DNA from: Cohaesibacter haloalkalitolerans
Lineage (GTDB): Bacteria > Pseudomonadota > Alphaproteobacteria > Rhizobiales > Cohaesibacteraceae
NCBI RefSeq assembly: GCF_003574655.1
Contig: NZ_QNUM01000002.1
Span: 186,001 to 250,000, forward strand
Length of the DNA: 64,000 bases
Direction of reading: 5' to 3'
A program made the position numbers and the translations under genes. The notes under the pieces are model-generated. The model was not told where the DNA came from. It did not search any database and was given only the letters and a program-made list of their open reading frames with translations. Positions 1-64,000 of this stretch are shown here, one piece after another (the first letter of the stretch is position 1; each line of letters starts with the position of its first letter).

Positions 1-135
1 CCCCGTGACATGGTTGGCCGATGGTGCAGCTTGCCTCTGAGCAAAGAAAGCTGCGAGGGGAAAAGGCTTCAAGACGCGGGAAACAATTGACGAAGGCCAG
101 AGCTCTGCTGGCAAGGATTTCCTGGAAAGCCTCAC

Positions 136-1989
136 ATGACTACTTTTGAAAGCGTGCATCCCGCGCTTGCCTCCGCATTGACCAAACGCGGCTATGATCA
201 CCTCACATCCGTACAGCAAGCCGTCATCGAAGCCGACGTCAAGGGACGCGACCTGCTTGTGTCCGCCCAGACGGGTTCGGGCAAGACCGTTGCCTTCGGC
301 CTTGGCATGGCAGAAAGCCTGCTGGACGCTGGCGGCAAGCTGCCGCGCGCTTCCGAGCCGCTGGCGCTGGTCATTGCCCCGACCCGCGAACTGGCCATGC
401 AGGTCAAGGCCGAACTCGAATGGCTCTATGCCGACTGCGGCGCCCACATTGCGTCCTGCGTTGGTGGCATGGATATCCGCCGCGAGCGCCGCGACCTGTC
501 CAACGGCTGCCATATTCTGGTCGGTACGCCAGGCCGCCTGCGCGACCATATCGAACGCGGGTCTCTCGATCTGAGCCAGCTCCAGGTTTCCGTGCTGGAC
601 GAAGCGGACGAGATGCTTGATCTGGGCTTCCGCGATGATCTGGAGTTCATTCTGTCCAACGCTTCGGAAGAACGGCAGACATTCCTGTTTTCCGCGACGG
701 TTCCGAAGCCGATCGAAGAACTGGCCAAGACCTATCAGCGCGATGCCCTGCGGATCACCACCGCTGAGCAGCGTCACCAGCATGCCGACATCGACTATCA
801 TGCCCATCTTGTTTCGCCAAAGGACAAGGAAAAGGCCGTCATCAACGTGCTGCGCTTCCATGAATCCCCGAGCGCGATGATCTTTTGCTCGACCCGTGAG
901 ATGGTGCGCCACCTGTCATCGCGCCTGTCCAACCGCGGCTTTGCCGTTGTGGCCCTGTCCGGCGAGCTGAGCCAGAGCGAACGTACCCTTGCGCTGCAGT
1001 CCATGCGGGACGGTCGGGCGCGGGTCTGCGTGGCAACCGACGTTGCTGCCCGCGGCATCGACCTGCCGAACCTTGATCTGGTGATCCATGCGGATCTGCC
1101 CAACAACTCCGAAACCCTGCTGCACCGCTCGGGCCGTACTGGCCGCGCTGGCCGCAAGGGCAACTGTGCGATCATCGTGCCGCAGAACAAGCGCAATCTG
1201 GTCCACCGTCTGTTGAAATTCGCCAATGTCCGCGTTCAATGGGAGGCAGTTCCTTCCATCGACGACATTCTCAAGCAGGATCAGGCCCGCATTTTCAACC
1301 ATCCGCTGCTGAAGACTGCGCCGGAAGGGGACGACCTGGCTCTGGCCCAGAACCTGCTGGCCACCTATGGTGCCGAGCAGATCGCTCATGCGTTTCTCGG
1401 TACCCAGCAGGCAAACTACCCTGCACCGGAAGAACTGATCGAACTCAGCTATCAGGACGACGGCCGCAAGGGCGAGCGTGAGCGCGAACGCAACGACTTT
1501 GAAGATGGCGTCTGGTTCCGTGTCAATGCCGGTCGCAAGCATCGCGCCGAACCACGCTGGCTGTTGCCGCTCATCTGTCGGGTTGGCGGCTTCAACAAGA
1601 AGAAAGTCGGCTTCATCCGCATTCTCGAGAGTGAAACCGTGTTCGAACTGGCTCCGGATGTTGCAGACCGGTTCCAGGATGTGATGGAGACAGAAGGCAC
1701 CGGTGAAAAGAGCCTTCGGATTACCAAGATCGGCGAACGTCCGGAACAGCTTCTGGGCGGCGGTCGTGGTGGTCAGGGTGGTCGTGGCAAGCCGCAGGGC
1801 AAGGGCCCACGGTCCGGCGATGGTCCGGGTCCACGTTCGCGTCGCCGTGATGCGCGCCCGGAAGGCCGCAGCAGGGATGATGGCTTCCGCCGGGACCGCG
1901 GAGACGACGGCTTCCGCCGCGACAAGAAGCCTTACAGAAGCAAAGGCGGCAAGGGCGGAAAATCGAACTATCATCCGCTCAACGACTAG
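136..1989 (+). CDS. DEAD-box ATP-dependent RNA helicase, DbpA/CsdA-like
   Basis: ATP-dependent RNA helicase, probably acting in ribosome assembly or RNA turnover in the cytoplasm. Visible motifs: Q-motif (TSVQQAV, residues 24-30), Walker A AQTGSGKT (44-51), DEAD (155-158), SAT (about 186-188), and the helicase C-terminal domain with ARGIDLPNLD and HRSGRTGRAG. Residues about 458-525 resemble the DbpA/CsdA RNA-binding domain, which in the E. coli proteins contacts structured RNA. The last 80 residues are a basic R/G/D-rich tail, typical of nonspecific RNA-binding extensions. Length (617 aa) fits the CsdA class better than RhlE. The start ATG follows an AAAG/GGAAAG-rich stretch. The gene is alone and is followed by a strong hairpin. 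Which E. coli family member it replaces is uncertain. Confidence 0.93.
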   Translation: MTTFESVHPALASALTKRGYDHLTSVQQAVIEADVKGRDLLVSAQTGSGKTVAFGLGMAESLLDAGGKLPRASEPLALVIAPTRELAMQVKAELEWLYADCGAHIASCVGGMDIRRERRDLSNGCHILVGTPGRLRDHIERGSLDLSQLQVSVLDEADEMLDLGFRDDLEFILSNASEERQTFLFSATVPKPIEELAKTYQRDALRITTAEQRHQHADIDYHAHLVSPKDKEKAVINVLRFHESPSAMIFCSTREMVRHLSSRLSNRGFAVVALSGELSQSERTLALQSMRDGRARVCVATDVAARGIDLPNLDLVIHADLPNNSETLLHRSGRTGRAGRKGNCAIIVPQNKRNLVHRLLKFANVRVQWEAVPSIDDILKQDQARIFNHPLLKTAPEGDDLALAQNLLATYGAEQIAHAFLGTQQANYPAPEELIELSYQDDGRKGERERERNDFEDGVWFRVNAGRKHRAEPRWLLPLICRVGGFNKKKVGFIRILESETVFELAPDVADRFQDVMETEGTGEKSLRITKIGERPEQLLGGGRGGQGGRGKPQGKGPRSGDGPGPRSRRRDARPEGRSRDDGFRRDRGDDGFRRDKKPYRSKGGKGGKSNYHPLND

Positions 1990-2047
1990 AGTGCTTGCGG
2001 CTTCCTTCGCCTTGCGTGGGAACTCATGCCGAATGACAGAATTGCAG

Positions 2048-2079
2048 CAGCCCGGGTTTTGCCCGGGCTGACTTGTTTC
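2048..2079 (+). terminator. Rho-independent terminator after the helicase gene
   Basis: Perfect 9-bp stem CAGCCCGGG / CCCGGGCTG with a 5-nt loop, followed by ACTTGTTT, about 60 bp after the helicase stop. The T-tract is interrupted, so strength is uncertain. Confidence 0.7.
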
Positions 2080-2267
2080 AGGGGCCTGCAATGTCTGCAA
2101 AGACAGCCGCAAAACAGACCCGCAAAGGTCAATTATGCCCGCCCCCTTTCATTTCCCTGCAACATTGCCTATCTAGTTGTCTCACGCCCGGACGTGCATC
2201 CTGACGCGATGCGCCCTCAGATTTCCTAGCCTCTGCCCTTGACGGCTGCCACTTGACAGGATTTTGC

Positions 2268-3755
2268 ATGAACGAAAAGCTCACGCAGCCGACTTCGACA
2301 CCCGCCCCCGCGACCAGTCCGACAGATCCTTCAGGCGACAAGCCACAGCGACGGGCGAAATTTGTCACCGGCTCGATTTTCCGCCATGTGGTGACAATGA
2401 CAGCGACCGGGGCCGTGGGCATGATCGCGGTGTTTGCGGTCGATCTGGCCAACCTTTTTTATATCTCGCTGCTTGGGCAGGCCGAGCTTGCCGCCGCCAT
2501 CGGCTATTCGGCAACCATCATGTTCTTCAACAATGCTCTCAGCATTGGCATGATGATCGGCGGCTCTGCAATTATCGCTCGTGCGGTGGGGGAAGAACGA
2601 CATGACCTCGCCAAGCGTCGGGCGGGTAGCACGCTCATTGCCGTTTTCCTGATGATGATCGTCATGGCGAGCGTGATCTTCAGTTTCATCCCAGAGCTGC
2701 TGACCTTCATCGGCGCGCGCGGCAACACCCACACCATCGCGACAAGTTTCCTGTCCATCGTCATCCCGTCGATGCCGTTCCTTGGTCTGTCGATGATGCT
2801 GGCAGGCATCATGCGTGCCAATGGCGACGCCAAGGGCTCGATGTATGTGACGCTGGCTGGTGGCTTTGCTTCGGCGGTGCTTGACCCGATTTTCATTTTC
2901 GGGTTCGGGCTTGGCATTGAGGGGGCGGCCATTGCCTCCATCCTGTCCCGCTTCGTGATGATCGCTGTCGGCATCCGGGGCACGATGCAGACAAAGAGCC
3001 TCATCAGCCGCCCTGCCGGGCTCGCCGATCTGCTGGCGCAATGGCGGGTGCTGTTCCCGATTGCCATTCCTGCCATCCTCACCAATATCGCCACCCCGGT
3101 TGGCAATGCCTATGTCACCATGGCGATTGCCGATTTTGGCGATGATGCCGTGGCGGGCTGGGCGATTGTCGGGCGCATCCAGCCTCTGGCGTGGACCGCG
3201 CTGTTCGCCCTTTCTGGCTCGGTCGGGCCGATCTTCGGGCAGAACCTCGGCGCTGGCCTCTATGATCGCGTGCGCATGACGCTGCGGGACAGCATGTATT
3301 TCATCCTTGGCTATTCGGCAGTCGTCTGGCTCATCCTGTTTCTCGCGCAGGATCTGATAGTCCAGGCCTTTGGCGCCACAGGCGGGGCGGCAGATTTTGT
3401 CCGTTTCTTCTGCACATGGATCGCCCCAAGCGGCATCTTCATGGGCTTTCTGTTCGTGTCCAACGCCGCCTTCAACAATCTGGGCTATCCGGCCTATTCC
3501 ACCGCCTTCAACTGGGGCCGTTCGACGCTGGGCACCGTGCCAACCGTGATGCTGGGGACCTATCTGGCTGGCGCTGAAGGGGCCATTCTGGGTCAGGCAG
3601 TGGGTGCTGTTCTGTTCGGCCTGATGGCTATTCTGAGCTGCTTCCGTGTCATCAACCGCAAGCAGGGTGGACCGGGAAGCGGCTCCGGTGAGCCGACCGA
3701 AATCTGGTATCGGCGGGCCCTGTCACCCTTCTCTTCGGCCAAGGGCAACATGTAG
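2268..3755 (+). CDS. MATE-family multidrug/metabolite exporter
   Basis: Multi-antimicrobial extrusion (MatE) membrane protein, expected to export cationic drugs or metabolites in exchange for Na+ or H+. About 12 hydrophobic helices follow a charged, proline-rich cytoplasmic N-terminus (residues 1-40). The two MatE repeats show family features such as PSMPFLGLSMMLAGIMRANGDAK in the first half and GPIFGQNLGA in the second. I chose ATG 2268, preceded by GACAGGATTTTGC, rather than the in-frame TTG at 2253. The 495-aa length is slightly long because of the N-terminal extension. Substrate cannot be read from the sequence. The gene stands alone between the helicase and DUF2093. Confidence 0.92.
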   Translation: MNEKLTQPTSTPAPATSPTDPSGDKPQRRAKFVTGSIFRHVVTMTATGAVGMIAVFAVDLANLFYISLLGQAELAAAIGYSATIMFFNNALSIGMMIGGSAIIARAVGEERHDLAKRRAGSTLIAVFLMMIVMASVIFSFIPELLTFIGARGNTHTIATSFLSIVIPSMPFLGLSMMLAGIMRANGDAKGSMYVTLAGGFASAVLDPIFIFGFGLGIEGAAIASILSRFVMIAVGIRGTMQTKSLISRPAGLADLLAQWRVLFPIAIPAILTNIATPVGNAYVTMAIADFGDDAVAGWAIVGRIQPLAWTALFALSGSVGPIFGQNLGAGLYDRVRMTLRDSMYFILGYSAVVWLILFLAQDLIVQAFGATGGAADFVRFFCTWIAPSGIFMGFLFVSNAAFNNLGYPAYSTAFNWGRSTLGTVPTVMLGTYLAGAEGAILGQAVGAVLFGLMAILSCFRVINRKQGGPGSGSGEPTEIWYRRALSPFSSAKGNM

Positions 3756-3899
3756 CACTGCGGCGGCAGGATGGGCACAGCCTTCCCGCTTTCTGACGGG
3801 ACGGCAGAAAATGCGAACAACCGGCATGACGAGGCTGGCCATGGCCCGAAATGGGCGTTAGAACAGGGCAAGGCACAATTTCTACAAGGACGTATAAGG

Positions 3900-4118
3900 A
3901 TGATGATCACTCTACCCAATTCCGGCAAGGAAGCCGTGGTACGATACATGGATGGCGATCTGCAGATCGTTCACGCCGGATCCTATGTCACCTGTGCGGT
4001 TACCGGTCGCCCGATCCCGCTTGATGACCTGAAATACTGGTCGGTGGACCGGCAGGAAGCCTATGTGGATTGTGAAGCATCCTACAAGGCAGAGAAGGCC
4101 GCCGCTCAAAAGGCGTAA
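3900..4118 (+). CDS. DUF2093 domain small protein
   Basis: A 72-residue conserved protein of unknown function. The core VRYMDGDLQIVHAGSYVTCAVTG...IPLDDLKYWSVDRQEAYVDCEAS matches my memory of DUF2093, a family found next to lpxK in many Hyphomicrobiales. The start is one of two consecutive ATG codons (3900 and 3903) just after AAGGACGTATAAGG. An upstream in-frame ATG at 3771 would add about 43 residues that look non-coding, so I reject it. It faces lpxK convergently with about 40 bp between the stops. Function unknown; conservation next to lipid A genes suggests an envelope link, which is inference. Confidence 0.8.
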   Translation: MMITLPNSGKEAVVRYMDGDLQIVHAGSYVTCAVTGRPIPLDDLKYWSVDRQEAYVDCEASYKAEKAAAQKA

Positions 4119-4158
4119 TCGGCACAGATCTGAAGACTGAAGCGCCGCAGCGACACGA

Positions 4159-5178
4159 TCAGCGGCGCGAGAATTTGCGCTGGGCCTGCTCTATGACCCG
4201 CCGCGGGAAGCTCATGTCGTCGAACTTCATTTCGACCTCAATGACATGGGCCTTGCGGGCCAGCCGCGCCCCAGCCTCCCCCAGAGCCTGAAGACGGACA
4301 TGATCCTTTGAGGTGGTGACGATATCGAGATCCTGAGCCTCGGCCCGGGCCAGCATCGCCTCTGCCTCAGCTTCCGTGAAAGCGTGGTGGTCGTCAAAAT
4401 CCTGATAATCGACGATCTCCAGCTCCAGCTCCTCCAGCGTCAGATAGAATTTGTCCGGATGGCCGATGCCGCAGAAGGCAAAGACCCTTGTGCCACCCAG
4501 GAGACTGCACTTGCCCGGACGCAGAGAGGCATGACTGCTGGGCTTGCCAAGGCGTGCCAACAGCTGGCGCAGCTGCGGCGCATGACCGCCCTCGCCGACA
4601 ACCAGAAACTGGTCGGCGCGACGCACCTGCGGATTGAGCGGGGCGCGGAGGGGACCGGCTGGAAAGACAAAGCCATTGCCCAGACTCTGACGGGAATCAA
4701 CCACCACCAGATTGAAATCCTTGTGCAGATAAGGATTCTGGAAGCCGTCATCCATGATGATGACACCGCCCTCCCTTTCGGCAGAGATCTGTTCGGCAAG
4801 CCTGGCCCCTTTGACGCGATCTCGCGACACGATGGTTGTCGCCACCCGCGCCAGCAGCAGCGCCTCGTCCCCCACCTCGGCAATGGTGTGACGGGAGGGA
4901 TCGACCACAAGCGGCCCCGGCTCGCTGCCCTTGAAACCACGCGTGAGAAAGACCGGCGACAGATTGAGCCCGACCGCAGCCCGCCCGAGCGCCAGAGCTG
5001 TCGGGGTCTTGCCTGCTCCCCCCAACACCAGATTGCCGATGCAGATCACTGGCATGTGGGCCTTGTAGCGAGGCTTCTTGTTGAAACGGGACAGAGAGAT
5101 GCTGCCGTAGAGAAGACCAAGCGGATACAGCAGCCAGGCCAGCGTGGTGCGCTCAGTCCAAAAGCCGGGAGCCTTCAT
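4159..5178 (-). CDS. lpxK: Tetraacyldisaccharide 4'-kinase
   Basis: Phosphorylates the 4' position of the tetraacyldisaccharide-1-phosphate lipid A precursor at the inner membrane (sixth step of the Raetz pathway). An N-terminal hydrophobic segment (about residues 12-30) anchors it, and a P-loop GGAGKTPT (53-60) lies in the usual LpxK context VICIGNLVLGGAGKTPTALAL. Further family signatures are FLTRGF, DEALLLA and IIMDDGFQNP. 339 aa is a normal length. A clear AAGGAGAG site precedes the ATG. It starts 23 bp after waaA and is the last gene of the minus-strand lipid A/Kdo cluster, so it is probably co-transcribed with waaA. Confidence 0.95.
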   Translation of the reverse strand: MKAPGFWTERTTLAWLLYPLGLLYGSISLSRFNKKPRYKAHMPVICIGNLVLGGAGKTPTALALGRAAVGLNLSPVFLTRGFKGSEPGPLVVDPSRHTIAEVGDEALLLARVATTIVSRDRVKGARLAEQISAEREGGVIIMDDGFQNPYLHKDFNLVVVDSRQSLGNGFVFPAGPLRAPLNPQVRRADQFLVVGEGGHAPQLRQLLARLGKPSSHASLRPGKCSLLGGTRVFAFCGIGHPDKFYLTLEELELEIVDYQDFDDHHAFTEAEAEAMLARAEAQDLDIVTTSKDHVRLQALGEAGARLARKAHVIEVEMKFDDMSFPRRVIEQAQRKFSRR

Positions 5179-5201
5179 GTCCGTCTCTCCTTGTGGGTGC
5201 C

Positions 5202-6527
5202 CTAGATCGAAGGATCGTCGCTGTTGAAGCGGTTCAGCTCAGCGTTGATCTTGAGGGGTTCAAGGAAAGGATTGAGTGCCATCATCGTCTTGTCAAGGGC
5301 ACCGGAGAAGGGCCGCATGGCGCGACGCGCCAGTTCGATGCGGCGATCAATTTCCGCAGGCGAGGCAATGAGCCTTGCGAGAGTCTGGATCAGCTCCCGC
5401 TCGTTGTTGAGGCACTGGGCGCCGCCAGTCTGATCGAGGGCGTCATAGATGTTGGCGAAGTTGCTGACGCTCGGACCATGCAGGATGGTGCAGCCCAGCC
5501 GCGCTGGCTCGATCGGATTCTGCCCGCCATGATTGACCAGCGAGCCACCGACAAAGGCGATGCGCGACAGGCGATAGAAGAGCCCCAGTTCGCCAATCGT
5601 ATCGGCGATGTAGATGTCAGTCTTGGGGAAAAGATCCGGTTCCTCGGAGCGACGCTGCACGCGCGGCACGATACCGATCATTTCCCGCACGATCTCCTCG
5701 CTACGCTCCGGATGACGCGGCACGATGATGGTCAGCAGATGGGGAATGCGCACCGCCATGCGGCTGTGGGCCTGCGCCAGAAGGCGTTCCTCTCCCGGAT
5801 GGGTACTGGCAGCAACCCAGACCGGGCGAGACCCGATGGCGGCCCGGAGGCGCTGTAGCTGTTCCTCGTCGGCCTGAGGCGGCGGAACATCGAATTTCAG
5901 ATTGCCCGTTACCTCAACCTGCGTCACACCAAGATTGGCATAGCGCTCGCGGTCCTCATCGGTCTGCGCCAGACACAGCGGCACATTGCCGAACATCTGC
6001 CGGAAGACGGACGGGAAGCGAGACCAGCGCCGGAAGGACCGCTCAGACATGCGGCCATTGACGACGATCATAGGAATGTCGCGATTGTTGAGCTCGGACA
6101 GGGTATAGGGCCAGATCTCGGACTCGACAAACAGTGCCATGTCCGGCTGCCAGGTATCGAGAAAACGGTTGACAAAGGGGGCAATATCGAACGGCACGAA
6201 CTGATGGATCGCCCCTTTCGGCAGATGCTTCTGGGCAATCTGGGCAGAGGTAACAGTGACCGTTGTCAGCAAAACCTGCGTGCCGGTTTCGGTGATCTGG
6301 GTGATCAGCGGCAACACAGCATTGGTTTCACCCACCGAGGCGGCATGCACCCAGATGAGGGGGCCGGACGGACGAGAAAGGGTCGTTTTTCCATAGCGCT
6401 CCTTGCGGCGGGCGGGCACTTCCTTGCCCTTGCGCGCGCGCAATCCCACTAGCAGAGGAGCCAAGGGGCTCGCTGCGTATCCCGCCATGCGATAGGCGGA
6501 AAGTGCGAATCGTCCTGACCAGTCCAT
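5202..6527 (-). CDS. waaA: 3-deoxy-D-manno-octulosonic acid (Kdo) transferase
   Basis: GT30 glycosyltransferase that adds Kdo from CMP-Kdo to lipid IVA, giving Kdo2-lipid A. It has one N-terminal membrane segment, then WVHAASVGE (about residues 59-67) containing the conserved glutamate region, followed by LLTTVTVTSAQIA, VESEIWP and the C-terminal VGGSLVNHGGQNPIEPA donor-binding signature. The start at 6527 (MDWSGRFALS) has a GGAACGGAAGG ribosome-binding site. Upstream in-frame ATG codons would add 60 residues unlike the family, so I rejected them. Length 441 aa is normal. Upstream lies a 348-bp spacer before the acyltransferase gene, so waaA-lpxK may have its own promoter. Confidence 0.95.
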   Translation of the reverse strand: MDWSGRFALSAYRMAGYAASPLAPLLVGLRARKGKEVPARRKERYGKTTLSRPSGPLIWVHAASVGETNAVLPLITQITETGTQVLLTTVTVTSAQIAQKHLPKGAIHQFVPFDIAPFVNRFLDTWQPDMALFVESEIWPYTLSELNNRDIPMIVVNGRMSERSFRRWSRFPSVFRQMFGNVPLCLAQTDEDRERYANLGVTQVEVTGNLKFDVPPPQADEEQLQRLRAAIGSRPVWVAASTHPGEERLLAQAHSRMAVRIPHLLTIIVPRHPERSEEIVREMIGIVPRVQRRSEEPDLFPKTDIYIADTIGELGLFYRLSRIAFVGGSLVNHGGQNPIEPARLGCTILHGPSVSNFANIYDALDQTGGAQCLNNERELIQTLARLIASPAEIDRRIELARRAMRPFSGALDKTMMALNPFLEPLKINAELNRFNSDDPSI

Positions 6528-6875
6528 CAACCTTCCGTTCCGTTTTTCCTCACTATGGCCTAAACTTATGGTCCAAAAGATGGCAGCGGAGACATATTCA
6601 ACATTCACCCCGGATATCCGGAATGGTCTCCCGTTGTTCTCTCTTTCAGGTGCGCAACACAGCACAACCAAACCACCACCACGGGTAATTTTGGTCGCTC
6701 TTGTCAAATATTCTCAAAGTTGCCTCACCATGCAAGTGTTTTGGCAAATTTGCAAGACCCGGATCTTGCTGGCTCGCGATATGTCGTCAAGTTCCGTTGC
6801 ATGAGGACACCGGGCGACAACAGGGAACAAGCCCAATAACAGGCCCGGTCTGTCGCGGCAAGTGCCTTGCTCCGA
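6528..6875. other. Intergenic region upstream of waaA
   Basis: 348 bp between two same-strand genes. A TTGACA hexamer is present on the minus strand (6702-6707) but no matching -10 box is evident. It may hold the waaA-lpxK promoter; nothing else is recognised. Confidence 0.4.
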
Positions 6876-7580
6876 TCAGCGCTCCAATGCAGCATAGGCC
6901 TTGCGGGTGGCCTCGTTGAGAGCCGCTTCCACCTTCTGGCGCATCAGTTCCAGTTCTTCGTCGTCAGCCTCGCGGTTCACATAGATCGGGTCGCCGATGA
7001 TGAAGGCGGCCCGGCCGAAAGGCAGATTGATCGACGCCTTGTCCCAGGTGTCGAGATCAATGCGCCGGGAGGAGGCATAGGCGGCAGGAATGATCGGCCG
7101 CCCACTGAGCTTGGCCAGCGTTACAACACCCAGCCCGCATTCCCGAGCCCCTGTCTTTGGCACATTGGCGGTCATCACCACACCGACGCCATCACGCAGG
7201 CAGGTGATGAGATTCTTCAGGGCCGAAATGCCGCCCTTGGTCAGGGTCTTGGAGCGATTGCGCCCGCCGGAGCCGCGCACCACGCCCACGCCCAGAGCCT
7301 GAGCTGCCACGCTGTTCAGGTGGCCATCGCCGGAGCGCGAAACCAGAGCCTTGAAGGGATCCTGTTTGCGCTTCACCAGCGGCACCATGAAATGCTGTCC
7401 ATGCCAGAGAGTCACAATTGCCGGATAGTGCCCTTCGACGCGGGCGTAACCTTCGGCAGGATCGTTGACCATCCGCGTGGTGGCGTGCACCAGACGCAGC
7501 CAGAGAGCGATGAGCCGTCCACCCAACGTCAAAACAAATTTGGAGCGAAAAACTTTCTTCAACTCTCGCACAGTCTGCAT
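6876..7580 (-). CDS. Lysophospholipid/DUF374-family acyltransferase
   Basis: Probable membrane-associated acyltransferase of the DUF374 family, related to LpxL-like and lysophospholipid acyltransferases. Characteristic stretches are ATLWHG-type TLWHGQHFMVPL, the DGHLNSVAAQALGVGVVRGSGG block and RDGVGVVMTANVPKTGARECGLGVVTLAKLSG. An N-terminal amphipathic/hydrophobic segment (residues 14-35) would place it at the inner membrane. The start ATG follows GGAGAAA. Its place beside waaA and lpxK suggests a role in lipid A or phospholipid acylation; the acyl donor and acceptor cannot be told. In related genomes I recall a small DUF4170 gene just upstream; I see no such gene here. Confidence 0.82.
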   Translation of the reverse strand: MQTVRELKKVFRSKFVLTLGGRLIALWLRLVHATTRMVNDPAEGYARVEGHYPAIVTLWHGQHFMVPLVKRKQDPFKALVSRSGDGHLNSVAAQALGVGVVRGSGGRNRSKTLTKGGISALKNLITCLRDGVGVVMTANVPKTGARECGLGVVTLAKLSGRPIIPAAYASSRRIDLDTWDKASINLPFGRAAFIIGDPIYVNREADDEELELMRQKVEAALNEATRKAYAALER

Positions 7581-7880
7581 TTTCTCCGATCTGACCTGAC
7601 GAAGAGAAATCCTGCTCGTACAAGTCAGCCAGCTCCGTCCTTTGCGCTCTCCATATAGTGCTATTTTTCAGCAAATGGAAGGGCCGAGACTGCCCCGGCG
7701 GAAAAGGATGGGCGATATCAGTTGTCGCGCAAAACTGCGGCCTTGGCAATCCACAAGCAAGAGGGAAAAGTAGGCCTTTTGCTGGGCGGAGAAGACAGGA
7801 ATGCGGACGGCTTTTGACAAGTTGAAAAGGCACCGCGCAGGTTTAAAGAGCCGATCAGAAGAAGCCTTGCAAACGATGGC
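7581..7880. other. 300-bp spacer within the lipid A cluster
   Basis: Gap between the inositol-monophosphatase-family gene and the acyltransferase gene, both on the minus strand. No small minus-strand gene with a convincing start and codon use is seen. No clear promoter or hairpin was identified. Confidence 0.4.
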
Positions 7881-8723
7881 TCAGTCCTGACGCCTTTGCG
7901 GGAACTGCAGCGCCGGCATCATCGGGGCAACAAGCCGGCTCAGCTCCTTGCAGGAGGCAAACAGGCAATCATGGTGGACATTGGGCATGTTGTATTTGAG
8001 GACCATGTTCTTCTTGTCCCGCAATACGCCGTTGGCCTCTTCAACAATGAGGTCAGCAGCAGCCAGATCCCAGTCATTGGAATAGCCGCGCGCCAGCGCC
8101 AGATCAAGGGCGCCGGTGGTGACCATCACGATGCGATAGGCAAGCGAACGGATGTAGCCTGCGTTCTGCACGCCTGCACGCGCCAAGGGCCCCCGTGCGA
8201 TGGCCGGGCGCGGTCCGGCCACCCGTGCGCCTTCCAGACTGGCGAGCCGCGGGCAGACGACCGGCACATTGTTAAGCTCGGTGCCACCGAAGCGGGAAGC
8301 GCAATACATTTCGCCACGCACCGGCGCATAGAGCACAGCGGCGACGGGGCGGTTGTTCTCCACCACGGCAAGAGAAATGGTCCACTCGGTACCCCCGTCA
8401 ATGAAGGCGTGGGTGCCATCGATTGGGTCGATGACGAAAACGCGCTGCTTGTCGAGGCGGTCGGGATTGTCCTCGCTCTCCTCGGACAGCCAGCCATAAT
8501 CGGGACGAGCGTCCAGCAGTCGTTCCTTGAGAAAGGCGTCGACGGCCAGGTCCGCTTCTGTCACCGGGCTTGCGTTCTTCTTGGTCCAGACCTGAGGATC
8601 GCGGTTGAAGTAGCGCAAAGCCAGCTCGCCGGCCTGGTAGGCGGCAGCTTCCAGCAGCAGCTTGTCTTCCTTATAGGCATGTTTGAAACCAGCAGAAGGC
8701 TCAAAAGTCTTATCGTCCGGCAA
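7881..8723 (-). CDS. Inositol monophosphatase family phosphatase (CysQ/IMPase-like)
   Basis: Metal-dependent phosphatase of the FIG superfamily, which covers inositol-1-phosphatases and 3'(2'),5'-bisphosphate nucleotidases. Metal-ligand motifs are visible: WLSEESED (residues 78-85), VIDPIDGTHAFI (97-108) and the C-terminal NDWDLAAADLIVEEA. Substrate is not readable; the IMPase and CysQ-type roles both fit. The start is a TTG codon at 8723 that overlaps the end of pmbA by 14 bp, because no ATG lies near the N-terminus in this frame. The overlap implies co-transcription, and probably translational coupling, with pmbA. Length 280 aa is typical. Confidence 0.88.
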   Translation of the reverse strand: MPDDKTFEPSAGFKHAYKEDKLLLEAAAYQAGELALRYFNRDPQVWTKKNASPVTEADLAVDAFLKERLLDARPDYGWLSEESEDNPDRLDKQRVFVIDPIDGTHAFIDGGTEWTISLAVVENNRPVAAVLYAPVRGEMYCASRFGGTELNNVPVVCPRLASLEGARVAGPRPAIARGPLARAGVQNAGYIRSLAYRIVMVTTGALDLALARGYSNDWDLAAADLIVEEANGVLRDKKNMVLKYNMPNVHHDCLFASCKELSRLVAPMMPALQFPQRRQD

Positions 8724-10080
8724 CGGTCATTCCCTCGATCAGAATGGACGGTGCGTTGACGGCATGCTCAAAGGAAAGGTCATCGGCCGTGATCACCCGT
8801 GCAAACATGTCGATCAGGTTACCGGCGATCGTGATTTCGGAAACGGCTTCAGCCAGCTTGCCATCCTTGATGCGAATGCCGGAAGCGCCGCGGGAATAGT
8901 CGCCCGTCACGCCGTTGACCCCATGGCCGATCAGGTCGGTGACATAAACCCCGTCCTTGATGCCGGAAATCAGCTGTTCCTTGGTGTGGGATCCAGCTTC
9001 CAGTCGCAGGTTGGTTGTCGAGGGATAGGGGTTGGCGCCCGAGCGCGAGGCACGGCCATTGGTCTTCAGCCCCAGCTCGGCAGCGGTTGCGCTGTCCAGA
9101 ACCCACTGGTTGAGATAGCCGTCTTCCACCAGCGCCAACGGCTGACAATCAACCCCTTCGCCGTCGAATGGCCGCGAGCCCAGACCGCGCCGCAGCGTCG
9201 GGTCATCATTAATAAAGACACCAGCGGGAAATATGCGCCGCCCCAGTTTGCCGTTGAGGAAGGATGTGTGGCGCGCGATGGCAGCCCCATTGATGGCGGA
9301 GGCGAAATGACCGACCAGTGTTGTTGCCACACGCGGCTCGAACAGAATGTCATAGGTGCCGGTCTCAATCTTGGCAGGATTGAGCCGTTCGACGGCCCGC
9401 TCCCCTGCCCGACGCCCGACAAGGCTCGGCTCGCGCAGGTCGTCCCGGTGCACCGCCGCCGAGAAGGAATAGTCGCGTTCCATGGTGGTGCCCGAACCGG
9501 CAATCGCTGTCACGGAAAAGGAAATGCGCGAAGACATATAGGAGCCAACGAACCCGTGCGAGGTTGCCAGCACCGCGCCACCGAGGAAATGCCCGGCGGC
9601 AGCGCCCCCAGATTTGGTTACCCCATTGACAGCCATGGCCGCTTCTTCAGCCTCTTCCACCATGCGGGTCAAATCTTCCGAGGTGGGAATGTTCATGTCG
9701 GCAGGGTCGAGAGCCTTGATGCGCGCCTCGACCAGAGATGGCTCCATCAGATCGCTGCGCGCCGCAAGGCGGGCAAAGGGATCCGGCGGAGACATATGCG
9801 CCATGGCCACCGCTCGTTCCGCCAGCTTGGTCAGGATATCCATATCATCGGTGGTATTGGTCGAAATCGATGCCTTGCACCCATCGATGAACACCCGAAG
9901 CGCCATGGAGTCATTTTCGGAATGCTCATTTTCTTCCAAAGCGCCATCGCGCAGTCCAACGGAGCTGGAGATCGCCCGGGCGGCAACGGCGTCGGCGGAA
10001 TCGGCTCCGGCCTTCATGGCCGCCTTGACCAGATGGTGGGCTCTTTCCTCTATGACGGATTGATCGAGAAGGTCTGACAT
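8710..10080 (-). CDS. pmbA: TldD/PmbA family metalloprotease-associated protein
   Basis: PmbA (TldE) subunit of the TldD/TldE proteolytic complex, known for microcin maturation and CcdA degradation in E. coli. The family pattern is evident: an N-terminal alpha/beta domain with a VSLRDGxxE-like VGLRDGALEENEHSE, a central SGGAAAGHFLGGAV region, and the C-terminal RGASGIRIKDGKLAEAVSEITIAGNL motif. PmbA lacks the HExxxH metal motif of TldD, and none is seen here; a tldD partner is not in the window. 456 aa is normal. It leads the minus-strand cluster and overlaps the next gene. Confidence 0.93.
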   Translation of the reverse strand: MSDLLDQSVIEERAHHLVKAAMKAGADSADAVAARAISSSVGLRDGALEENEHSENDSMALRVFIDGCKASISTNTTDDMDILTKLAERAVAMAHMSPPDPFARLAARSDLMEPSLVEARIKALDPADMNIPTSEDLTRMVEEAEEAAMAVNGVTKSGGAAAGHFLGGAVLATSHGFVGSYMSSRISFSVTAIAGSGTTMERDYSFSAAVHRDDLREPSLVGRRAGERAVERLNPAKIETGTYDILFEPRVATTLVGHFASAINGAAIARHTSFLNGKLGRRIFPAGVFINDDPTLRRGLGSRPFDGEGVDCQPLALVEDGYLNQWVLDSATAAELGLKTNGRASRSGANPYPSTTNLRLEAGSHTKEQLISGIKDGVYVTDLIGHGVNGVTGDYSRGASGIRIKDGKLAEAVSEITIAGNLIDMFARVITADDLSFEHAVNAPSILIEGMTVAGR

Positions 10081-10367
10081 GAACTATTGTCTTCTGCTTG
10101 AGCTGGTGGAGCGCAAAAAAATATCGCTTTCTCTATGTCTTAGGGACTTGCAGCGGCTTGAGCAAGTAAAAAGGCATACAAGCCCTTGCCACAATCTGGG
10201 GGAAACTGGTTGCCAAAAGGTGAAGATTCACCCCCGGTAATATTTCACTAACCCTATATAATATCACGTTTTTTTAACCCTGCTAATTAAGCAAATAATG
10301 AAGCCTCTCTGGTAGCCTGAGCCTATTCAAAAGAAGCACCCTGAATGGGGCTCGAAGGAGAAGGCAC
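10081..10367. other. Divergent promoter region pmbA / DUF6101-like
   Basis: 287 bp between divergent genes. Moderately AT-rich around 10240-10310, with a TATAAT hexamer at 10257-10262 on the plus strand but no good -35 at the proper spacing. Probably contains both promoters; the exact sites are not resolved. Confidence 0.4.
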
Positions 10368-11015
10368 GTGAGGCGTCAAGAAAATCAGAAATACACGGAA
10401 GCCATTTCCTACCAGGCTGTAGGGGCCGCACGCATCGACCCACACAATCTGGCCAAATACTTCCAATCCGGCGAGATCCGCACCAAGGCGGCCAAATTGA
10501 GCGGTTTCAGCGAAACAGCCCTGTTTGGAGCCCATGTGCCCGGCATCGCGCAGATCAAGGCCAATCAGGTTCTGGTGGAATGCAACCTCAACTGCGGGCT
10601 GCCACTCATCGTCCGCGTTCCACTGTCCTATTACAAGGGCATCGGTGCCCGCTTCATCGTCGGCAAGCGCGAAGGCAATCCGCTGATCTGCATCCTTGAA
10701 CTGGTTCATGAAGACCCCAACCTGACCCTGCCATTGATGGTCAGCACGGATCTTGAGGATGCAGCCGTCGACTGGCAGAGCTGGTCCAAACGCTACAATC
10801 TGGCCATGTTGCACAAGCCACTCGGCGCAGGCGACTATGAAGTCGCGTCGGATCAGGATGGCCCTCTGTCCGATCTCGTCAAGGGACCGCAGATGGCGCG
10901 CCGCCCCCATGCTCAATTCGCGATCCGTCGCCCCCGTTTCCTGACCCGCCGCAAGGTCGGTGTGGCCGGTTCCCTGCCGCGCTTTGAAGGGCGCGAGATC
11001 ATCGCCCGCAACTAG
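10368..11015 (+). CDS. Conserved hypothetical protein, DUF6101-like
   Basis: A 215-residue soluble protein with no signal peptide or membrane helix. It starts at GTG 10368 after a strong GAAGGAGAAGG site. The pattern (RIDPHNLAKYF near the N-terminus, a middle VLVECNLNCGLPLIVRVPLSYYKGIGARF stretch, HEDPNLTLPLMV, and a basic C-terminus RRPRFLTRRKVG) resembles a Hyphomicrobiales-restricted family I associate with DUF6101. No catalytic motif is visible. The gene is monocistronic, diverges from pmbA and ends at a clear terminator. Function unknown. Confidence 0.65.
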   Translation: MRRQENQKYTEAISYQAVGAARIDPHNLAKYFQSGEIRTKAAKLSGFSETALFGAHVPGIAQIKANQVLVECNLNCGLPLIVRVPLSYYKGIGARFIVGKREGNPLICILELVHEDPNLTLPLMVSTDLEDAAVDWQSWSKRYNLAMLHKPLGAGDYEVASDQDGPLSDLVKGPQMARRPHAQFAIRRPRFLTRRKVGVAGSLPRFEGREIIARN

Positions 11016-11054
11016 GCGCAACCGAACCGCAAAAGTGGGAAACAGATTTCAATG

Positions 11055-11081
11055 GAGGGCCGCATGGCCCTCTTTTCGTTT
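11055..11081 (+). terminator. Terminator after DUF6101-like gene
   Basis: Stem GAGGGCC / GGCCCTC with a GCAT loop, followed by TTTTCGTTT, 40 bp after the stop codon. Confidence 0.75.
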
Positions 11082-11159
11082 GGCACATGTCAGTGGTACG
11101 GCTTTCCATCCGCGTCGACACACGGATGCGGGTTGTTCAGCCAATCTCTCAGGAAAAGA

Positions 11160-11846
11160 TCAGTTGCAGGCCATTTGCAAAGGCGCCACGGCGGCGGTGT
11201 CGATGGTGTAGGCAACCTTTTGCGGCTGCATTGTCAGTCGCGTGAGCGTTGCAGGCATCGCGCTGGCGCTCTGCCCGGGCAATGAAGAGCAAGGGCCTGC
11301 CGCGCTCTGCGTCCGCGAGCGCAGCTCGTTGTAGCGGTCTATCTGGTCCGGCCTCAGAATGGTCAAGGTCTGCAAGTGGGCGGACAGATGAATATAGCGG
11401 AGTTTGCGCCGGGATTCCTCGATATATCCAAGCGCCGTCTGCAGCAGGCCATCATTGATATTGCCAGAGCGAAACTCTTTCTCAAGCTTGGCTTCCTGAG
11501 CCAGATAGCTCCGCCCTTCCTTTTGCGCCTCTTCGGTTGTGCGCTCATCAACGGCCTGCAACTCCTTGACCTGCTCCGCATCGAGCGGAATCCTGTCCTT
11601 CAGTTCCAGAAGACTAGCTGGTCCCGGAACACCGTTCAGTTCGGCAGCATCGGCAAAATTCGCGCCATTTCCCTGTTTCAGAGCCCGCACAGCCTCCTGA
11701 TCAAGACTACGGATCTTGACGCTGTTCTTTTCTGCCGCTTTGGTGCGCTCGTCGCCGGGAGCGACGGCAGTCATCGCTTCCAACGGAATAAGAACAGCCA
11801 GAAAGGCCCCGACGCAAAAGGTCGGAAGCAGCGGTGTCAAGGGCAT
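11160..11846 (-). CDS. Periplasmic Spy/CpxP-like protein (LTxxQ family)
   Basis: A 228-residue protein with an N-terminal hydrophobic segment (residues 5-25) that looks like a signal peptide, so probably periplasmic. The body is helical and charged. It carries two LTxxQ-like motifs, LDAEQVKEL and LRPDQIDRYNELR, the hallmark of the Spy/CpxP/heavy-metal-resistance family of ATP-independent chaperones and zinc or copper sensors. Alpha-proteobacterial proteins of this type often lie near metal genes; the HMA copper-chaperone-like gene is about 1.1 kb away. The C-terminal 45 residues are not helical in appearance and hold two cysteines. Function inferred from family pattern only. Confidence 0.6.
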   Translation of the reverse strand: MPLTPLLPTFCVGAFLAVLIPLEAMTAVAPGDERTKAAEKNSVKIRSLDQEAVRALKQGNGANFADAAELNGVPGPASLLELKDRIPLDAEQVKELQAVDERTTEEAQKEGRSYLAQEAKLEKEFRSGNINDGLLQTALGYIEESRRKLRYIHLSAHLQTLTILRPDQIDRYNELRSRTQSAAGPCSSLPGQSASAMPATLTRLTMQPQKVAYTIDTAAVAPLQMACN

Positions 11847-12006
11847 ATGAAGCCTCAGTCAGGACAAGGTTCAGATTACCAGTAATAAAACATAGGTATT
11901 ATCACCTGGCAAACTCAACATAGGGCGAAGACGCCGCCTTTGACACGGGAAATCCCCTGAGAGCCCGGAAAAGCAGCCAGAGAGCCGGAAGAGATAAAAG
12001 GGGCCA

Positions 12007-12843
12007 TCAACGGTCCAACAGGCGCCCCAGACTGGTCTTCACCTCGTCCTTGGTGCGTTTGCTTGCCGCCAGAATGTCGGCTGCCTTGAGAAAGTCGAGC
12101 GGACGGAATGCATCGACGCGCGGGCGCACCAGCAGATCGGGCTTGTCGTGACGCATCTTTTCGCGCTGGATCGTCTGCATCAGCACCTGCGTTGCGCCAA
12201 AGCCCATTTCAAACGACCCGATCCTGTTGTCCGCAGGCCTTTGCGGAAGGCCGACAACATCAACAGCGATGACGATATCGGCCTTCTTGCGTACATGGTC
12301 CACCGGCATGGGATTGACGCAGCCGCCATCGATTAACAGCCGACTGTCGATCTCGATGGGGCGGAACAGGGCGGGGATGGCGATGGACGCGGCCAGTGCC
12401 TGGCCAACAGCCCCCTTGTCGAAAATGACTTCCTCACCGGAGAAATAGTCAGTCGCGCTGAGACTGACAGGAATCTTCAGCTCACTGAAATCCGCCTTGA
12501 TTTCGTGCGGCAGGAAGGTTTCGACAATCCAGTGGGGATCGAGCTGTGTCCAGCTGGCCATCGGGTTCTGCAAGGTGAACATTTGCGAGAGACTTTTGGG
12601 CCTGTGTTTCCAGAAGCGGGACAGCACTTCGCCGGTATTGCTGAACAGCGCCAGCATATAATCATGCAAATCCTTGCCGCTCATCCCCGAGGCATAGCAG
12701 GTCGCCGCAAGGGCTCCAATGGATGTGCCGGACAGGGCCACCGGTGTAACGCCGAGTTCGTCCAGAGCTTCCATGACCCAGATATGGGAAATGCCGCGTG
12801 CGCCACCGCCACCGAAGGCCACCGCTACCGTCTTCTCGCTCAT
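12007..12843 (-). CDS. Patatin-like phospholipase, RssA/NTE type
   Basis: Serine lipid hydrolase with a Ser-Asp dyad. The oxyanion-hole motif GGGGARG (residues 11-17), the nucleophile motif GTSIG (39-43, Ser41) and the DGG motif with Asp172 are all present and in order. ATG 12843 (MSEKTVAVAF) is preceded by AGAGGCGGACGG; an upstream ATG at 12897 would add 18 basic residues and has no ribosome-binding site. 278 aa matches single-domain RssA-like proteins. No signal peptide, so probably cytoplasmic or membrane-peripheral. It diverges from the HMA protein gene with about 120 bp between starts. Substrate unknown. Confidence 0.92.
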   Translation of the reverse strand: MSEKTVAVAFGGGGARGISHIWVMEALDELGVTPVALSGTSIGALAATCYASGMSGKDLHDYMLALFSNTGEVLSRFWKHRPKSLSQMFTLQNPMASWTQLDPHWIVETFLPHEIKADFSELKIPVSLSATDYFSGEEVIFDKGAVGQALAASIAIPALFRPIEIDSRLLIDGGCVNPMPVDHVRKKADIVIAVDVVGLPQRPADNRIGSFEMGFGATQVLMQTIQREKMRHDKPDLLVRPRVDAFRPLDFLKAADILAASKRTKDEVKTSLGRLLDR

Positions 12844-12964
12844 CCGTCCGCCTCTTTGGTTTTTTGCATGCCATTTGTGATGGCAAGGCCATTGCATGCC
12901 GCGCAGGCAATAAATATATTTTTCCTATTCAACTTTAACAGATCAAACAACAGAGACCCTTGTC

Positions 12965-13162
12965 ATGATCAAACTGAACGTACAGGAAATGTCCTGCGGC
13001 GGCTGCGTCAAATCTGTCACAGAAGCCGTCAAGAGCGTCGATGCCTCTGCCGAAGTCGACGCCAGCCTCGAAACAGGCGCGGTCACCGTGGAGTCCGGAG
13101 CCGATCCTGAAGCCATTCGCTCAGCCATCGAAGAAGCCGGTTTCCCGGCAGCTCTGGCGTAA
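12965..13162 (+). CDS. Heavy-metal-associated (HMA) protein, CopZ-like copper chaperone
   Basis: A 65-residue ferredoxin-fold metal-binding protein. The MxCxxC site is MSCGGC with Cys11 and Cys14, followed by KSVTEAVKSVDASAEVDASLETGAVTVES, the usual beta-alpha-beta pattern. Known CopZ/Atx1-like proteins carry Cu(I) to P-type ATPases. No copper ATPase or CueR-type regulator is in the window, so its partner is elsewhere. The glycine pair between the cysteines is common in alphaproteobacterial copper chaperones. Confidence 0.9.
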   Translation: MIKLNVQEMSCGGCVKSVTEAVKSVDASAEVDASLETGAVTVESGADPEAIRSAIEEAGFPAALA

Positions 13163-13634
13163 CAACGCCCCGCCACCAGACGCATCACAGGCGACGGGAC
13201 GCTCCCGGACGTCTGTCCATGCGATCCCCCTCAAGAACGGCTGGACCTTTCCGAAATGCCCGGCCATTCCATCCCCTCAGGGTTTGTGCCCCAGTCATGA
13301 CACGGGCATAGCCCAATCACAACACAGGCATAGCTTCAATCATAACACGGGCACGCCTACATCATTGCAGCCCTTTCTTGCCCCGAGCCCAGATTTTGCC
13401 GCCACTCACGCGGGAAACTTCCGGAACATTTTTATCTGACCCTGTTTAAAAACGTGCCCGTAGGCTGGCTCCCCGCTCGTCGGCAAGGGTTTGCACACCA
13501 TAATTTTGCCTTTTTTTTGCAGAATGCGGCAAAAAGACCCGTTAAATCCCCTCCCGTGCCCAAATGAAAAGACTTTGTTTACTCTGTTTGCGCAACATGG
13601 TTGCCGAAGACAATTCAGTAGGGGTGTTCAAATC
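13163..13634. other. 472-bp intergenic region before the sigma-54 activator
   Basis: No gene recognised. It holds three imperfect tandem copies of a 22-23 bp unit (13295-13361). The last 150 bp are AT-richer, with a run of eight T residues near 13510. The promoter for the downstream activator should lie here. Confidence 0.5.
13295..13361. repeat. Three imperfect 22-23 bp tandem repeats
   Basis: Units begin at 13295, 13317 and 13340 and share the pattern TCAnnACACnGGCA(TAGC), with lengths 22, 23 and 22 bp. They lie in the intergenic region about 275 bp upstream of the activator gene. Confidence 0.65.
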
Positions 13635-15128
13635 ATGTCATCAGGACCTGCGGATCTCAATTCCGTCCGCATCGCAGTCGTTAGTTCTGATCCAGCATTT
13701 CGCCGCATGATCAACGATCAATTGACGGGGTTGCTTGAAGACAAGCTCAAGCAGCCATGCGACATTCAGATGTTTGACGACAAAGCCCCGGCCAGTTTCC
13801 TCATGGAGCCGGCTTGCGCCCTCATCACGTTTGAAGATGAGGAAGAACTGAAGGTCCTGTCCCGTCTTGCCAGCCGCCACCCCAACATGCTGCTTCTGGC
13901 CCTGAGCGGAAATGGCTCGGTGTCCCGCGCGGTTGCCTCGATGCAGGCTGGTGCCCATGATTTCATCGCCCGGCCAGTATCGGCCGACGTGCTGAGCAGC
14001 CGGATGAGTGAAATGATCGCCCATCACCGCCCTGCCCCACGCAGCGATATCGTCCTCTCTTCCCGCCCCACAGCCGCCTCGACACCCGATGGCATGGGCG
14101 CGTCCCGTGCGCAGGACCAGTCATCCGATTTCGAGATCATGCGCGATTTCGAGGGCTTCATTGGCAAGTCCCCGGCCATGCACGGGGTCTATGACCAGAT
14201 CATGCGGATCGCCGGTTCAAAGGCCCCCGTATTCATCACCGGGGAATCGGGCACCGGCAAGGAAGTCTGCGCCCAGGCATTGCATGCCCGTTCGTCGCGC
14301 AGTTCCGGCCCGTTCATTGCCATCAACTGCAGTGCCATTCCAGCAGATCTGATGGAATCGGAAGTTTTCGGCCACATGCGTGGCGCGTTCACCGGGGCCA
14401 ATGACGACCGCAAGGGTGCGGCAGAGTTGGCCGACGGCGGCACGCTTTTCCTTGATGAGATTGGCGAAATGCCGCTCGATCTGCAGGCCAAGCTGCTGCG
14501 CCTCATCCAGACCGGCAGCCTGCGCCGGGTTGGTGGCAGTCAGGAAATTTCTCTCAACATCCGCTTCATCGCCGCCACCAATCGCGATCCGCTTGAGGAA
14601 GTGCGGGCCGGCCGGTTCCGTGAAGACCTGTTCTATCGCATGCATGTGCTGCCGATCCATCTGCCACCGCTGCGCGACCGCTCCGGCGATATCGTGCCGC
14701 TGGCCAAGAGCTTCCTCAATCAATATGCCCATGAGGAAGGCAAGAGCTTCCGCATCTTCAGCACGGAAGCCGAGCGCATGCTGGAAGCCTATCGCTGGCC
14801 GGGCAACGTGCGCCAGCTGCAAAACGCCATTCGCCGCCTGACCGTGATGTATGACGGCACGGTGGTTGAGCCGGATCATCTGCCAGACCTGTTGCATTCG
14901 GACGACAGCTTCGAGCGCGACCTCAACCGCGCCATCAGCGACCTGCGCCAGATGGGCGCGGCGATGTCCGATGCGATTCAGCCATTCTGGCAACAGGAAA
15001 AGCAGATCATCGAAGGGGCTCTCAGCCATTTTGACGGCAATATCTCCCGCGCCGCAGCCGCGCTGGAAATCAGCCCCTCGACAATCTATCGCAAACGCAT
15101 GAGCTGGGCCCAGAAGGAGCCCGCCTGA
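13635..15128 (+). CDS. Sigma-54-dependent transcriptional activator with degenerate receiver domain
   Basis: Enhancer-binding protein for sigma-54 RNA polymerase. Domain order: receiver-like domain (about 10-130), AAA+ domain with Walker A GESGTGKE (203-210), the sigma-54 contact motif GAFTGA (250-255) and Walker B LFLDEIGE (271-278), then a Fis-type helix-turn-helix (SRAAAALEISPSTIYRKR) at the end. The receiver lacks the usual acidic pair (VVSSDP), has ITFEDEEEL where the phosphorylated Asp region should be, and has Arg in place of the conserved Lys (FIARPVS). Classical phosphorylation is therefore unlikely. ATG 13635 follows TAGGGGTGTTCAA; an in-frame upstream ATG at 13491 is less likely. 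Target genes are not evident. Confidence 0.92.
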   Translation: MSSGPADLNSVRIAVVSSDPAFRRMINDQLTGLLEDKLKQPCDIQMFDDKAPASFLMEPACALITFEDEEELKVLSRLASRHPNMLLLALSGNGSVSRAVASMQAGAHDFIARPVSADVLSSRMSEMIAHHRPAPRSDIVLSSRPTAASTPDGMGASRAQDQSSDFEIMRDFEGFIGKSPAMHGVYDQIMRIAGSKAPVFITGESGTGKEVCAQALHARSSRSSGPFIAINCSAIPADLMESEVFGHMRGAFTGANDDRKGAAELADGGTLFLDEIGEMPLDLQAKLLRLIQTGSLRRVGGSQEISLNIRFIAATNRDPLEEVRAGRFREDLFYRMHVLPIHLPPLRDRSGDIVPLAKSFLNQYAHEEGKSFRIFSTEAERMLEAYRWPGNVRQLQNAIRRLTVMYDGTVVEPDHLPDLLHSDDSFERDLNRAISDLRQMGAAMSDAIQPFWQQEKQIIEGALSHFDGNISRAAAALEISPSTIYRKRMSWAQKEPA

Positions 15129-15441
15129 CGTCCTGATCCCGCCCCGCCATCAAGCCATGTGCCTTGCTGATTCCGTCAGCGGGCAAGCAATCACGGGCGA
15201 AATGATTCACAGCCAGCCGCCTGCTGCGGCCCCTTCCCGATTGCGCTCATCCGCCGTGCAGGCGTGGGCATGACGAGCGATTGCCAAGTTTTTCTGTTCC
15301 GTTTCGGCCAGATTTGCAGCCTGATTGGCTCTTCATCCGGCGTCATCCCCGTCTTCTGTTTCATAAAAGGCGATAACATCTCGACAGATGACCCCAACGT
15401 CTTTAAGAGTCGGAGCTATCGGGTACGAGAGAGACAAGTGC
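15129..15441. other. Intergenic region, nothing recognised
   Basis: About 310 bp between the sigma-54 activator and a small hypothetical gene. No hairpin with a T-tract, repeat or small gene stood out. Confidence 0.3.
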
Positions 15442-15708
15442 ATGATTTTCTGTGTTCAGGGTAGGGCCAGCGAAGCCCCCAAACCGCCGCAAACGCAACC
15501 GCAGCGCCGCAACTTCATTGTCGCCATCGACAGTGAACACGCCGGTTTTGCGCGGGAAACCGCCAAGCAGGTGTTGATCAAGGCGGGATATAATTTCATT
15601 ACCGTTTCCCGCGTGCTTCGGGCTGGCCCCGATGTGCAGGATCCTGCGCTTGCCGAGATTGTTGATCAGGCTCGCCGCAACGGCATCGGCATCGCCATCT
15701 ATCGCTGA
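15442..15708 (+). CDS. Small conserved-looking hypothetical protein
   Basis: An 88-residue protein starting MIFCVQGRASE, preceded by GAGAGAGACAAG. The body (NFIVAIDSEHAGFARETAKQ, LIKAGYNFITVSRVL, DPALAEIVDQARRNGIGIAIYR) has alternating strand and helix character like a small Rossmann-like or receiver-like alpha/beta fold. I do not recognise a family. Codon use matches neighbours, and a hairpin follows the stop, so I believe it is a real gene. A longer start at 15388 is possible. Function unknown. Confidence 0.6.
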   Translation: MIFCVQGRASEAPKPPQTQPQRRNFIVAIDSEHAGFARETAKQVLIKAGYNFITVSRVLRAGPDVQDPALAEIVDQARRNGIGIAIYR

Positions 15709-15733
15709 TCGAGCAGCCGTCCCCTTCCCCAAG

Positions 15734-15770
15734 AGCGCCGAGCCCGAATGGATGATCGGCGCTTCCGTTC
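15734..15770 (+). terminator. Possible weak terminator
   Basis: Stem AGCGCCGA / TCGGCGCT (8 bp, 14-nt loop) followed by TCCGTTCTG, 25 bp after the small hypothetical gene. The T-tract is poor. Confidence 0.45.
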
Positions 15771-15794
15771 TGTCATGACCGAAAGAAGATGCCC

Positions 15795-16286
15795 ATGAGC
15801 TATGCCCTCATTCGTCCCGCCGCCGACACCGATGGCCCGGCAATCAGCAAGCTTATCGCTGATATCTTCGCCGATTATGAGAATTGCCATTTCGTTGCCG
15901 CCGAATATCCCGAACTCGCGCACCCAGCGAGCTACTATGCTGCCATAGGCGGCGAAATGTGGGTAGCAGAACAGGACGGGGAAATCGTCGGTTGCCTTGC
16001 CGTGTCGGAATCGCTAACACCGGGCCTGTTCGAGCTGCACACAGTCTATGTCGCCCAAAAGGCCCGCGGTGAAGGCCTTGCCTGGTCAATGTTCAATCTG
16101 GCCACCGATCTGGTGGACGGCCGCGAGGGCCATGCCATTCGCCTCTGGAGTGACACCCGTTTTCTTGAAGGGCATGCCTTTTACGAAAAAATCGGCTTCA
16201 CCAAGGTGCCGGTCGTGCGGTTCCTGGGCGATGCGTCTGACAGCTGGGAATTCGGCTATCGCCTCGAAGCACAGGACGCAGAGTAG
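15795..16286 (+). CDS. GNAT-family N-acetyltransferase
   Basis: Acetyl-CoA-dependent acetyltransferase of unknown substrate. GNAT features: MWVAEQDGEIVGCLAVSE (strand 3-4), ELHTVYVAQKARGEGLAWSMFNLA (motif A region, with a degenerate Q/RxxGxG/A loop) and the C-terminal FYEKIGFTKVPVV motif B. I chose ATG 15795 because AGAAG sits 6-8 bases before it; an ATG two codons earlier is also possible. 163 aa is a normal single domain. It ends at a bidirectional terminator. Confidence 0.88.
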   Translation: MSYALIRPAADTDGPAISKLIADIFADYENCHFVAAEYPELAHPASYYAAIGGEMWVAEQDGEIVGCLAVSESLTPGLFELHTVYVAQKARGEGLAWSMFNLATDLVDGREGHAIRLWSDTRFLEGHAFYEKIGFTKVPVVRFLGDASDSWEFGYRLEAQDAE

Positions 16287-16323
16287 CGCCACGCCCCAAC
16301 CAGATATCAAAAGCAAAAAGAAA

Positions 16324-16359
16324 CCCGCTGCCCCGAGAACAAGGCAGCGGGTCTTTTTT
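16324..16359. terminator. Bidirectional terminator between GNAT and EF-hand genes
   Basis: Stem CCCGCTGCC / GGCAGCGGG (9 bp) with a 10-nt loop. It is followed by TCTTTTTT on the plus strand and by TTTCTTTTTG on the minus strand, so it can end both the GNAT transcript and the convergent EF-hand transcript. Confidence 0.88.
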
Positions 16360-16423
16360 CAGCAGAAACGGGTGGCACCCGGCCTTAATCCGAGCCGGGT
16401 CGCCTCGCCATTACACCTCGTCA

Positions 16424-17062
16424 TTACTGGGCAGATCCCTCTGATGGTGCCGGAGCTGGCTGCGTCGGAGCTGGCACTGGACCATTCATGAAGCGCGGGC
16501 CGAAGCCTGGACCATATCCCATGCCGCGGCGCGGGCCGTCATTCTGATCAAGCTTGCCGTCGCCATTGCTGTCCATGAAGGCAAACATGGCATCGGCATG
16601 GCTCTTGAGCTCTTCCGGCGTGATCTTGCCACTGGCATCGCTGTCCAGACGCTGGAAGCCGCGAACCATGCGGTTCTGGGTCATCTTCAGCCATTCATTC
16701 TTGAATTCCTCAAGAGAAATGGCGTTATCACCGTCCTTGTCATTTTCGGTGACTTTCGCGGCAAAGCCAGTGTCGACTTCTTCCTTGGTCAGGACGCCGT
16801 CCTTGTTGGCATCAAACTGCTGCAGCATCATGGCGCCACCGAAGGCCGGCCCTGCTGCACGGTTGTAGACGTAGCCACCGGGGCCCATCATGCCGCCACG
16901 CATGCCACCGCGACGGCCCATCCAGGTGCCGTCCTGCTGGTTGTTCCAACCATAGCCACCATAGCCCCAGCCACCGGCTGAAGCCGCGTTCAGTGTAATG
17001 GACGCTGCCGATACGCCAGCGACCAATGCGATTGCGAGTGCAATTTTCGATGCGGTTTTCAT
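16424..17062 (-). CDS. Secreted EF-hand calcium-binding protein 1
   Basis: A 212-residue exported protein. A signal peptide (residues 1-29, ending near NAASAG) is followed by a G/W/Y/M-rich linker (30-80), four EF-hand loops with proper D-x-D/N-x-D/S-G spacing (84-95, 108-119, 140-151, 164-175), and a P/A-rich tail. Loop 2 (DKDGDNAISLEE) has Asn for the usual Gly. Bacterial exported EF-hand proteins of this kind may buffer or sense Ca2+ in the periplasm; no enzyme domain is present. AGAGGAACAAAGAG precedes the ATG. Its leader shares a hairpin and an upstream box with the second EF-hand gene at 17534-18442, suggesting co-regulation rather than an operon. Confidence 0.88.
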   Translation of the reverse strand: MKTASKIALAIALVAGVSAASITLNAASAGGWGYGGYGWNNQQDGTWMGRRGGMRGGMMGPGGYVYNRAAGPAFGGAMMLQQFDANKDGVLTKEEVDTGFAAKVTENDKDGDNAISLEEFKNEWLKMTQNRMVRGFQRLDSDASGKITPEELKSHADAMFAFMDSNGDGKLDQNDGPRRGMGYGPGFGPRFMNGPVPAPTQPAPAPSEGSAQ

Positions 17063-17086
17063 CTCTTTGTTCCTCTAGCAAGCGGC

Positions 17087-17105
17087 AGCCAATTCCTCAT
17101 TGGCT
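17087..17105 (-). promoter_or_regulatory. 5'-UTR hairpin with GAGGA loop, EF-hand gene 1
   Basis: In mRNA sense: AGCCAAT-GAGGA-ATTGGCT, a perfect 7-bp stem with a 5-nt loop presenting GGA, about 25 nt before the start codon. The same hairpin precedes EF-hand gene 2, with a compensatory base-pair change at the stem base (A-T here, G-C there). It resembles CsrA/RsmA-type GGA-loop sites; that role is inference. Confidence 0.65.
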
Positions 17106-17280
17106 TCCAATTTCCATTTCCAGGTCCCCTGGCGGATCAAATCTCTTCGTCCTGCCCGACCTGCAACCGGATGACCGGCACTTCGCCAGCTCGGTCGATG
17201 ATTGTGTCTTGCCCCCAGAATAGTACAATTTTCGGGAGTTTCCGGAGAGTTTTGTCACCCTCTGTGTCAGCATTTTGCTC

Positions 17281-17300
17281 TGATACAGACGGTTACAATT
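17281..17300. promoter_or_regulatory. Tandem GNTACA box upstream of EF-hand gene 1
   Basis: TGATACAGACGGTTACAATT contains GATACA and GTTACA as direct half-sites 10 bp apart, the geometry typical of OmpR/PhoB-family binding sites. A 19/20 identical copy lies at 18669-18688. It lies about 220 bp before the EF-hand start. The probable binder is the adjacent response regulator (inference). Confidence 0.6.
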
Positions 17301-17368
17301 CATCTCCGGTTATCCCCCGCACCCTTGTCGTGACGTCTGCTCAACGGCGGAAAAAGCCTCGAAACAAA

Positions 17369-17402
17369 AACCCCGCTGCCAGAGACTGACAACGGGGTTA
17401 CG
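17369..17402 (-). terminator. Terminator of EF-hand gene 2
   Basis: Minus-strand sense: AACCCCG ... CGGGGTT followed by TTTGTTT, with a 17-nt loop, about 130 bp after the EF-hand gene 2 stop. Confidence 0.75.
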
Positions 17403-17533
17403 CGCTACATCTGTTTTATCTAGCGCTTCTATCGAGCGCTTGTGGCGGGCCTTCCCTGCTGGTTTTGGACCCGCATCGTTTTTGGGCCGCAGACGCACTG
17501 CTGGCCATTGATCTGCCGGTTTGGAGGCCGGTG

Positions 17534-18442
17534 CTATTCCACCATGGCGATGGGCGGAAGGACCGGAGCTTCTAAGGACGCTGCGTCAGGTGCCTGAGGG
17601 GCAACCGATGCCGGGTTATCAGCGGTCGGAGCCAACTGCGGTGCAGGAGCTGGCTGACCCGGCCCCATCTGGCCCTGGCCCATACCCTGGCCCATACCCT
17701 GACCGGGCATCGGCTGACCGAAATTGCCCTGAGGATACTGGCCCATCTGGAACTGACCACCATGCGGCCCGCGCATCTTGCCACCCATCATGCCGGGACC
17801 ACCCATCGGTCCACCCTGAGGTCCGAATTGGCCACCGAACTGGGGACCCATCTTCCCCTGCTGGAACTGGCCCTGTGGGTACTGACCCTGCTTGAACTGG
17901 CCGCCTCGAGGACCACCGCCCCAACGGCCGTCACGCTGGCCCCAATTGCCCCGCGGCCCCTGTGCCTGACGTGCCTGACGGTCGGTGTTATCGATCTTGC
18001 CGTCATTGTTGGCATCAAGGCGATCAAACTGGGCGGTTGCCGGAGCGCTGAATTCTTCAAGGGTTACCTTGCCATCGCCGTCACGGTCGAAACGCTGGAA
18101 GGCGCGAACCATGCGGTCTTTGGTCATGGCCATCCACTCGGTCTTGAACTCCTCAAGAGATACGGCATTGTCACTATTGGTATCATTGTCGGTGATTTTC
18201 TTGCCCAGACCGGCTGTCAGCTCTTCCTTGGTCAGGGTGCCATCCTTGTCGGTGTCGAGGGCCTTCAGATCAAGAAAGCCACGCGGCCCATCAAAGCGCT
18301 GCCCCTGAGCAGGGCCCATCCCGGCACCCATTGCCGGGCCGTTGCCCCAGCCCCGGGCAGATGCGGTATTGACACCCATTGCCATGGCGGAAGCGCCGCT
18401 GATCAGTGCGACAGTCAATGCGATTTTCGTCAGGTTTTTCAT
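17534..18442 (-). CDS. Secreted EF-hand calcium-binding protein 2 with G/Q/M-rich tail
   Basis: A 302-residue exported protein paralogous to EF-hand protein 1. Signal peptide (1-29, NTASAR) followed by four EF-hand loops at 63-74, 87-98, 119-130 and 143-154. The order and the FKxEWxxMTxxRMVRxFQR linker match protein 1. From about 160 to 270 it is low-complexity, with GQF/GQY/PQG repeats ending in (GQGM)n, then a P/A-rich end. AGAGGAAAAGAAA precedes the ATG at 18442; longer upstream starts would lose the signal peptide and are rejected. It diverges from the response regulator gene. The adjacent sensor kinase carries a similar GQG-repeat in its periplasmic part. Calcium or envelope-stress sensing is inference. 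Confidence 0.88.
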   Translation of the reverse strand: MKNLTKIALTVALISGASAMAMGVNTASARGWGNGPAMGAGMGPAQGQRFDGPRGFLDLKALDTDKDGTLTKEELTAGLGKKITDNDTNSDNAVSLEEFKTEWMAMTKDRMVRAFQRFDRDGDGKVTLEEFSAPATAQFDRLDANNDGKIDNTDRQARQAQGPRGNWGQRDGRWGGGPRGGQFKQGQYPQGQFQQGKMGPQFGGQFGPQGGPMGGPGMMGGKMRGPHGGQFQMGQYPQGNFGQPMPGQGMGQGMGQGQMGPGQPAPAPQLAPTADNPASVAPQAPDAASLEAPVLPPIAMVE

Positions 18443-18464
18443 TTTCTTTTCCTCTCGTCTCAGA

Positions 18465-18483
18465 GGCCAATTCCTCATTGGCC
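18465..18483 (-). promoter_or_regulatory. 5'-UTR hairpin with GAGGA loop, EF-hand gene 2
   Basis: In mRNA sense: GGCCAAT-GAGGA-ATTGGCC, a 7-bp stem and the same GAGGA loop as the hairpin of EF-hand gene 1, about 22 nt before the start codon. The outer pair is G-C instead of A-T, which preserves pairing. Confidence 0.65.
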
Positions 18484-18668
18484 ATCGAGCCTTGTTCGCT
18501 CTACAGTATCCATGAAGCCCTGTAGACTTCGCAGGGCCGGTTGCTCTTCGGGTCAGCGTTCCATGCTCTGGTTCATCGCTTGCCGATGACTTGAAGATAG
18601 GCCGAATCCGGCGCAGGTCCATCGTCGAATTCTGTCCGATTGTCTCTCTGTGTAACGGGTTCTCAGAT

Positions 18669-18688
18669 TGATACAAACGGTTACAATT
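18669..18688. promoter_or_regulatory. Tandem GNTACA box between EF-hand gene 2 and response regulator
   Basis: TGATACAAACGGTTACAATT, one mismatch from the copy at 17281-17300. GATACA and GTTACA are 10 bp apart. TCTGTGTAAC lies about 22 bp before it, and a related TCTGTGTCA lies about 20 bp before the other copy. It lies about 227 bp from the EF-hand start and 178 bp from the response-regulator start. Confidence 0.6.
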
Positions 18689-18865
18689 TCCTTCGTTAGT
18701 GCTTGAAAAAACTCGTATATTTTTCTGGACAGCAACATATTTCCTGTTATCTGATAATTGATATAGGATGGCGGCACGACGATATGTCGAAGGAGAGGAG
18801 CCCCAACCGGGCAAAGGCCCCCGCGACGCGCAGCGGGGAGCAAAAAGGCAACGGAGATTTCAGCC

Positions 18866-19633
18866 ATGGAACAATCTGCACATATTCTGGTGGTGGATGA
18901 TCATCGTGACATTCGCGAGCTGTTATCGAAGTATCTCTCGAAGAATGGCTTCCGGGTGAGCGATGCGGACGGCGGCGTGAAGATGCGCCAGATGCTGAAG
19001 ACGGCAGCGATCGATCTGATCGTGCTGGATGTCATGATGCCCGGCGAGGATGGCCTTACCCTTTGCCGCTATGTGCGCGAGAACGAGAATATCCCGGTCA
19101 TCCTGCTGACGGCGCTGGGCGAAGAAACCGACCGCATCATCGGTCTGGAGATCGGGGCCGATGACTATCTGACCAAGCCATTCAATCCGCGCGAACTTCT
19201 GGCCCGCATCAAGTCGGTGCTGCGGCGCAGCCAGTCGATGCCACGCGAGGCGGAAAAGCCGAACGAGCCCGAAGTGCTGACCTTTGACGACTGGACCCTC
19301 TATGTGCATCAGCGCGAGCTGGTCAGCCCCGATGGCGTTACCGTGCCGCTGAGTGCCGCCGACTATCGGCTGCTGGTTACCTTCCTCAAGCGCCCCACCA
19401 TGGTGCTGTCGCGCGACCAGTTGCTGGATCTGACATCCGGCCGAACGGCCCAGATCTTTGACCGCTCCATCGACAATCAGGTCTCCCGCCTGCGCAAGAA
19501 GATCGAGGAGGATCCGAAAAATCCCCGCATGATCAAGACTGTGCGCGGTGGTGGCTATGTCTTCACGGCCAAGGTGACCGGCAAGGTCGAGGACGCGACC
19601 TTTGATGACGTCGACGAGGAGAACGATATTTGA
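18866..19633 (+). CDS. OmpR-family response regulator
   Basis: Two-component response regulator. The receiver has the acidic pair D11-D12, phospho-acceptor Asp55 in VLDVMMPGEDG, a Thr/Ala switch in LLTALG and Lys104 in TKPFNPRE. A winged-helix DNA-binding domain follows (about 135-245), with RSIDNQVSRLRKKIEEDPKNPRMIKTVRGGGYVF. All catalytic residues are intact. ACGGAG precedes the ATG. The stop overlaps the start of the sensor-kinase gene by a TTGA overlap, so the two are translationally coupled. Likely targets are the two EF-hand genes, judged from the shared direct-repeat box. Confidence 0.95.
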   Translation: MEQSAHILVVDDHRDIRELLSKYLSKNGFRVSDADGGVKMRQMLKTAAIDLIVLDVMMPGEDGLTLCRYVRENENIPVILLTALGEETDRIIGLEIGADDYLTKPFNPRELLARIKSVLRRSQSMPREAEKPNEPEVLTFDDWTLYVHQRELVSPDGVTVPLSAADYRLLVTFLKRPTMVLSRDQLLDLTSGRTAQIFDRSIDNQVSRLRKKIEEDPKNPRMIKTVRGGGYVFTAKVTGKVEDATFDDVDEENDI

Positions 19634-21267
19634 CCCGATCCGCGTCTCAGGAAGCCATGCAGAAGACCGAGGCCCCGCGCAGGCGCCGTTTCACGCTCTG
19701 GCCGCGTTCGCTTGCGGGGCAGTTGATCGCTGCCCTGATGCTTGCGTTGGTGGCTGCGCAGGCCATCTCAATCATCATGTTCGCCTTCGAGCGCAAAAGC
19801 ATCACATTGACGGCGACCCGTGGCCAGATCCTCGATCGGACCGCCTCGGTGGTGCGCGTGCTCAACCAGACCGACATGACATTGCACGGCCGCTTCCTCA
19901 AGGCGGCAGAAGGACAGGGCATCCGGTTTGATCTGGAGGATTCAACCGATCTGTCCGTGCCTGAAGAGGGCAGTGTCGAGGCTGGCCTTGCCCGTCGATT
20001 GGAGCGGCGCGCCGGTCTTGCAGACAATACCGTCCGTTTCAGCAAACTGCCGGATGATCCGTTTCTGCTGGCTCAACCCAGACCAGCCCCCGAAGATGAC
20101 ATGGCCAGCATGATGGCTCCGCCGCAACCCTCACCGGCTCCCAATGGTCCCTTGCGCAACGGCCAGGGTAATGGTTTGGGCCGCGGTTTAGGGCAAGGAG
20201 TGGGCCAGGGCATGGGTCAGGGCATGCGTAACGGGCAGCCGATGGACGGCAACGAACTGGGACGTCGCAGTAACTGGACCAACGGCCAGCGCCCATGGAG
20301 GCGCTTTGCTGACCACACCCCCCCGGTCTGGACACAGGACATGAAAATTGCCGTGCCACTGGACAGCGGCCAATGGCTGATCGTGCAATCGGAAGTACCG
20401 ACACCGCCAGCCAAATGGGGGCGGCCATTCATGGTTTCTCTCATCGTATCCGCCGTCCTGATTATTCTGGTGGTCGTGCTGATCGTGCGCAAACTGACCG
20501 CCCCCTTGCGGGAGCTGGAAAGCGCCTCACGCAAACTTGGCCGTGGCGAGGCGATTGCGCCGCTCAAGGAGGAAGGGCCGACGGAGATCCGCGGCACCAT
20601 CAGCGCTTTCAACGCCATGCAGGAAAGGCTGCTGCGCTTCGTGCAGGACCGAACCCGGATGCTGGCTGCCGTCAGTCATGACCTTCGGACGCCGATCACG
20701 ACCCTGCGGCTCAGAACCGAGTTCATCGATGACGATGAAATGCGCGAGAAGCTGCAGGCGACGCTTGAGGAAATGCAGGCAATGACCGATGCGGTTCTGG
20801 CCTTTGCCCGCGAGGATGCCAGCAAGGAAGAAACGCGGGACGTCAATCTGGCGGCGCTGCTGTCTTCCATGGCGGAGGACTATCAGGAACTGGGGCGCAA
20901 TGTTACATTCGATGGCCCGGACAACCTGACCTTTTCCTGCCGACAGGTCAGCCTCAAGCGGGCGCTGACCAACCTCACGGAAAATGCCCTGCGCTATGCT
21001 GGCAATGCCGATCTGTTCCTCAGCGCCACCCCGCGCCACATCGAGATCCGGATTTGCGACAATGGGCCGGGTATCCCGCCAGAGAAGCTTGAGGAAGTGT
21101 TCGCGCCCTTCTTCCGGGTGGAAGGATCGCGCAATCTGGAAACAGGCGGCGTCGGCCTCGGCCTTTCGATCACGCGGACGATCATCCGCAGCCATGGCGG
21201 TGACGTGACCCTTCAGAACCGGCCATCGGGCGGGCTTGCCGCCACCATCACCCTGCCACGCAAATAG
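19630..21267 (+). CDS. Sensor histidine kinase with G/Q/M-rich periplasmic region
   Basis: Membrane sensor kinase paired with the preceding regulator. TM1 is about 29-52 and TM2 about 266-287, enclosing a periplasmic region of some 210 residues. A HAMP domain follows, then the HisKA H-box AAVSHDLRTP with His350, an N-box NLTENALRYA, G1 DNGPGIPPE and G2 GVGLGLSI. Residues about 172-203 of the periplasmic part are a glycine/glutamine/methionine repeat (GQGVGQGMGQGM) like the tail of EF-hand protein 2. The start is TTG 19630, overlapping the regulator stop; ATG 19657 is an alternative. EnvZ/RstB-like architecture. The signal is unknown. Confidence 0.94.
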   Translation: MTRSASQEAMQKTEAPRRRRFTLWPRSLAGQLIAALMLALVAAQAISIIMFAFERKSITLTATRGQILDRTASVVRVLNQTDMTLHGRFLKAAEGQGIRFDLEDSTDLSVPEEGSVEAGLARRLERRAGLADNTVRFSKLPDDPFLLAQPRPAPEDDMASMMAPPQPSPAPNGPLRNGQGNGLGRGLGQGVGQGMGQGMRNGQPMDGNELGRRSNWTNGQRPWRRFADHTPPVWTQDMKIAVPLDSGQWLIVQSEVPTPPAKWGRPFMVSLIVSAVLIILVVVLIVRKLTAPLRELESASRKLGRGEAIAPLKEEGPTEIRGTISAFNAMQERLLRFVQDRTRMLAAVSHDLRTPITTLRLRTEFIDDDEMREKLQATLEEMQAMTDAVLAFAREDASKEETRDVNLAALLSSMAEDYQELGRNVTFDGPDNLTFSCRQVSLKRALTNLTENALRYAGNADLFLSATPRHIEIRICDNGPGIPPEKLEEVFAPFFRVEGSRNLETGGVGLGLSITRTIIRSHGGDVTLQNRPSGGLAATITLPRK

Positions 21268-21608
21268 CAAGAACCAACGTTTTGGGCGGGCACAGGATGT
21301 CCGCCCTTCCCCCTCACAGAAATGCCAGACGCCACAGCCCTCAGCCCCTAACGATGCGCCCGCCTCCGCATCCAATGAGCGTTGAGGGAGCTACGGGGAG
21401 TGCACCGGTTTATACGTCTTTCGTCTTATAAGAATGCCTGTAAAAGTCGTCCGACTGGATTTGTCATCATCTTGTCACCATATTCACTGCATAAACATTG
21501 AGTGAACCAAACGACACAAATAATACCGGCTCCCGTTTCAGACACTGCACGCACCAAGCCTGCCTATCTGAAAGGGTCGACCCGCCGGAGCAAGAACAGG
21601 AAAACAAG
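21268..21608. other. Intergenic region
   Basis: About 340 bp. Contains a weak terminator for the kinase gene (21284-21308) and presumably the promoter for the next acetyltransferase gene. No other feature was recognised. Confidence 0.35.
21284..21308 (+). terminator. Weak terminator after sensor kinase
   Basis: Stem GGGCGGGCA / TGTCCGCCC (9 bp with one G-U pair, 5-nt loop) followed by TTCCCCC, 17 bp after the stop. No long T-tract. Confidence 0.45.
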
Positions 21609-22127
21609 ATGACACTGTCATTTTCGCTGGCCAAACCGAGCCAGCTCCCCCATATCCGCACGCTCTTCATCAAATCCATGGCTTATATCGGAGACCGAAT
21701 GGGCATCGGCCAGTCGGCAGACGCCTTCTCCAACATGTCCGACTTCCAGAAAGCCGGGAACCTCTATGTTCTCGAAGCCGAAGGTGAAGTTCTGGCAGCA
21801 GCGGCCCTGCATGAAGAGAAAAACGGCCTCTACGTCGATTACCTCGCCGTTCAGAGAGAACATCAGCATGAAGGACTTGGCAAGCGTATGCTGACTGAGC
21901 TGGAAATGCTGACCGAGTCCCGCGAGCTGCAGTATCTGCGCCTGCATACGCCCGAAGCAATGGACGAACTCGTTGCCTATTACAATCGTCGCGGCTTTGC
22001 AGAAACCCACCGGGTTCTCCCTTCCCACGGACGGGATCAGCTGATGCGCGTCCATTTCCGCAAGGAAATCACGCTCAACGATCAGGGCATGGATCTGGAA
22101 TACGAACACGACCGTCAGCTCAGCTGA
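21609..22127 (+). CDS. GNAT-family N-acetyltransferase
   Basis: Acetyltransferase of unknown substrate, 172 aa. The GNAT core is visible: LYVLEAEGEVLAAAALHEEKN, then LYVDYLAVQREHQHEGLGKRMLTELE, which holds the acetyl-CoA loop HEGLGKR, and VAYYNRRGFAETHRV near the end. ATG 21609 follows AACAGGAAAACAAG; an earlier in-frame ATG (21498) is not supported. It is monocistronic and close upstream of a SulP gene, with a 343-bp gap. Confidence 0.88.
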   Translation: MTLSFSLAKPSQLPHIRTLFIKSMAYIGDRMGIGQSADAFSNMSDFQKAGNLYVLEAEGEVLAAAALHEEKNGLYVDYLAVQREHQHEGLGKRMLTELEMLTESRELQYLRLHTPEAMDELVAYYNRRGFAETHRVLPSHGRDQLMRVHFRKEITLNDQGMDLEYEHDRQLS

Positions 22128-22470
22128 CGGTGCCCCTCGGGGTGCAAGCGGGCCATTCGCGCCCGCCCCTCTCTCCCACTTTTCAAAACCGGCACAATTT
22201 TCTGGCTCTACGCATAGCGCATGGCTTGCGTTGCTATTGCCAGAGCTCTGCTCTCAGACACACTACTTTCCGCTGATTTCTGCGATTTTTATTGATGCAT
22301 TTCATGTACACATATACAGTTACGGAAAGTGTCGGGAGCCAGCCAGACTGTTTGTGCATAGAAGCTGTGAGCTAATCTGACTTGTCTTCACGCCTATTAG
22401 ACAATAGTCAAAGATCTTCCCCCGCAACGGACGCAAAGTCCGGTAACCTGTTCACAGTGCCAACAATGCC
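22128..22470. other. Intergenic region upstream of the SulP gene
   Basis: 343 bp. A 6-bp GCGGGC / GCCCGC hairpin (22148-22166) lies shortly after the GNAT stop without a real T-tract. The rest (22260-22440) is AT-richer and probably carries the SulP promoter. Confidence 0.35.
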
Positions 22471-23862
22471 ATGCGCCAGCCAAAGATCCTAACGACCATC
22501 AAAACCTATAACCGCGACCAGTTCTTCGCCGACTGCTTCGCGGGGATCACTGTCGCCATGGTGGCGATGCCACTCAGCCTTGCGATTGCAATCGCGTCGG
22601 GCGCGGATCCGGCAAAGGGTTTGATCACGGCGATCATTGGCGGTTTCTTCATTTCGCTGCTCGGCGGTAGCCGGGTTCAGATCGGCGGACCAACCGGTGC
22701 CTTCATCGTGGTGGTCTTCAACGTGATTGCGACCCACGGCTACGACGGGCTGGTTATGGCCACCTTCATGGCAGGCATCATACTGGTGCTGGCAGGTTAT
22801 TTCCGTGTCGGGCGTCTGATAGCCTTCATTCCCGAAGCCGTGGTCAACGGCTTCACCATCGGCATTGGCATCATCATCGCGTCCAGCCAGCTAAAGGATT
22901 TCATGGGCCTGCAGTTGGCGTCCGTCCCGGCGGACTTTCTTGAGAAAATCGCGGCCCTGTGGCACGCTCGCGACAGCTTAAATATGGCCGCCTTTGGCGT
23001 TGCTGCCGTCACGCTGCTGCTGATTGTCGGCCTGCGCCGCGCCTTCCCGCGTTTTCCGGGGCTGATCGTTGCCGTGGCCCTGGGGTCGCTGCTGATTGTC
23101 GGCATGAACCTGCAGGTAGACACGCTGTTCTCCCGCTTCGGTGCGCTGCCTCAGAGCCTGCCGCTGCCCAGCCTGCCCGTGTTGAGCTGGGCCCGTGTCG
23201 TTGAACTTTTCCCTTCGGCACTGATCATCGCCTTTCTGGCCGGGGTTGAATCCCTGCTCTCTGCTATGGTTGCCGACCGCATGATCGACGGCCACCATCG
23301 CCCCAATGCGGAACTGACCGCACAGGGCTTTGCCAACATCGCCTCTTCGCTGTTCATGGGCCTGCCAGCCACGGGCGCCATTGCCCGCACGGCAACCAAC
23401 ATCAAGGCCGGTGGCCAGACGCCGGTTGCCGGTATCGTCCATGCCATCGTGGTACTGCTGGTCATGCTGGTTGCTGCGCCGCTTGCTGGCCATCTGGCAA
23501 TGCCTGCGCTTGCCGCCCTGTTGATGATCACGGCATGGAACATGAGCGAGCCACACAAGTGGAAGAGCTATGCAGCCGGTCCGCGCGGTGACGTGATCCT
23601 GCTGGTCATTACCCTTGTGCTGACGGTGCTTGTGGATCTGACCGTCGCCATCGGCGTCGGCGTTTCGCTCGGCCTGGCCATGCGCTGGTGGGAACGGCGT
23701 TCGACAACCAGCGACTGGACGACCCCGGAGCGCTCATGGACGGCATCTGAAGAGGAAGCCCAGGCCATGGCCAATGACCTTGAGTCCATCGCGCAGGATG
23801 TCGAGGGCATGGTTCCCGCGGTCAATGTTGCCCCGGTTGCCAACCAGCCTGACCCGGCTTGA
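22471..23862 (+). CDS. SulP-family anion transporter lacking STAS domain
   Basis: SLC26/SulP membrane transporter, expected to move sulfate, bicarbonate or other anions. N-terminal DCFAGITVAMVAMPLSLAIAIASGADP is the family signature, followed by GPTGAFIVVVFNV and AGVESLLSAMVADRMIDGHHRPNAELTAQG, which includes the conserved NxELxxQG motif. About 11-12 hydrophobic helices. After the last helix (about residue 405) only about 55 polar, acidic residues remain, so the usual cytoplasmic STAS domain is absent. The stop is in good sequence with no sign of frameshift. ATG 22471 has a weak ribosome-binding site. No carbonic anhydrase gene adjoins. Confidence 0.92.
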   Translation: MRQPKILTTIKTYNRDQFFADCFAGITVAMVAMPLSLAIAIASGADPAKGLITAIIGGFFISLLGGSRVQIGGPTGAFIVVVFNVIATHGYDGLVMATFMAGIILVLAGYFRVGRLIAFIPEAVVNGFTIGIGIIIASSQLKDFMGLQLASVPADFLEKIAALWHARDSLNMAAFGVAAVTLLLIVGLRRAFPRFPGLIVAVALGSLLIVGMNLQVDTLFSRFGALPQSLPLPSLPVLSWARVVELFPSALIIAFLAGVESLLSAMVADRMIDGHHRPNAELTAQGFANIASSLFMGLPATGAIARTATNIKAGGQTPVAGIVHAIVVLLVMLVAAPLAGHLAMPALAALLMITAWNMSEPHKWKSYAAGPRGDVILLVITLVLTVLVDLTVAIGVGVSLGLAMRWWERRSTTSDWTTPERSWTASEEEAQAMANDLESIAQDVEGMVPAVNVAPVANQPDPA

Positions 23863-23901
23863 GGCCAATCGCGCTCCGTCGCATTCATCCATCACATTGC
23901 C

Positions 23902-23924
23902 GATGAGGGCTTCATGCCCTCATC
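23902..23924 (+). terminator. Hairpin after SulP gene
   Basis: Perfect 9-bp stem GATGAGGGC / GCCCTCATC with a TTCAT loop, 40 bp after the SulP stop. No T-tract follows, so it may be a 3'-end stabiliser or a weak terminator. Confidence 0.45.
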
Positions 23925-24064
23925 CCTTCGGGCATTGCCGCCCAGATCACCTTCAGCCTTGGCCATATGAACTGATCGGCCCGTCAGACCCGTTCGGGAT
24001 TGACAATTTCTGCGCGCTTTGAGACAAAACGCTATCGTTCTCCTCGCACAGATACGGCCTGACC

Positions 24065-24655
24065 ATGCCCTTTTCCCGTTTACCCCGTCTTATCCTGACC
24101 GGCCCGGAAAGCACGGGCAAGTCCGCCCTCGCCCGTTCTCTTTCAGATTATCTCGACGGCATTCTGGTGCAGGAATATCTGCGCGACTATTTCGAGGCGC
24201 AGGGGAGCCTGACGCTGGAAGACGCCATTCCCATTGCGCAGGGCCAGTGGGTGAACGAGGAGCGCGGTGCCGAAGAGGCCGAGGCTCAGAACAAGATCCT
24301 GATCTGCGATACGGACCTGCTATCCTCACTGGTTTACACCACCCATTATTACTCCCATGACATGAATTGCTCCACCTGGGCCCTGTGGGAGAAATGGGCC
24401 GAACGACACAAGCGGCGCCTTGCGGCAGCTCCCTTTTCGCCCCGCCTCTATATTCTGTGTGATGTGGATTGGCCCTGGGTAGATGACGGCCAGCGGGATG
24501 CGCCGGATCAACGGCCGCAGTTTCTCAAACGCTTTGAAGCGGAATTACAGGCCATGGGCTGCGACTATATCACGGTCAGTGGCAGTCTGGATGAGCGCCT
24601 TAGCGCAGTGCTCGCCCATCTGGTTCGCGATCACCTGCACAAGCAGAAGGACTAG
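24065..24655 (+). CDS. NadR/Ttd14-like AAA ATPase (possible nicotinamide riboside kinase)
   Basis: P-loop protein of 196 aa resembling the C-terminal kinase domain of NadR. Walker A is [13 protein letters not shown] (about 11-23), followed by [10 protein letters not shown] and a Walker B-like [13 protein letters not shown]. In NadR this domain phosphorylates nicotinamide riboside. A nucleotide-kinase role for NAD salvage is the likeliest reading, but NadR-like domains occur with other substrates and no adenylyltransferase domain is present. The stop overlaps the convergent chemoreceptor stop by 4 bp, so there is no intervening terminator. Confidence 0.82.
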
Positions 24656-26679
24656 GCCACGTCCTTCTCTGCCTGCATCTCTGACCGCCGGGCATCAAGA
24701 TCCTGCTCCACGGCATCAAGGAAGGCGCGGACGGATTGTTCCATGTCCGTGATCACCGCTTCCAGCTGCGTCGATACAAGGCTGAAGGCCTCGGATTCCT
24801 GACTGGAGCGGGCGATGGTTTCGACCACATCTGCCACCCGATTGCTGGCCCCAAGACTTTCTTCCAGTGCACGCGTGATATCCCCGTCCATCTGCGCGGT
24901 AGCCTCCTTCTGAACATCCACCGCTTCGGCAATGGTGCTGGTCACTTCGTTGACGCTCGCAATCATGTCCGAGATAGAGTTGATCAGGGCGCCTGCTTCT
25001 GAAGCTGCCTGCTGCAGGTCTGCAATCTGGGAGGAAATGGTGGAGGTCGCTCTGGCGGTCTGCGATGACAGCTCCTTGACCTCCTGCGCCACGACGGCAA
25101 AGCCTTTGCCCGCCTCTCCAGCGCGCGCAGCCTCAATGGTTGCATTGAGGGCGAGCAGATTGGTCTGGGCGGCGATCTTGTCGATCATCTGGACGATGTC
25201 GCCAATCTGGGTGGTGGCCTGATTGAGCTTGTCCATGGTGCCATCCGCCGACCGCGATACATGCTCAGCCTCTCCCACCACACGGCGGGCCTTTTCGGTC
25301 TGCTCGGTGATGGCGCTGGCGGCTGCCTGCAAATCCTGCCCTCTGCCGCTGACGGCCTTGGCATAGCCGACGCTGGAAGCTGCTGAGGTGCTGGCCAGAT
25401 CCGACGATGCCCTGGCGCTGTGCGATATGTCATTGAGAGTTGCCGTCCGCCGGATCACCTCACGCGCCTGCGAAGACACCCGTACCACGGCCTGTTCTGT
25501 TTCCTGTCGGAAGCGCGTCAGCATATGCTCGAGGGCGGCCTGACGATCCAGCTCCTTCTGACGGTCCAGTCTGGCGTTGTCCTTGAGACGCGCCCCCTGA
25601 ATGACGCTGTCCAGAAAGTTACGGGCAGCATCCGACAGGCGGCCCAGCGCATCGCGTGAACGGATCTGCGGCAACTCGACGGTCAGGTCGTTGACCCGGA
25701 TACGATCCATGACATTGGCCAGACGGGATAGAGGCCCGGTGATGGAGCGAGCGATCATCACGGACAGCAGAATGGTCAGCACGGCGATGGCAATGGTAAT
25801 GCCATAGAAGGCCTTTTCCGCATCCTGCTTCTGTTGCAGGGCGATGGTCATTTGCGCCGCCCCCTGGGCAAGCACCGCTTGGGACTGTTCCTCAACATTG
25901 GCGACCAGCTTGCTGATCGTCTGGCGGAAGGACAGGACCGTCTCGTCGAGAGCCTCCTTGCCGGAAACCCAATCGGTAAAGTCCTCCCGGTAGACCTTCA
26001 GAAACCCCTTCATCTCCATGCGGGCAACAACCTTGAAGCCAGCCGGTTTCATCGAGGCAATCAACTCATCATAGGTGGTCTCGAACTTGGTGATGATCTC
26101 CGGATCACCAAACAGCATATAGTCCTTCTCGTAATTTCTCAGCTGCAGCATTTTCGCTTCAACCGTGCCGGACGATGGCCCAAGACCATATTTCTCGGTG
26201 AAGAACACCAGCTTCTCGCGAGCTCGCCGGACAGCGGCATTGAGCTTGCCGCGCTGGCCGTCTTCCTCGCCCAGCCCGACGCCGACGCGCCGGGTCCTGA
26301 TCTCATCAAAGGACCGGGCGGCGTTCGCAAGCTGATCAAGGCTGGCATGATAGGTTGGGCTGAATTGTCCAAGCACCGTTTCATCGACCGGCTGGGCCAA
26401 AGCGGCAGCGAACAGCCCGGCGGTCACATCGGCCTTGGCGATGTCCCGCTCCAGCAGAAATTCCTCGGAGAGCTTGGCCGCCTTGAGGCTGACGGTCTGC
26501 AGCGCCTGAAACAGGCGCGCCCGCTCCTGAGACGCCTGTTCCATAGAGCGGGCCTGGTTGAGCATGCTGGTCGTCTGGCTGTTGACCAGAAGCATTCCCA
26601 GAAATCCCAACAGCATCAGGACGACGAGCGCGGCAATCCTCTGCCGGATAGTCAAAAAGGCAAAAAATTGATTCAACAT
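24652..26679 (-). CDS. Methyl-accepting chemotaxis protein, large periplasmic sensor
   Basis: Transmembrane chemoreceptor of 675 aa. TM1 about 10-32, a periplasmic helical sensor of about 255 residues, TM2 about 289-310, HAMP, then the signalling domain with the hairpin tip [23 protein letters not shown], which binds CheA/CheW. The sensor size fits a helical bimodular (HBM)-type domain; the ligand cannot be read. The C-terminus (QAEKDVA) has no CheR pentapeptide. The upstream region is AT-rich with a perfect 13-bp-arm palindrome at 26863-26890. No che genes adjoin. Confidence 0.93.
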
Positions 26680-26862
26680 ACCATCACCAACTCATACGCA
26701 GTCACATACCTGAGAGAACTGAGGATCTTGACCCCCCCCGGCCATTTGGTATCAAAATGGTATATCCATGTTAAAAATCACTAAATCAAAAGAACTATAT
26801 TTGTAAAATTATCCACCTCACGTTTATATATTCATATACGTACAATTTTATAAATATAATTC

Positions 26863-26890
26863 AGTTTCAAATGAACTTTCATTTGAAACT
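26863..26890. repeat. Perfect 13-bp inverted repeat upstream of MCP
   Basis: Arms AGTTTCAAATGAA and TTCATTTGAAACT separated by CT, 184 bp upstream of the chemoreceptor start. There is no gene on either side it could terminate, so an operator or cruciform-type site is more likely. Confidence 0.75.
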
Positions 26891-27091
26891 TGTAAGAAAT
26901 ATTCTTTATTTTCAAAATACAAAACTTGAATATCTCCTTTCGTGAACACGATTGAACTTCAGATACCTCCTTCTGCCCTCTCCCGCAGCATCGGTCCTGA
27001 CGACAGGAGCGGACAAGCACTCATTGAAAGGCGACAGCCGGTCAAGGATGCGCATTTTTCAATTGCGCATAGATTTTTTTCACTCCATTTA

Positions 27092-27120
27092 TTGACTTCT
27101 GACCCCCAGGCTCCTAAATG
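27092..27120 (+). promoter_or_regulatory. groESL promoter
   Basis: TTGACT (-35, 27092-27097), 17-bp spacer, TAAATG (-10, 27115-27120). The CIRCE element begins about 10 bp further on, where a HrcA block would cover the transcription start. Confidence 0.65.
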
Positions 27121-27130
27121 AAAAGCGCTG

Positions 27131-27157
27131 TTAGCACTCCCTTATGTAGAGTGCTAA
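27131..27157 (+). promoter_or_regulatory. CIRCE operator (HrcA-binding site)
   Basis: TTAGCACTC, 9-bp spacer, GAGTGCTAA: an exact match to the CIRCE consensus. HrcA represses groESL through this element and is released on heat shock. Confidence 0.97.
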
Positions 27158-27207
27158 CACACTTGTTAAACGAGGAGCAGACTGCTCGGATGCCGCTAGC
27201 ATTTTAG

Positions 27208-27253
27208 GGGCATGCAATGCCCGAAAATGGGTCCGGGGAGCTGCATAACAGCT
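27208..27253 (+). promoter_or_regulatory. Structured groES leader (two hairpins)
   Basis: GGGCAT-GCA-ATGCCC (27208-27222) and AGCTG-CATAA-CAGCT (27239-27253), the second 10 nt before the AGGGAAAG ribosome-binding site. May affect translation or message stability; a heat-sensing role is only a possibility. Confidence 0.45.
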
Positions 27254-27271
27254 TTAGGGAAAGTTCAGACA

Positions 27272-27559
27272 ATGAAGTTCCGTCCTCTGAATGACCGCGT
27301 CGTTGTTCGCCGCGTTGAATCCGAAGAGAAAACTGCTGGTGGTATCATCATCCCAGACACCGCCAAAGAAAAGCCATCCGAAGGCGAAGTTGTTGCTGTG
27401 GGCACCGGCGCTCGCAACAATGACGGCACGCTCGTTCCTTGCGAATGCAAGGCAGGCGACCGCGTTCTGTTTGGCAAATGGTCCGGCACCGAAGTCAAGA
27501 TTGACGGTGAAGACCTGCTGATCATGAAAGAGTCCGACATTCTGGGTATCCTGGGCTAA
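27272..27559 (+). CDS. groES: Co-chaperonin GroES
   Basis: Ten-kilodalton lid of the GroEL folding chamber. [35 protein letters not shown] is typical, with the mobile loop at about 17-32, and the C-terminus [10 protein letters not shown] is conserved. 95 aa is standard. ATG 27272 follows TAGGGAAAG; the longer reading from 27212 is inside the leader. Operon with groEL 63 bp downstream, under CIRCE/HrcA control. Confidence 0.98.
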
Positions 27560-27562
27560 TAG

Positions 27563-29272
<1,710 letters not shown>

Positions 29273-29307
29273 TCATGACGTTCCAGGCTCTCTGCTTGGT
29301 TCTTGAG

Positions 29308-29335
29308 AAAGGCCGGTCATTAGACCGGCCTTTTT
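29308..29335 (+). terminator. groESL terminator
   Basis: AAAGGCCGGTC / GACCGGCCTTT (11-bp stem, ATTA loop), followed by TTTCTTTG, about 36 bp after the groEL stop. Confidence 0.92.
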
Positions 29336-29730
29336 CTTTGCCCCCACGCCTGTGCCTGCAACGTTTGGGCGTGCGGCGTACCGGGGCAGCATGGTGGTGT
29401 CATGGCGCCCCAGATCCTAGGTTCCAGGCTCTCAGACTTTTCCTTTGATCCCCCCATGCGCGTAAAGGCTGCCGCGCGGCCAGTCGGCATCTTGTCTCAA
29501 TCGCGGGGCAAAGAGCACATGTCAATCCAGACATCTTCATGGCCAAAGGGTTGTCATGGCCGCAGGTTTGTTTCAGATCACGCATCAGGTGTTTCCACAA
29601 ATCGAAATCCCGCTTTTTCCGATGATAAGCGCGGAACATTTCTTGCTTTGGCCCATTTGGGAGAAAAGGCTCAGAGGGCTTCGCTGGCAACAGCGGCTCC
29701 TTTACCCTCCCCTCTTTGCAAGGATATCCC
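29336..29730. other. Intergenic region after groEL
   Basis: About 395 bp. A 152-codon minus-strand reading frame crosses the region (29400-29858) but overlaps the better-supported plus-strand gene and lacks a good start, so I do not call it. Nothing else recognised. Confidence 0.35.
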
Positions 29731-30048
29731 ATGCGCCTGTTTTCAACCGTCATGATTGCCTCCTTCCTGTTGGCCTCACCTCTTGCCATGGCAGCGAAAA
29801 AGACCCCTGACTGCTCGCAGCCATCGGCAATGAACAGCCAAGCCTGCGCACCGGGCAAGAAAGTGCAAAAGCCAGCGACCGTGCCTCATAAAGCACCGAC
29901 TGCCGCCAAACAGCCGGAACAGAAAAAGACAAGGGCCGCACCTGAGAAACAGAAAAAGAAAGCAGAACCAGCAAAGCCCGAAAAGAAAAAACAACCCGGT
30001 GCCAAGACCCTGCTCAAGCTGCTCCTGCCCGATCAGCCCAAGCCCTGA
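29731..30048 (+). CDS. Secreted lysine/proline/alanine-rich small protein
   Basis: A 105-residue protein with a clear signal peptide (MRLFSTVMIASFLLASPLAMA) and a mature part dominated by K, P, A, E and Q, with two cysteines near its start (DCSQPSAMNSQACAPG). AAGGATATCCC precedes the ATG. The basic low-complexity body could bind acidic polymers or the envelope; I recognise no family. It is followed by a terminator, and the region in opposite frames is less gene-like. Function unknown. Confidence 0.65.
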   Translation: MRLFSTVMIASFLLASPLAMAAKKTPDCSQPSAMNSQACAPGKKVQKPATVPHKAPTAAKQPEQKKTRAAPEKQKKKAEPAKPEKKKQPGAKTLLKLLLPDQPKP

Positions 30049-30071
30049 CATCCAGCATGGCAACTGCCATC

Positions 30072-30098
30072 AAGGCCGGTCTGCCGGTCGGCCTTTTT
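30072..30098 (+). terminator. Terminator after lysine-rich protein gene
   Basis: AAGGCCG / CGGCCTT stem with a 10-nt loop and TTT-G tail, 24 bp after the stop. Confidence 0.75.
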
Positions 30099-30255
30099 GT
30101 TGCCCCCAAACTGCCCACTGATGGCAAGGCGCAGGACGGGGCCATGGTTGTGCCGCGATTGCAGTCCATACGGATTGACACCTGTTGCCTACGCAGCCGA
30201 CGAGCATACAATCTAACTGCTCCACCCGTTCGCCAGACCACAAACAGAGCCTGCC

Positions 30256-30891
30256 ATGACCTCCTTTACCATCGTCAAGATGTTCGGCGTGTTTTTCGCC
30301 ATCATGAATCCCTTTGTCAATTTGCCGATCTTCCTGTCTCTCACGGACGGCTTCGGGGTGGCGGAGCGCAAGCTGCTGGCGATCAAGGTGGTGCTGTTCT
30401 CCTCGGTCATGTGTCTCGTGATCCTGTTTGGCGGACAGGCGATCATCAGCTTCTTCGGAATATCCGTTGATGACTTCCGCATCGCTGGCGGCGCCGTTCT
30501 GGCTCACATCGCATGGTCCATGCTCAATGGGGACGATGCGGCCTCACACCATGGCTCGGATCAGGAAAATGAGAACCCCAAGGTTCTCAGCGCCCTTGCC
30601 TTTTATCCGCTCACCTTCCCGATGATTGTCGGGCCGGGCACCATCGCGACCCTGATCATCTATTCCGGCAAGGCTTCGGGGCTTGCCGGGGTCGGAACGA
30701 TTGCCGCAGTGCTCGCCGTAATCCTCGTCATGTTGCTGCTGGTGTTCTATTTTGCCTCGCTGTTCAGCGCCTTCATCACCCAGACCATGCGCATCATCAT
30801 GATGCGGCTGATGGGTATGATCCTGCTGGCCATCGCGGTGGAAATGATCATCTCAGGCCTTAGAACCCTGTTGCCGGGCCTTCTGGGCTAG
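30256..30891 (+). CDS. MarC-family integral membrane protein
   Basis: Inner-membrane protein of the MarC/UPF0056 family (211 aa) with six predicted helices. Signatures are FFAIMNPFVNLPIFLSLT at the N-terminus and YPLTFPMIVGPGTIATLI in the middle, plus RLMGMILLAIAVEMIISGL at the end. The family's function is not settled; the early link to multidrug resistance in E. coli was not confirmed. The central loop has an acidic, His-containing stretch (NGDDAASHHGSDQENENP). It is monocistronic, with a terminator downstream. Confidence 0.93.
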   Translation: MTSFTIVKMFGVFFAIMNPFVNLPIFLSLTDGFGVAERKLLAIKVVLFSSVMCLVILFGGQAIISFFGISVDDFRIAGGAVLAHIAWSMLNGDDAASHHGSDQENENPKVLSALAFYPLTFPMIVGPGTIATLIIYSGKASGLAGVGTIAAVLAVILVMLLLVFYFASLFSAFITQTMRIIMMRLMGMILLAIAVEMIISGLRTLLPGLLG

Positions 30892-30935
30892 GCTCCCCGA
30901 CAACCAGCAAACGGACGCAGATTACAGCCAATAGC

Positions 30936-30967
30936 AAAAGGCCAGTCACAGGGACCGGCCTTTTGTT
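30936..30967. terminator. Bidirectional terminator between MarC gene and MCP
   Basis: AAAAGGCC / GGCCTTTT stem with an inner paired loop, then GTTTTC on the plus strand. It lies between two convergent genes and can serve both. Confidence 0.75.
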
Positions 30968-30991
30968 TTCATTCATCAGCTTGGACAGATA

Positions 30992-32647
30992 TCAGGCTGC
31001 GAGCACGTGGTTGATGAAGGCGTTGGCCTTTTCCTGCAACTCGCGGGTCTGGTTGTTCATGTCTGCGATCATGGCCTGAACAGAGGCGGCAAGGTCGCCG
31101 GTTTCCTGTGCAATGCCGGACACGGTTTCGATGTCCTTGCTGACATGATTGGTGCCGGTTGCTGCTTCGTTGACATTCTGGGCGATCTCGGAGGTCGCGG
31201 CAGACTGCTGATCCGTGGCTGCCGCCATGGCCGTGGTCTGTTCCGTGATTTCCAGAACCTTGTTAGCGACCGTTTCGGTTGCGCTGATGGAACTGTTGGC
31301 AGCATTTTCCATGTTGGTCAGCTGGCGATCGATTTCCTCGGTTGCCTTGGCGGTCTGGTTGGCCAGATCCTTCACTTCCGCAGCCACAACGGCAAAGCCC
31401 TTGCCTGCTTCCCCGGCACGTGCAGCCTCGATGGTGGCGTTGAGAGCCAGAAGGTTGGTCTGTTCCGCGATATCGTTGATGAGGCGGGTCACCGATCCAA
31501 CCTCCTGCAGAACGCGCTGCAGATCAGCAACGGACTGGCTGGTCAGCTCGACTTCATGGTTGGCTTCGGTTGCCAGTCGGGCGGCACTGGTGACCTGACT
31601 GGAGATTTCGCGGATAGAAGCCGACAGCTCCTCGGTCGCACTGGCAACAGCCTGTACATTGGCATTGGCCTGCTGGGTGGAGGCGGAAACAGCGACGGAG
31701 CGTTCAACCGTCTCACCAGCCTTTGATGCCAGATGAGCGGAGTTCTGTTCCATCTGGGCACAGAGATCTGCCTGCCGGGTCACGATGGAACCGACCACCT
31801 TGTCGAACTCGTCGGCGAGACGGCGCATTTCGCTCTTGCGATCCTGTTCCGCCTGCTTGCGATTCTCGTCTGCTTCCAGCTCGAGTTCCTTCGACCGGCG
31901 CAAGTTGGTCTGGAAAACCGCCAGAGCCTGATACATCTTGCCGATTTCGTCGCCGCGATTGTTGCTGATGTCAACGTCCAGATTGCCTTCGGCAAGCGAC
32001 CCGGTAACATTCACCATCTTCTTGAGCGGGCGAGAAATGATCATGTTGTTGAGGACAGCAAGGCCCAGCGTTGCAACAAGCATGGCAACAAGACCGATGA
32101 GGGCGGCGCTTGTCACGCTGTTGAGCTCGGCATTCTGCTCAGCCGTCAGTTCATCCATTCTGGTCTGACGATTGACAATCTCGGCATCGATGTGTGCAAG
32201 CACATCCTTCAGCTTTTGGTTGCTTTCGCCAGAAACTTCAATGGCGCGAGCCAGTTCCACGGTCATCGGGTCACGCATCATCTGCAACTGTGCCCCGGCA
32301 AACCGGTTGTACCAGTCCATCCATTCAGCCTTCACCTCGGCAATGCCCTGCTGGGTGGCATTTTCATCAAAGTGACCGGACAGTTCATTGAAATCGGACT
32401 TCACGGTATCGGACCAACTGAGATCTCCCGTCAACAGGAACGACTTCAAGGCGATCGCCTGATTCTGGATGTCGAGCTTGAGCCCTTCCATGGCCGACAC
32501 CTGATTTTCAACGACCTGACGCTGGGCAACTGCTTTCTTGGCAGCATCGGACTTGAAATAGCTCACCAGTCCAACGGCGATCCCGACCATGGCAAGGAGG
32601 CCGAAGAACAAAAGGCTTTTGAAGGTCAGAGAGACATTGTTCAACAT
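30992..32647 (-). CDS. Methyl-accepting chemotaxis protein with four-helix-bundle-type sensor
   Basis: Transmembrane chemoreceptor, 551 aa. TM1 about 10-31, an all-helical periplasmic domain (about 32-180), TM2 about 181-203, HAMP, and the methylation/signalling domain with tip [23 protein letters not shown]. The sensor length fits a four-helix-bundle class. It starts 12 bp after the stop of a secreted PDC-like protein (32660-33265), so the two form an operon. This suggests the free PDC protein supplies or modulates ligand recognition, which is inference. No CheR tail at the C-terminus. Confidence 0.93.
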
Positions 32648-32659
32648 TGGGCGAGCCTC

Positions 32660-33265
32660 CTAATTTGTTTCGGCCATACGGCGTGCCCACTCGGTCAAAT
32701 TGACTTCGATGGTCGCAGCTCCGATGAGATTGCCGGTTTTGGGCTCGGTCAGGCTCTTGTTGAGCTGAACGCGCCAGATCTTGAATGTATCGTCCCATTC
32801 CGGTTCGTCGACAAACACCGCGTCCGGTCCAACCAGATAAGTCTTCTGATACTTGGCTTCGTCGCCCTGCCAGAAGTCGGAAGTGATTGAAGATTGGCCT
32901 ACATTGAGACCCTTGTTGTCCATGACGAAGATTTCAACGAACAGCCCCACCGACTGCCCCTGCATGCGGGACAGATAGACAGACAACGGGCCTGAAAGGG
33001 TCGCCGCGATCAGAGGTTTGTCGTCGACTTCCGTTTCCTTGCGCCACTGATTGTCTAGCGCTGCGATCTGGGATTCATTCATGTTGCCGTATTGGGCATT
33101 ATGCGCGTTGACGCTGACGGCAACGATCTCGGTATTCAGCCAGGTGTCGATCTGCTTTGTCAGAGCCTGAAGGTTTTGCTGATCTAGTCTCGGTGCTACT
33201 GAGGTCTGCGCCTGAGCGCTCACGGACAGCGCAAGCGCGCCAAGAGCGATTAAGAGCTGCTTCAT
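32660..33265 (-). CDS. Secreted stand-alone PDC/Cache-like sensor protein
   Basis: A 201-residue exported protein: signal peptide MKQLLIALGALALSVSAQAQ and a mature PDC-like domain. The stretch EIFVMDNKGLNVGQS..TSDFWQGDEAKYQKTY...VFVDEPEWDD and the C-terminal GNLIGAATIEVNLTEWARR are the pattern seen in extracellular Cache/PDC domains of chemoreceptors and kinases. Here the domain has no membrane anchor or signalling part. It is upstream of, and 12 bp from, a chemoreceptor gene. The region upstream is AT-rich with two palindromes. A periplasmic binding role for the receptor is likely; the ligand is unknown. Confidence 0.75.
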   Translation of the reverse strand: MKQLLIALGALALSVSAQAQTSVAPRLDQQNLQALTKQIDTWLNTEIVAVSVNAHNAQYGNMNESQIAALDNQWRKETEVDDKPLIAATLSGPLSVYLSRMQGQSVGLFVEIFVMDNKGLNVGQSSITSDFWQGDEAKYQKTYLVGPDAVFVDEPEWDDTFKIWRVQLNKSLTEPKTGNLIGAATIEVNLTEWARRMAETN

Positions 33266-33876
33266 TGATTTTTCCTCGTTATAATTTTCATTAAATTCTG
33301 AGGAAAATTACTTAACAATACATTGCAATATTACATTTCATACGTGTTTCTAGCCAAAAATTTATAGATTAAACTATAAATTGCAAAGTTTATAATTAAA
33401 CTTTTAAATGAATTCTAAAGTATAGATTAATAGTAGAAATACAAGTCACTCACTGATCAAGACTTTCTGTGTCGAAATATTACCTACGAAAATTTGACAA
33501 TACTCAACTCCAGTCATAGCAACCATACTCAATCAGCCAGATCAGCACGGCTCATCGGCAGGTAAATGTGCCTCATGTGGCTTTGATAAACACTGCCCAT
33601 CCATTGCGCCGAGGCAGTTCATCCACCGGCTTTCACGGTGCTGCCATTAATCCTTTTCAGAATGCCATCGGCAAAGCATGAACAGACTGGAAGCTCTGCT
33701 GCGCTGGGGCATTCGAAAAAGTCCATCCATCAGCGTCAACTGACCGCCCCCCGTTAACCGCTTCAATTGCTGAAGTAATTCCCGTTTGCTCTCAGGTGGT
33801 TATGGGATTAGATTGGATATGAGCATTTCCTTCACCAGGTCCCGGAGCGTTTTCGCTATCTGGACCGTTCAGTCAT
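33266..33876. other. AT-rich intergenic region upstream of the PDC/MCP operon
   Basis: 611 bp. The segment 33270-33480 is extremely AT-rich and holds two palindromes (33359-33382, 33385-33404). 33540-33830 is of normal composition. No gene recognised. Confidence 0.55.
33359..33404. repeat. Two adjacent AT-rich palindromes
   Basis: AATTTATAG-ATTAAA-CTATAAATT (33359-33382, 9-bp arms) and AAAGTTTA-TAAT-TAAACTTT (33385-33404, 8-bp arms), 95-140 bp upstream of the PDC-protein start. Possible operator. Confidence 0.55.
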
Positions 33877-34737
33877 ATGGCCATGTCACAATCCTTGTTC
33901 GCATCCCTGTTCTCTCCGCTATCCCTGCCCGCACAGCCTCCGGAGGCAGAGATTTCGCGCCTTGACAGGCGTATCAGTGCTCCAAACGTGCTGTCAGGGC
34001 TTTGGCCGGACCGGCAGATGCAGGCCGTCCATACGCCGGAATTGCACAGTTTTCGCGTTGTAAAGCCTTGTGCGCAGGCGCTGGTCTATGCCGGTGGCGG
34101 CTACACCAAGCTGATGTATGACAAGGAAGGGCTGGAAGTGGCGCTGTGGCTCAACAGCATGGGCATTGACGCTCATATACTCGTGCACCGCTTTCCCGGC
34201 GGGGATAGCGGCACAGGGGGCGTCTATAATAGGAGTATTGCCCTGACAGATGGAACAGCAGCTCTCAGGCTGTTGGAACAGCAGAGCGCTGCCCTGCCGC
34301 TTTTCCATGTCGGACTGTCGTCTGGCGGGCATATGGCCGGTCTCATGGCCTGCCAGCCCAGCAGTCTAGATGTTCGCGGTGCGCTTATCGCTTATGCCCC
34401 GATCAATGCCAATCATCGCCACCACAAATATCCCGAGGGCAAGGCGGACTATCCTCCCGTCCAGAAGCAGGACTTTTATGATGACTGGGCGATCGGCATG
34501 GAGGGGCACCCCCACGGCCTGCCACACTGCCCACTGTTTCTTGCCTATGCCCTGCAGGACCGCTCCGTACCGGTTCAGCATGCGCTCAATCTGTTACAGA
34601 CGGCCAGCCGAAACAATCTGACAGTCGATGCCCATATATTCGGGACGGCACCGCATGGATTTGCGTTGCGCAATCTGGATGGAACTCATGCCAGTTGGCC
34701 CACATTGGCGCAAGACTGGATCAGGCGACGGCTCTGA
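33877..34737 (+). CDS. Alpha/beta hydrolase (esterase, acetyl-xylan-esterase-like)
   Basis: Cytoplasmic serine hydrolase of 286 aa. Oxyanion-hole stretch YAGGGYT, nucleophile motif GLSSGGHMAG (Ser in GxSxG), an acid-type ALQDRSVP and the catalytic His in APHGFALR follow the BD-FAE/esterase order. No signal peptide. The N-terminal 50 residues are variable. The start at 33877 has no clear ribosome-binding site; ATG 33883 is possible. It is monocistronic. Substrate unknown: acetylated sugars or short-chain esters are family-level guesses. Confidence 0.8.
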   Translation: MAMSQSLFASLFSPLSLPAQPPEAEISRLDRRISAPNVLSGLWPDRQMQAVHTPELHSFRVVKPCAQALVYAGGGYTKLMYDKEGLEVALWLNSMGIDAHILVHRFPGGDSGTGGVYNRSIALTDGTAALRLLEQQSAALPLFHVGLSSGGHMAGLMACQPSSLDVRGALIAYAPINANHRHHKYPEGKADYPPVQKQDFYDDWAIGMEGHPHGLPHCPLFLAYALQDRSVPVQHALNLLQTASRNNLTVDAHIFGTAPHGFALRNLDGTHASWPTLAQDWIRRRL

Positions 34738-35241
34738 CGCCTCGTCCCCCTATTCAACAATCTGCCACTCTGTCAAATCATCCCACGGTCTTCGTGCCAT
34801 CACAACAATGCCCTGATAGCGGATGCTGGACCACAGGTTCCTTGACCAACAAATGACGGTCGTACTGTTGTTGTCGCCCGGCCCAATTTTAGTCACCATT
34901 ATGCACAACAACCATGAGATGAGAAACCCAAATATTCCCCTCACCAATTCATGATAAGAAAGAACAAATCCTCCTTTTCATCCTGCCCCGTCACTTTCAT
35001 CAAGAGTAGAAACATTGCCTTCTACACCCAAACCTTCTTTTGATTGCAAAATACAACCATTTTAGCGTTACCGAATCCTATCAATATACATGATAATTCG
35101 AGTTATTTATTTATTTATCTCAAACTATATAAGTAAATTCCCTCATTTTGTTTTAGAACCAATTTAAATATTTAAAGCTACCTTTACCAATAGACTGACA
35201 TACTCCGCAAAAAATTCGGGTCTTTGTGCGAGGAAAGCATC
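34738..35241. other. AT-rich region upstream of the PAS-type MCP
   Basis: About 500 bp; 35030-35200 is very AT-rich. TTTAAATATTTAAA at 35163-35176 is a perfect 14-bp palindrome but purely AT. No gene recognised. Presumably carries the chemoreceptor promoter. Confidence 0.45.
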
Positions 35242-36723
35242 GTGATCTCTATAACCAGCAACAATGATAACAAAGCAAAACTGGACGCAATCGGAAGCGC
35301 TTGGGCAATCATCGAGTTTGATCTTGATGGTACCATTCTGACTGCCAATGAGAATTTCTGCAAAGCTCTGGGATACAGTCTCAGTGAGATCAAGGGTAAG
35401 CATCACAGCATGCTTGTCGATCAGACCTACAGGAATTCGTCTGACTACAAGACATTCTGGGAAGATCTCCGCAAGGGCAACAACCAGTCGGGCGAATTCC
35501 TGCGGATCAGCAAGACAGGTGGCGAGATCTGGATCGAGGCTTCCTATTGCGTTGTGAAGAATCGCAGCGACAAGCCGGTCAAGGTCATCAAGATCGCCTC
35601 AGACATCACCGAGCGAAAGAAGCAGGCGATCTCCAATCAGGGACAGATCGAAGCCATCAACCGCTCGCAGGCTGTCATCGAATTCAATCTGGATGGTACA
35701 GTCATCACGGCCAACGAGAATTTCTGCAAGACGCTTGGCTATAAACTGAGCGAAATCCAGGGCAAGCACCACCGGATATTCGTAGAACAAGGCTATGCGT
35801 CCAGTTCAAGCTACAAAGACTTCTGGAACAACCTGCGAGAAGGCCGGTTTCAGGCCGGTGAGTTCATGCGCCTTGCCAAGAACGGCGACCAGATCTGGAT
35901 ACAGGCCAGCTACAATCCCGTATTCGATCCGCAAGGTCGGCCGGTCAGTGTGGTGAAGTTCGCAACCGACATCACGGCAAAGGTCAAGGAGCGCCAGCGC
36001 CGTGCGGCGATCCAGAAGCAGATTGACGCTGATCTGAACGACATGGCCCAGACCGTGTCTGACACCAACGAGCAGGCCTCCACTGCAGCCGGAGCCGCCA
36101 TTCAGGCTTCGTCCAGTGTCCAGACCGTCGCAGCAGCAGCAGAGGAACTGGTGGCTTCCATCGAGGAAATCAGCCGTCAGGTTTCGCAGGCCACCTCCGT
36201 TTCCCATCAGGCGGTGGAAGAAGCAAACCAGTCTGCGACCATCATGAACGGGCTCTCGGACGATGCCCAGAGCATTGGGGACGTGATCGAGCTGATTGAC
36301 AGCATCGCCGCCCAGACAAACCTCCTGGCGCTCAATGCGACCATTGAGGCGGCTCGAGCCGGTGAGGCCGGACGAGGCTTTGCCGTCGTGGCTGCCGAGG
36401 TCAAGGAACTGGCCTCGCAAACGACCAAGGCAACCGAAAATATCAGCGCCCGCATCAATTCCGTGCAGCATTCCACCGCCGGGGCCGTGAGCGCCATCAA
36501 CGCCATCAAGGATGTCATCCAGCAGGTTAATGACATCTCCAGCAGCATCGCCGCTGCAATTGAGGAACAATCTGCAGTGACACGCGACATCTCGGGTAAC
36601 ATGCAAACCGCATCGATCGGCGTGGCCACCATCACCGAGAATGTTGGTGCCATATCTCAGGCAACCTCGCACATGAACGCCTCAACGCGAAGTGTCCGCG
36701 AGGCTTCAAGTCAGCTTGGCTAA
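35242..36723 (+). CDS. Cytosolic chemoreceptor with two PAS domains
   Basis: Methyl-accepting chemotaxis protein without membrane segments (493 aa). Two tandem PAS domains, about 10-125 and 130-245, are near-duplicates ([20 protein letters not shown] and [20 protein letters not shown]). A signalling domain with tip [23 protein letters not shown] follows. It probably senses an internal cue such as redox or energy state, as PAS receptors of the Aer type do; cofactor binding is not readable. I chose GTG 35242, with GAGGAAAG 6 nt before it, over TTG 35224. A strong terminator follows. Confidence 0.92.
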
Positions 36724-36767
36724 GGGGCAAGCGCCGAGTTCGATCCCGGTACCAGGGATCGGGAAAC

Positions 36768-36802
36768 AAAAAGAGGTCAGCCTGACGGTTGACCTCTTTT
36801 TT
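36768..36802 (+). terminator. Terminator after PAS chemoreceptor
   Basis: AAAAAGAGGTCA / TGACCTCTTTTTT with a 10-nt loop, about 45 bp after the stop. Confidence 0.9.
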
Positions 36803-36896
36803 ATCTTCACGGTCAGCGACCGGTGCGACCCAGGCAGTCTGGCCCAAGCACTCTACCCATGAAGCGAGGGCAGAAGAGCCGAAAGGCAACCGCCTT

Positions 36897-37106
36897 TCAG
36901 TAGTGGGGAGGCTTTTCATTGCCGGGAGGGCTGATATTCTCCTCCAGCTCGACCAGAGTATCCTGCAGCGACGAGACCTGCCGGGACAGGCGGTCAATCA
37001 TTTCCCACTGTCGGGACACCATTTGCGAGAGGTCGTCGATTGTATTGGCCTGATGCGTGATCTGGATTTCCAGATCAACGACACGGCTTTCGAGTTCCTG
37101 TGTCAA
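36897..37106 (-). CDS. slyX: SlyX-family small coiled-coil protein
   Basis: A 69-residue coiled-coil protein. The pattern (LESRVVDLEIQITHQANTIDDLSQMVSRQ, LSRQVSSLQDTL, C-terminal PPHY) is the SlyX signature, including the terminal PPHY. The start is a TTG codon at 37106 with GGGAGAAGTCAA before it. Function of SlyX is not established. It diverges from the Rrf2 regulator gene. Confidence 0.88.
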   Translation of the reverse strand: MTQELESRVVDLEIQITHQANTIDDLSQMVSRQWEMIDRLSRQVSSLQDTLVELEENISPPGNEKPPHY

Positions 37107-37291
37107 TTGACTTCTCCCTTGCTTGCTACCGGTTCAATTGTGTCGAACCTGACGGCTAATAGCGCACTTTTGTGCCTTCCATGCAAGATGAAACGGTAAA
37201 AACATGACTTTCATCTCGATAATTGACGCAGCTCAAAGAAAAACAAGAGGGGCGCCTTCAGGAATGCATGACAACCAAAGTGAGGTAACAC

Positions 37292-37774
37292 ATGAGATTG
37301 GCCAAAGGAACCGATTTTGCCTATCGGATTTTAATGCTGGTCGCCATGAATGACGAGCGCAGCCTGACGGTGGAAACCGTTGCCTCCGCTTTGCGCCTGT
37401 CGCGCACGCATTGCATGAAGCTGATTGCCAAGCTTTCCAACAACGGCTTCCTGAAAACGACGCGCGGTCGCGGCGGCGGGCTCGTATTGGGCATGGCAGC
37501 CGAGGACATCCATATGGGTGATGTTGCCAAGGCGATGGAAGCCGATTTCGGCGTGGTGGAATGTCTCTGCCCGCGCTGCAATGATGATCCCCAGCCGGAC
37601 TGCCCGATGTTTGGCGGCTGCGAGATGTCGCGTGTGATGTCGCGCTCGATCAAGCAGTTTGTTGCTAGCCTCAACGAGCACACGCTGGCAGAAATTGTCG
37701 AGAAATCGAAAAACTCCAAACATCTTGTTCTCGAGCCAGACGGCACCCTCGTGCCATGTTCACCGGCAGAATAG
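37292..37774 (+). CDS. Rrf2-family transcriptional regulator, NsrR-like
   Basis: Winged-helix regulator of 160 aa that probably binds an Fe-S cluster. The N-terminal helix-turn-helix (TVETVASALRLSRTHCMKLIAKLSNNGFLKTTRGRGGGLVL) is characteristic. Cysteines at 91, 93, 96, 104 and 110 in CLCPRCNDDPQPDCPMFGGC provide the cluster ligands; the spacing is close to NsrR (three ligands near 91/96/102) but has two additional cysteines. NsrR senses nitric oxide; IscR/RirA-type roles cannot be excluded. GAGGT precedes the ATG. No NO-detoxification gene adjoins. Confidence 0.85.
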   Translation: MRLAKGTDFAYRILMLVAMNDERSLTVETVASALRLSRTHCMKLIAKLSNNGFLKTTRGRGGGLVLGMAAEDIHMGDVAKAMEADFGVVECLCPRCNDDPQPDCPMFGGCEMSRVMSRSIKQFVASLNEHTLAEIVEKSKNSKHLVLEPDGTLVPCSPAE

Positions 37775-37897
37775 GGATTTTCCCCTCTTTTCCGCCCGTG
37801 ATGTGATTCTGACAGGCTCAGGCTCTTTTTGCGCAACCGCGTCCAATGTAAGGTTGTTCCGTCTCGACTCAGCAATCTTGACGGCAGGAGACCTTTC

Positions 37898-38362
37898 ATG
37901 AGCCCGATGAAAACCAAGGACCGGGGAAAGCACTTCGGATTTCTGGTTCGCAAAGCCATCACGGAGAGCAAGCGGTATGACATTGCGTCTGTCGCCAAGG
38001 GCACAGACATGAGCTATCAGTCGCTCTACCAACGGCTACAAGGAACCACCCCTTTTTCCGCAGATGAAATCCGGCGGCTGATCGCCTTCTTCCCGGACCC
38101 TTCGCTGGTTGGCTATCTGTTGAAAGGGACACCGTTTGTTGCAGCAGAGCGGCTGGAGGCCGAGGACGGCGACAGCGAGGACCATATCTTTCAGGCAGCC
38201 CATCGCATCGTGTTCGAAGCCTCCGACGTTCTGGAAGCCATTGATCAGGCTCTCAAGGATCGCCGCATCGATCATCGCGAAGCGGCGACCATCATGCAGG
38301 CCATCGACGATGCCGAGCGCGGCCTGATCTCGTTGAGGGAATTCGTTGCTGGCATGAAATGA
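37898..38362 (+). CDS. Phage CII (CP76)-like DNA-binding protein
   Basis: A 154-residue soluble protein. The N-terminal half (YDIASVAKGTDMSYQSLYQRLQG, DEIRRLIAFFPDPSLVGYLL) resembles the helix-turn-helix of the phage regulatory CII/CP76 family. The C-terminal half (VLEAIDQALKDRRIDHREAATIM) is helical like the rest of such proteins. GGCAGGAG precedes the ATG at 37898. It lies between the Rrf2 gene and the Cas6-like gene on the same strand, 182 bp from the latter. A repressor or phage-derived regulator role is inference. No other phage gene is near. Confidence 0.55.
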   Translation: MSPMKTKDRGKHFGFLVRKAITESKRYDIASVAKGTDMSYQSLYQRLQGTTPFSADEIRRLIAFFPDPSLVGYLLKGTPFVAAERLEAEDGDSEDHIFQAAHRIVFEASDVLEAIDQALKDRRIDHREAATIMQAIDDAERGLISLREFVAGMK

Positions 38363-38425
38363 CGACCGGGCGACCCTACTGCCTGCTCTATCGCCATCTG
38401 CAAGCACACCAGTAAAATGCACGCA

Positions 38426-38453
38426 GATTAAAATTCACCCTCCGGTTTTAATC
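38426..38453 (+). promoter_or_regulatory. Inverted repeat upstream of the Cas6-like gene
   Basis: GATTAAAA / TTTTAATC arms (8 bp) around a 12-nt GC-rich loop, about 92 bp before the Cas6-like start. Could be an operator or an RNA hairpin in the leader. Confidence 0.5.
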
Positions 38454-38544
38454 GACAGCGGCCACTCGTCTCACCAATTATAGCAATAGAAGAACGGCGC
38501 TGGCGGTCAATCCGTTCGTTCCCCATGTTATCAAGGTGAGCATC

Positions 38545-39555
38545 GTGAACAAGATTTCTTCAAAGGGCTTTGACGCCCCCTCTCCATTCCCGACAGTTCT
38601 GACGGCACCGGCCATCGCACCCAGTGGCATCGAGTTGCAGCAGCTGACCCGACAGGCCACCATTGGCTGCAGTTTTGACAGTTTCATTCAGAACATCACG
38701 ATACGCGACATCATTCTGGAATGCGAAGGAGACGGGCCGCTCGCCCAGCATCCGGCTTTTCCCGGCGCCGTTCGTCAGGCTATCGGATCCCAGCTGATGC
38801 AGACAGCCTCCCGTGAAGCCTTGGCCGGTCTGCCTTGCCCGTGGAGCCCAGCCTGCGGCTTTCAGGTCTTTTTCAATGGTATCAAGGGCTCCGGCAGCAT
38901 GGAGCAACAGCAACACGGTGACGGCCTGACGCCACCATGGGTATTGCGTGGCGAGACGGCGGATGCCTCTAGTGTACGGATAACGCTGCGGCTTTTCGGT
39001 CTTGGACTGCTCTGGAGCAGCGATCTGGCCGATGCCTGCCACCGCGCCGTGGAACAAGGCATCTTCATTGGCGGTATCGGACCGGTGTGCGAGGGGGTGT
39101 TGATCCGCTCAACAGAATCCGTCTGGTCCGGGTTCGAGGATGCCCCCGCCAATGCCGAACGGGCAATGGTCAATTTCAAGACCCCATTTCACTGCATTGA
39201 GACTGACGATGCTCCCTCGCTCGGTGCGCAATTCATGCAGAGCCTTGTCGATCGCGCCTGCGAGCTCGCACGTTGGCACGGCCTTACCCTAGCTGATGAG
39301 CTTACTTCGTTCAGGGCTGTTGCAAGGGATTGCCGTTATGATGAGAGCGGGTTGACCTCCCTTCAATGGAATCGGGCTGTCAGCCAGAGGCGCAGTGCCT
39401 CCATTGCGATGCAAGGCCAGACCGGCCTCATGCAGATCCTGCTGCCCGAAGAGGGCCGCCAGCAAATCATCCAGTTGCTCCGCATGGGGGAACTGCTACA
39501 CACCGGCCCGAAATTGGCATTTGGCCAGGGCCGCTATGAGTTGTTCCTTGTCTAA
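38545..39555 (+). CDS. Orphan Cas6-like RAMP protein (COG5551-type)
   Basis: A 336-residue protein whose C-terminal half resembles Cas6, the CRISPR precursor-RNA endoribonuclease. Visible features: LTPPWVLRGE (about 128-137) and LRLFGLGLLW (148-157), matching the usual PPW and LTLFG blocks. VNFKTPF (209-215) and LTSLQWNRAVSQRRSASIAMQGQTG (270-294) are like the W-R-x-S-x-RQ region. The hallmark LLRMGELLHTGPKLAFGQGRYEL (311-333) contains the G-rich RAMP loop and a conserved His. I chose GTG 38545 because AAGGTGAG precedes it; GTG 38536 is an alternative. No CRISPR array or other cas gene is visible in the window. RNA processing outside CRISPR is possible but unproven. Confidence 0.72.
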   Translation: MNKISSKGFDAPSPFPTVLTAPAIAPSGIELQQLTRQATIGCSFDSFIQNITIRDIILECEGDGPLAQHPAFPGAVRQAIGSQLMQTASREALAGLPCPWSPACGFQVFFNGIKGSGSMEQQQHGDGLTPPWVLRGETADASSVRITLRLFGLGLLWSSDLADACHRAVEQGIFIGGIGPVCEGVLIRSTESVWSGFEDAPANAERAMVNFKTPFHCIETDDAPSLGAQFMQSLVDRACELARWHGLTLADELTSFRAVARDCRYDESGLTSLQWNRAVSQRRSASIAMQGQTGLMQILLPEEGRQQIIQLLRMGELLHTGPKLAFGQGRYELFLV

Positions 39556-40360
39556 ACCTCCGCAAGAGGCGATTGAGCCTATGGGCTGGCAGTGAAACTC
39601 TGTCGGCCTCCGGCGCTCCAGAGGCTCATCGGGCCGAGCGCATTTTCTCCATGTTGAAAAAACCTGAGACGGTGAAACAGAAGCGAAAATTGCCCCACAT
39701 AGCGATACATTCATTACACAAACGATGACCGTTGGCTAAAGAAACGCAAAAAACAGCACAATTCTGAGTCAGGTTTTGAAGATAATTGCAGGAAGATGCG
39801 AAAGAGGCGGGCCACCAGTCCCCCGAAAAGCGGCCCGCCTTGTCGCAGAATCGAATGATGTCCGACCGCGACTGTGTCTCACATATGATCAGTTTGAACC
39901 GATCAAATCCGGCACGTGCATCTGTTCAGTCTGTCAGAGCCCGGCACCGGAACAGGCCCTCACGAATAGCTAACTTCACGAGAAGTAAGATCAACCATTT
40001 CAGTGACATATGTCAAAAGCCATTCCGCTGTTCCAACCAAATCGGCACCTCTAGACAACGCGCCTGGCGCGGGCCTGTTCTTGAGAAGAATACCGATATG
40101 ACGAACGGAAACAGACCCGTATGGCCTGGTCTTCCTGCTTGCTTCGCGACATCCAGCACGACGTCAATTGTGGCGACCAGACAATGAAATCGCCCAAATA
40201 TTCATCAGTGATGTGCTATTAGCATACCTCTACCCCTCAGGAACTCAAGTGGAGACCTGAAAATTTTGCACGGAATTGTTGCATAAGCCAAAGTGGCGCA
40301 GCTGAACCTTCCCGCAGGAAGTCGGATCATCCATAAACACAATGCAATCCGATCAGACGA
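39556..40360. other. 805-bp region without a gene after the Cas6-like gene
   Basis: Inspected for CRISPR repeats, tRNA and small genes; none found. It contains an AGGCGGGCC / GGCCCGCCT hairpin (39805-39840, 18-nt loop) without a T-tract. Reading frames here lack good starts and typical codon use. Confidence 0.5.
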
Positions 40361-41125
40361 TCAGAGCCAGCTGAGTTGGTGCACCCGCATCATTGGATCC
40401 TTGTCGAATCGCTTGAGGCGATCATCCTCGAAGGCCGGACGAATGGCTGACCAGACCTTACCGTCCTGAAGCCAACTGCTTCTTGGCGGCAGCCGTCCGG
40501 GCTCCTGGACCTCCATCATCGCCCGTCGGACCCACGGCTCGCGCAATTGATCGTTTGCTTTCCAGGCATAGCGTTTGATCAGGCGATCCTTGAAGCTGGT
40601 CGGCAGCGGCAGGAAGGGGCAGATGACCGGCAGGCCCTTGGTTTCGAATTTGGCAAGGGTAGCCGTCACCGCGCGGGAGGCAGGACCAAACGACAGGATT
40701 TCGGTTTGCAGGACCAGAAAATCGGGCTTCCGGCCCAGATGTGCGGTGAAGCGCCTGAACTGGGCGCGAAACTCGGCCTCCAGCGGTGCCTCGTCCAGCT
40801 CGAAACGACGAGCTGCCCGAGCCAGATCTTCAAGCCGTGGCAAGTATCCCTGATGCTCCCTATTGTCGGGAGTAAAGCCGGTCGAGAGAGGAGAAAACTC
40901 ACCCGACAGGGTCAGACTCAGACCGACGATGGGCCGCTTGTGGGCCTGTTTCAGAAAGGCCTGCAGTCCCAGCGCACTCTTGGGCCATAGATCGGAAACC
41001 GGCAGACAGGCGATCGCTCCGATCGTCCCCGCTCTCACGAGTTGGATGATTGCATCATCAACCCCTTGCGCCAATCCATAATCCAGAGCGCACAGCATCG
41101 CCCAACTCCAAAAGCCACAGGACAA
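40361..41125 (-). CDS. ChbG/HpnK-family deacetylase-like protein lacking metal ligands
   Basis: A 254-residue protein related to the YdjC/ChbG/HpnK carbohydrate deacetylases. Family layout: CALDYGLAQGVDDAIIQLVRAGTIGAIAC (usual CADDYGLSPGVNDAI), VGLSLTLSGE (usual GLHLTLT) and FLVLQTEILSFGP (usual DGHQHVHLLPG). The second Asp is kept (D15) but the first is Leu, His is Ser70, and the HxH pair is Leu139/Thr141. The normal metal site is therefore absent, and deacetylation by the known mechanism is unlikely. The start at 41125 is provisional. Isolated gene, opposite to the Cas6-like gene. Could be a binding protein or a decayed enzyme. Confidence 0.65.
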   Translation of the reverse strand: MSCGFWSWAMLCALDYGLAQGVDDAIIQLVRAGTIGAIACLPVSDLWPKSALGLQAFLKQAHKRPIVGLSLTLSGEFSPLSTGFTPDNREHQGYLPRLEDLARAARRFELDEAPLEAEFRAQFRRFTAHLGRKPDFLVLQTEILSFGPASRAVTATLAKFETKGLPVICPFLPLPTSFKDRLIKRYAWKANDQLREPWVRRAMMEVQEPGRLPPRSSWLQDGKVWSAIRPAFEDDRLKRFDKDPMMRVHQLSWL

Positions 41126-42291
41126 TCCTAGGGGATTTCATCCAGGTCGAGCACCGTCAGTGAATGGGCGGCTCGCGTGAATGCCCAAGGCATCTCTCAG
41201 CGATGCATGCGCTGATGCTCGATGAAAATCAAGACCGCGCCCATGTTGGGGCCTTTTCTCCCCACAACCATCGGTAATCAAAAATAATGACCCGGTGGGT
41301 TAAAAAATGCATAACGCATGGACGAGACACAACCCGGAGAAACAGTCTAAGACACTCTACACCTATAAGGGAAGTGCATTTATTGCGCATCTGCTTGTCT
41401 AGATTTCCATTCAAATTCAAACCAAACCATAGCATTGAGGCATGCCAAGCAATTCCACCTATTATTCTTTGAATAAAAATCAATAAATACTATTTATCTC
41501 AGCATATAATTTAAAATCTCAACGCAACAATCCTATTTAAACGATATATACACAAATTTAATCTGACCAATATTTCGCAAAAGACAAAAGTAATATTTAT
41601 TTTTTCAATCAAAAAGACACCTAACTCGATAAGGAAAATAAATATTTGCATTTTATAACTACCCAAAATCAATCTTATACCAAACATCCAAATTAGAAGG
41701 ACTATGGAAATTCAAATAAATAGCGAATATAGTCAAAGACAAGAAAGGCCAAAAACAAAAGATGCCGACGGTGTCAGTCCCCCAACAAGACACTAAAAGA
41801 GCATAATATACGGTCTTTCCAAAGAACGGTCCCCACACACATACCGTCACTAGAGGTCGTCATCCGACGGCCTCTTGTTCTTTTTGGCTCTCCCAACTGC
41901 AATCATTGGCTGCCAACAGCGGATCTGGCGAGGCCGACGGGTGCCATTGTCTGCGCGACCGCAAATTGGTCACAGGTTCAATTTATGCGAGCAATCTGGA
42001 CGGATGTCCAAGGATGGCGTCTGAAAAAATCTTCCCCCTTGTACGAACTTTCCACAAGATACTTGATTATATCTCAAAGATGCTTTATTCGTGTCGTCAT
42101 CATCATGAGAAGGGCTGACGCCCTCGCCAACCTGCCAACCGCGGCAAGGTGGCACCTGTACGGGGATGTGGCGGCATCTTTGCAAACCGCGAAGATGGAC
42201 GCAACTCAGCGGAGTTCCCATACCTGTTGTCGTCAGTCTTCCAAACCCGTGCATGGGCGTTTTCCCATGGGCCTGTTAGGAAGGAAACACA
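41126..42291. other. Long gene-free region with AT-rich island
   Basis: 1.17 kb. The segment about 41400-41850 is strongly AT-rich against a GC-rich genome. Reading frames here (for example 41229-41483 minus, 41906-42118 plus) have no ribosome-binding site and unlikely composition. No tRNA, integrase or repeat was seen. The flanking 41850-42290 has normal composition and carries the start of the next gene's leader. Confidence 0.55.
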
Positions 42292-42633
42292 ATGTTTGAA
42301 GCAGTCGATCAGAGTTTCGATTTTCCTGTCACTCACGCCTCCAGCCTTGCAAAGGAAACGGAAAGCAGGAGCGAGATCAAAACCACAAAGGCGCCAAGCG
42401 AGGCGACACTTGAGGTTTTGAAAGCAGGCTTCCGTACACGTGTGATGTCCTACCGCTCTGCCTATGATCTGGGCGCGCGTAGCGGGCTTTCCCTTTCCAG
42501 CCTCAAAAGCCGCACCGAGCAGAGCGCTCGCCTCATTCAGGCAGGCCTTGGCTATGCTGTCGATGAAACCGTGTTCGCAACACTGGTCTTCCATTATCCG
42601 GAACTGGCAAAAGCCCTGTCGCGTCAGCGCTAG
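42292..42633 (+). CDS. Small hypothetical protein
   Basis: A 113-residue protein, start ATG 42292 with a very good AGGAAGGAAACACA site. The N-terminal 40 residues are polar and probably disordered. The rest is helical (AYDLGARSGLSLSSLKSRTEQSARLIQAGLGY) with a helix-turn-helix-like look, and it ends DETVFATLVFHYPELAKALS. No family recognised. It converges on the NagZ-like gene. Codon use is normal for the genome, so I consider it real. A DNA-binding role is a guess. Confidence 0.6.
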   Translation: MFEAVDQSFDFPVTHASSLAKETESRSEIKTTKAPSEATLEVLKAGFRTRVMSYRSAYDLGARSGLSLSSLKSRTEQSARLIQAGLGYAVDETVFATLVFHYPELAKALSRQR

Positions 42634-42674
42634 GGCTCCGCTGCCGTCACGGCAAGGCAGAACCTCGGGGGATT

Positions 42675-43805
42675 TCAGGCCGAGCGGGATTTTTTCAGAC
42701 GGGCTGCCGTTGCGAGAATCTGGCTCTCCTGAATCTGCCCCTGCCGAACTGCGTCCCGAATCCAGCCGACAGCCTCTACAGGCAGGTCGGCATTCGGCTT
42801 GAGGGAGTTTGACAGCAAGAGAATATCATAGCCGGCCTGAGCGGCCCTGATGGCCGCTTCCCTTGGCTGGGCGATCTTGCGAACTGCCCCCATATCCAGA
42901 TCATCGGTCATGATCAACCCGCCAAAGCCCATGCGGCGGCGCATGACTTCCTGAACCAGCGTGCTTGAGAAGGTCGCCAGTTCCCCGTCATTGCCCTTGC
43001 CCACGCGCACATAAAGATGACCGGACATGATCACATCGGCCAGCCCTAGGCGGACCAGTTCGGCAAAGGGCTTCAGTTCTTCCGGCTGCCAGGTCTCGCG
43101 AATATCGACAAAGCCATTGTGGCTGTCGGCCTTGGAAAGGCCATGGCCGGGGAAATGCTTGAGCGCAGTGGTAATGCCATAGCGGCGGTGAGCTTTGACG
43201 AAGGCACCGGCGTAGCGGATGACCGTATCCGCATCCTTGCCATAGGCACGCTTGTTTTTGCCGATCACCGGGTTATAGGCCCGGTGCAGGTCAGCCACAG
43301 GCCCAAGATTGAAGGTGAAGCCCGCCTCGGCCAGCTCCCTTGCTGCTGTGGCGTAGATCTTTTCGGCACCACCTGGGCTGGTCTTCTGGGCGATGGTGAG
43401 CGCTGGTGCAATGCGGGTAAAACCGTGCTGCTCCCTGAGGCGCTGGACGGTGCCGCCTTCATGGTCGATGGCGATATGCGTCACCCCGGCATCATGAAAC
43501 AGCTTGTTGAGCCCCAGAACATCCTTGCGGGTGCCGATGTTGGTGGACAGATAGACAACCGACGCCGCCCTGCCCTTGGCGATATGTCCGGCGATGGTGC
43601 GCGCAAAGGAGCCGCCAGCACTCTTGCCGGAGAAGCCCACCATGACAAGACTGCCAATGGCGCGGTCGAGCTCGGCGGCGTTGACCACACTGGCACGGAT
43701 GAGCGCCGGAGCGGCCAGACCGGCAGCGACCAGCTTGAGAGTGGCGCGGCGGGAGAATTCTCTTGTCATTGTCACTGTCATGGTCTTGGTCATGCTCACA
43801 GTCAT
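42675..43805 (-). CDS. Glycoside hydrolase family 3 N-acetylhexosaminidase, NagZ-like
   Basis: GH3 beta-N-acetylhexosaminidase-type protein of about 376 aa. GH3 features: IDHEGGTVQRLRE (usual IDQEGGxVQR), KHFPGHG and the nucleophile block MTDDLDMGA. The N-terminus carries a Tat-like signal (SRRATLKLVAAGLAAPAL), so unlike cytosolic NagZ it is probably exported. This fits a peptidoglycan- or chitin-fragment hydrolase in the periplasm. The first 14 codons repeat ATGAC-like units and give several possible starts; the true one is likely near MTREFSRR. It lies 117 bp after hisG on the same strand. Confidence 0.87.
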   Translation of the reverse strand: MTVSMTKTMTVTMTREFSRRATLKLVAAGLAAPALIRASVVNAAELDRAIGSLVMVGFSGKSAGGSFARTIAGHIAKGRAASVVYLSTNIGTRKDVLGLNKLFHDAGVTHIAIDHEGGTVQRLREQHGFTRIAPALTIAQKTSPGGAEKIYATAARELAEAGFTFNLGPVADLHRAYNPVIGKNKRAYGKDADTVIRYAGAFVKAHRRYGITTALKHFPGHGLSKADSHNGFVDIRETWQPEELKPFAELVRLGLADVIMSGHLYVRVGKGNDGELATFSSTLVQEVMRRRMGFGGLIMTDDLDMGAVRKIAQPREAAIRAAQAGYDILLLSNSLKPNADLPVEAVGWIRDAVRQGQIQESQILATAARLKKSRSA

Positions 43806-43922
43806 TGGAGGCTCATCTGCTGCTGAAAGGGCGACAGCACTTGTCGGGTGCTCGTCTTGCCGCAGAGTGCCCCCAGCAATGCGTCCAAATCAAGGCCGTC
43901 CCGCACACCGGCGCAGAGCTCC

Positions 43923-44909
43923 TCAGGCTTGTTGCCCGAGGCGCTCCAGCATGTGGTCATAGAGAGGGTTGGAGGCCTCAAAGACATAGTCAAGGCGGCC
44001 AACCGACACTGACACCGCCCCCAGAGCCCTCAGACGGCTGGCAATGGCATAGACCGAGGCTTCCGGCGCGTGCAGGCGCACGATATGCTCGTTATGGCCA
44101 TAGGGCGCAGTAATCCCCGACTCCTCGAACTCGTCACAAATCTGCTGGCTGATGGCCGCCGCATCATAGTGGGCTGCGGTGATCTCGCGGACGGTACGGG
44201 CGGCTTCCTCGGCTTGAATGCGATCAAGGATTTCCGCCAGAGCCGACTTGGCCTCGGCCGACCAGTCTGCCGTCAGCGAAGCAACGAGGTTGGCCTCGGA
44301 GCGCAACATGACGCCGTCTTCAAGGATCTTGAGATTGTTGGCCTCAAGGGTCGAGCCGGTCGAGGTGATGTCGACGATGATGTCGGCAGAGCCTGCAGCG
44401 GGTGCTCCTTCGGTTGCACCAAGGCTCTCGACGATCTTGTAGTCAATGATGCCATGGCTGGCAAAGAAGGCGCGGGTCAGATTGATGTATTTGGTGGCTA
44501 CGCGCAGGCGATGGCCATAACGTGCCGGCATGTCCATGGCCACGTCGCCGAGGTCTTCCATGTTGCGCACGTCGATCCAGGCCTTGGGCACAGCGATGAC
44601 GACATTGGCATGGCCAAAGCCGAGCTTGATCAGCAGATCGATGTAGCTCTCCGGCTGGGCCAGATGTTCTCGGATCAGATCCTCGCCGGTGACACCCAGA
44701 TGCACAGAGCCGGCTTTCAGCTCCTTGGCGATCTCGGAAGCGGACAGGAAGGCGATCTCGACATTGTCGATGCCCTTGAGGTGGCCGCGATAGTTGCGCA
44801 ATCCGCCGGGGCGGGCCACGTCAAGACCGGCGCGGGCGAAGAAGGCGTTGGTGTTTTCCTGCAGGCGGCCCTTGGAGGGGATGGCGATGATCAGAGGGGT
44901 CTTGCTCAT
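43923..44909 (-). CDS. hisG: ATP phosphoribosyltransferase, long HisG with HisZ partner
   Basis: First enzyme of histidine synthesis: ATP + PRPP to phosphoribosyl-ATP. Signatures: AIPSKGRLQENTNAFFARAGL, LGVTGEDLIREH and the phosphate-binding VDITSTGSTLEANNL. At 328 aa it is much longer than the 210-230 residue short form that normally needs HisZ. The additional C-terminal region (about 230-328) ends in VGRLDYVFE and could be an allosteric domain. The operon order is hisS-hisZ-hisG on the minus strand, with 11 bp between hisZ and hisG. Confidence 0.95.
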   Translation of the reverse strand: MSKTPLIIAIPSKGRLQENTNAFFARAGLDVARPGGLRNYRGHLKGIDNVEIAFLSASEIAKELKAGSVHLGVTGEDLIREHLAQPESYIDLLIKLGFGHANVVIAVPKAWIDVRNMEDLGDVAMDMPARYGHRLRVATKYINLTRAFFASHGIIDYKIVESLGATEGAPAAGSADIIVDITSTGSTLEANNLKILEDGVMLRSEANLVASLTADWSAEAKSALAEILDRIQAEEAARTVREITAAHYDAAAISQQICDEFEESGITAPYGHNEHIVRLHAPEASVYAIASRLRALGAVSVSVGRLDYVFEASNPLYDHMLERLGQQA

Positions 44910-44920
44910 TGGCTCACTCC

Positions 44921-46069
44921 TTAGGCCCGGGCTTCTGTTTGCGTGAGACGATCGAGCCAGACGACAAAACCGATCGCCGGAACCGCTTCGACCGCATTGC
45001 CTCGTCTGGCGCGAGAGGCCAGAATGCCCAGCAGGCGATCATAGCGCCCCCCACCGGCAACCGGCTTGTCTTCACCAGCGAAATGCAGTTCGTAATTGAA
45101 GCCCGAGTAATAGTCGAGGCGACGGCCGAAATCGGCCTTGAACTGTAGTTCGGTGCCTTCCGGCACAGCAGCCTTGATCGCCTTGATGCGCTCGGCAAAG
45201 CCAACAAGGGCATCGCCCAGAATGGCGCCGACCTCATCATCGAAGGCGGCCAGATGCTCAAGACTATCATCAAGCGAACCCGAAATGGACAGATAGCGGG
45301 CGATAATCGCAATCTTGTCGGCGTCCCATCCGGCCATGGCAGCCAGCTCGGCCTTTTCCATGTAGCGTTCGGCAATGTCGCCAACAGAGCGCCCACCGAC
45401 GGCTGAAAGTCCTGCGATATCGAGCATTTCCTCGACCGCCTCGCGGACATCTTCAGGGGCCTTGCCTTCGAGGATACGGGCGAGACCGGCGGAAGCACCG
45501 TGGGTCTCGGAGCCGCCCTGCTTCAGGCGGCGCAACATGCGGTCGAGTACACGGCGATCGCCGAAGGCCCCTTCAAGGCGACGCTGCCAAACGGCAGGCG
45601 TGCCCAGCCCGTTGAGCAGGGCCGAGAACAGGCCAAGATCACCGATGGTCACGATCGGGCGCTTGCCCGAGAGGCTTTCCACCATGGCAACAGCGCTGGC
45701 GACACTGGCAGCATCAAACTCGAAGCCGCCGAGCGGATCGATCTGCTCGATGCCAGCCTGATGGAACTCGCCGGGTTCATCATCTGCCCGCTGCCGGAAG
45801 ACCGGGCCAAGGCAGGCATAGGTTGCCTTGCGCGTTGCTTCGCCGTGGCGCAGATGGTGAAGACATACCGGAATGGTGAACTCGGGCCGGAGGGCCATCG
45901 CCTCGCCGTTGGCACCGGGCGCAACATAGAGACGACGACGGATATCCTCGCCGATGAGATCGACAAACAGATCCGCGGAATAGAGGATCGGCAGATCGAT
46001 CACTCTGGCACCTGCCGCATCAAACTGACGGGAAAGCGTGTCCCGCATGGTTTCGGTCAGATGAGTCAT
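44921..46069 (-). CDS. hisZ: ATP phosphoribosyltransferase regulatory subunit HisZ
   Basis: Histidyl-tRNA-synthetase-like paralogue (382 aa) that activates and regulates HisG. It has the class II synthetase fold pattern (RRRLYVAPGANGEAMALRPEFTIPVCLHHL, FRQRADDEPGEFHQAGIEQI), but lacks the anticodon-binding domain. The last motif is AGGGRYDRLLGIL. It starts 32 bp after hisS and ends 11 bp before hisG, so it is co-transcribed. A second synthetase role is excluded by the missing C-terminal domain. Confidence 0.95.
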   Translation of the reverse strand: MTHLTETMRDTLSRQFDAAGARVIDLPILYSADLFVDLIGEDIRRRLYVAPGANGEAMALRPEFTIPVCLHHLRHGEATRKATYACLGPVFRQRADDEPGEFHQAGIEQIDPLGGFEFDAASVASAVAMVESLSGKRPIVTIGDLGLFSALLNGLGTPAVWQRRLEGAFGDRRVLDRMLRRLKQGGSETHGASAGLARILEGKAPEDVREAVEEMLDIAGLSAVGGRSVGDIAERYMEKAELAAMAGWDADKIAIIARYLSISGSLDDSLEHLAAFDDEVGAILGDALVGFAERIKAIKAAVPEGTELQFKADFGRRLDYYSGFNYELHFAGEDKPVAGGGRYDRLLGILASRARRGNAVEAVPAIGFVVWLDRLTQTEARA

Positions 46070-46101
46070 GGCTATCTCCTCTCGCCTTTCCGGCTGAGCG
46101 G

Positions 46102-47580
46102 TTATTTCGTCGCAGCGCGCACCGTTTCCCGGTCCGCAGCCTGATCAGCGAGCATCTTCTTGACGGTATCGACCATCTCGGCCAATGGCACTTCGACCTG
46201 AGCCGGACGGCTCTCTCGCCAGGTGGCGTTGTCCTCGATTTCGGCGGACAGGCGCTTGCCCTCCTCCAGATCCTTGATCTGGACGATGCCTCTTGCCTTT
46301 TCGTCCGAGCCCTGAATGATGGCCAGCGGGCAGCCGCGCTTGTCGGCATATTTGAGCTGGTTGCCAAACTTCTTCCAGTTACCCTGATAAAGCTCGGCAC
46401 GGACACCAGCAGCGCGCAGATCCTGCACCATCTTCATGTAATGGCCGAGGCTATCGACATCGCCATCCATGACGGTGACCAGAACCGGCGCGACCATGCT
46501 TTCATTGCCCAGCTTGCCAAGGTTCTTCAAAGCCGTCATCAGGCGGGAAACGCCGATGGAGAAGCCGGTTGCCGGAACATCACGACCGACAAAGCGCTTG
46601 ACCAGACCGTCATACCGACCGCCGCCACCGACGGAGCCGAACTGGACGACTTCGCCCTTCTCGTTGGTGACATCAAACAACAGCTCGGCCTCATAGACAG
46701 GCCCGGTGTAATATTCGAGGCCGCGAACGACGGACGGGTCGATCTTGATGCGATCCTCGCCATAGCCACAGGCGTCGAAAATGGCCTGCATGGTGGCGAG
46801 CTCGCGGGTGCCATCATTATCCATTTCGAGCGTGCCGTCGGTGAAGGCGATTACCTTCTCGACATTCTCGGGGCTGAGACCGGCGCCCTTGGTGAAGTCG
46901 CCGCTCTCGTCCTTGCGGCCTTCGCCGAGCAGCAAGCGGACGCCATCGGGTCCGAACTTGTCCAGCTTGTCGACAGCGCGCAGCACCGTGAGACGGGACT
47001 CTGCGTGCTCGTCACCACCAAAACCGATCTCTGCCATCACGCCATCGAGAACCTTGCGGTTGTTGACGCGGATGACATAGTTGCCGCGCTCGATGCCGAG
47101 GGCTTCCATGGTGTCGGCCATCATCATGCAGGCTTCGGCGTCGGTCTGGACGCCCGGAGCGCCGACGGTATCGGCATCGAACTGCATGAACTGGCGGAAG
47201 CGGCCCGGCCCCGGCTTTTCGTTGCGATAGACATAACCGACGCGATAGGTGCGATAGGGCAGCTGGATCTCGTTGATATTCTCCGCCACGTGGCGGGCCA
47301 TCGGCGCCGTCAGGTCATAGCGCAGGCTCATCCACTGCTCGTCATCATCCTGAACGGAGAAGACACCGGCATTGGGGCGATCGGTATCGGGCAGGAACTT
47401 GCCCAGACAATCGGTATATTCAAAGGTCGGCGTCTCAATCGGGTCAAAGCCATGATGCTCATAGACAGCCTTGATTTTAGCGATCATGTCATCGGCGCTG
47501 CGGATGTCATCCGCAGTCCGGTCCACAAATCCGCGCGGCAGGCGGGCCTTGAGCTTGTTGGGCTTTTTATCTTTTGCCAT
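46102..47580 (-). CDS. hisS: Histidyl-tRNA synthetase
   Basis: Class II aminoacyl-tRNA synthetase charging tRNA-His. Motif 2 ([25 protein letters not shown]), the histidine-binding [12 protein letters not shown] and motif 3 ([26 protein letters not shown]) are all present. The C-terminal anticodon-binding domain follows (VLVTVMDGD to the end). 492 aa is a common alphaproteobacterial length, with an N-terminal [16 protein letters not shown] that precedes the core. First gene of the hisSZG operon. Confidence 0.97.
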
Positions 47581-47875
47581 GATTGGACGTCACTTTGATT
47601 AGAATGGATGTTGAAACAGGCGCGGCTCTTATGCACGCCTTGCGCGCTTTTCCTAGCCCATCCAGGGGAAGGCGGCAAGAGAAGAGCGCAGAATCGGGGG
47701 AAGTTGGGTGCGAAACTTCACGTAAATGACATCAAAATCGGCACACGTCTGCGCGGTGCCTGCCGATCGCTGCCAGAATCCGCATTAACTCTGGACATAA
47801 CACCGATAAGGCAGACATTAGCCCCGTTCAAAACCGGCCCGTCCCGTAAGTTGCACACCGAAAAGAGCAGGCAAC

Positions 47876-47916
47876 AAAAAGGGCGGCCAGCCAAAAGGCA
47901 AGCGGGCCGCCCTTCT
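47876..47916 (-). terminator. Terminator of mscS
   Basis: Minus-strand sense: AAGGGCGGCCC ... GGCCGCCCTT followed by TTTTG, 45 bp after the mscS stop. Confidence 0.8.
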
Positions 47917-47960
47917 GAGAATTGTCAGAAGGCTCGTCGGTGGGTATGCGCAGGAGGAGC

Positions 47961-48782
47961 TCAGCCTTCTCTTGCTTCCTTGCTGACGGAAATGATCTGA
48001 GTGTGGGGATAGGGAATATCGATGCCGTTGGCGTCGAAGGCATATTTGACATTCTTCAGCAGATCGCACTTGAGCTGCCACCAGTCGGACGGCTTGCACC
48101 AGACGCGCAGGGTTATGTCCACCGAGGAATCCCCGAGATTGGTCACCCCGACCCACGGGGCCGGATCGCCCAGGCTACGCTCGTCGGCGTTGACGACATC
48201 CAGAATGACGCTCATGGCCTTGTCCGGATCATTGGCGTAGTCGATGCCGAACACCAGTTCCGCCCTGCGGGTGGTGGTGTTGGTATAGTTGATGATTATC
48301 GAACCCCAGGCCTTGGAGTTGGGCATGACAATCCTGATATTGTCAGGGGCTGACAGCTCGGTGACGAACAGGTCGATGGACTTGACCGTGCCCGAGGTCC
48401 CCGCGATATCGACGAAATCTCCCAGCTTGTAGGGGCGGAAGATGATCAGCATGACGCCGGAGGCCAAGTCACTGAGGGTTCCTTGCAGCGCAAGACCAAT
48501 GGCCAGAGAGGCAGCACCCAGAACGGCGACAAGACTGGTAACCTGAAAACCGAACAGCTGCAGCACCGCGATGCCGACGAAAGCCAGAATGAGCCATTTG
48601 ACCACAGAGGCTGCAAAATTGCCCAGCGTGTCGTCAATTCTGGGATGGTTGACAATACGGCTGCGGATGAAGTTGGCCACCAGACCGGAGACAAAGAAGC
48701 CAAGCACGAGGAATATGATCGCCTTGGCAACATTGATGATGATCGGCGTATAGGCCCCGACTTGCGCAGTAAGTTCTTCCAT
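47961..48782 (-). CDS. mscS: Small-conductance mechanosensitive channel, MscS family
   Basis: Inner-membrane osmotic safety valve, 273 aa. Three N-terminal transmembrane helices, with the pore helix region VAVLGAASLAIGLALQGTLSDLASGVMLIIF rich in Gly/Ala, then the beta domain signature FRPYKLGDFVDI and the cytosolic vestibule. GAGAGGACAAA precedes the ATG. It is monocistronic with its own terminator. Conductance class and extra function cannot be read. Confidence 0.95.
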   Translation of the reverse strand: MEELTAQVGAYTPIIINVAKAIIFLVLGFFVSGLVANFIRSRIVNHPRIDDTLGNFAASVVKWLILAFVGIAVLQLFGFQVTSLVAVLGAASLAIGLALQGTLSDLASGVMLIIFRPYKLGDFVDIAGTSGTVKSIDLFVTELSAPDNIRIVMPNSKAWGSIIINYTNTTTRRAELVFGIDYANDPDKAMSVILDVVNADERSLGDPAPWVGVTNLGDSSVDITLRVWCKPSDWWQLKCDLLKNVKYAFDANGIDIPYPHTQIISVSKEAREG

Positions 48783-49172
48783 TTTGTCCTCTCGGAAAAC
48801 ATCTGGTTCTTAGATAAATGCTGATGCTGCCGCCGGAAAAATCCGTTACCTTCCCTCTCAGGGGATCGGATTGGCTGAATGAAAACAACACATTGACCAC
48901 GCGGCAAAAGCAAACATATATCTTTTTACGTATATACCGCCAAATGGCAACCACCTTGGCCCCAGAAAGGCCCGAGCCATGTTTGCGTTGGAAAACCCAG
49001 CCACAACAGCAGTTGCACATGTCATGCCGCAAGGCACAGCACGAGCCCCGGCACCAGCTTTCTCATAACAAGACGCCCGAGCGGCTGAATGGTTCCAAAA
49101 TCAATCGTGCTGATTGCGCACCAAGCCATGCCCGTTCACAGGCGCTGACGCAAGGCAGCTCCCGACAGGCTC
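48783..49172. other. Intergenic region, nothing recognised
   Basis: 390 bp between mscS and tag, both on the minus strand. A plus-strand reading frame (48818-49246) lacks support. It presumably holds the mscS promoter. Confidence 0.35.
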
Positions 49173-49862
49173 TCAGGGGCGCTCAAACTGCTGCCGCAAC
49201 TGTTCGATTTCCGCCCGGCAACAGCAGCCTTCCAGATGATCATTGACCAGCCCCATCGCCTGCATGAAGGCATAGACCGTTGTTGGCCCGACAAAGGACC
49301 AGCCGCGTTTCTTGAGATCCTTTGAAATCTGAACCGACCGCTCCGTCTTGCCCAGTTGCCGCAGATCTTCAAAGCCAAAACGAGCTGGCCGTTCATCCGG
49401 CCCCGGCTCATGGGCCCAGAAATAGGCAGCAAGCGAGCCGAACTCGGCCCGCATCTCCTTGGCCCTTGCGGCATTGTTGATGGTGCTCTCGATCTTCTTG
49501 CGGTGACGCACGATGCCTTCGTCGCCAAGACAGCGTTCAATATCGGCCTCGGTGAATGCGGCAACCTTGTCGATGTCGAAGTTGGCAAAGGCGGCGCGGA
49601 AGTTCTCGCGTTTTCTCAGGATGGTGTACCAGCTGAGGCCCGACTGGAAGCCTTCAAGGCAGATCTTCTCAAACAGGGTGCGGTCATCCTTGACTGGTCG
49701 GCCCCATTCCCTGTCGTGATAGGCCAGATAATCCGGCTTGCCGCCATGCCACCAGCAGCGGACCTTGCCGTCCTCCCCGATCAGCAAGCCGTCTCTTGGC
49801 TCAGGATCAGGCCCACCTTCAGGCAGGCCATCAGCTTTGGCATCTGTTGTCATGTCTGTCAT
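49173..49862 (-). CDS. tag: DNA-3-methyladenine glycosylase I
   Basis: Base-excision repair glycosylase removing 3-methyladenine. Tag signatures: VRCWWHGG, YHDREWGRPV, FEKICLEGFQSGLSWYTILRKRENFR, and the zinc-binding NDHLEGCCCR near the C-terminus. The N-terminal 25 residues (DMTTDAKADGLPEG..) are an unusual polar extension. I chose ATG 49862 with GGAGGCAGACCG before it rather than the upstream 49946. 229 codons. Monocistronic. Confidence 0.94.
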   Translation of the reverse strand: MTDMTTDAKADGLPEGGPDPEPRDGLLIGEDGKVRCWWHGGKPDYLAYHDREWGRPVKDDRTLFEKICLEGFQSGLSWYTILRKRENFRAAFANFDIDKVAAFTEADIERCLGDEGIVRHRKKIESTINNAARAKEMRAEFGSLAAYFWAHEPGPDERPARFGFEDLRQLGKTERSVQISKDLKKRGWSFVGPTTVYAFMQAMGLVNDHLEGCCCRAEIEQLRQQFERP

Positions 49863-49929
49863 CGGTCTGCCTCCGGTCAATATGTTCCACATTTGTTCCT
49901 TACACAGTATCGTCGAGCGAGTCAAAGCA

Positions 49930-49966
49930 AAAGCCCGCCGCATCAATCGATGCAGACGGGCTTTGA
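49930..49966 (-). terminator. Terminator of the CheZ-like gene
   Basis: AAAGCCCG / CGGGCTTT outer stem with an inner CATC/GATG hairpin, followed on the minus strand by TGCTTTG. It overlaps the upstream side of tag. Confidence 0.7.
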
Positions 49967-49990
49967 AATCGGATGATCGTATGACAATGC

Positions 49991-50716
49991 TCAGTCGAAC
50001 AGGGCGTCGATATCGTCCTGGCTGGCCACGCCTTCTTCGTTGGCAAGAGCCGGACCATTGAGCAAAGCGGCGTCGCCGGTCTTTTCCAGCGGGTTGACGA
50101 CTTCCATCTCCTGAAACTGCTCGATGCCGCCCCAGATGTCCATCATCGCGACAATACGCTCCTCGATGAAGCGCAGGACATTGACCACCTTGGTGATGCG
50201 CTGTCCGGTCAGATCCTGAAAGTTACAGGCTTCGAACACGGAAACGACGGCGTCCTGAATTTCGTGTGTCCACTGGTCTTCCTCACCGGTGAGAACCTTG
50301 GACAGTTTGGTAGAGTTGCCGTCAATGATCTCGGCGGCTTCAAGGATCTGCTCGGTTGCCTGCTCGGTGCCGAAGACAATGGCGTCGAGTTCGTCGGTGA
50401 CCCGGTTCATTTCGGCAGAATGCAGGCCGTTGACATGCAGCGTTGCGATTTCGCGCTTGGTTTCGGCAATGGCTTCGTAGATCTGGTCCATTTCCGCCTT
50501 GATCTTGACCGCTTCGCTCAGCTCTGAACGGAAGGTTTCGACCAGACTTGTGTTGAGCTCCTGAGCCGGTTCAACCAGACGACGCAAGGCCGCCAGTTCG
50601 TCCATGATCTGCTTGTGCTGATCGTTTGAGAGCGCGCTACTCACTGCCTGGGATTTCAGCGGAGCTGCATCACCCAAGATCTGTTCAATCCGAAATGGTT
50701 TCATTGCCAGCGCCAT
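49991..50716 (-). CDS. CheZ-like CheY-P phosphatase
   Basis: Chemotaxis phosphatase-like protein, 241 aa and mostly helical. The CheZ catalytic motif is present: FEACNFQDLTGQRI (161-174), with Asp168 and Gln172 at the same four-residue spacing as Asp143/Gln147 of E. coli CheZ. The C-terminal tail SQDDIDALFD (232-241) resembles the CheY-binding N-terminal peptide of FliM (LSQDEIDALL-type), so it may bind CheY-P. The tail of E. coli CheZ plays this role with a different sequence. No cheY or flagellar gene is in the window. Start 50716 is likely; M5 is also possible. Confidence 0.85.
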   Translation of the reverse strand: MALAMKPFRIEQILGDAAPLKSQAVSSALSNDQHKQIMDELAALRRLVEPAQELNTSLVETFRSELSEAVKIKAEMDQIYEAIAETKREIATLHVNGLHSAEMNRVTDELDAIVFGTEQATEQILEAAEIIDGNSTKLSKVLTGEEDQWTHEIQDAVVSVFEACNFQDLTGQRITKVVNVLRFIEERIVAMMDIWGGIEQFQEMEVVNPLEKTGDAALLNGPALANEEGVASQDDIDALFD

Positions 50717-51225
50717 TCCAACTATACTCCCAAACTCAATTACTCTTATTATTTAAAAAGCCGGATAGCATGACAATCTATCATCGAAATGCGGTCCGAA
50801 GGCACCAAGTCGAACAGACTTATTGCGGTCACGATAGCCATCCTTCGTTAAAATTGGGTTTTTGAATGCAATTTATTTAAAGACTTTTTTCTTTAGGAAC
50901 TTAGACAAATAATCATCGTAAAAATTAGGTTCATTTACTTATTCTTTTGAGAGCAGGAAATAAGATGCTTTACCTTTAGAAGAACAGGCGCACGGTTTGC
51001 ACAAGGCGCATCCTTCAGGATGGTTCAGACCGTTGCCGCCGCAGCCCCGCAAAGCGCGGCAAAACGTTTTTCGGGGTGAAGCTATGAATTGACGTTGCCC
51101 GCGCAAATGGCCATTGTAAAACGACATCGGCCACGGGGGCACAGAAGGTGCTTATTGGCGATTGTCCTGCGCGTGCAGTGCCATATCGGTTTGATCATCT
51201 GTCCGGGGTGGAGTGGACACACTAA
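50717..51225. other. 509-bp region with possible Cys-rich small gene
   Basis: AT-rich from 50740 to 50960. A minus-strand reading frame with a Cys-rich C-terminal half occupies 50939-51124; it is listed separately at low confidence. Otherwise nothing recognised. Confidence 0.4.
50939..51124 (-). CDS. Possible small Cys-rich protein
   Basis: A 61-residue reading frame starting MSFYNGHL. The C-terminal half contains CGGNGLNHPEGCALCKPCAC, with six Cys and one His that could bind metal. There is no convincing ribosome-binding site, and no family is recognised. Composition is closer to coding than the surrounding AT-rich DNA. Confidence 0.3.
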   Translation of the reverse strand, partial: SFYNGHLRGQRQFIASPRKTFCRALRGCGGNGLNHPEGCALCKPCACSSKGKASYFLLSKE

Positions 51226-52029
51226 ATGCTGATTTGTAGTGACTCTGTACCGTCTGCCTCGCGCAGATCGGCTGTTGTTCCCTTTGCCGGGCGGCACCGA
51301 CGCGCCCTATTGTCAAGGCTTACCGGACTGTTATGCCTGTTGCTGGCTTTCCTCGTTCAGCCAGCCTCGGCCTCGCGTCTTGATGACGACGAAGTGGCCA
51401 ACGGATTTTACAAGACAGTATTCGGTGCCGAAATCGAAGCCCTCAGTTGGGGGACACAATCCAAGCGGGTCAAGAAATATGTCACCCCGGTCAAGGTCTG
51501 GATCGAGAACAGGGCCAGACGAAACCGGCTGAAGACTGTCCGCAGCTTCGTCGAAAGCCTGCCCACCAGCATCCCGGGGCTGCAGGTACGGATGGCCAAC
51601 AACAGCAAGGATGCCAATTTCCATATCTATGTGGTTGATCGGGATGATTATGTGCGCACCGTGCAGGAAGAGGTCTACAACGACCAGACCATGGACGTGC
51701 CGGGCCAGTGCATCGTCCGCGTCCTGTCGCGTCGATCCGGTATCTTGCGCTCGGATGCGGTGATTGTCTCCGATCAGGGGCACTCGATCTTCCGGCGCTG
51801 CATGGTCGAAGAGATCCTGCAGGGGCTGGGGCCTGTCAATGACGACAAGAGCCTTGTGCATTCCGTGTTCAATGACGAGACGACCTTTGACTATTTCACC
51901 CAGTTCGATCGCCTGATCCTCAACATGCTTTACAGCCCGGACCTGAAACCGGGCATGACACTCAAGCAGGTCAAGCCATTGACAGCCGGTCTGTTGCGCC
52001 ATGCGCGACAGGCAACCGGCCTTTATTGA
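51226..52029 (+). CDS. DUF2927 domain secreted protein
   Basis: A 267-residue protein with an N-terminal signal-like hydrophobic segment (about 28-48, ending PASAS), so probably periplasmic. The C-terminal two-thirds fit DUF2927: GQCIVRVLSRRSGILRSDAVIV, FRRCMVEEILQGLGPVNDD, HSVFNDETTFDYFTQFDRLIL, MLYSPDLKPGM. The pattern, including the conserved EE..Q.LG motif, is like minimal metallopeptidase-related folds, but function is unknown. A start nearer the hydrophobic segment is possible. Confidence 0.8.
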   Translation: MLICSDSVPSASRRSAVVPFAGRHRRALLSRLTGLLCLLLAFLVQPASASRLDDDEVANGFYKTVFGAEIEALSWGTQSKRVKKYVTPVKVWIENRARRNRLKTVRSFVESLPTSIPGLQVRMANNSKDANFHIYVVDRDDYVRTVQEEVYNDQTMDVPGQCIVRVLSRRSGILRSDAVIVSDQGHSIFRRCMVEEILQGLGPVNDDKSLVHSVFNDETTFDYFTQFDRLILNMLYSPDLKPGMTLKQVKPLTAGLLRHARQATGLY

Positions 52030-52469
52030 TCCCCTGCCCGATTATCGATCAGCGCCTGCCCAGACCTGTGAAGGCCAGAGTCTTAACCTGACTCTGGACA
52101 TACTGCGCCTGAGTGGTCCCCTTTGCCTCCGGCCTGCGGCCTCAGACTGCTGTTACTCCAGCCCTCCAGTCTGGCAAAATGCGCCATTATCGACCGCAAA
52201 GGAGACGTACGGAGGACATCATCAAAGCCTGAGCGGACAATTTACCCTTTTGTTAAGTATAAATCTCCTGTGCTCACGCTTTCTTAACGCTGATTCCAAT
52301 TGGCTCGACAATCAAGTTTTCATTAACCTTTCCGATTGGTTTCATGGCTAGAATTTGAATGAAATACAGAAGCAACTGTTAAGTATATTTCGCCAAGGGG
52401 ATTTCGCTTCTGTTTCACCTGTGGCCGGTGGCCATTTGTATCGTCGATTTCGTGTTGTGAGTTCTATCG
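52030..52469. other. Intergenic region upstream of the L,D-transpeptidase gene
   Basis: 440 bp. 52230-52340 is AT-richer and likely contains the promoter of the downstream gene. No gene or repeat recognised. Confidence 0.35.
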
Positions 52470-53186
52470 ATGAAGCATCTGCTTATTTCCGCCTGTACTG
52501 TTGCCTTGGGGCTCTCTGGCCTTGCGCATCCGGTTTCAGCCAATTCGATACGCTATGCTCCGCCACCGCCGGTGATGTTGAGCCCGGACCAGATCCAGCC
52601 CTGGGTCATGCAGTTGCGCCCCGGGCGCATGGTGGCGCGTCCGGTAGACGAACGCCCGCTGATGAACAGGGTCGCCTCTGTTCCGGCCCAGCCGACCTAT
52701 GAAGCATCGAAAAAAGTTGCAGCAACCCGCGTGCGCGGTGTCGATCCTGCCTTCCTGCCAACCGTGATCACCTATAACGGCACGGAAAAGCCCGGCACGA
52801 TCATCATCAACACCAACGAGCGTTATCTGTATCTTGTCAACAATGACGGAACCGCACGGCGGTACGGCGTTGGTGTTGGGCGCCCCGGTTTTGAATGGGC
52901 CGGCACCCACAGGGTTTCGCGCAAGGCCGAATGGCCGCGCTGGACACCGCCTGCTGAAATGCGCGCCCGTCAGCCGGGCCTGCCCGAATCCATGGAAGGC
53001 GGTCCGCGCAACCCGCTTGGTGCCCGCGCCCTCTATCTGGGCTCAACCCTTTATCGCATTCATGGCTCCAACGAGCCATGGTCCATCGGCCATGCCGTCA
53101 GCTCCGGCTGCATCCGCATGCGCAACGAAGACGTGATCGACCTTTACGAGCGGGTGCCTGTCGGCGCATCGGTGAAGGTCATCTGA
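52470..53186 (+). CDS. L,D-transpeptidase (YkuD/ErfK family)
   Basis: Periplasmic peptidoglycan cross-linking enzyme, 238 aa. Signal peptide MKHLLISACTVALGLSGLAHPVSAN. The YkuD catalytic signature is intact: His198 in IHGSNEP followed 16 residues later by SSGCIRM with Cys214. The N-terminal catalytic domain segment TIIINTNERYLYLVNND..ARRYGVGVG is typical. Such enzymes form 3-3 cross-links or attach lipoproteins to the wall. It ends at a strong terminator. Specific role (cross-linking versus anchoring) is not readable. Confidence 0.94.
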   Translation: MKHLLISACTVALGLSGLAHPVSANSIRYAPPPPVMLSPDQIQPWVMQLRPGRMVARPVDERPLMNRVASVPAQPTYEASKKVAATRVRGVDPAFLPTVITYNGTEKPGTIIINTNERYLYLVNNDGTARRYGVGVGRPGFEWAGTHRVSRKAEWPRWTPPAEMRARQPGLPESMEGGPRNPLGARALYLGSTLYRIHGSNEPWSIGHAVSSGCIRMRNEDVIDLYERVPVGASVKVI

Positions 53187-53283
53187 TTGACTCTGACTGG
53201 CAGCTGTACATTGGGAGGGACTTGACTGCTGCCACTCCACTTCGGTTTTTGACTTGAGAGTGATCCGGGATCGGATCCAACTG

Positions 53284-53312
53284 GGGCTATCTTCGAGATA
53301 GCCCTTTTTCTT
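53284..53312 (+). terminator. Terminator after L,D-transpeptidase
   Basis: GGGCTATC-TTCGA-GATAGCCC stem-loop followed by TTTTTCTTTT, about 100 bp after the stop. Confidence 0.9.
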
Positions 53313-53389
53313 TTCAGCTCTGCAAATGGGGCAGCAAAAGCTGGCACCCCCGCATACGAGCCAATCCGCCATGCGTTTGCTCAGGAGAG

Positions 53390-54697
53390 CTAGACGAAGG
53401 CCACAGACCGCAGACGTTTTTCGTGATACATGCGCGCATCGGCCAAGGTCATCAGCGAGGCGTAGGTCCCGTCTCCCTCGAACAGATGGACGATACCGAA
53501 GCTGAGGCCGACATCCTTGAAGCCTTCCTTGTCCAGCGTCCGCTCCACCTTGTTGATGTGAAAACGCAGCTCATCGGCATCCAGAGCGCCCGCCCGCGGG
53601 AAGACCTGTACCAGCTCGTCGCCACCAAAACGGAAGACGCGGCTGTTCTTGTCGATCTTCTGAAGACTGTCTGCCACCAGCCGCAAGGCGCGGTCACCCT
53701 CGCCGTGCCCCAGCGAGTCATTGACGCGCTTGAAGCCATCCATATCAATCAGCATGACAACCGAGTTGCGCATGGCGTGAATATCAAACAGGGTCTGGAC
53801 GTCGGCCTCTTGCAGCTCGCGCTGCATTTCCTCCAGACACTCCTGCAGAAAGCTCTCAAGCGCCCGCCGGTTTCCGTGACCGGTCACTACATCGGTGTTG
53901 GCATCGGCGACAGCCTTGCGCACACGCTGCTGGGCGGAACTGACTTCGAAATACGGGCCATAGAGCACAGCCAGTTCCTTGAGCAGGGTTACCCTGTGGC
54001 TCATGTGGTGCGGTTCTTCCTCATCCGCCAGCAGGGCATAACCAACGCAGTCCTTGCGATGATTGCGCAGGCTCATGCCGACCACGTGACCGATACCCTG
54101 CGCCCGCAACTCGCTGGCGTTGACAAAGTGATCCTCAAGGCGGGACGTCAACAGCACATCATGGCTGCATGGCTTGCTGTCAGGTTGCGCCACCAGATTG
54201 GGAAAGCGGTTGGCTTCCAGATGGTCGCCATCGAAAGCCAGATCGAAAGTAACGCCGGGCAGCTCCGGATCCACCACGCCGATGGCAATCCAGCGTGAGT
54301 TCACATGCTCGCGCAGCACTTTCATGGCAGCAGAGGCAGCAGGCATGCCATCGCGAATCGCGTCGGCAAACTGGGACCGCAGAGACTTGATGCGTAGTCC
54401 CAGACGATTATCAAACTTGACGAGGACAAGCTTGTTCTGTCCGTAGGTGTGGCACTTGAAATGCCATCCTTCCAGTTGGGAACGGGAGACGAGTTTCGCT
54501 TCGCGGCTTTTCTGGCAAGCACATTCATCCACACCGATAAAGCTCATCAATCGGTTTTCCAGATGTTCCGGTAACCGCTCCATCGCCTTGTTTCGGTAAA
54601 GTTCTCTGCCAGTCGGATCGATGATCAGAATGCCGTCATTCAAGTCATCGTAGATCGGAAAAAGATCCCCCGCAGGCACAGTCGAACCAATGTCCAT
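53390..54697 (-). CDS. Diguanylate cyclase with PAS- and GAF-like N-terminal domains
   Basis: Makes cyclic di-GMP from GTP. The GGDEF domain carries DMDGFKRVNDSLGHGEGDRAL and RFGGDELVQVFP (signature GGDEL, about residue 358), a common active variant. The N-terminal part has a PAS-like stretch (NDGILIIDPTGRELYRNKAMERL) and a GAF-like central region (HVVGMSLRNHRKDCVGYALLADEEEP). No EAL domain and no membrane helices, so soluble. The usual D-x-LTGLxNRR is degenerate: DANTDVVTGHGNRRALESF. Signal unknown. Confidence 0.92.
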   Translation of the reverse strand: MDIGSTVPAGDLFPIYDDLNDGILIIDPTGRELYRNKAMERLPEHLENRLMSFIGVDECACQKSREAKLVSRSQLEGWHFKCHTYGQNKLVLVKFDNRLGLRIKSLRSQFADAIRDGMPAASAAMKVLREHVNSRWIAIGVVDPELPGVTFDLAFDGDHLEANRFPNLVAQPDSKPCSHDVLLTSRLEDHFVNASELRAQGIGHVVGMSLRNHRKDCVGYALLADEEEPHHMSHRVTLLKELAVLYGPYFEVSSAQQRVRKAVADANTDVVTGHGNRRALESFLQECLEEMQRELQEADVQTLFDIHAMRNSVVMLIDMDGFKRVNDSLGHGEGDRALRLVADSLQKIDKNSRVFRFGGDELVQVFPRAGALDADELRFHINKVERTLDKEGFKDVGLSFGIVHLFEGDGTYASLMTLADARMYHEKRLRSVAFV

Positions 54698-55186
54698 TCT
54701 AACTGTCCCATTCCAATACCCAAAATCACCTATAGCCCACAGATGATAAAATCTCCTTAAGAGGCTCTTTTCATTATATTACTTCTTTCGAAAGCAGTGG
54801 GTTTCAAAGGTTATGCTTAATGATAAGCTAATATCAAGGCTCGCGCTTCGCGTGTCTTCCGCAATCCGGAGCAGTGAGCCAGACACCAGGTACCAAGCGG
54901 CCACGGCATGCCCCATCCGGCGTTGAGACCCGCGCGGTAACAGGATTTTTAGAATCGCTACAATCCGTCACTTGCCAAATGTCGGCAGACCTGCAACGAT
55001 CGGCCCGCGAGATCGTTCATATCTGGCAAGGCAGGATTTGCCGAGTCGGGCCGCCATCTGGAACGCATGTGTCGAATGGACCGGTTGATCAAACTGCCTT
55101 GTAGGATATTTTGCTTTTATAGACCAACAGCCATGCATGGACCTGCCAAGGATGCTGGCTGACAATACAAGAAAGGGACCGCGAGT
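54698..55186. other. 489-bp region upstream of the cytochrome c gene
   Basis: Between two divergent genes. 54720-54800 is AT-rich. A plus-strand reading frame (54874-55104) is not gene-like. The promoter for cytochrome c should lie near its 3' end. Confidence 0.35.
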
Positions 55187-55588
55187 ATGAAACGTTTGGT
55201 TGCTGTTGCCAGCGTGTTTTTCCTTGCCTCCACCCTCGGAGCATTCGCTGAAGGCGATGCGGCAAAGGGTGAGAAGGTTTTCAAGAAGTGCAAGGCCTGC
55301 CATCAGGTCGGTGAAGGTGCAGAGAACAAGGTTGGCCCGTTGCTCACCGGCGTCGTCGGCCGCACAATCGGCACGGTTCCCGATTTCAAATATTCCGAAG
55401 GCTATGTTGCGCTGGGCGAACAGGGTGTCTCCTGGGACGAGGAAAAGCTGATGGCCTATCTTCTCGATCCTAAGGACTTCCTCAAAGGCGCTGGCGTCGA
55501 GTCCAAATCCAAGATGACTTTCAAGCTGAAAAAGGACGATGAGCGCGCAGACGTCATCGCCTATCTGAAGACCTTCTCCGCGCAGTAA
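55187..55588 (+). CDS. Cytochrome c, c2-type
   Basis: Periplasmic electron carrier of 133 aa. Signal peptide MKRLVAVASVFFLASTLGAFA; haem c attachment motif CKACH (Cys35, Cys38, His39) and Met110 in KSKMTF as the second axial ligand. The GPLLTGVVGR and YLKTF segments are typical of class I/c2 cytochromes, which carry electrons between the bc1 complex and terminal oxidases. AAGGGACCGCGAGT precedes the ATG. Followed by a hairpin terminator. Confidence 0.94.
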   Translation: MKRLVAVASVFFLASTLGAFAEGDAAKGEKVFKKCKACHQVGEGAENKVGPLLTGVVGRTIGTVPDFKYSEGYVALGEQGVSWDEEKLMAYLLDPKDFLKGAGVESKSKMTFKLKKDDERADVIAYLKTFSAQ

Positions 55589-55674
55589 GGCTCTTGCTAT
55601 GTGGCGCATTGCGCAGCATCAAGGCGAGACGAAGGCCGGAGTTGAGCGCAGGTCACGAATTCGAACCAAGGAAG

Positions 55675-55702
55675 ATCCCGGCCCCGCGCCGGGATTTCTG
55701 TT
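55675..55702 (+). terminator. Terminator after cytochrome c
   Basis: ATCCCGGC-CCCGC-GCCGGGAT stem-loop with TTCTGTTT after it, about 87 bp after the stop. Confidence 0.75.
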
Positions 55703-55755
55703 TGATGAGGCTGTCCTGTCGTGATGATGGTACCACAGCTGTTGCAGCCGTTGAG

Positions 55756-56346
55756 CTACACGGAACGGATCGTCAGCCGGGCCAGAAGTTTTGGCAGATC
55801 GCTCCAGATCCATGATTTCTCGCGATAGGCGATGCGCCCGTGATGGATTTCCACCCGCTTGCCAACTTCCTGTGCGCCGAGTTTGAGGTAGAACCGCTCC
55901 GCCCTCCGGTTGCCTCCGATCATCCAGGCCCCGACAGACTTGTAGCCCCGTCCCAGCAGCGCCTCGATGAGCGAGGAGAGCAGCATCTGCCCGTGGCCCT
56001 TTCGCTGCTCGCCAGGATGGACATACAGGGCATAAAGCTCGCCGTCAGCCTCGATTTCCCGGTCGGGGCGATCGCCGAGCCGCATCGGGCCCGCCAACCC
56101 GTAGCCGATCAGCTCTTCTCCCCTCCAAAGCAGATGGGCCAGAAGCCCGGCGTTGCCGTCCATCAGCCAGTCGCGCCAGTGCGGGGTTTCGTCGGCAGCA
56201 TCAAGGCCCTCAAGGCTCGCCTCGGGCATCAGCCCCTTGTAGGCCTCGCGCCAGCAGATCACCTTGAGCGCCGCGATGGCCGCAGCATCCTCCGGTCCGG
56301 CGGCTCTGAGGGCAACCGTAGACACGGCATCGGACAAATCTGGCAT
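55756..56346 (-). CDS. GNAT-family N-acetyltransferase
   Basis: Acetyltransferase of 196 aa and unknown substrate. AAIAALKVICWREAYKGLMPEASL at the N-terminus and ELYALYVHPGEQRKGHGQMLLSSLIEAL (acetyl-CoA loop QRKGHG), then GGNRRAERFYLKLGAQEVGKRVEI, fit the family well. It is close to the RimI/YjaB-like single-domain class. It is isolated between the cytochrome c gene and the TRAP permease genes, on the minus strand. Confidence 0.9.
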   Translation of the reverse strand: MPDLSDAVSTVALRAAGPEDAAAIAALKVICWREAYKGLMPEASLEGLDAADETPHWRDWLMDGNAGLLAHLLWRGEELIGYGLAGPMRLGDRPDREIEADGELYALYVHPGEQRKGHGQMLLSSLIEALLGRGYKSVGAWMIGGNRRAERFYLKLGAQEVGKRVEIHHGRIAYREKSWIWSDLPKLLARLTIRSV

Positions 56347-56578
56347 GACTTTCTCTCTTGATCTGAAGTGACCGACCGACGGCGAGGACAGAGAAAGCCG
56401 AGGTGCCGTTCGCAGCTCCTCAGCTTCCCTGCCTCCTCCATTGACCTTTGCATCTCCTGCGCGCTGCCCACGATGGGAGAAACGCTGCCTGACGCCTGTT
56501 AGCGTTCAATGGTCTGTTGCAGATGGGATAATAATCCGCCCCTCTCAATGTCACCGAAACCGGGACGCAGAGGCATAC

Positions 56579-58048
56579 TCACTCAACAATTACAGAAGGA
56601 AGCCACAGAACCAGCTGTGGCATGATGATGATTGCGATCAGGCCAACGATCTGCAACACCAGAAACAATCCCATACTTGCGGGACCATCTTTTATCTTTC
56701 CGGTCCATGACACAAGCTCTTTTTGCGCCACTTCGCCATTCTGCCGATTGAAGGTGACCAGGGCACAAAGCAGCGCCGTCGAGGCAAGGGCTGCAAGCCA
56801 GAGCCGCACGGGCAGGGAAAAAGGCACGGATATCAGCGCATTGGCACTTTCTGCCCCAGATCCTTCCGGGGTAGCCGCAGGCCAGAAAGCGGCCAGCCTT
56901 GCCCCAAAGTCGCAATGTGCAAAAACCGGCATGCAAAGGGGCAGAATGATCAGCGCCATGATCAGCCAGTCAAACAGCATGCCGAACCCGACGAGGCCGA
57001 CCAGCAGGGCCAACAGCATCAGCAACGGAGACACAGGTGCGGTGCTCTCCCTGATAATGAGGAGGAGAGTGTCGATGGTCTGCGCGCCACCGAGAGCCAG
57101 AAACACCTTGTTGAAGATCAGCGCCATGATGATCATCGTATAAAGGCTGGCGGTGGCGAGGGTCGACCGGTTGAGGATTGTCATCAGCATGCCCGGTGAC
57201 AGCCTGAGCTGGCATGCCGTCAGGCCAATCGCCAGCAGACAGAGAATGGCGAAAGTTGCCAGCAGAGACAATTTCCAGACCAGCAGCAGCACCGCGCCAA
57301 GAGCGAACGCCAACGGCAGGCCAAGGCAGACCATCATCTTCCCCCAGGGACGGTCAGGGGCTGACCGTGCTGAACTGAACCGGCCAGCGTCTGACGCGGG
57401 ACTTTCCCCCTGCTTGAGCCCTAGCCGCCGACGCTTGTGAGCGGCCCCCCAGAGGGGAACCAGCCAGTTGGCAAGATAAAGACCGATAAGCGCCGCAGCA
57501 GGCAGCGTCAGGGCCATGGCGAGATAGTCGGGTGGCACCGCAAACTGATAGGCGACAAGGTGCATGAGAATGAGCACTGGCAGCAGCAGTGCCATGGCTG
57601 TGGAGCGCTGGCGGTTCGGCTCTCGCCTGCCTCTTGCCATGTCCTCCCGCATCATGGTGTCCCGTCGGGCAGAGCGAACGCTGGACGTCGTGCCTTCATC
57701 AGGCTCGGAGGGATAGACACTGGCGCCGAAGGTGGCTTTCACAGCCCTTGATGCGCTGACCATCTGGCCACTGGCGACCAGCAGTTCGGCAAAAAGCACG
57801 ATCAGCGGCAGGGCGAGCAGTATCGGGTTGAGGATGATCTCCGAGAGGATGTCATCGGGCAACGCAGCAAACAGGGTGCCATCCATCAGGCCGGAGCCAG
57901 CCCCGGCAACCGCAAAAGCCAGCGCCACCGCGCCGGTGATGAAAGCGAACGGGTAGCCGGTCAGCATGATCAGCAGCAATGCCGCCAGCATCAGAAACGG
58001 GGCCCCTTGGCGCCAGACGGTCAGGGCGATGTCGAACCAGTCGGTCAT
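56579..58048 (-). CDS. Divergent TRAP transporter large permease (DctM-like)
   Basis: A 489-residue membrane protein with about 12 predicted helices. LMLAALLLIMLTGYPFAFITGAVALAFAVAG resembles the conserved DctM N-terminus, and later motifs such as LGGAQTIDTLLLIIRES and MLFDWLIMALIILPLCMPVF match the DctM pore region. A hydrophilic stretch (about 110-150 and 205-235) is inserted relative to standard DctM. It overlaps the stop of the upstream gene by 4 bp (ATGA). No substrate-binding protein (DctP) gene lies beside it. The substrate is unknown. Confidence 0.72.
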   Translation of the reverse strand: MTDWFDIALTVWRQGAPFLMLAALLLIMLTGYPFAFITGAVALAFAVAGAGSGLMDGTLFAALPDDILSEIILNPILLALPLIVLFAELLVASGQMVSASRAVKATFGASVYPSEPDEGTTSSVRSARRDTMMREDMARGRREPNRQRSTAMALLLPVLILMHLVAYQFAVPPDYLAMALTLPAAALIGLYLANWLVPLWGAAHKRRRLGLKQGESPASDAGRFSSARSAPDRPWGKMMVCLGLPLAFALGAVLLLVWKLSLLATFAILCLLAIGLTACQLRLSPGMLMTILNRSTLATASLYTMIIMALIFNKVFLALGGAQTIDTLLLIIRESTAPVSPLLMLLALLVGLVGFGMLFDWLIMALIILPLCMPVFAHCDFGARLAAFWPAATPEGSGAESANALISVPFSLPVRLWLAALASTALLCALVTFNRQNGEVAQKELVSWTGKIKDGPASMGLFLVLQIVGLIAIIIMPQLVLWLPSVIVE

Positions 58049-59064
58049 GCGTCAACGGGCTCCTCGGGATTGGAAAGGCTCGGATCGATGTGGGTTCCGG
58101 CGCGCTTCTTGAGATAGGGCGGCCCATAGAGATAGACCAGCGAGCGCAGGATCATCGCCACAGCAGCAGCCCCCAGCAACAGGAAAGCAACCGCAAGCGT
58201 GACGGCCAGCAGCCAGCCCGGCACGGGGCCGAGAAGGATCAGGTCCGAGACGCCGGGGCCGGAAGCGGCTGGAGGCCAGTCAGACCATCGCCCAGCAACC
58301 TGCCGCCAGCCCAGCGCCACAAGCGCCCAACTCGTCGGCAGAAGCAGCAGCAGCCCACCAAGGCATTCGACCCATGCCTGCCCCTTCGGCCCCATGCGTC
58401 CACGCAGACCGACATAACGATGCTGAACGTCACGCATGTAGGCCGCAGCGATGCTGCCAAGCACCAGAAGTGCCACAAGCCAGCCGGTCGTATCGGGCGG
58501 GGTCGACGAGAAAGAGGACGGGTCGCTGCGCCAATACAGCAGGGAAAGGTCTGGCAGGATGGTCCCCCTGCAGGCGGCAAAAAGGCAATAGACCGGCAAC
58601 AGAATGAGCGGAATATAGAGCAATCCGGTGAGGCGCGAGACCAGACAAAGAAGGCGACCAAGATCCTCGCTCGCCTCAAGGGCGCTCAGCCGTACACCGC
58701 CGCTTTGCCTGCGACAGCCAAGGACAAACAACAAAGCAACCACCCCTGCCGAAGCGACGGACACCAGCACCGATATAAGGAAAGAAACGGGCGTGAAGGC
58801 CGCGTTGGGCGCAAGGGTGGAAAGCGTGCGCATATCGACGCCGAACAGCCCCAACAGATGGCCCAGCCCCTGCGGCAGACAGACAAAAGCCAGCGCAAGC
58901 AGAGAGAAGACGGCAAGCAGTAGCACCGGGCGGGCCCGCCACCAACTCGCCAGCAGACCGAGCACAGCCATGCCCAGAAGGACAGGACCGACCAGGGACG
59001 GCTCCGCAAAAAAAGCATAGATCGCCGCAGCGCAGCCTAGAATGGCAACAGCAGAACCTTTCAT
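58045..59064 (-). CDS. Enlarged DctQ-like TRAP small permease
   Basis: A 339-residue membrane protein with about eight predicted helices. The C-terminal half (about 190-310) resembles DctQ: MRDVQHRYVGLRGRMGPKGQAWVECLGGLLLLLPTSWALVALGWRQV. The N-terminal half adds several hydrophobic helices not present in ordinary 160-200 aa DctQ. GAGGGGACTGTGC precedes the ATG. It is coupled to the DctM-like gene by a 4-bp overlap. Together they form a TRAP permease pair with an unusual small subunit. Function inferred. Confidence 0.6.
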   Translation of the reverse strand: MKGSAVAILGCAAAIYAFFAEPSLVGPVLLGMAVLGLLASWWRARPVLLLAVFSLLALAFVCLPQGLGHLLGLFGVDMRTLSTLAPNAAFTPVSFLISVLVSVASAGVVALLFVLGCRRQSGGVRLSALEASEDLGRLLCLVSRLTGLLYIPLILLPVYCLFAACRGTILPDLSLLYWRSDPSSFSSTPPDTTGWLVALLVLGSIAAAYMRDVQHRYVGLRGRMGPKGQAWVECLGGLLLLLPTSWALVALGWRQVAGRWSDWPPAASGPGVSDLILLGPVPGWLLAVTLAVAFLLLGAAAVAMILRSLVYLYGPPYLKKRAGTHIDPSLSNPEEPVDA

Positions 59065-59627
59065 GCACAGTCCCCTCTTTTGTGCAACTCAAGTCGGCAA
59101 CGGCCCGCAAAGCACGCGATGCATCCTTCGTTTTACACTGCGTTGTCCTTTATGCAAACCGCTGGCTTTCATCATCCCCGATGATCCAGCCGTCATATCT
59201 GCCGCCGTTTCCATGCAGTATAGTCATGGGTTGACCCAACAGACCAGTCATCGAGAGGTGTTCATTCAGACTCTGTTAACGCCGATTGTAAACCGGTCAA
59301 TCCGTCCCATTGGCCCCATCGGCCAAAGTCCTTGCCGTCACCGCTGCAATCTGGCAGCAAAAGCCACATGGCAGAGAGCGGGGGAAAGGGTGCGAATTGG
59401 GGGATAGCTGATTTCCGAGCCCTTGCACATCGGGGCAATAGACGCCAGACTGCCGCCAGACCATCCTTTCATCGAGAGCTTTTAAACGGTCGGGCACGGG
59501 ACTTTGTAGCCCCGGAGACATGGCAGTGCCACAGGGACCGATAACAGTCGTGCCCCCCGGGCCGAAGGCTCTGCCCCGGCCAACCGAACGCATTGAAAGC
59601 GCCAGCGCCTGAAGAAGACCGAGACCA
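59065..59627. other. 563-bp divergent region upstream of lutABC
   Basis: No gene or repeat recognised. It should hold the promoters for the TRAP pair and for the lut operon. No clear regulatory motif is seen. Confidence 0.35.
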
Positions 59628-60437
59628 ATGGACCAGATTGAAATGAATTTCGCCTCCCCTACCCCCAAGGACACGAAAGGCAAGCGGGTCGGCCTGTTCG
59701 TCACCTGTCTTGTGGACCTGTTCCGCCCGACGGTCGGCTTTGCTGCGGTCAAGCTGCTGGAAGACGCAGGCTTCGAGCTGGAAGTGCCACGGGACCAGAC
59801 CTGCTGCGGCCAGCCCGCCTACAACTCGGGCGACAAGGACGATGCCAAGGCGCTGGCCAAGCAGGTGATCAAGGCCTTCGAGGGTTATGACTATATCGTC
59901 GCCCCGTCCGGCTCCTGCACCGGCATGATCCGCAAGCACTATCCATCGCTGCTCGCTGACGAGCCGGAATGGGCTGATCGTGCCGTGGCGGTCGCAGGCA
60001 AGACCTACGAGCTGGTGAGCTTTCTGGTCGATATCGCCGGTATCGAAAAGGTTTCTTCCCATTTCACCGGAACGGTCACCTATCACGACAGCTGCTCGGG
60101 CCTGAGGGAGCTCGGCATCAAGGACCAACCGCGCAAGCTGCTGGCTTCGGTCCCCGGCGTTGACCTCAAGGAAATGAAGGACAGCGATGTGTGCTGCGGC
60201 TTTGGCGGCACCTTCAGCGTCAAATATCCCGACATCTCGAATGCCATCGTCAGCAAGAAGACCAAGACCATCACCGATGCCGGGGCCGGAACGCTGCTGG
60301 CGGGCGACATGGGATGTCTGATGAACATGGCCGGCAAGCTCAAGCGCGACGGATCGGCCATTCAGGTGCGCCACATCGCCGAAGTGCTGGCCGACATGGC
60401 GGATGGCCCTGCCATCGGCGAGAAATCCGGACGCTAG
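59628..60437 (+). CDS. lutA: Lactate utilisation protein LutA (CCG-domain Fe-S subunit)
   Basis: Subunit of the LutABC L-lactate oxidation complex. Two CCG-type cysteine-rich motifs are visible: TCCGQPAYNSGD (about 58-69) and VCCGFGGTFSVKYPDIS (about 187-203), the signature of the family that binds Fe-S or flavin-associated clusters. 269 aa is normal. The start ATG 59628 lacks a strong ribosome-binding site. First gene of a three-gene operon on the plus strand. Confidence 0.95.
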   Translation: MDQIEMNFASPTPKDTKGKRVGLFVTCLVDLFRPTVGFAAVKLLEDAGFELEVPRDQTCCGQPAYNSGDKDDAKALAKQVIKAFEGYDYIVAPSGSCTGMIRKHYPSLLADEPEWADRAVAVAGKTYELVSFLVDIAGIEKVSSHFTGTVTYHDSCSGLRELGIKDQPRKLLASVPGVDLKEMKDSDVCCGFGGTFSVKYPDISNAIVSKKTKTITDAGAGTLLAGDMGCLMNMAGKLKRDGSAIQVRHIAEVLADMADGPAIGEKSGR

Positions 60438-60449
60438 GAGGGGAGCAGC

Positions 60450-61895
60450 ATGGAAATCACATCACCCGATTTCAAGAAGAATGCCAGCGAGGCACTGGCC
60501 GACACCACCCTGCAGCGGGCCCTCAAGAATGTGGAGCTTGGCTTCATCGGCAAACGGCAGGATGCGGTCGATGCCCTGCCGGAATTCGAGGCCCTGCGCG
60601 ATCTCGGACGGGACATCAAGACCCACTGCCTCAAGCATCTTGATGTCTATCTCGACGAATATGAAAAGAAGGTGACCGCCAGCGGTGGCCATGTCCATTG
60701 GGCCGAGACGGCTCAGGATGCCTGCGAGATCGTGCGCGATATCTGCCGGTCGGTTGGTGCGCGGACGATGACCAAGGGCAAGTCGATGATCTCGGAAGAA
60801 ATGCAGCTCAATGCATTTCTCGAAAAGGACGGCATGGAGGTCACCGAGACCGACCTTGGCGAATATATCATCCAGTTGCGCGGCGAACATCCGAGCCACA
60901 TCATCGCCCCGGCCGTGCATGTGACCAAGGAGCAGGTCGAAGCCGACTTCCGCCGCGCCCACACCCAGCTTGACCCAAACCGCAACCTTGATGATCCGGT
61001 CTCGCTGCTTGGCGAGGCCCGGGCCGTGTTGCGCGAGAAATATTTCGCCGCCGACGTCGGTATCACCGGGGCGAACTTCCTTGTCGCCGAAAGCGGCTCG
61101 TCGGTCATCGTCACCAACGAGGGCAATGGCGACCTAACCCAGACCCTCAGCCGGGTGCACATCGTGCTGGCCTCGATCGAGAAGGTCATCCCGACGCTCA
61201 ACGACCTCGACGTCTTTCTCAGGCTACTGGCCCGTTCCGCCACCGGGCAGGAACAGAGCGTCTATACCACCATTTCCACCGGCCCCCGCCGGGCAGAGGA
61301 TCCGGACGGACCGGAGCAGTATCATGTGGTGCTGCTGGACAATGGCCGCTCGGAAATGCTGGGCACGGACTTCGAGGAAATGCTGCGCTGCATCCGCTGT
61401 GGCGCCTGCATCAACCACTGTCCGGTCTACCACGCGGTTGGTGGCCACAGCTATGGCTGGGTCTATCCCGGCCCGATGGGGTCGGTGCTGACGCCATCGC
61501 TGATCGGGGTCGACAAGGCAGGCCATCTGCCCAATGCCTCGACGCTGTGCGGGCGCTGTGAGAGCGTCTGCCCGATGCGCATCCCGCTGCCCAAGATGCT
61601 GCGACACTGGCGCGAGCGGGAATATGAGCGCCATCTCAATCCCACCCCGCAACGCTGGGGCCTCAAGGGCTGGGCCTATTTTGCCCGTCGCCCGCGCCTC
61701 TATCACCAAACCATGCGCTTTGGCATGCGGCTGATGAAATATCTTGCGCCACAGACCGCGCTCATGCGCCGGTTGCCTGCGGCTGGCGGCTGGACCAAGC
61801 ATCGCGAGTTCCCGGCCCCTGAAGGCAAGACCTTCCAGCAGCTTTGGGCCGAACGGCAGGCCAGCAACGGACAGACCAAAGGAGATGCGGCATGA
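60450..61895 (+). CDS. lutB: Lactate utilisation protein LutB (Fe-S subunit)
   Basis: Largest subunit of the LutABC complex, 481 aa. Two ferredoxin-type cluster motifs: CIRCGACINHCPVY (starting at about residue 314) and CGRCESVCPM (about 366). The central LutB domain has SMISEEMQLNAFLEKDGMEVTETDLGEYIIQL. GGAGGGGAGCAGC precedes the ATG, 12 bp after lutA. The stop overlaps lutC by ATGA. Confidence 0.95.
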   Translation: MEITSPDFKKNASEALADTTLQRALKNVELGFIGKRQDAVDALPEFEALRDLGRDIKTHCLKHLDVYLDEYEKKVTASGGHVHWAETAQDACEIVRDICRSVGARTMTKGKSMISEEMQLNAFLEKDGMEVTETDLGEYIIQLRGEHPSHIIAPAVHVTKEQVEADFRRAHTQLDPNRNLDDPVSLLGEARAVLREKYFAADVGITGANFLVAESGSSVIVTNEGNGDLTQTLSRVHIVLASIEKVIPTLNDLDVFLRLLARSATGQEQSVYTTISTGPRRAEDPDGPEQYHVVLLDNGRSEMLGTDFEEMLRCIRCGACINHCPVYHAVGGHSYGWVYPGPMGSVLTPSLIGVDKAGHLPNASTLCGRCESVCPMRIPLPKMLRHWREREYERHLNPTPQRWGLKGWAYFARRPRLYHQTMRFGMRLMKYLAPQTALMRRLPAAGGWTKHREFPAPEGKTFQQLWAERQASNGQTKGDAA

Positions 61896-62599
61896 GCAAG
61901 CCACACGACAACAAGGCCGCCAAATCCGCCATTCTCGGCAAGATCCGGCGCTCGCTTTCCGCAGTCGGTGCCGTTGCAGACCCGAACCGCGAAACTGCCC
62001 GAGCGGAAGTGCTGGAGCGGCTTGCGTCAAAGCCTCTGGGCATTGTGCCCAAACGGGGCGAGGTTGGGGCCTATGAGAAGGTCGCCATGTTCATGGACTA
62101 TGCCGAGCGGGTCTCCTCGACCACGGCGCGCATTGCCTCCTATGACGAGCTGCCCGGTGCCATTGCGGACTATCTGCGCGCCCACAATCTGCCACAGTCG
62201 ATCATCACCGGCTCAGACCCTCGGCTTGCGGCAGTCAACTGGCAGAGCGAACCGCAACTGGAGCGCAAGATCGGCCCTTCGGACGGCTCGGACCTTGTCG
62301 GGGTGAACCATGCCCTTGGTGGCGTGGCGGAAACCGGCACGGCGGTTCTGGCCTCCGGTCCGGACAACCCCACGACCATCAATTTCCTGCCGGAGAACCA
62401 CATCATCGTTGTCCATGCCGACGACATTGCCGGCAATTATGAGAGCATCCATGATCGCTTGCGGGATCTTGGGGGCAAGGCCCACATGCCTCGCGCCCTC
62501 AACATGATCACCGGGCCCTCCCGTTCGGGCGACATCGAACAGAAAATCATGCTCGGCGCCCACGGCCCGCGCGCGGTACATGTCATCGTCGTCGGCTGA
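61892..62599 (+). CDS. lutC: Lactate utilisation protein LutC
   Basis: Third subunit of LutABC (235 aa) in the YkgG/LUD family. The LUD pattern is clear: VGVNHALGGVAETGTAVLASGPDNPTTINFLPENHIIVV and ITGPSRSGDIEQKIMLGAHGPRAVHVIVV. ATG 61892 overlaps the lutB stop (ATGA), which fixes the start and implies translational coupling. The complex oxidises L-lactate to pyruvate in place of a flavin dehydrogenase. Confidence 0.94.
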   Translation: MSKPHDNKAAKSAILGKIRRSLSAVGAVADPNRETARAEVLERLASKPLGIVPKRGEVGAYEKVAMFMDYAERVSSTTARIASYDELPGAIADYLRAHNLPQSIITGSDPRLAAVNWQSEPQLERKIGPSDGSDLVGVNHALGGVAETGTAVLASGPDNPTTINFLPENHIIVVHADDIAGNYESIHDRLRDLGGKAHMPRALNMITGPSRSGDIEQKIMLGAHGPRAVHVIVVG

Positions 62600-62616
62600 C
62601 GCTGAAGACAAAAAAA

Positions 62617-62638
62617 GGCCCGCCACAGGTGGCGGGCC
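62617..62638 (-). terminator. Terminator of the DUF1127 gene
   Basis: GGCCCGCCAC-AG/CT-GTGGCGGGCC, a perfect 10-bp stem with a 2-nt loop. On the minus strand it is followed by TTTTTTTGTC, so it terminates the DUF1127 gene. It also lies 18 bp after lutC. Confidence 0.88.
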
Positions 62639-62728
62639 AAGGATAACAGGGATCTCAAGGACGACCCCTGGCTGCTTAGTCAAATGGGTGGCCGTCTGTT
62701 GGGAGCTGCCGACGGCCTGGCATTCTGA

Positions 62729-63094
62729 TTACGCTCCCTTCGGATCACAGCAAAGCGGCGCTTGTTTTACTGCAGTCCGTTCTTCAGCCGGTTGCGGATG
62801 CTCAAGGTCCGAAGCCGGGCTGTACCAGCGCGCCAGGATGTCCAGCTCGCGGGAATGGATGCGACGGCGCGCATCGAAAGGGTCGATCAGCAACGGATCA
62901 CGATAGAGCGGCTGAGCGGAAGCCGTGATCACGTCGCTTTTTGTCAAACCGATATCCGCCAACGTGCGTTCATCCAGTTCGGCAAGGGATTTCAGAGCCG
63001 CACGATTGCGTGCGATTGTTGCGCCAGCTGCCACGAGACGAGCAACGCCGGCAACTGCAGATGCAAGTGCAGAATGAAGAATGACTGTCAGCAT
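62729..63094 (-). CDS. DUF1127 domain small protein
   Basis: A 121-residue protein with a short hydrophobic N-terminus (MLTVILHSALASAVAGVARLVA) and the DUF1127 core LKSLAELDERTLADIGLTKSDV, found in small alphaproteobacterial proteins; some family members act in phosphate or RNA-related stress responses. The C-terminal 60 residues are not part of the domain. GGAGACAAGAT precedes ATG 63094; an in-frame upstream start at 63127 adds only 11 polar residues. Convergent with lutC. Confidence 0.83.
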   Translation of the reverse strand: MLTVILHSALASAVAGVARLVAAGATIARNRAALKSLAELDERTLADIGLTKSDVITASAQPLYRDPLLIDPFDARRRIHSRELDILARWYSPASDLEHPQPAEERTAVKQAPLCCDPKGA

Positions 63095-63479
63095 ATCTTG
63101 TCTCCTTAAGTTGTTGTCATCTGCCATGAGCTCCTGAAAGCGCCATGGAGATAGGCTGGGTCACTGGTTCCGGATGCAGCCGCATGGTCCCCGACGGACC
63201 AGACGCACACCACCTTGTTGCGCATGCATCGGACACTGTTTCTGGCGGGAAAAGGCACTTTGTTTCGGGCTTTCGCCGCTGTCTGATCAGCTGTCCTTTG
63301 CTGTTGGTGCCTTTATTCCAGAGTCTGAACAATAAATCCAACGAATGTTTTTTATAGAATTCATCTCATTTAGTGATGGATTGAAAAATGGATCAATGAT
63401 ACATCTGGCCCCACTGATTGACGGCCTCCGGAGCACCGGCAAGGCCGTCGTGCCGGAAGTGTGGAATTGGAGATTTCTG
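63095..63479. other. Intergenic region upstream of the LysR gene
   Basis: About 385 bp between the divergent DUF1127 and LysR genes. AT-rich near 63320-63400. Likely holds both promoters. No other feature recognised. Confidence 0.35.
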
Positions 63480-64000
63480 ATGAATGCCCTTCTCGATCTT
63501 GACCAGCTCAGGACCTTTATCGCCATCGCAGAAACCGGCAGCTTTACCAGGGCTGCCGAGCAGGTCAACAAGACTCAGTCTGCGGTTTCCATGCAGATGC
63601 GACGGCTGGAAGAGCGTGTCGGCCAGACCATTTTCGTGCGGGATGGGCGTCAGAGCCGGGTGACGGACGCCGGGATGCGGCTGTTGGACTTCGCCCGCCG
63701 CATGCTTTCGCTGAATGCCGAAACCATAGCCGCCTTCTCAGCCGATGCCATGTCAGGCACTGTCAGGCTCGGCCTGCCCGACGACTATGCGCCGCGTCTG
63801 TTGCCGACGGTGCTGGCCAGTTTTGCCACGACTCACCCCAATATCGAGATCGAGGTGGTGTGCGAGCAAAGCTCTTGCATCCATCGACGCATTCAGGAAG
63901 GGCGGCTTGATCTGGGTATCGTCACCCATGGAGACCGGACGCGGGAGAAGAATGGTCGCATCATTCGCTCCGAGCCACTGCTGTGGGTCTCCTCGGCGCA
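63480..64000 (+). CDS. LysR-family transcriptional regulator (partial)
   Basis: The N-terminal 173 residues of a LysR regulator, cut by the window end. Helix-turn-helix: LDQLRTFIAIAETGSFTRAAEQVNKTQSAVSMQMRRLEERVGQ, followed by IFVRDGRQSRVTDAGMRLLDFARRMLSLN and the start of the effector domain (GTVRLGLPDDYAPRLLPTVLASF). TGGAG precedes ATG 63480. Targets are unknown; the gene lies beyond the DUF1127 gene and is not adjacent to lutABC. Confidence 0.93.
   Translation, partial: MNALLDLDQLRTFIAIAETGSFTRAAEQVNKTQSAVSMQMRRLEERVGQTIFVRDGRQSRVTDAGMRLLDFARRMLSLNAETIAAFSADAMSGTVRLGLPDDYAPRLLPTVLASFATTHPNIEIEVVCEQSSCIHRRIQEGRLDLGIVTHGDRTREKNGRIIRSEPLLWVSSA

What the first reader, a model, noticed from the sequence alone, without database searches (positions are those of the whole stretch)
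38545..39555. Orphan Cas6-like RAMP protein away from any CRISPR locus
The C-terminal half carries blocks seen in COG5551-type Cas6 proteins, ending in a G-rich LLRMGELLHTG...FGQGRYEL motif with the conserved His region. No CRISPR repeat array, cas1/2, cas5/7/8 or Cas10 is visible in this 64-kb window, and the gene sits next to a phage-CII-like protein and an inverted repeat. It may be a domesticated RNA-processing enzyme, or a remnant. Its N-terminal 110 residues do not match the usual Cas6 start in an obvious way.
Basis: partly seen in the sequence, partly recalled or inferred. Interest (0 to 1): 0.85.

Follow-up and report, generated by a model that had tools for sequence, protein, structure and literature searches.

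The report
Clade-wide orphan Cas6 without CRISPR
A group of marine bacteria keeps a CRISPR-type RNA-cutting protein, under strong selection and paired with a phage-type regulator, at a site with no CRISPR system nearby, which suggests that it has been taken over for another RNA task.

Summary
ORF 38545-39555 (+, GTG start, 336 aa) is a near full-length Cas6 homologue: PADLOC Cas6 E 2.3e-17; hhalign 100% against CRISPR-linked relatives over residues 21-336, N-terminus included. It is not a remnant. Of 18 genomes of the window's genus (Cohaesibacter group), 14 carry the orthologue at one site, slyX / Rrf2 / CII-like (CP76) / cas6; one copy has an in-frame stop. The other 4 lack both cas6 and the CII-like gene; in the 2 whose site was read, slyX-Rrf2 stands without the pair. 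dN/dS is 0.06-0.18. The orphans are one clade (100/100); a hisS tree fits one gain, with weak support. The window's genome shows no Cas1, no RAMP and no Cas3 above cut-off; 9 of 14 carriers lack Cas1. Repeat arrays lie beside 11 of 12 other relatives scanned, beside 0 of 14 orphans. Upstream of cas6 all 14 loci have a TTAAAA-N11-13-TTTTAA-type element (perfect in 10) over a promoter-like -35. Best reading: a Cas6 recruited as a CRISPR-independent RNA-binding or RNA-processing enzyme, probably switched by its CII-like partner. Target RNA, cleavage and regulator binding are inferred; isolated arrays elsewhere in the genome were not excluded.

The parts
38545..39555 (+). orphan cas6-like gene, 336 aa, GTG start
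   Evidence: PADLOC Cas6 E 2.3e-17; hhalign prob 100% to CRISPR-linked relatives; start from orthologues; dN/dS 0.064-0.181 in 10 computable of 11 chosen pairs
37898..38362 (+). CII-like (Phage_CP76, PF06892) regulator gene, 154 aa, partner of cas6
   Evidence: PF06892 in 14 of 14 orthologues; PHROG CII-like activator E 3.5e-13; present in exactly the 14 genomes with orphan cas6
38428..38456 (+). conserved element TTAAAATTCACCCTCCGGTTTTAATCGAC; dyad TTAAAA-N12-TTTTAA
   Evidence: 13 of 14 loci by one pattern, the 14th (G297) with one change; perfect dyad in 10 of 14; absent from the two non-carrier sites read; the exact form once in the own genome
38452..38481 (+). promoter-like site TCGACA-18-AATTAT overlapped by the conserved element
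   Evidence: 9 of 12 consensus positions; 3 such sites found in the region against a mean of 1.7 in shuffles, so weak alone; hexamer TCGACA in 9 of 14 loci and a one- or two-base variant in 5
37292..37774 (+). Rrf2-family regulator gene, fixed neighbour, also present without cas6
   Evidence: PF02082 E 4.9e-27; in all 14 carrier loci and in G239, G273
36897..37106 (-). slyX, fixed neighbour marking the site
   Evidence: PF04102 E 1.3e-20

Best explanation
A Cas6 of the lineage that works with type III CRISPR systems was gained, most likely once, together with a CII-like DNA-binding protein, in the ancestor of one Cohaesibacter clade, and has been kept as a chromosomal two-gene unit independent of CRISPR immunity. 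Shown: homology over nearly the full length, monophyly, fixed synteny, all-or-none occurrence with the CII-like gene, purifying selection, no recognisable class 1 partner genes in this genome, and a conserved element in front of cas6. Inferred: the CII-like protein (or another regulator) binds the TTAAAA...TTTTAA element over the -35 and switches cas6 on; the Cas6 protein then binds and probably cuts a particular non-CRISPR RNA. The target RNA is unknown.
For: Cas6 profiles. The 13 orphans form one side of a branch, 100/100. cas6 and CP76 in the same 14 of 18 genus genomes; slyX-Rrf2 site without the pair in G239 and G273. dN/dS 0.064-0.181 for cas6 (10 computable of 11 chosen pairs), 0.008-0.117 for cp76 (11 pairs). 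Cas6 distances follow his/GH3 distances over 13 genomes, r 0.945. hisS tree consistent with one gain. Of 14 carriers, 9 have no Cas1, 12 no RAMP, 13 no Cas3 above cut-off. Arrays beside 11 of 12 other relatives scanned, 0 of 14 orphan loci. R77, H319 and the glycine-rich loop kept in 13 of 13. Element.
Against: No RNA target, no expression data, no activity. The structure model was poor (pLDDT 41), so the active site could not be placed. The glycine after R77, invariant in 8 of 8 CRISPR-type relatives, is glutamine in 13 of 13 orphans, and another invariant Ala is Gly, so activity may have changed or been lost. One carrier (G119) has an in-frame stop, so the gene is not indispensable. The joint occurrence with CP76 may be one event, not many. 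The carrier/non-carrier split has support of only 0.59 on hisS. 5 of 14 carriers have a Cas1. A distant relative in G667 sits alone among housekeeping-like genes but with two short arrays, so a lone Cas6 can serve isolated arrays, and isolated arrays in the rest of this genome were not searched.
Confidence: 0.58

Rival explanations
1. The pair is a small defence or phage-sensing unit: the CII-like protein responds to phage or prophage state and releases Cas6, which cuts phage or host RNA.
For: CII-like regulators are phage-type (PF06892, PHROG 101); Cas6 comes from immunity; the two are present or absent together.
Against: Syntenic inheritance that follows housekeeping genes is unlike the patchy spread usual for defence genes (recalled); no match in 50,697 phage records for either gene.
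Confidence: 0.17
2. Stand-alone Cas6 that matures crRNA in trans from isolated CRISPR arrays elsewhere in the genomes.
For: Core residues are kept; arrays far from the gene were not searched; 5 of 14 carriers have Cas1; G667 has a lone Cas6 relative with two short arrays and no cas-like neighbour seen.
Against: The own genome has no Cas1, no RAMP and no Cas3 above cut-off, so crRNAs would have no recognisable class 1 effector; the two carriers with type III loci have a second Cas6 there.
Confidence: 0.12
3. Cas6 has lost catalysis and now acts as an RNA-binding regulator or chaperone.
For: Fixed Gly-to-Gln difference beside R77 in 13 of 13; Cas6 distances grow about 3.6 times as fast as those of the his/GH3 set (slope).
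Against: R77, H319 and the G-rich loop are kept in 13 of 13.
Confidence: 0.1
4. Decaying remnant of a lost CRISPR-Cas locus.
For: One of 14 copies has an in-frame stop.
Against: 13 of 14 frames open, dN/dS 0.064-0.181, conserved upstream element.
Confidence: 0.03

Closest known systems
Cas6 of alphaproteobacterial CRISPR loci with TIGR03986 RAMP, Cas1 and Cas2 (Azospirillum lipoferum 4B AZO_p2, Tistrella mobilis pTM1)
   Same: Homology over 83-86% of the query, 26-30% identity; shared R77, L84, P131, G152, P214, R237, W244, W275, G321, G327, G329
   Different: Those lie with cas1, cas2, RAMP genes and repeat arrays; the orphan has none, has Q instead of G after R77, and sits with a CII-like gene
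Cas6 domain of RT-Cas1 fusions (Marinomonas MMB-1, PDB 6dd5; Thiomicrospira Cas6-RT-Cas1)
   Same: Weak profile match at the C-terminal end incl. the glycine-rich loop, E 0.0011. Processing residue R37 reported for the Thiomicrospira protein (PMC8102632, passages read) may correspond to R77 here (inference, not aligned)
   Different: Orphan is not fused to RT or Cas1; MMB-1 has no His at the H319 position
solo-Cas4
   Different: Different protein (Cas4-family endonuclease of the adaptation module)
CII-type phage activators (Phage_CP76 family)
   Same: PF06892 and PHROG 101 matches of the partner gene
   Different: Chromosomal and beside cas6 rather than in a phage control region; no phage record matches it

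Membership tests
Cas6 (COG5551 / PF10040 protein family) | significant match to Cas6 profiles over most of the protein | tested here: met
   PADLOC E 2.3e-17, residues 69-333, 13 of 13 orthologues; hhalign 100%; PF10040 borderline, 23 to 25.4 bits against 25; NCBIfam none
Cas6 (COG5551 / PF10040 protein family) | C-terminal glycine-rich loop | tested here: met
   G321, G327, G329 invariant in 13 orphans and 8 CRISPR-type relatives
Cas6 (COG5551 / PF10040 protein family) | pair of ferredoxin-like (RRM) folds | tested here: inconclusive
   Model pLDDT 41; order of strands and helices could fit two such units but the confidence is too low
Cas6 (COG5551 / PF10040 protein family) | catalytic residues | tested here: inconclusive
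   R77 and H319 kept in 13 of 13; no solved relative close enough to place the active site
Cas6 (COG5551 / PF10040 protein family) | endoribonuclease activity on a repeat hairpin | not testable with these tools
   needs protein
CRISPR-Cas system (class 1) component | adjacent array and cas genes, or Cas1/RAMP/Cas3 in the genome | tested here: not met
CRISPR-Cas system (class 1) component | isolated arrays elsewhere in the genome | not tested
Phage_CP76 / CII-like regulator (partner gene) | PF06892 match above cut-off | tested here: met
   46 bits against 26; 14 of 14 orthologues match at E 0.001 or better
Phage_CP76 / CII-like regulator (partner gene) | binds and activates a promoter | not testable with these tools
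   only a conserved element over a -35-like hexamer

The most novel reading that the evidence does not exclude
The first clade-wide exaptation of Cas6: a CRISPR-free two-gene switch in which a CII-type activator turns on a Cas6 endoribonuclease that cuts specific host (or phage) RNAs as a standing layer of post-transcriptional regulation.
Probability: 0.35. Interest if true: 0.85.

Novelty: new variant of a known kind. Interest (0 to 1): 0.62.

Why it matters
Cas6 is normally read as a mark of CRISPR immunity. A Cas6 kept under purifying selection across a clade without recognisable class 1 partners, at a fixed site and with its own regulator gene, would show that the crRNA-maturing enzyme can be recruited to other RNA work. 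It makes a direct test possible: find the RNA it binds. It also warns that annotation by Cas6 alone overcalls CRISPR systems.

Tried and rejected
Structure prediction from the window protein plus L070 and L071 gave pLDDT 41, so no fold search was run on it. phmmer against PDB found nothing, nor did the CRISPR-type profile A5. The idea that the upstream element is a relic CRISPR repeat or an RNA hairpin substrate was dropped: it does not resemble by eye the repeats of the relatives' arrays; the hairpin region of G000 folds no better than shuffles (z -0.82); its 10-bp hairpin is predicted in full only in G000 and G302, with shorter related stems in G303, G149, G298, G219 and G084 and none in 6 others (G297 was not folded), whereas the sequence is kept; a DNA operator fits better. 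Mobile spread: no phage match for either gene, no relative in viral contigs. A Rhizobium CP76 homologue (39%) has no cas6 match within 5 kb. Three copies of a 20-mer flagged at the edge of L067 belong to an 80-bp tandem repeat, not a CRISPR array. The Cas3 profile rings in 18 of 18 genus genomes, but above cut-off only in G303; the weak matches are probably other helicases. The first genome-contig scan with the single protein found no relative; the scan with alignment A1 found two. Literature: phrase searches on orphan, solo, solitary, lone or domesticated Cas6 and on Cohaesibacter with CRISPR listed no paper that by title or start of abstract describes a CRISPR-free Cas6; of one candidate, PMC5571608, I read the passages: its Cas6-like proteins belong to type I-E sets. 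Only openly licensed PMC text is held.

Full report
Where it is. The window is G000:C17:186001-250000 of a 5.0-Mb genome in 24 contigs. Two relatives with names are Cohaesibacter marisflavi (L070) and C. celericrescens (L071); their contig lengths equal those of G298:C27 and G297:C51, so the genus is Cohaesibacter or its close group.

The protein. ORF 38545-39555 encodes 336 aa. It matches four PADLOC Cas6 profiles (best E 2.3e-17), as do 13 of 13 orthologues given to the scan (the 14th, G119, was left out for its stop). Pfam PF10040 is borderline (23 bits; 25.4 bits; cut-off 25) and NCBIfam gives none. Profile-profile comparison with eight CRISPR-type relatives gives probability 100% and E 8e-41 over residues 21-336. 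Those eight were found by similarity to this protein, but they match PADLOC Cas6 in 8 of 8 on their own. A PDB profile search finds the MMB-1 Cas6 at E 0.0011, C-terminal end only.

No CRISPR around it. In the own genome PF10040 rings once, Cas1 not at all, RAMPs not at all, and Cas3 only below cut-off (best 42 bits against 102). A k-mer script for repeats at CRISPR spacing found none in the window; in the 13 other orphan loci of about 20 kb it flagged only an 80-bp tandem repeat in L067. The same script found arrays in 11 of 12 loci with other Cas6 relatives: L025-L030 and L069, L090, L091, L102 and L104; the miss, L103, is a 6.4-kb contig. In the seven arrays whose units were printed, the repeats agree and the stretches between them differ. 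The rest of the own genome was not scanned for arrays.

Distribution. In a 297-genome sample of the order, 13 matched; 9 of these are of the own genus and 4 are distant, beside arrays. In 385 genomes of the class, 5 matched including the own; the other four are one whose match starts at the same coordinate as the named Tistrella plasmid hit (G561), a near copy (G464), G414 and G667. In the 18 genus genomes held, 15 matched: 14 carry the orphan, and G300 only a copy on the contig that holds its RAMPs and a Cas1. G119 and G175 carry both an orphan and a type III copy. Cas1 is absent from 9 of the 14 carriers and present in G119, G149, G175, G197 and G303.

A case against a simple story. In G667 a Cas6 relative (PADLOC E 6.8e-17; 335 aa) lies among genes that read by eye as hflK/hflC, a DegP-type protease, serB and miaA, with three repeats on one side and two on the other, and no cas-like gene seen by eye in the ORFs of 200 aa or more listed around it. 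So a lone Cas6 with small arrays exists in another lineage. The Cohaesibacter orphans show no such arrays, but the case keeps the in-trans rival alive.

The pair. The CII-like gene (PF06892 in 14 of 14) occurs in exactly the same 14 genomes, always between Rrf2 and cas6. G239 and G273 keep slyX and Rrf2 with neither gene; there a weakly globin-like gene (below cut-off) lies beside Rrf2. In G299 and G300 no close Rrf2 match was found, so their site was not read. A hisS tree rooted with G028 and including G044 groups the four non-carriers (0.964) apart from the carriers, but the split itself has support 0.59. One gain, or one loss in the sister group, both fit. So the joint occurrence should not be counted as many independent events.

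Selection. dN/dS for cas6 lies between 0.064 and 0.181 in 10 computable of 11 chosen pairs; for cp76 between 0.008 and 0.117 in 11 pairs. Cas6 tree distances follow the his/GH3 set over 13 genomes (r 0.945, slope 3.6; shared ancestry inflates r). The orphans are one side of a branch with 100/100 support against eight CRISPR-type sequences, seven of which are flagged as long branches.

Residues. R77, L84, P131, G152, P214, R237, W244, W275, G321, G327 and G329 are invariant in 13 orphans and 8 relatives; H319 in 13 and 7. The glycine after R77 in 8 of 8 relatives is glutamine in 13 of 13 orphans, and the Ala two residues after G152 is Gly. In the Thiomicrospira Cas6-RT-Cas1 protein, R37 is called an active-site residue; processing is 97% in the wild type and 12% in the R37 mutant (PMC8102632, passages read). 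That R77 is its equivalent is my inference from its place near the first helix; no alignment was obtained. The structure model is too weak to help.

The upstream element. All 14 loci have TTAAAA (ATAAAA in G149), 11-13 bases, then TTTTAATCGAC or a near form; the perfect dyad is in 10 of 14; one pattern finds 13, G297 differs at one base, and neither G239 nor G273 has it. The G000 form occurs once in the own genome. It overlaps a promoter-like TCGACA-18-AATTAT (weak on its own, 3 sites against 1.7 expected). RNA folding of the element is not kept across the loci, which favours DNA binding. A second dyad, CAACC-N13-GGTTG or a near form, lies before cp76 in 11 of 14 by pattern. That CII proteins bind over -35 regions is recalled, not tested.

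Verdict. The orphan Cas6 is real and maintained. It stands outside any class 1 CRISPR system recognisable in this genome. The most likely role is a CRISPR-independent RNA-binding or processing enzyme, likely under the control of its CII-like partner; the target is unknown.

Noticed in passing
L104:9139-10680 (G667:C58): Lone Cas6 relative (L104:9443-10450, -) among housekeeping-like genes, flanked by two short arrays (2 and 3 copies of GGCTGGCCAGCCTGTCCGCA) with no cas-like neighbour seen by eye in the larger ORFs listed.
   Followed up: partly
window 42095-42199 (+): SAM-I/IV riboswitch (RF01725, 58.8 bits against 41.1) just upstream of ORF 42292-42633, a 113-aa protein without Pfam, NCBIfam or PHROG match whose likely homologues appear at the same place in several relatives by eye.
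   Followed up: partly
L087:9105-9722 and L088:3463-4068: In the non-carriers G239 and G273 the gene beside Rrf2 is weakly globin-like (E 0.003, below cut-off), at the site where carriers have CP76-cas6.
   Followed up: partly
   Followed up: no
L067:1-240: 80-bp unit repeated in tandem (three starts); looks like an array to a simple k-mer script but is not CRISPR.
   Followed up: yes
window 37774-37898, before the CII-like gene: Dyad CAACC-N13-GGTTG or near form, pattern found in 11 of 14 loci.
   Followed up: partly
L068 (G303:C1:4494000-4513900) and G303:C1:340262-341356: G303 has two Cas3 matches above cut-off and a repeat array beginning GTTTCGATCCACGCCTCCG, besides carrying the orphan cas6.
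   Followed up: no
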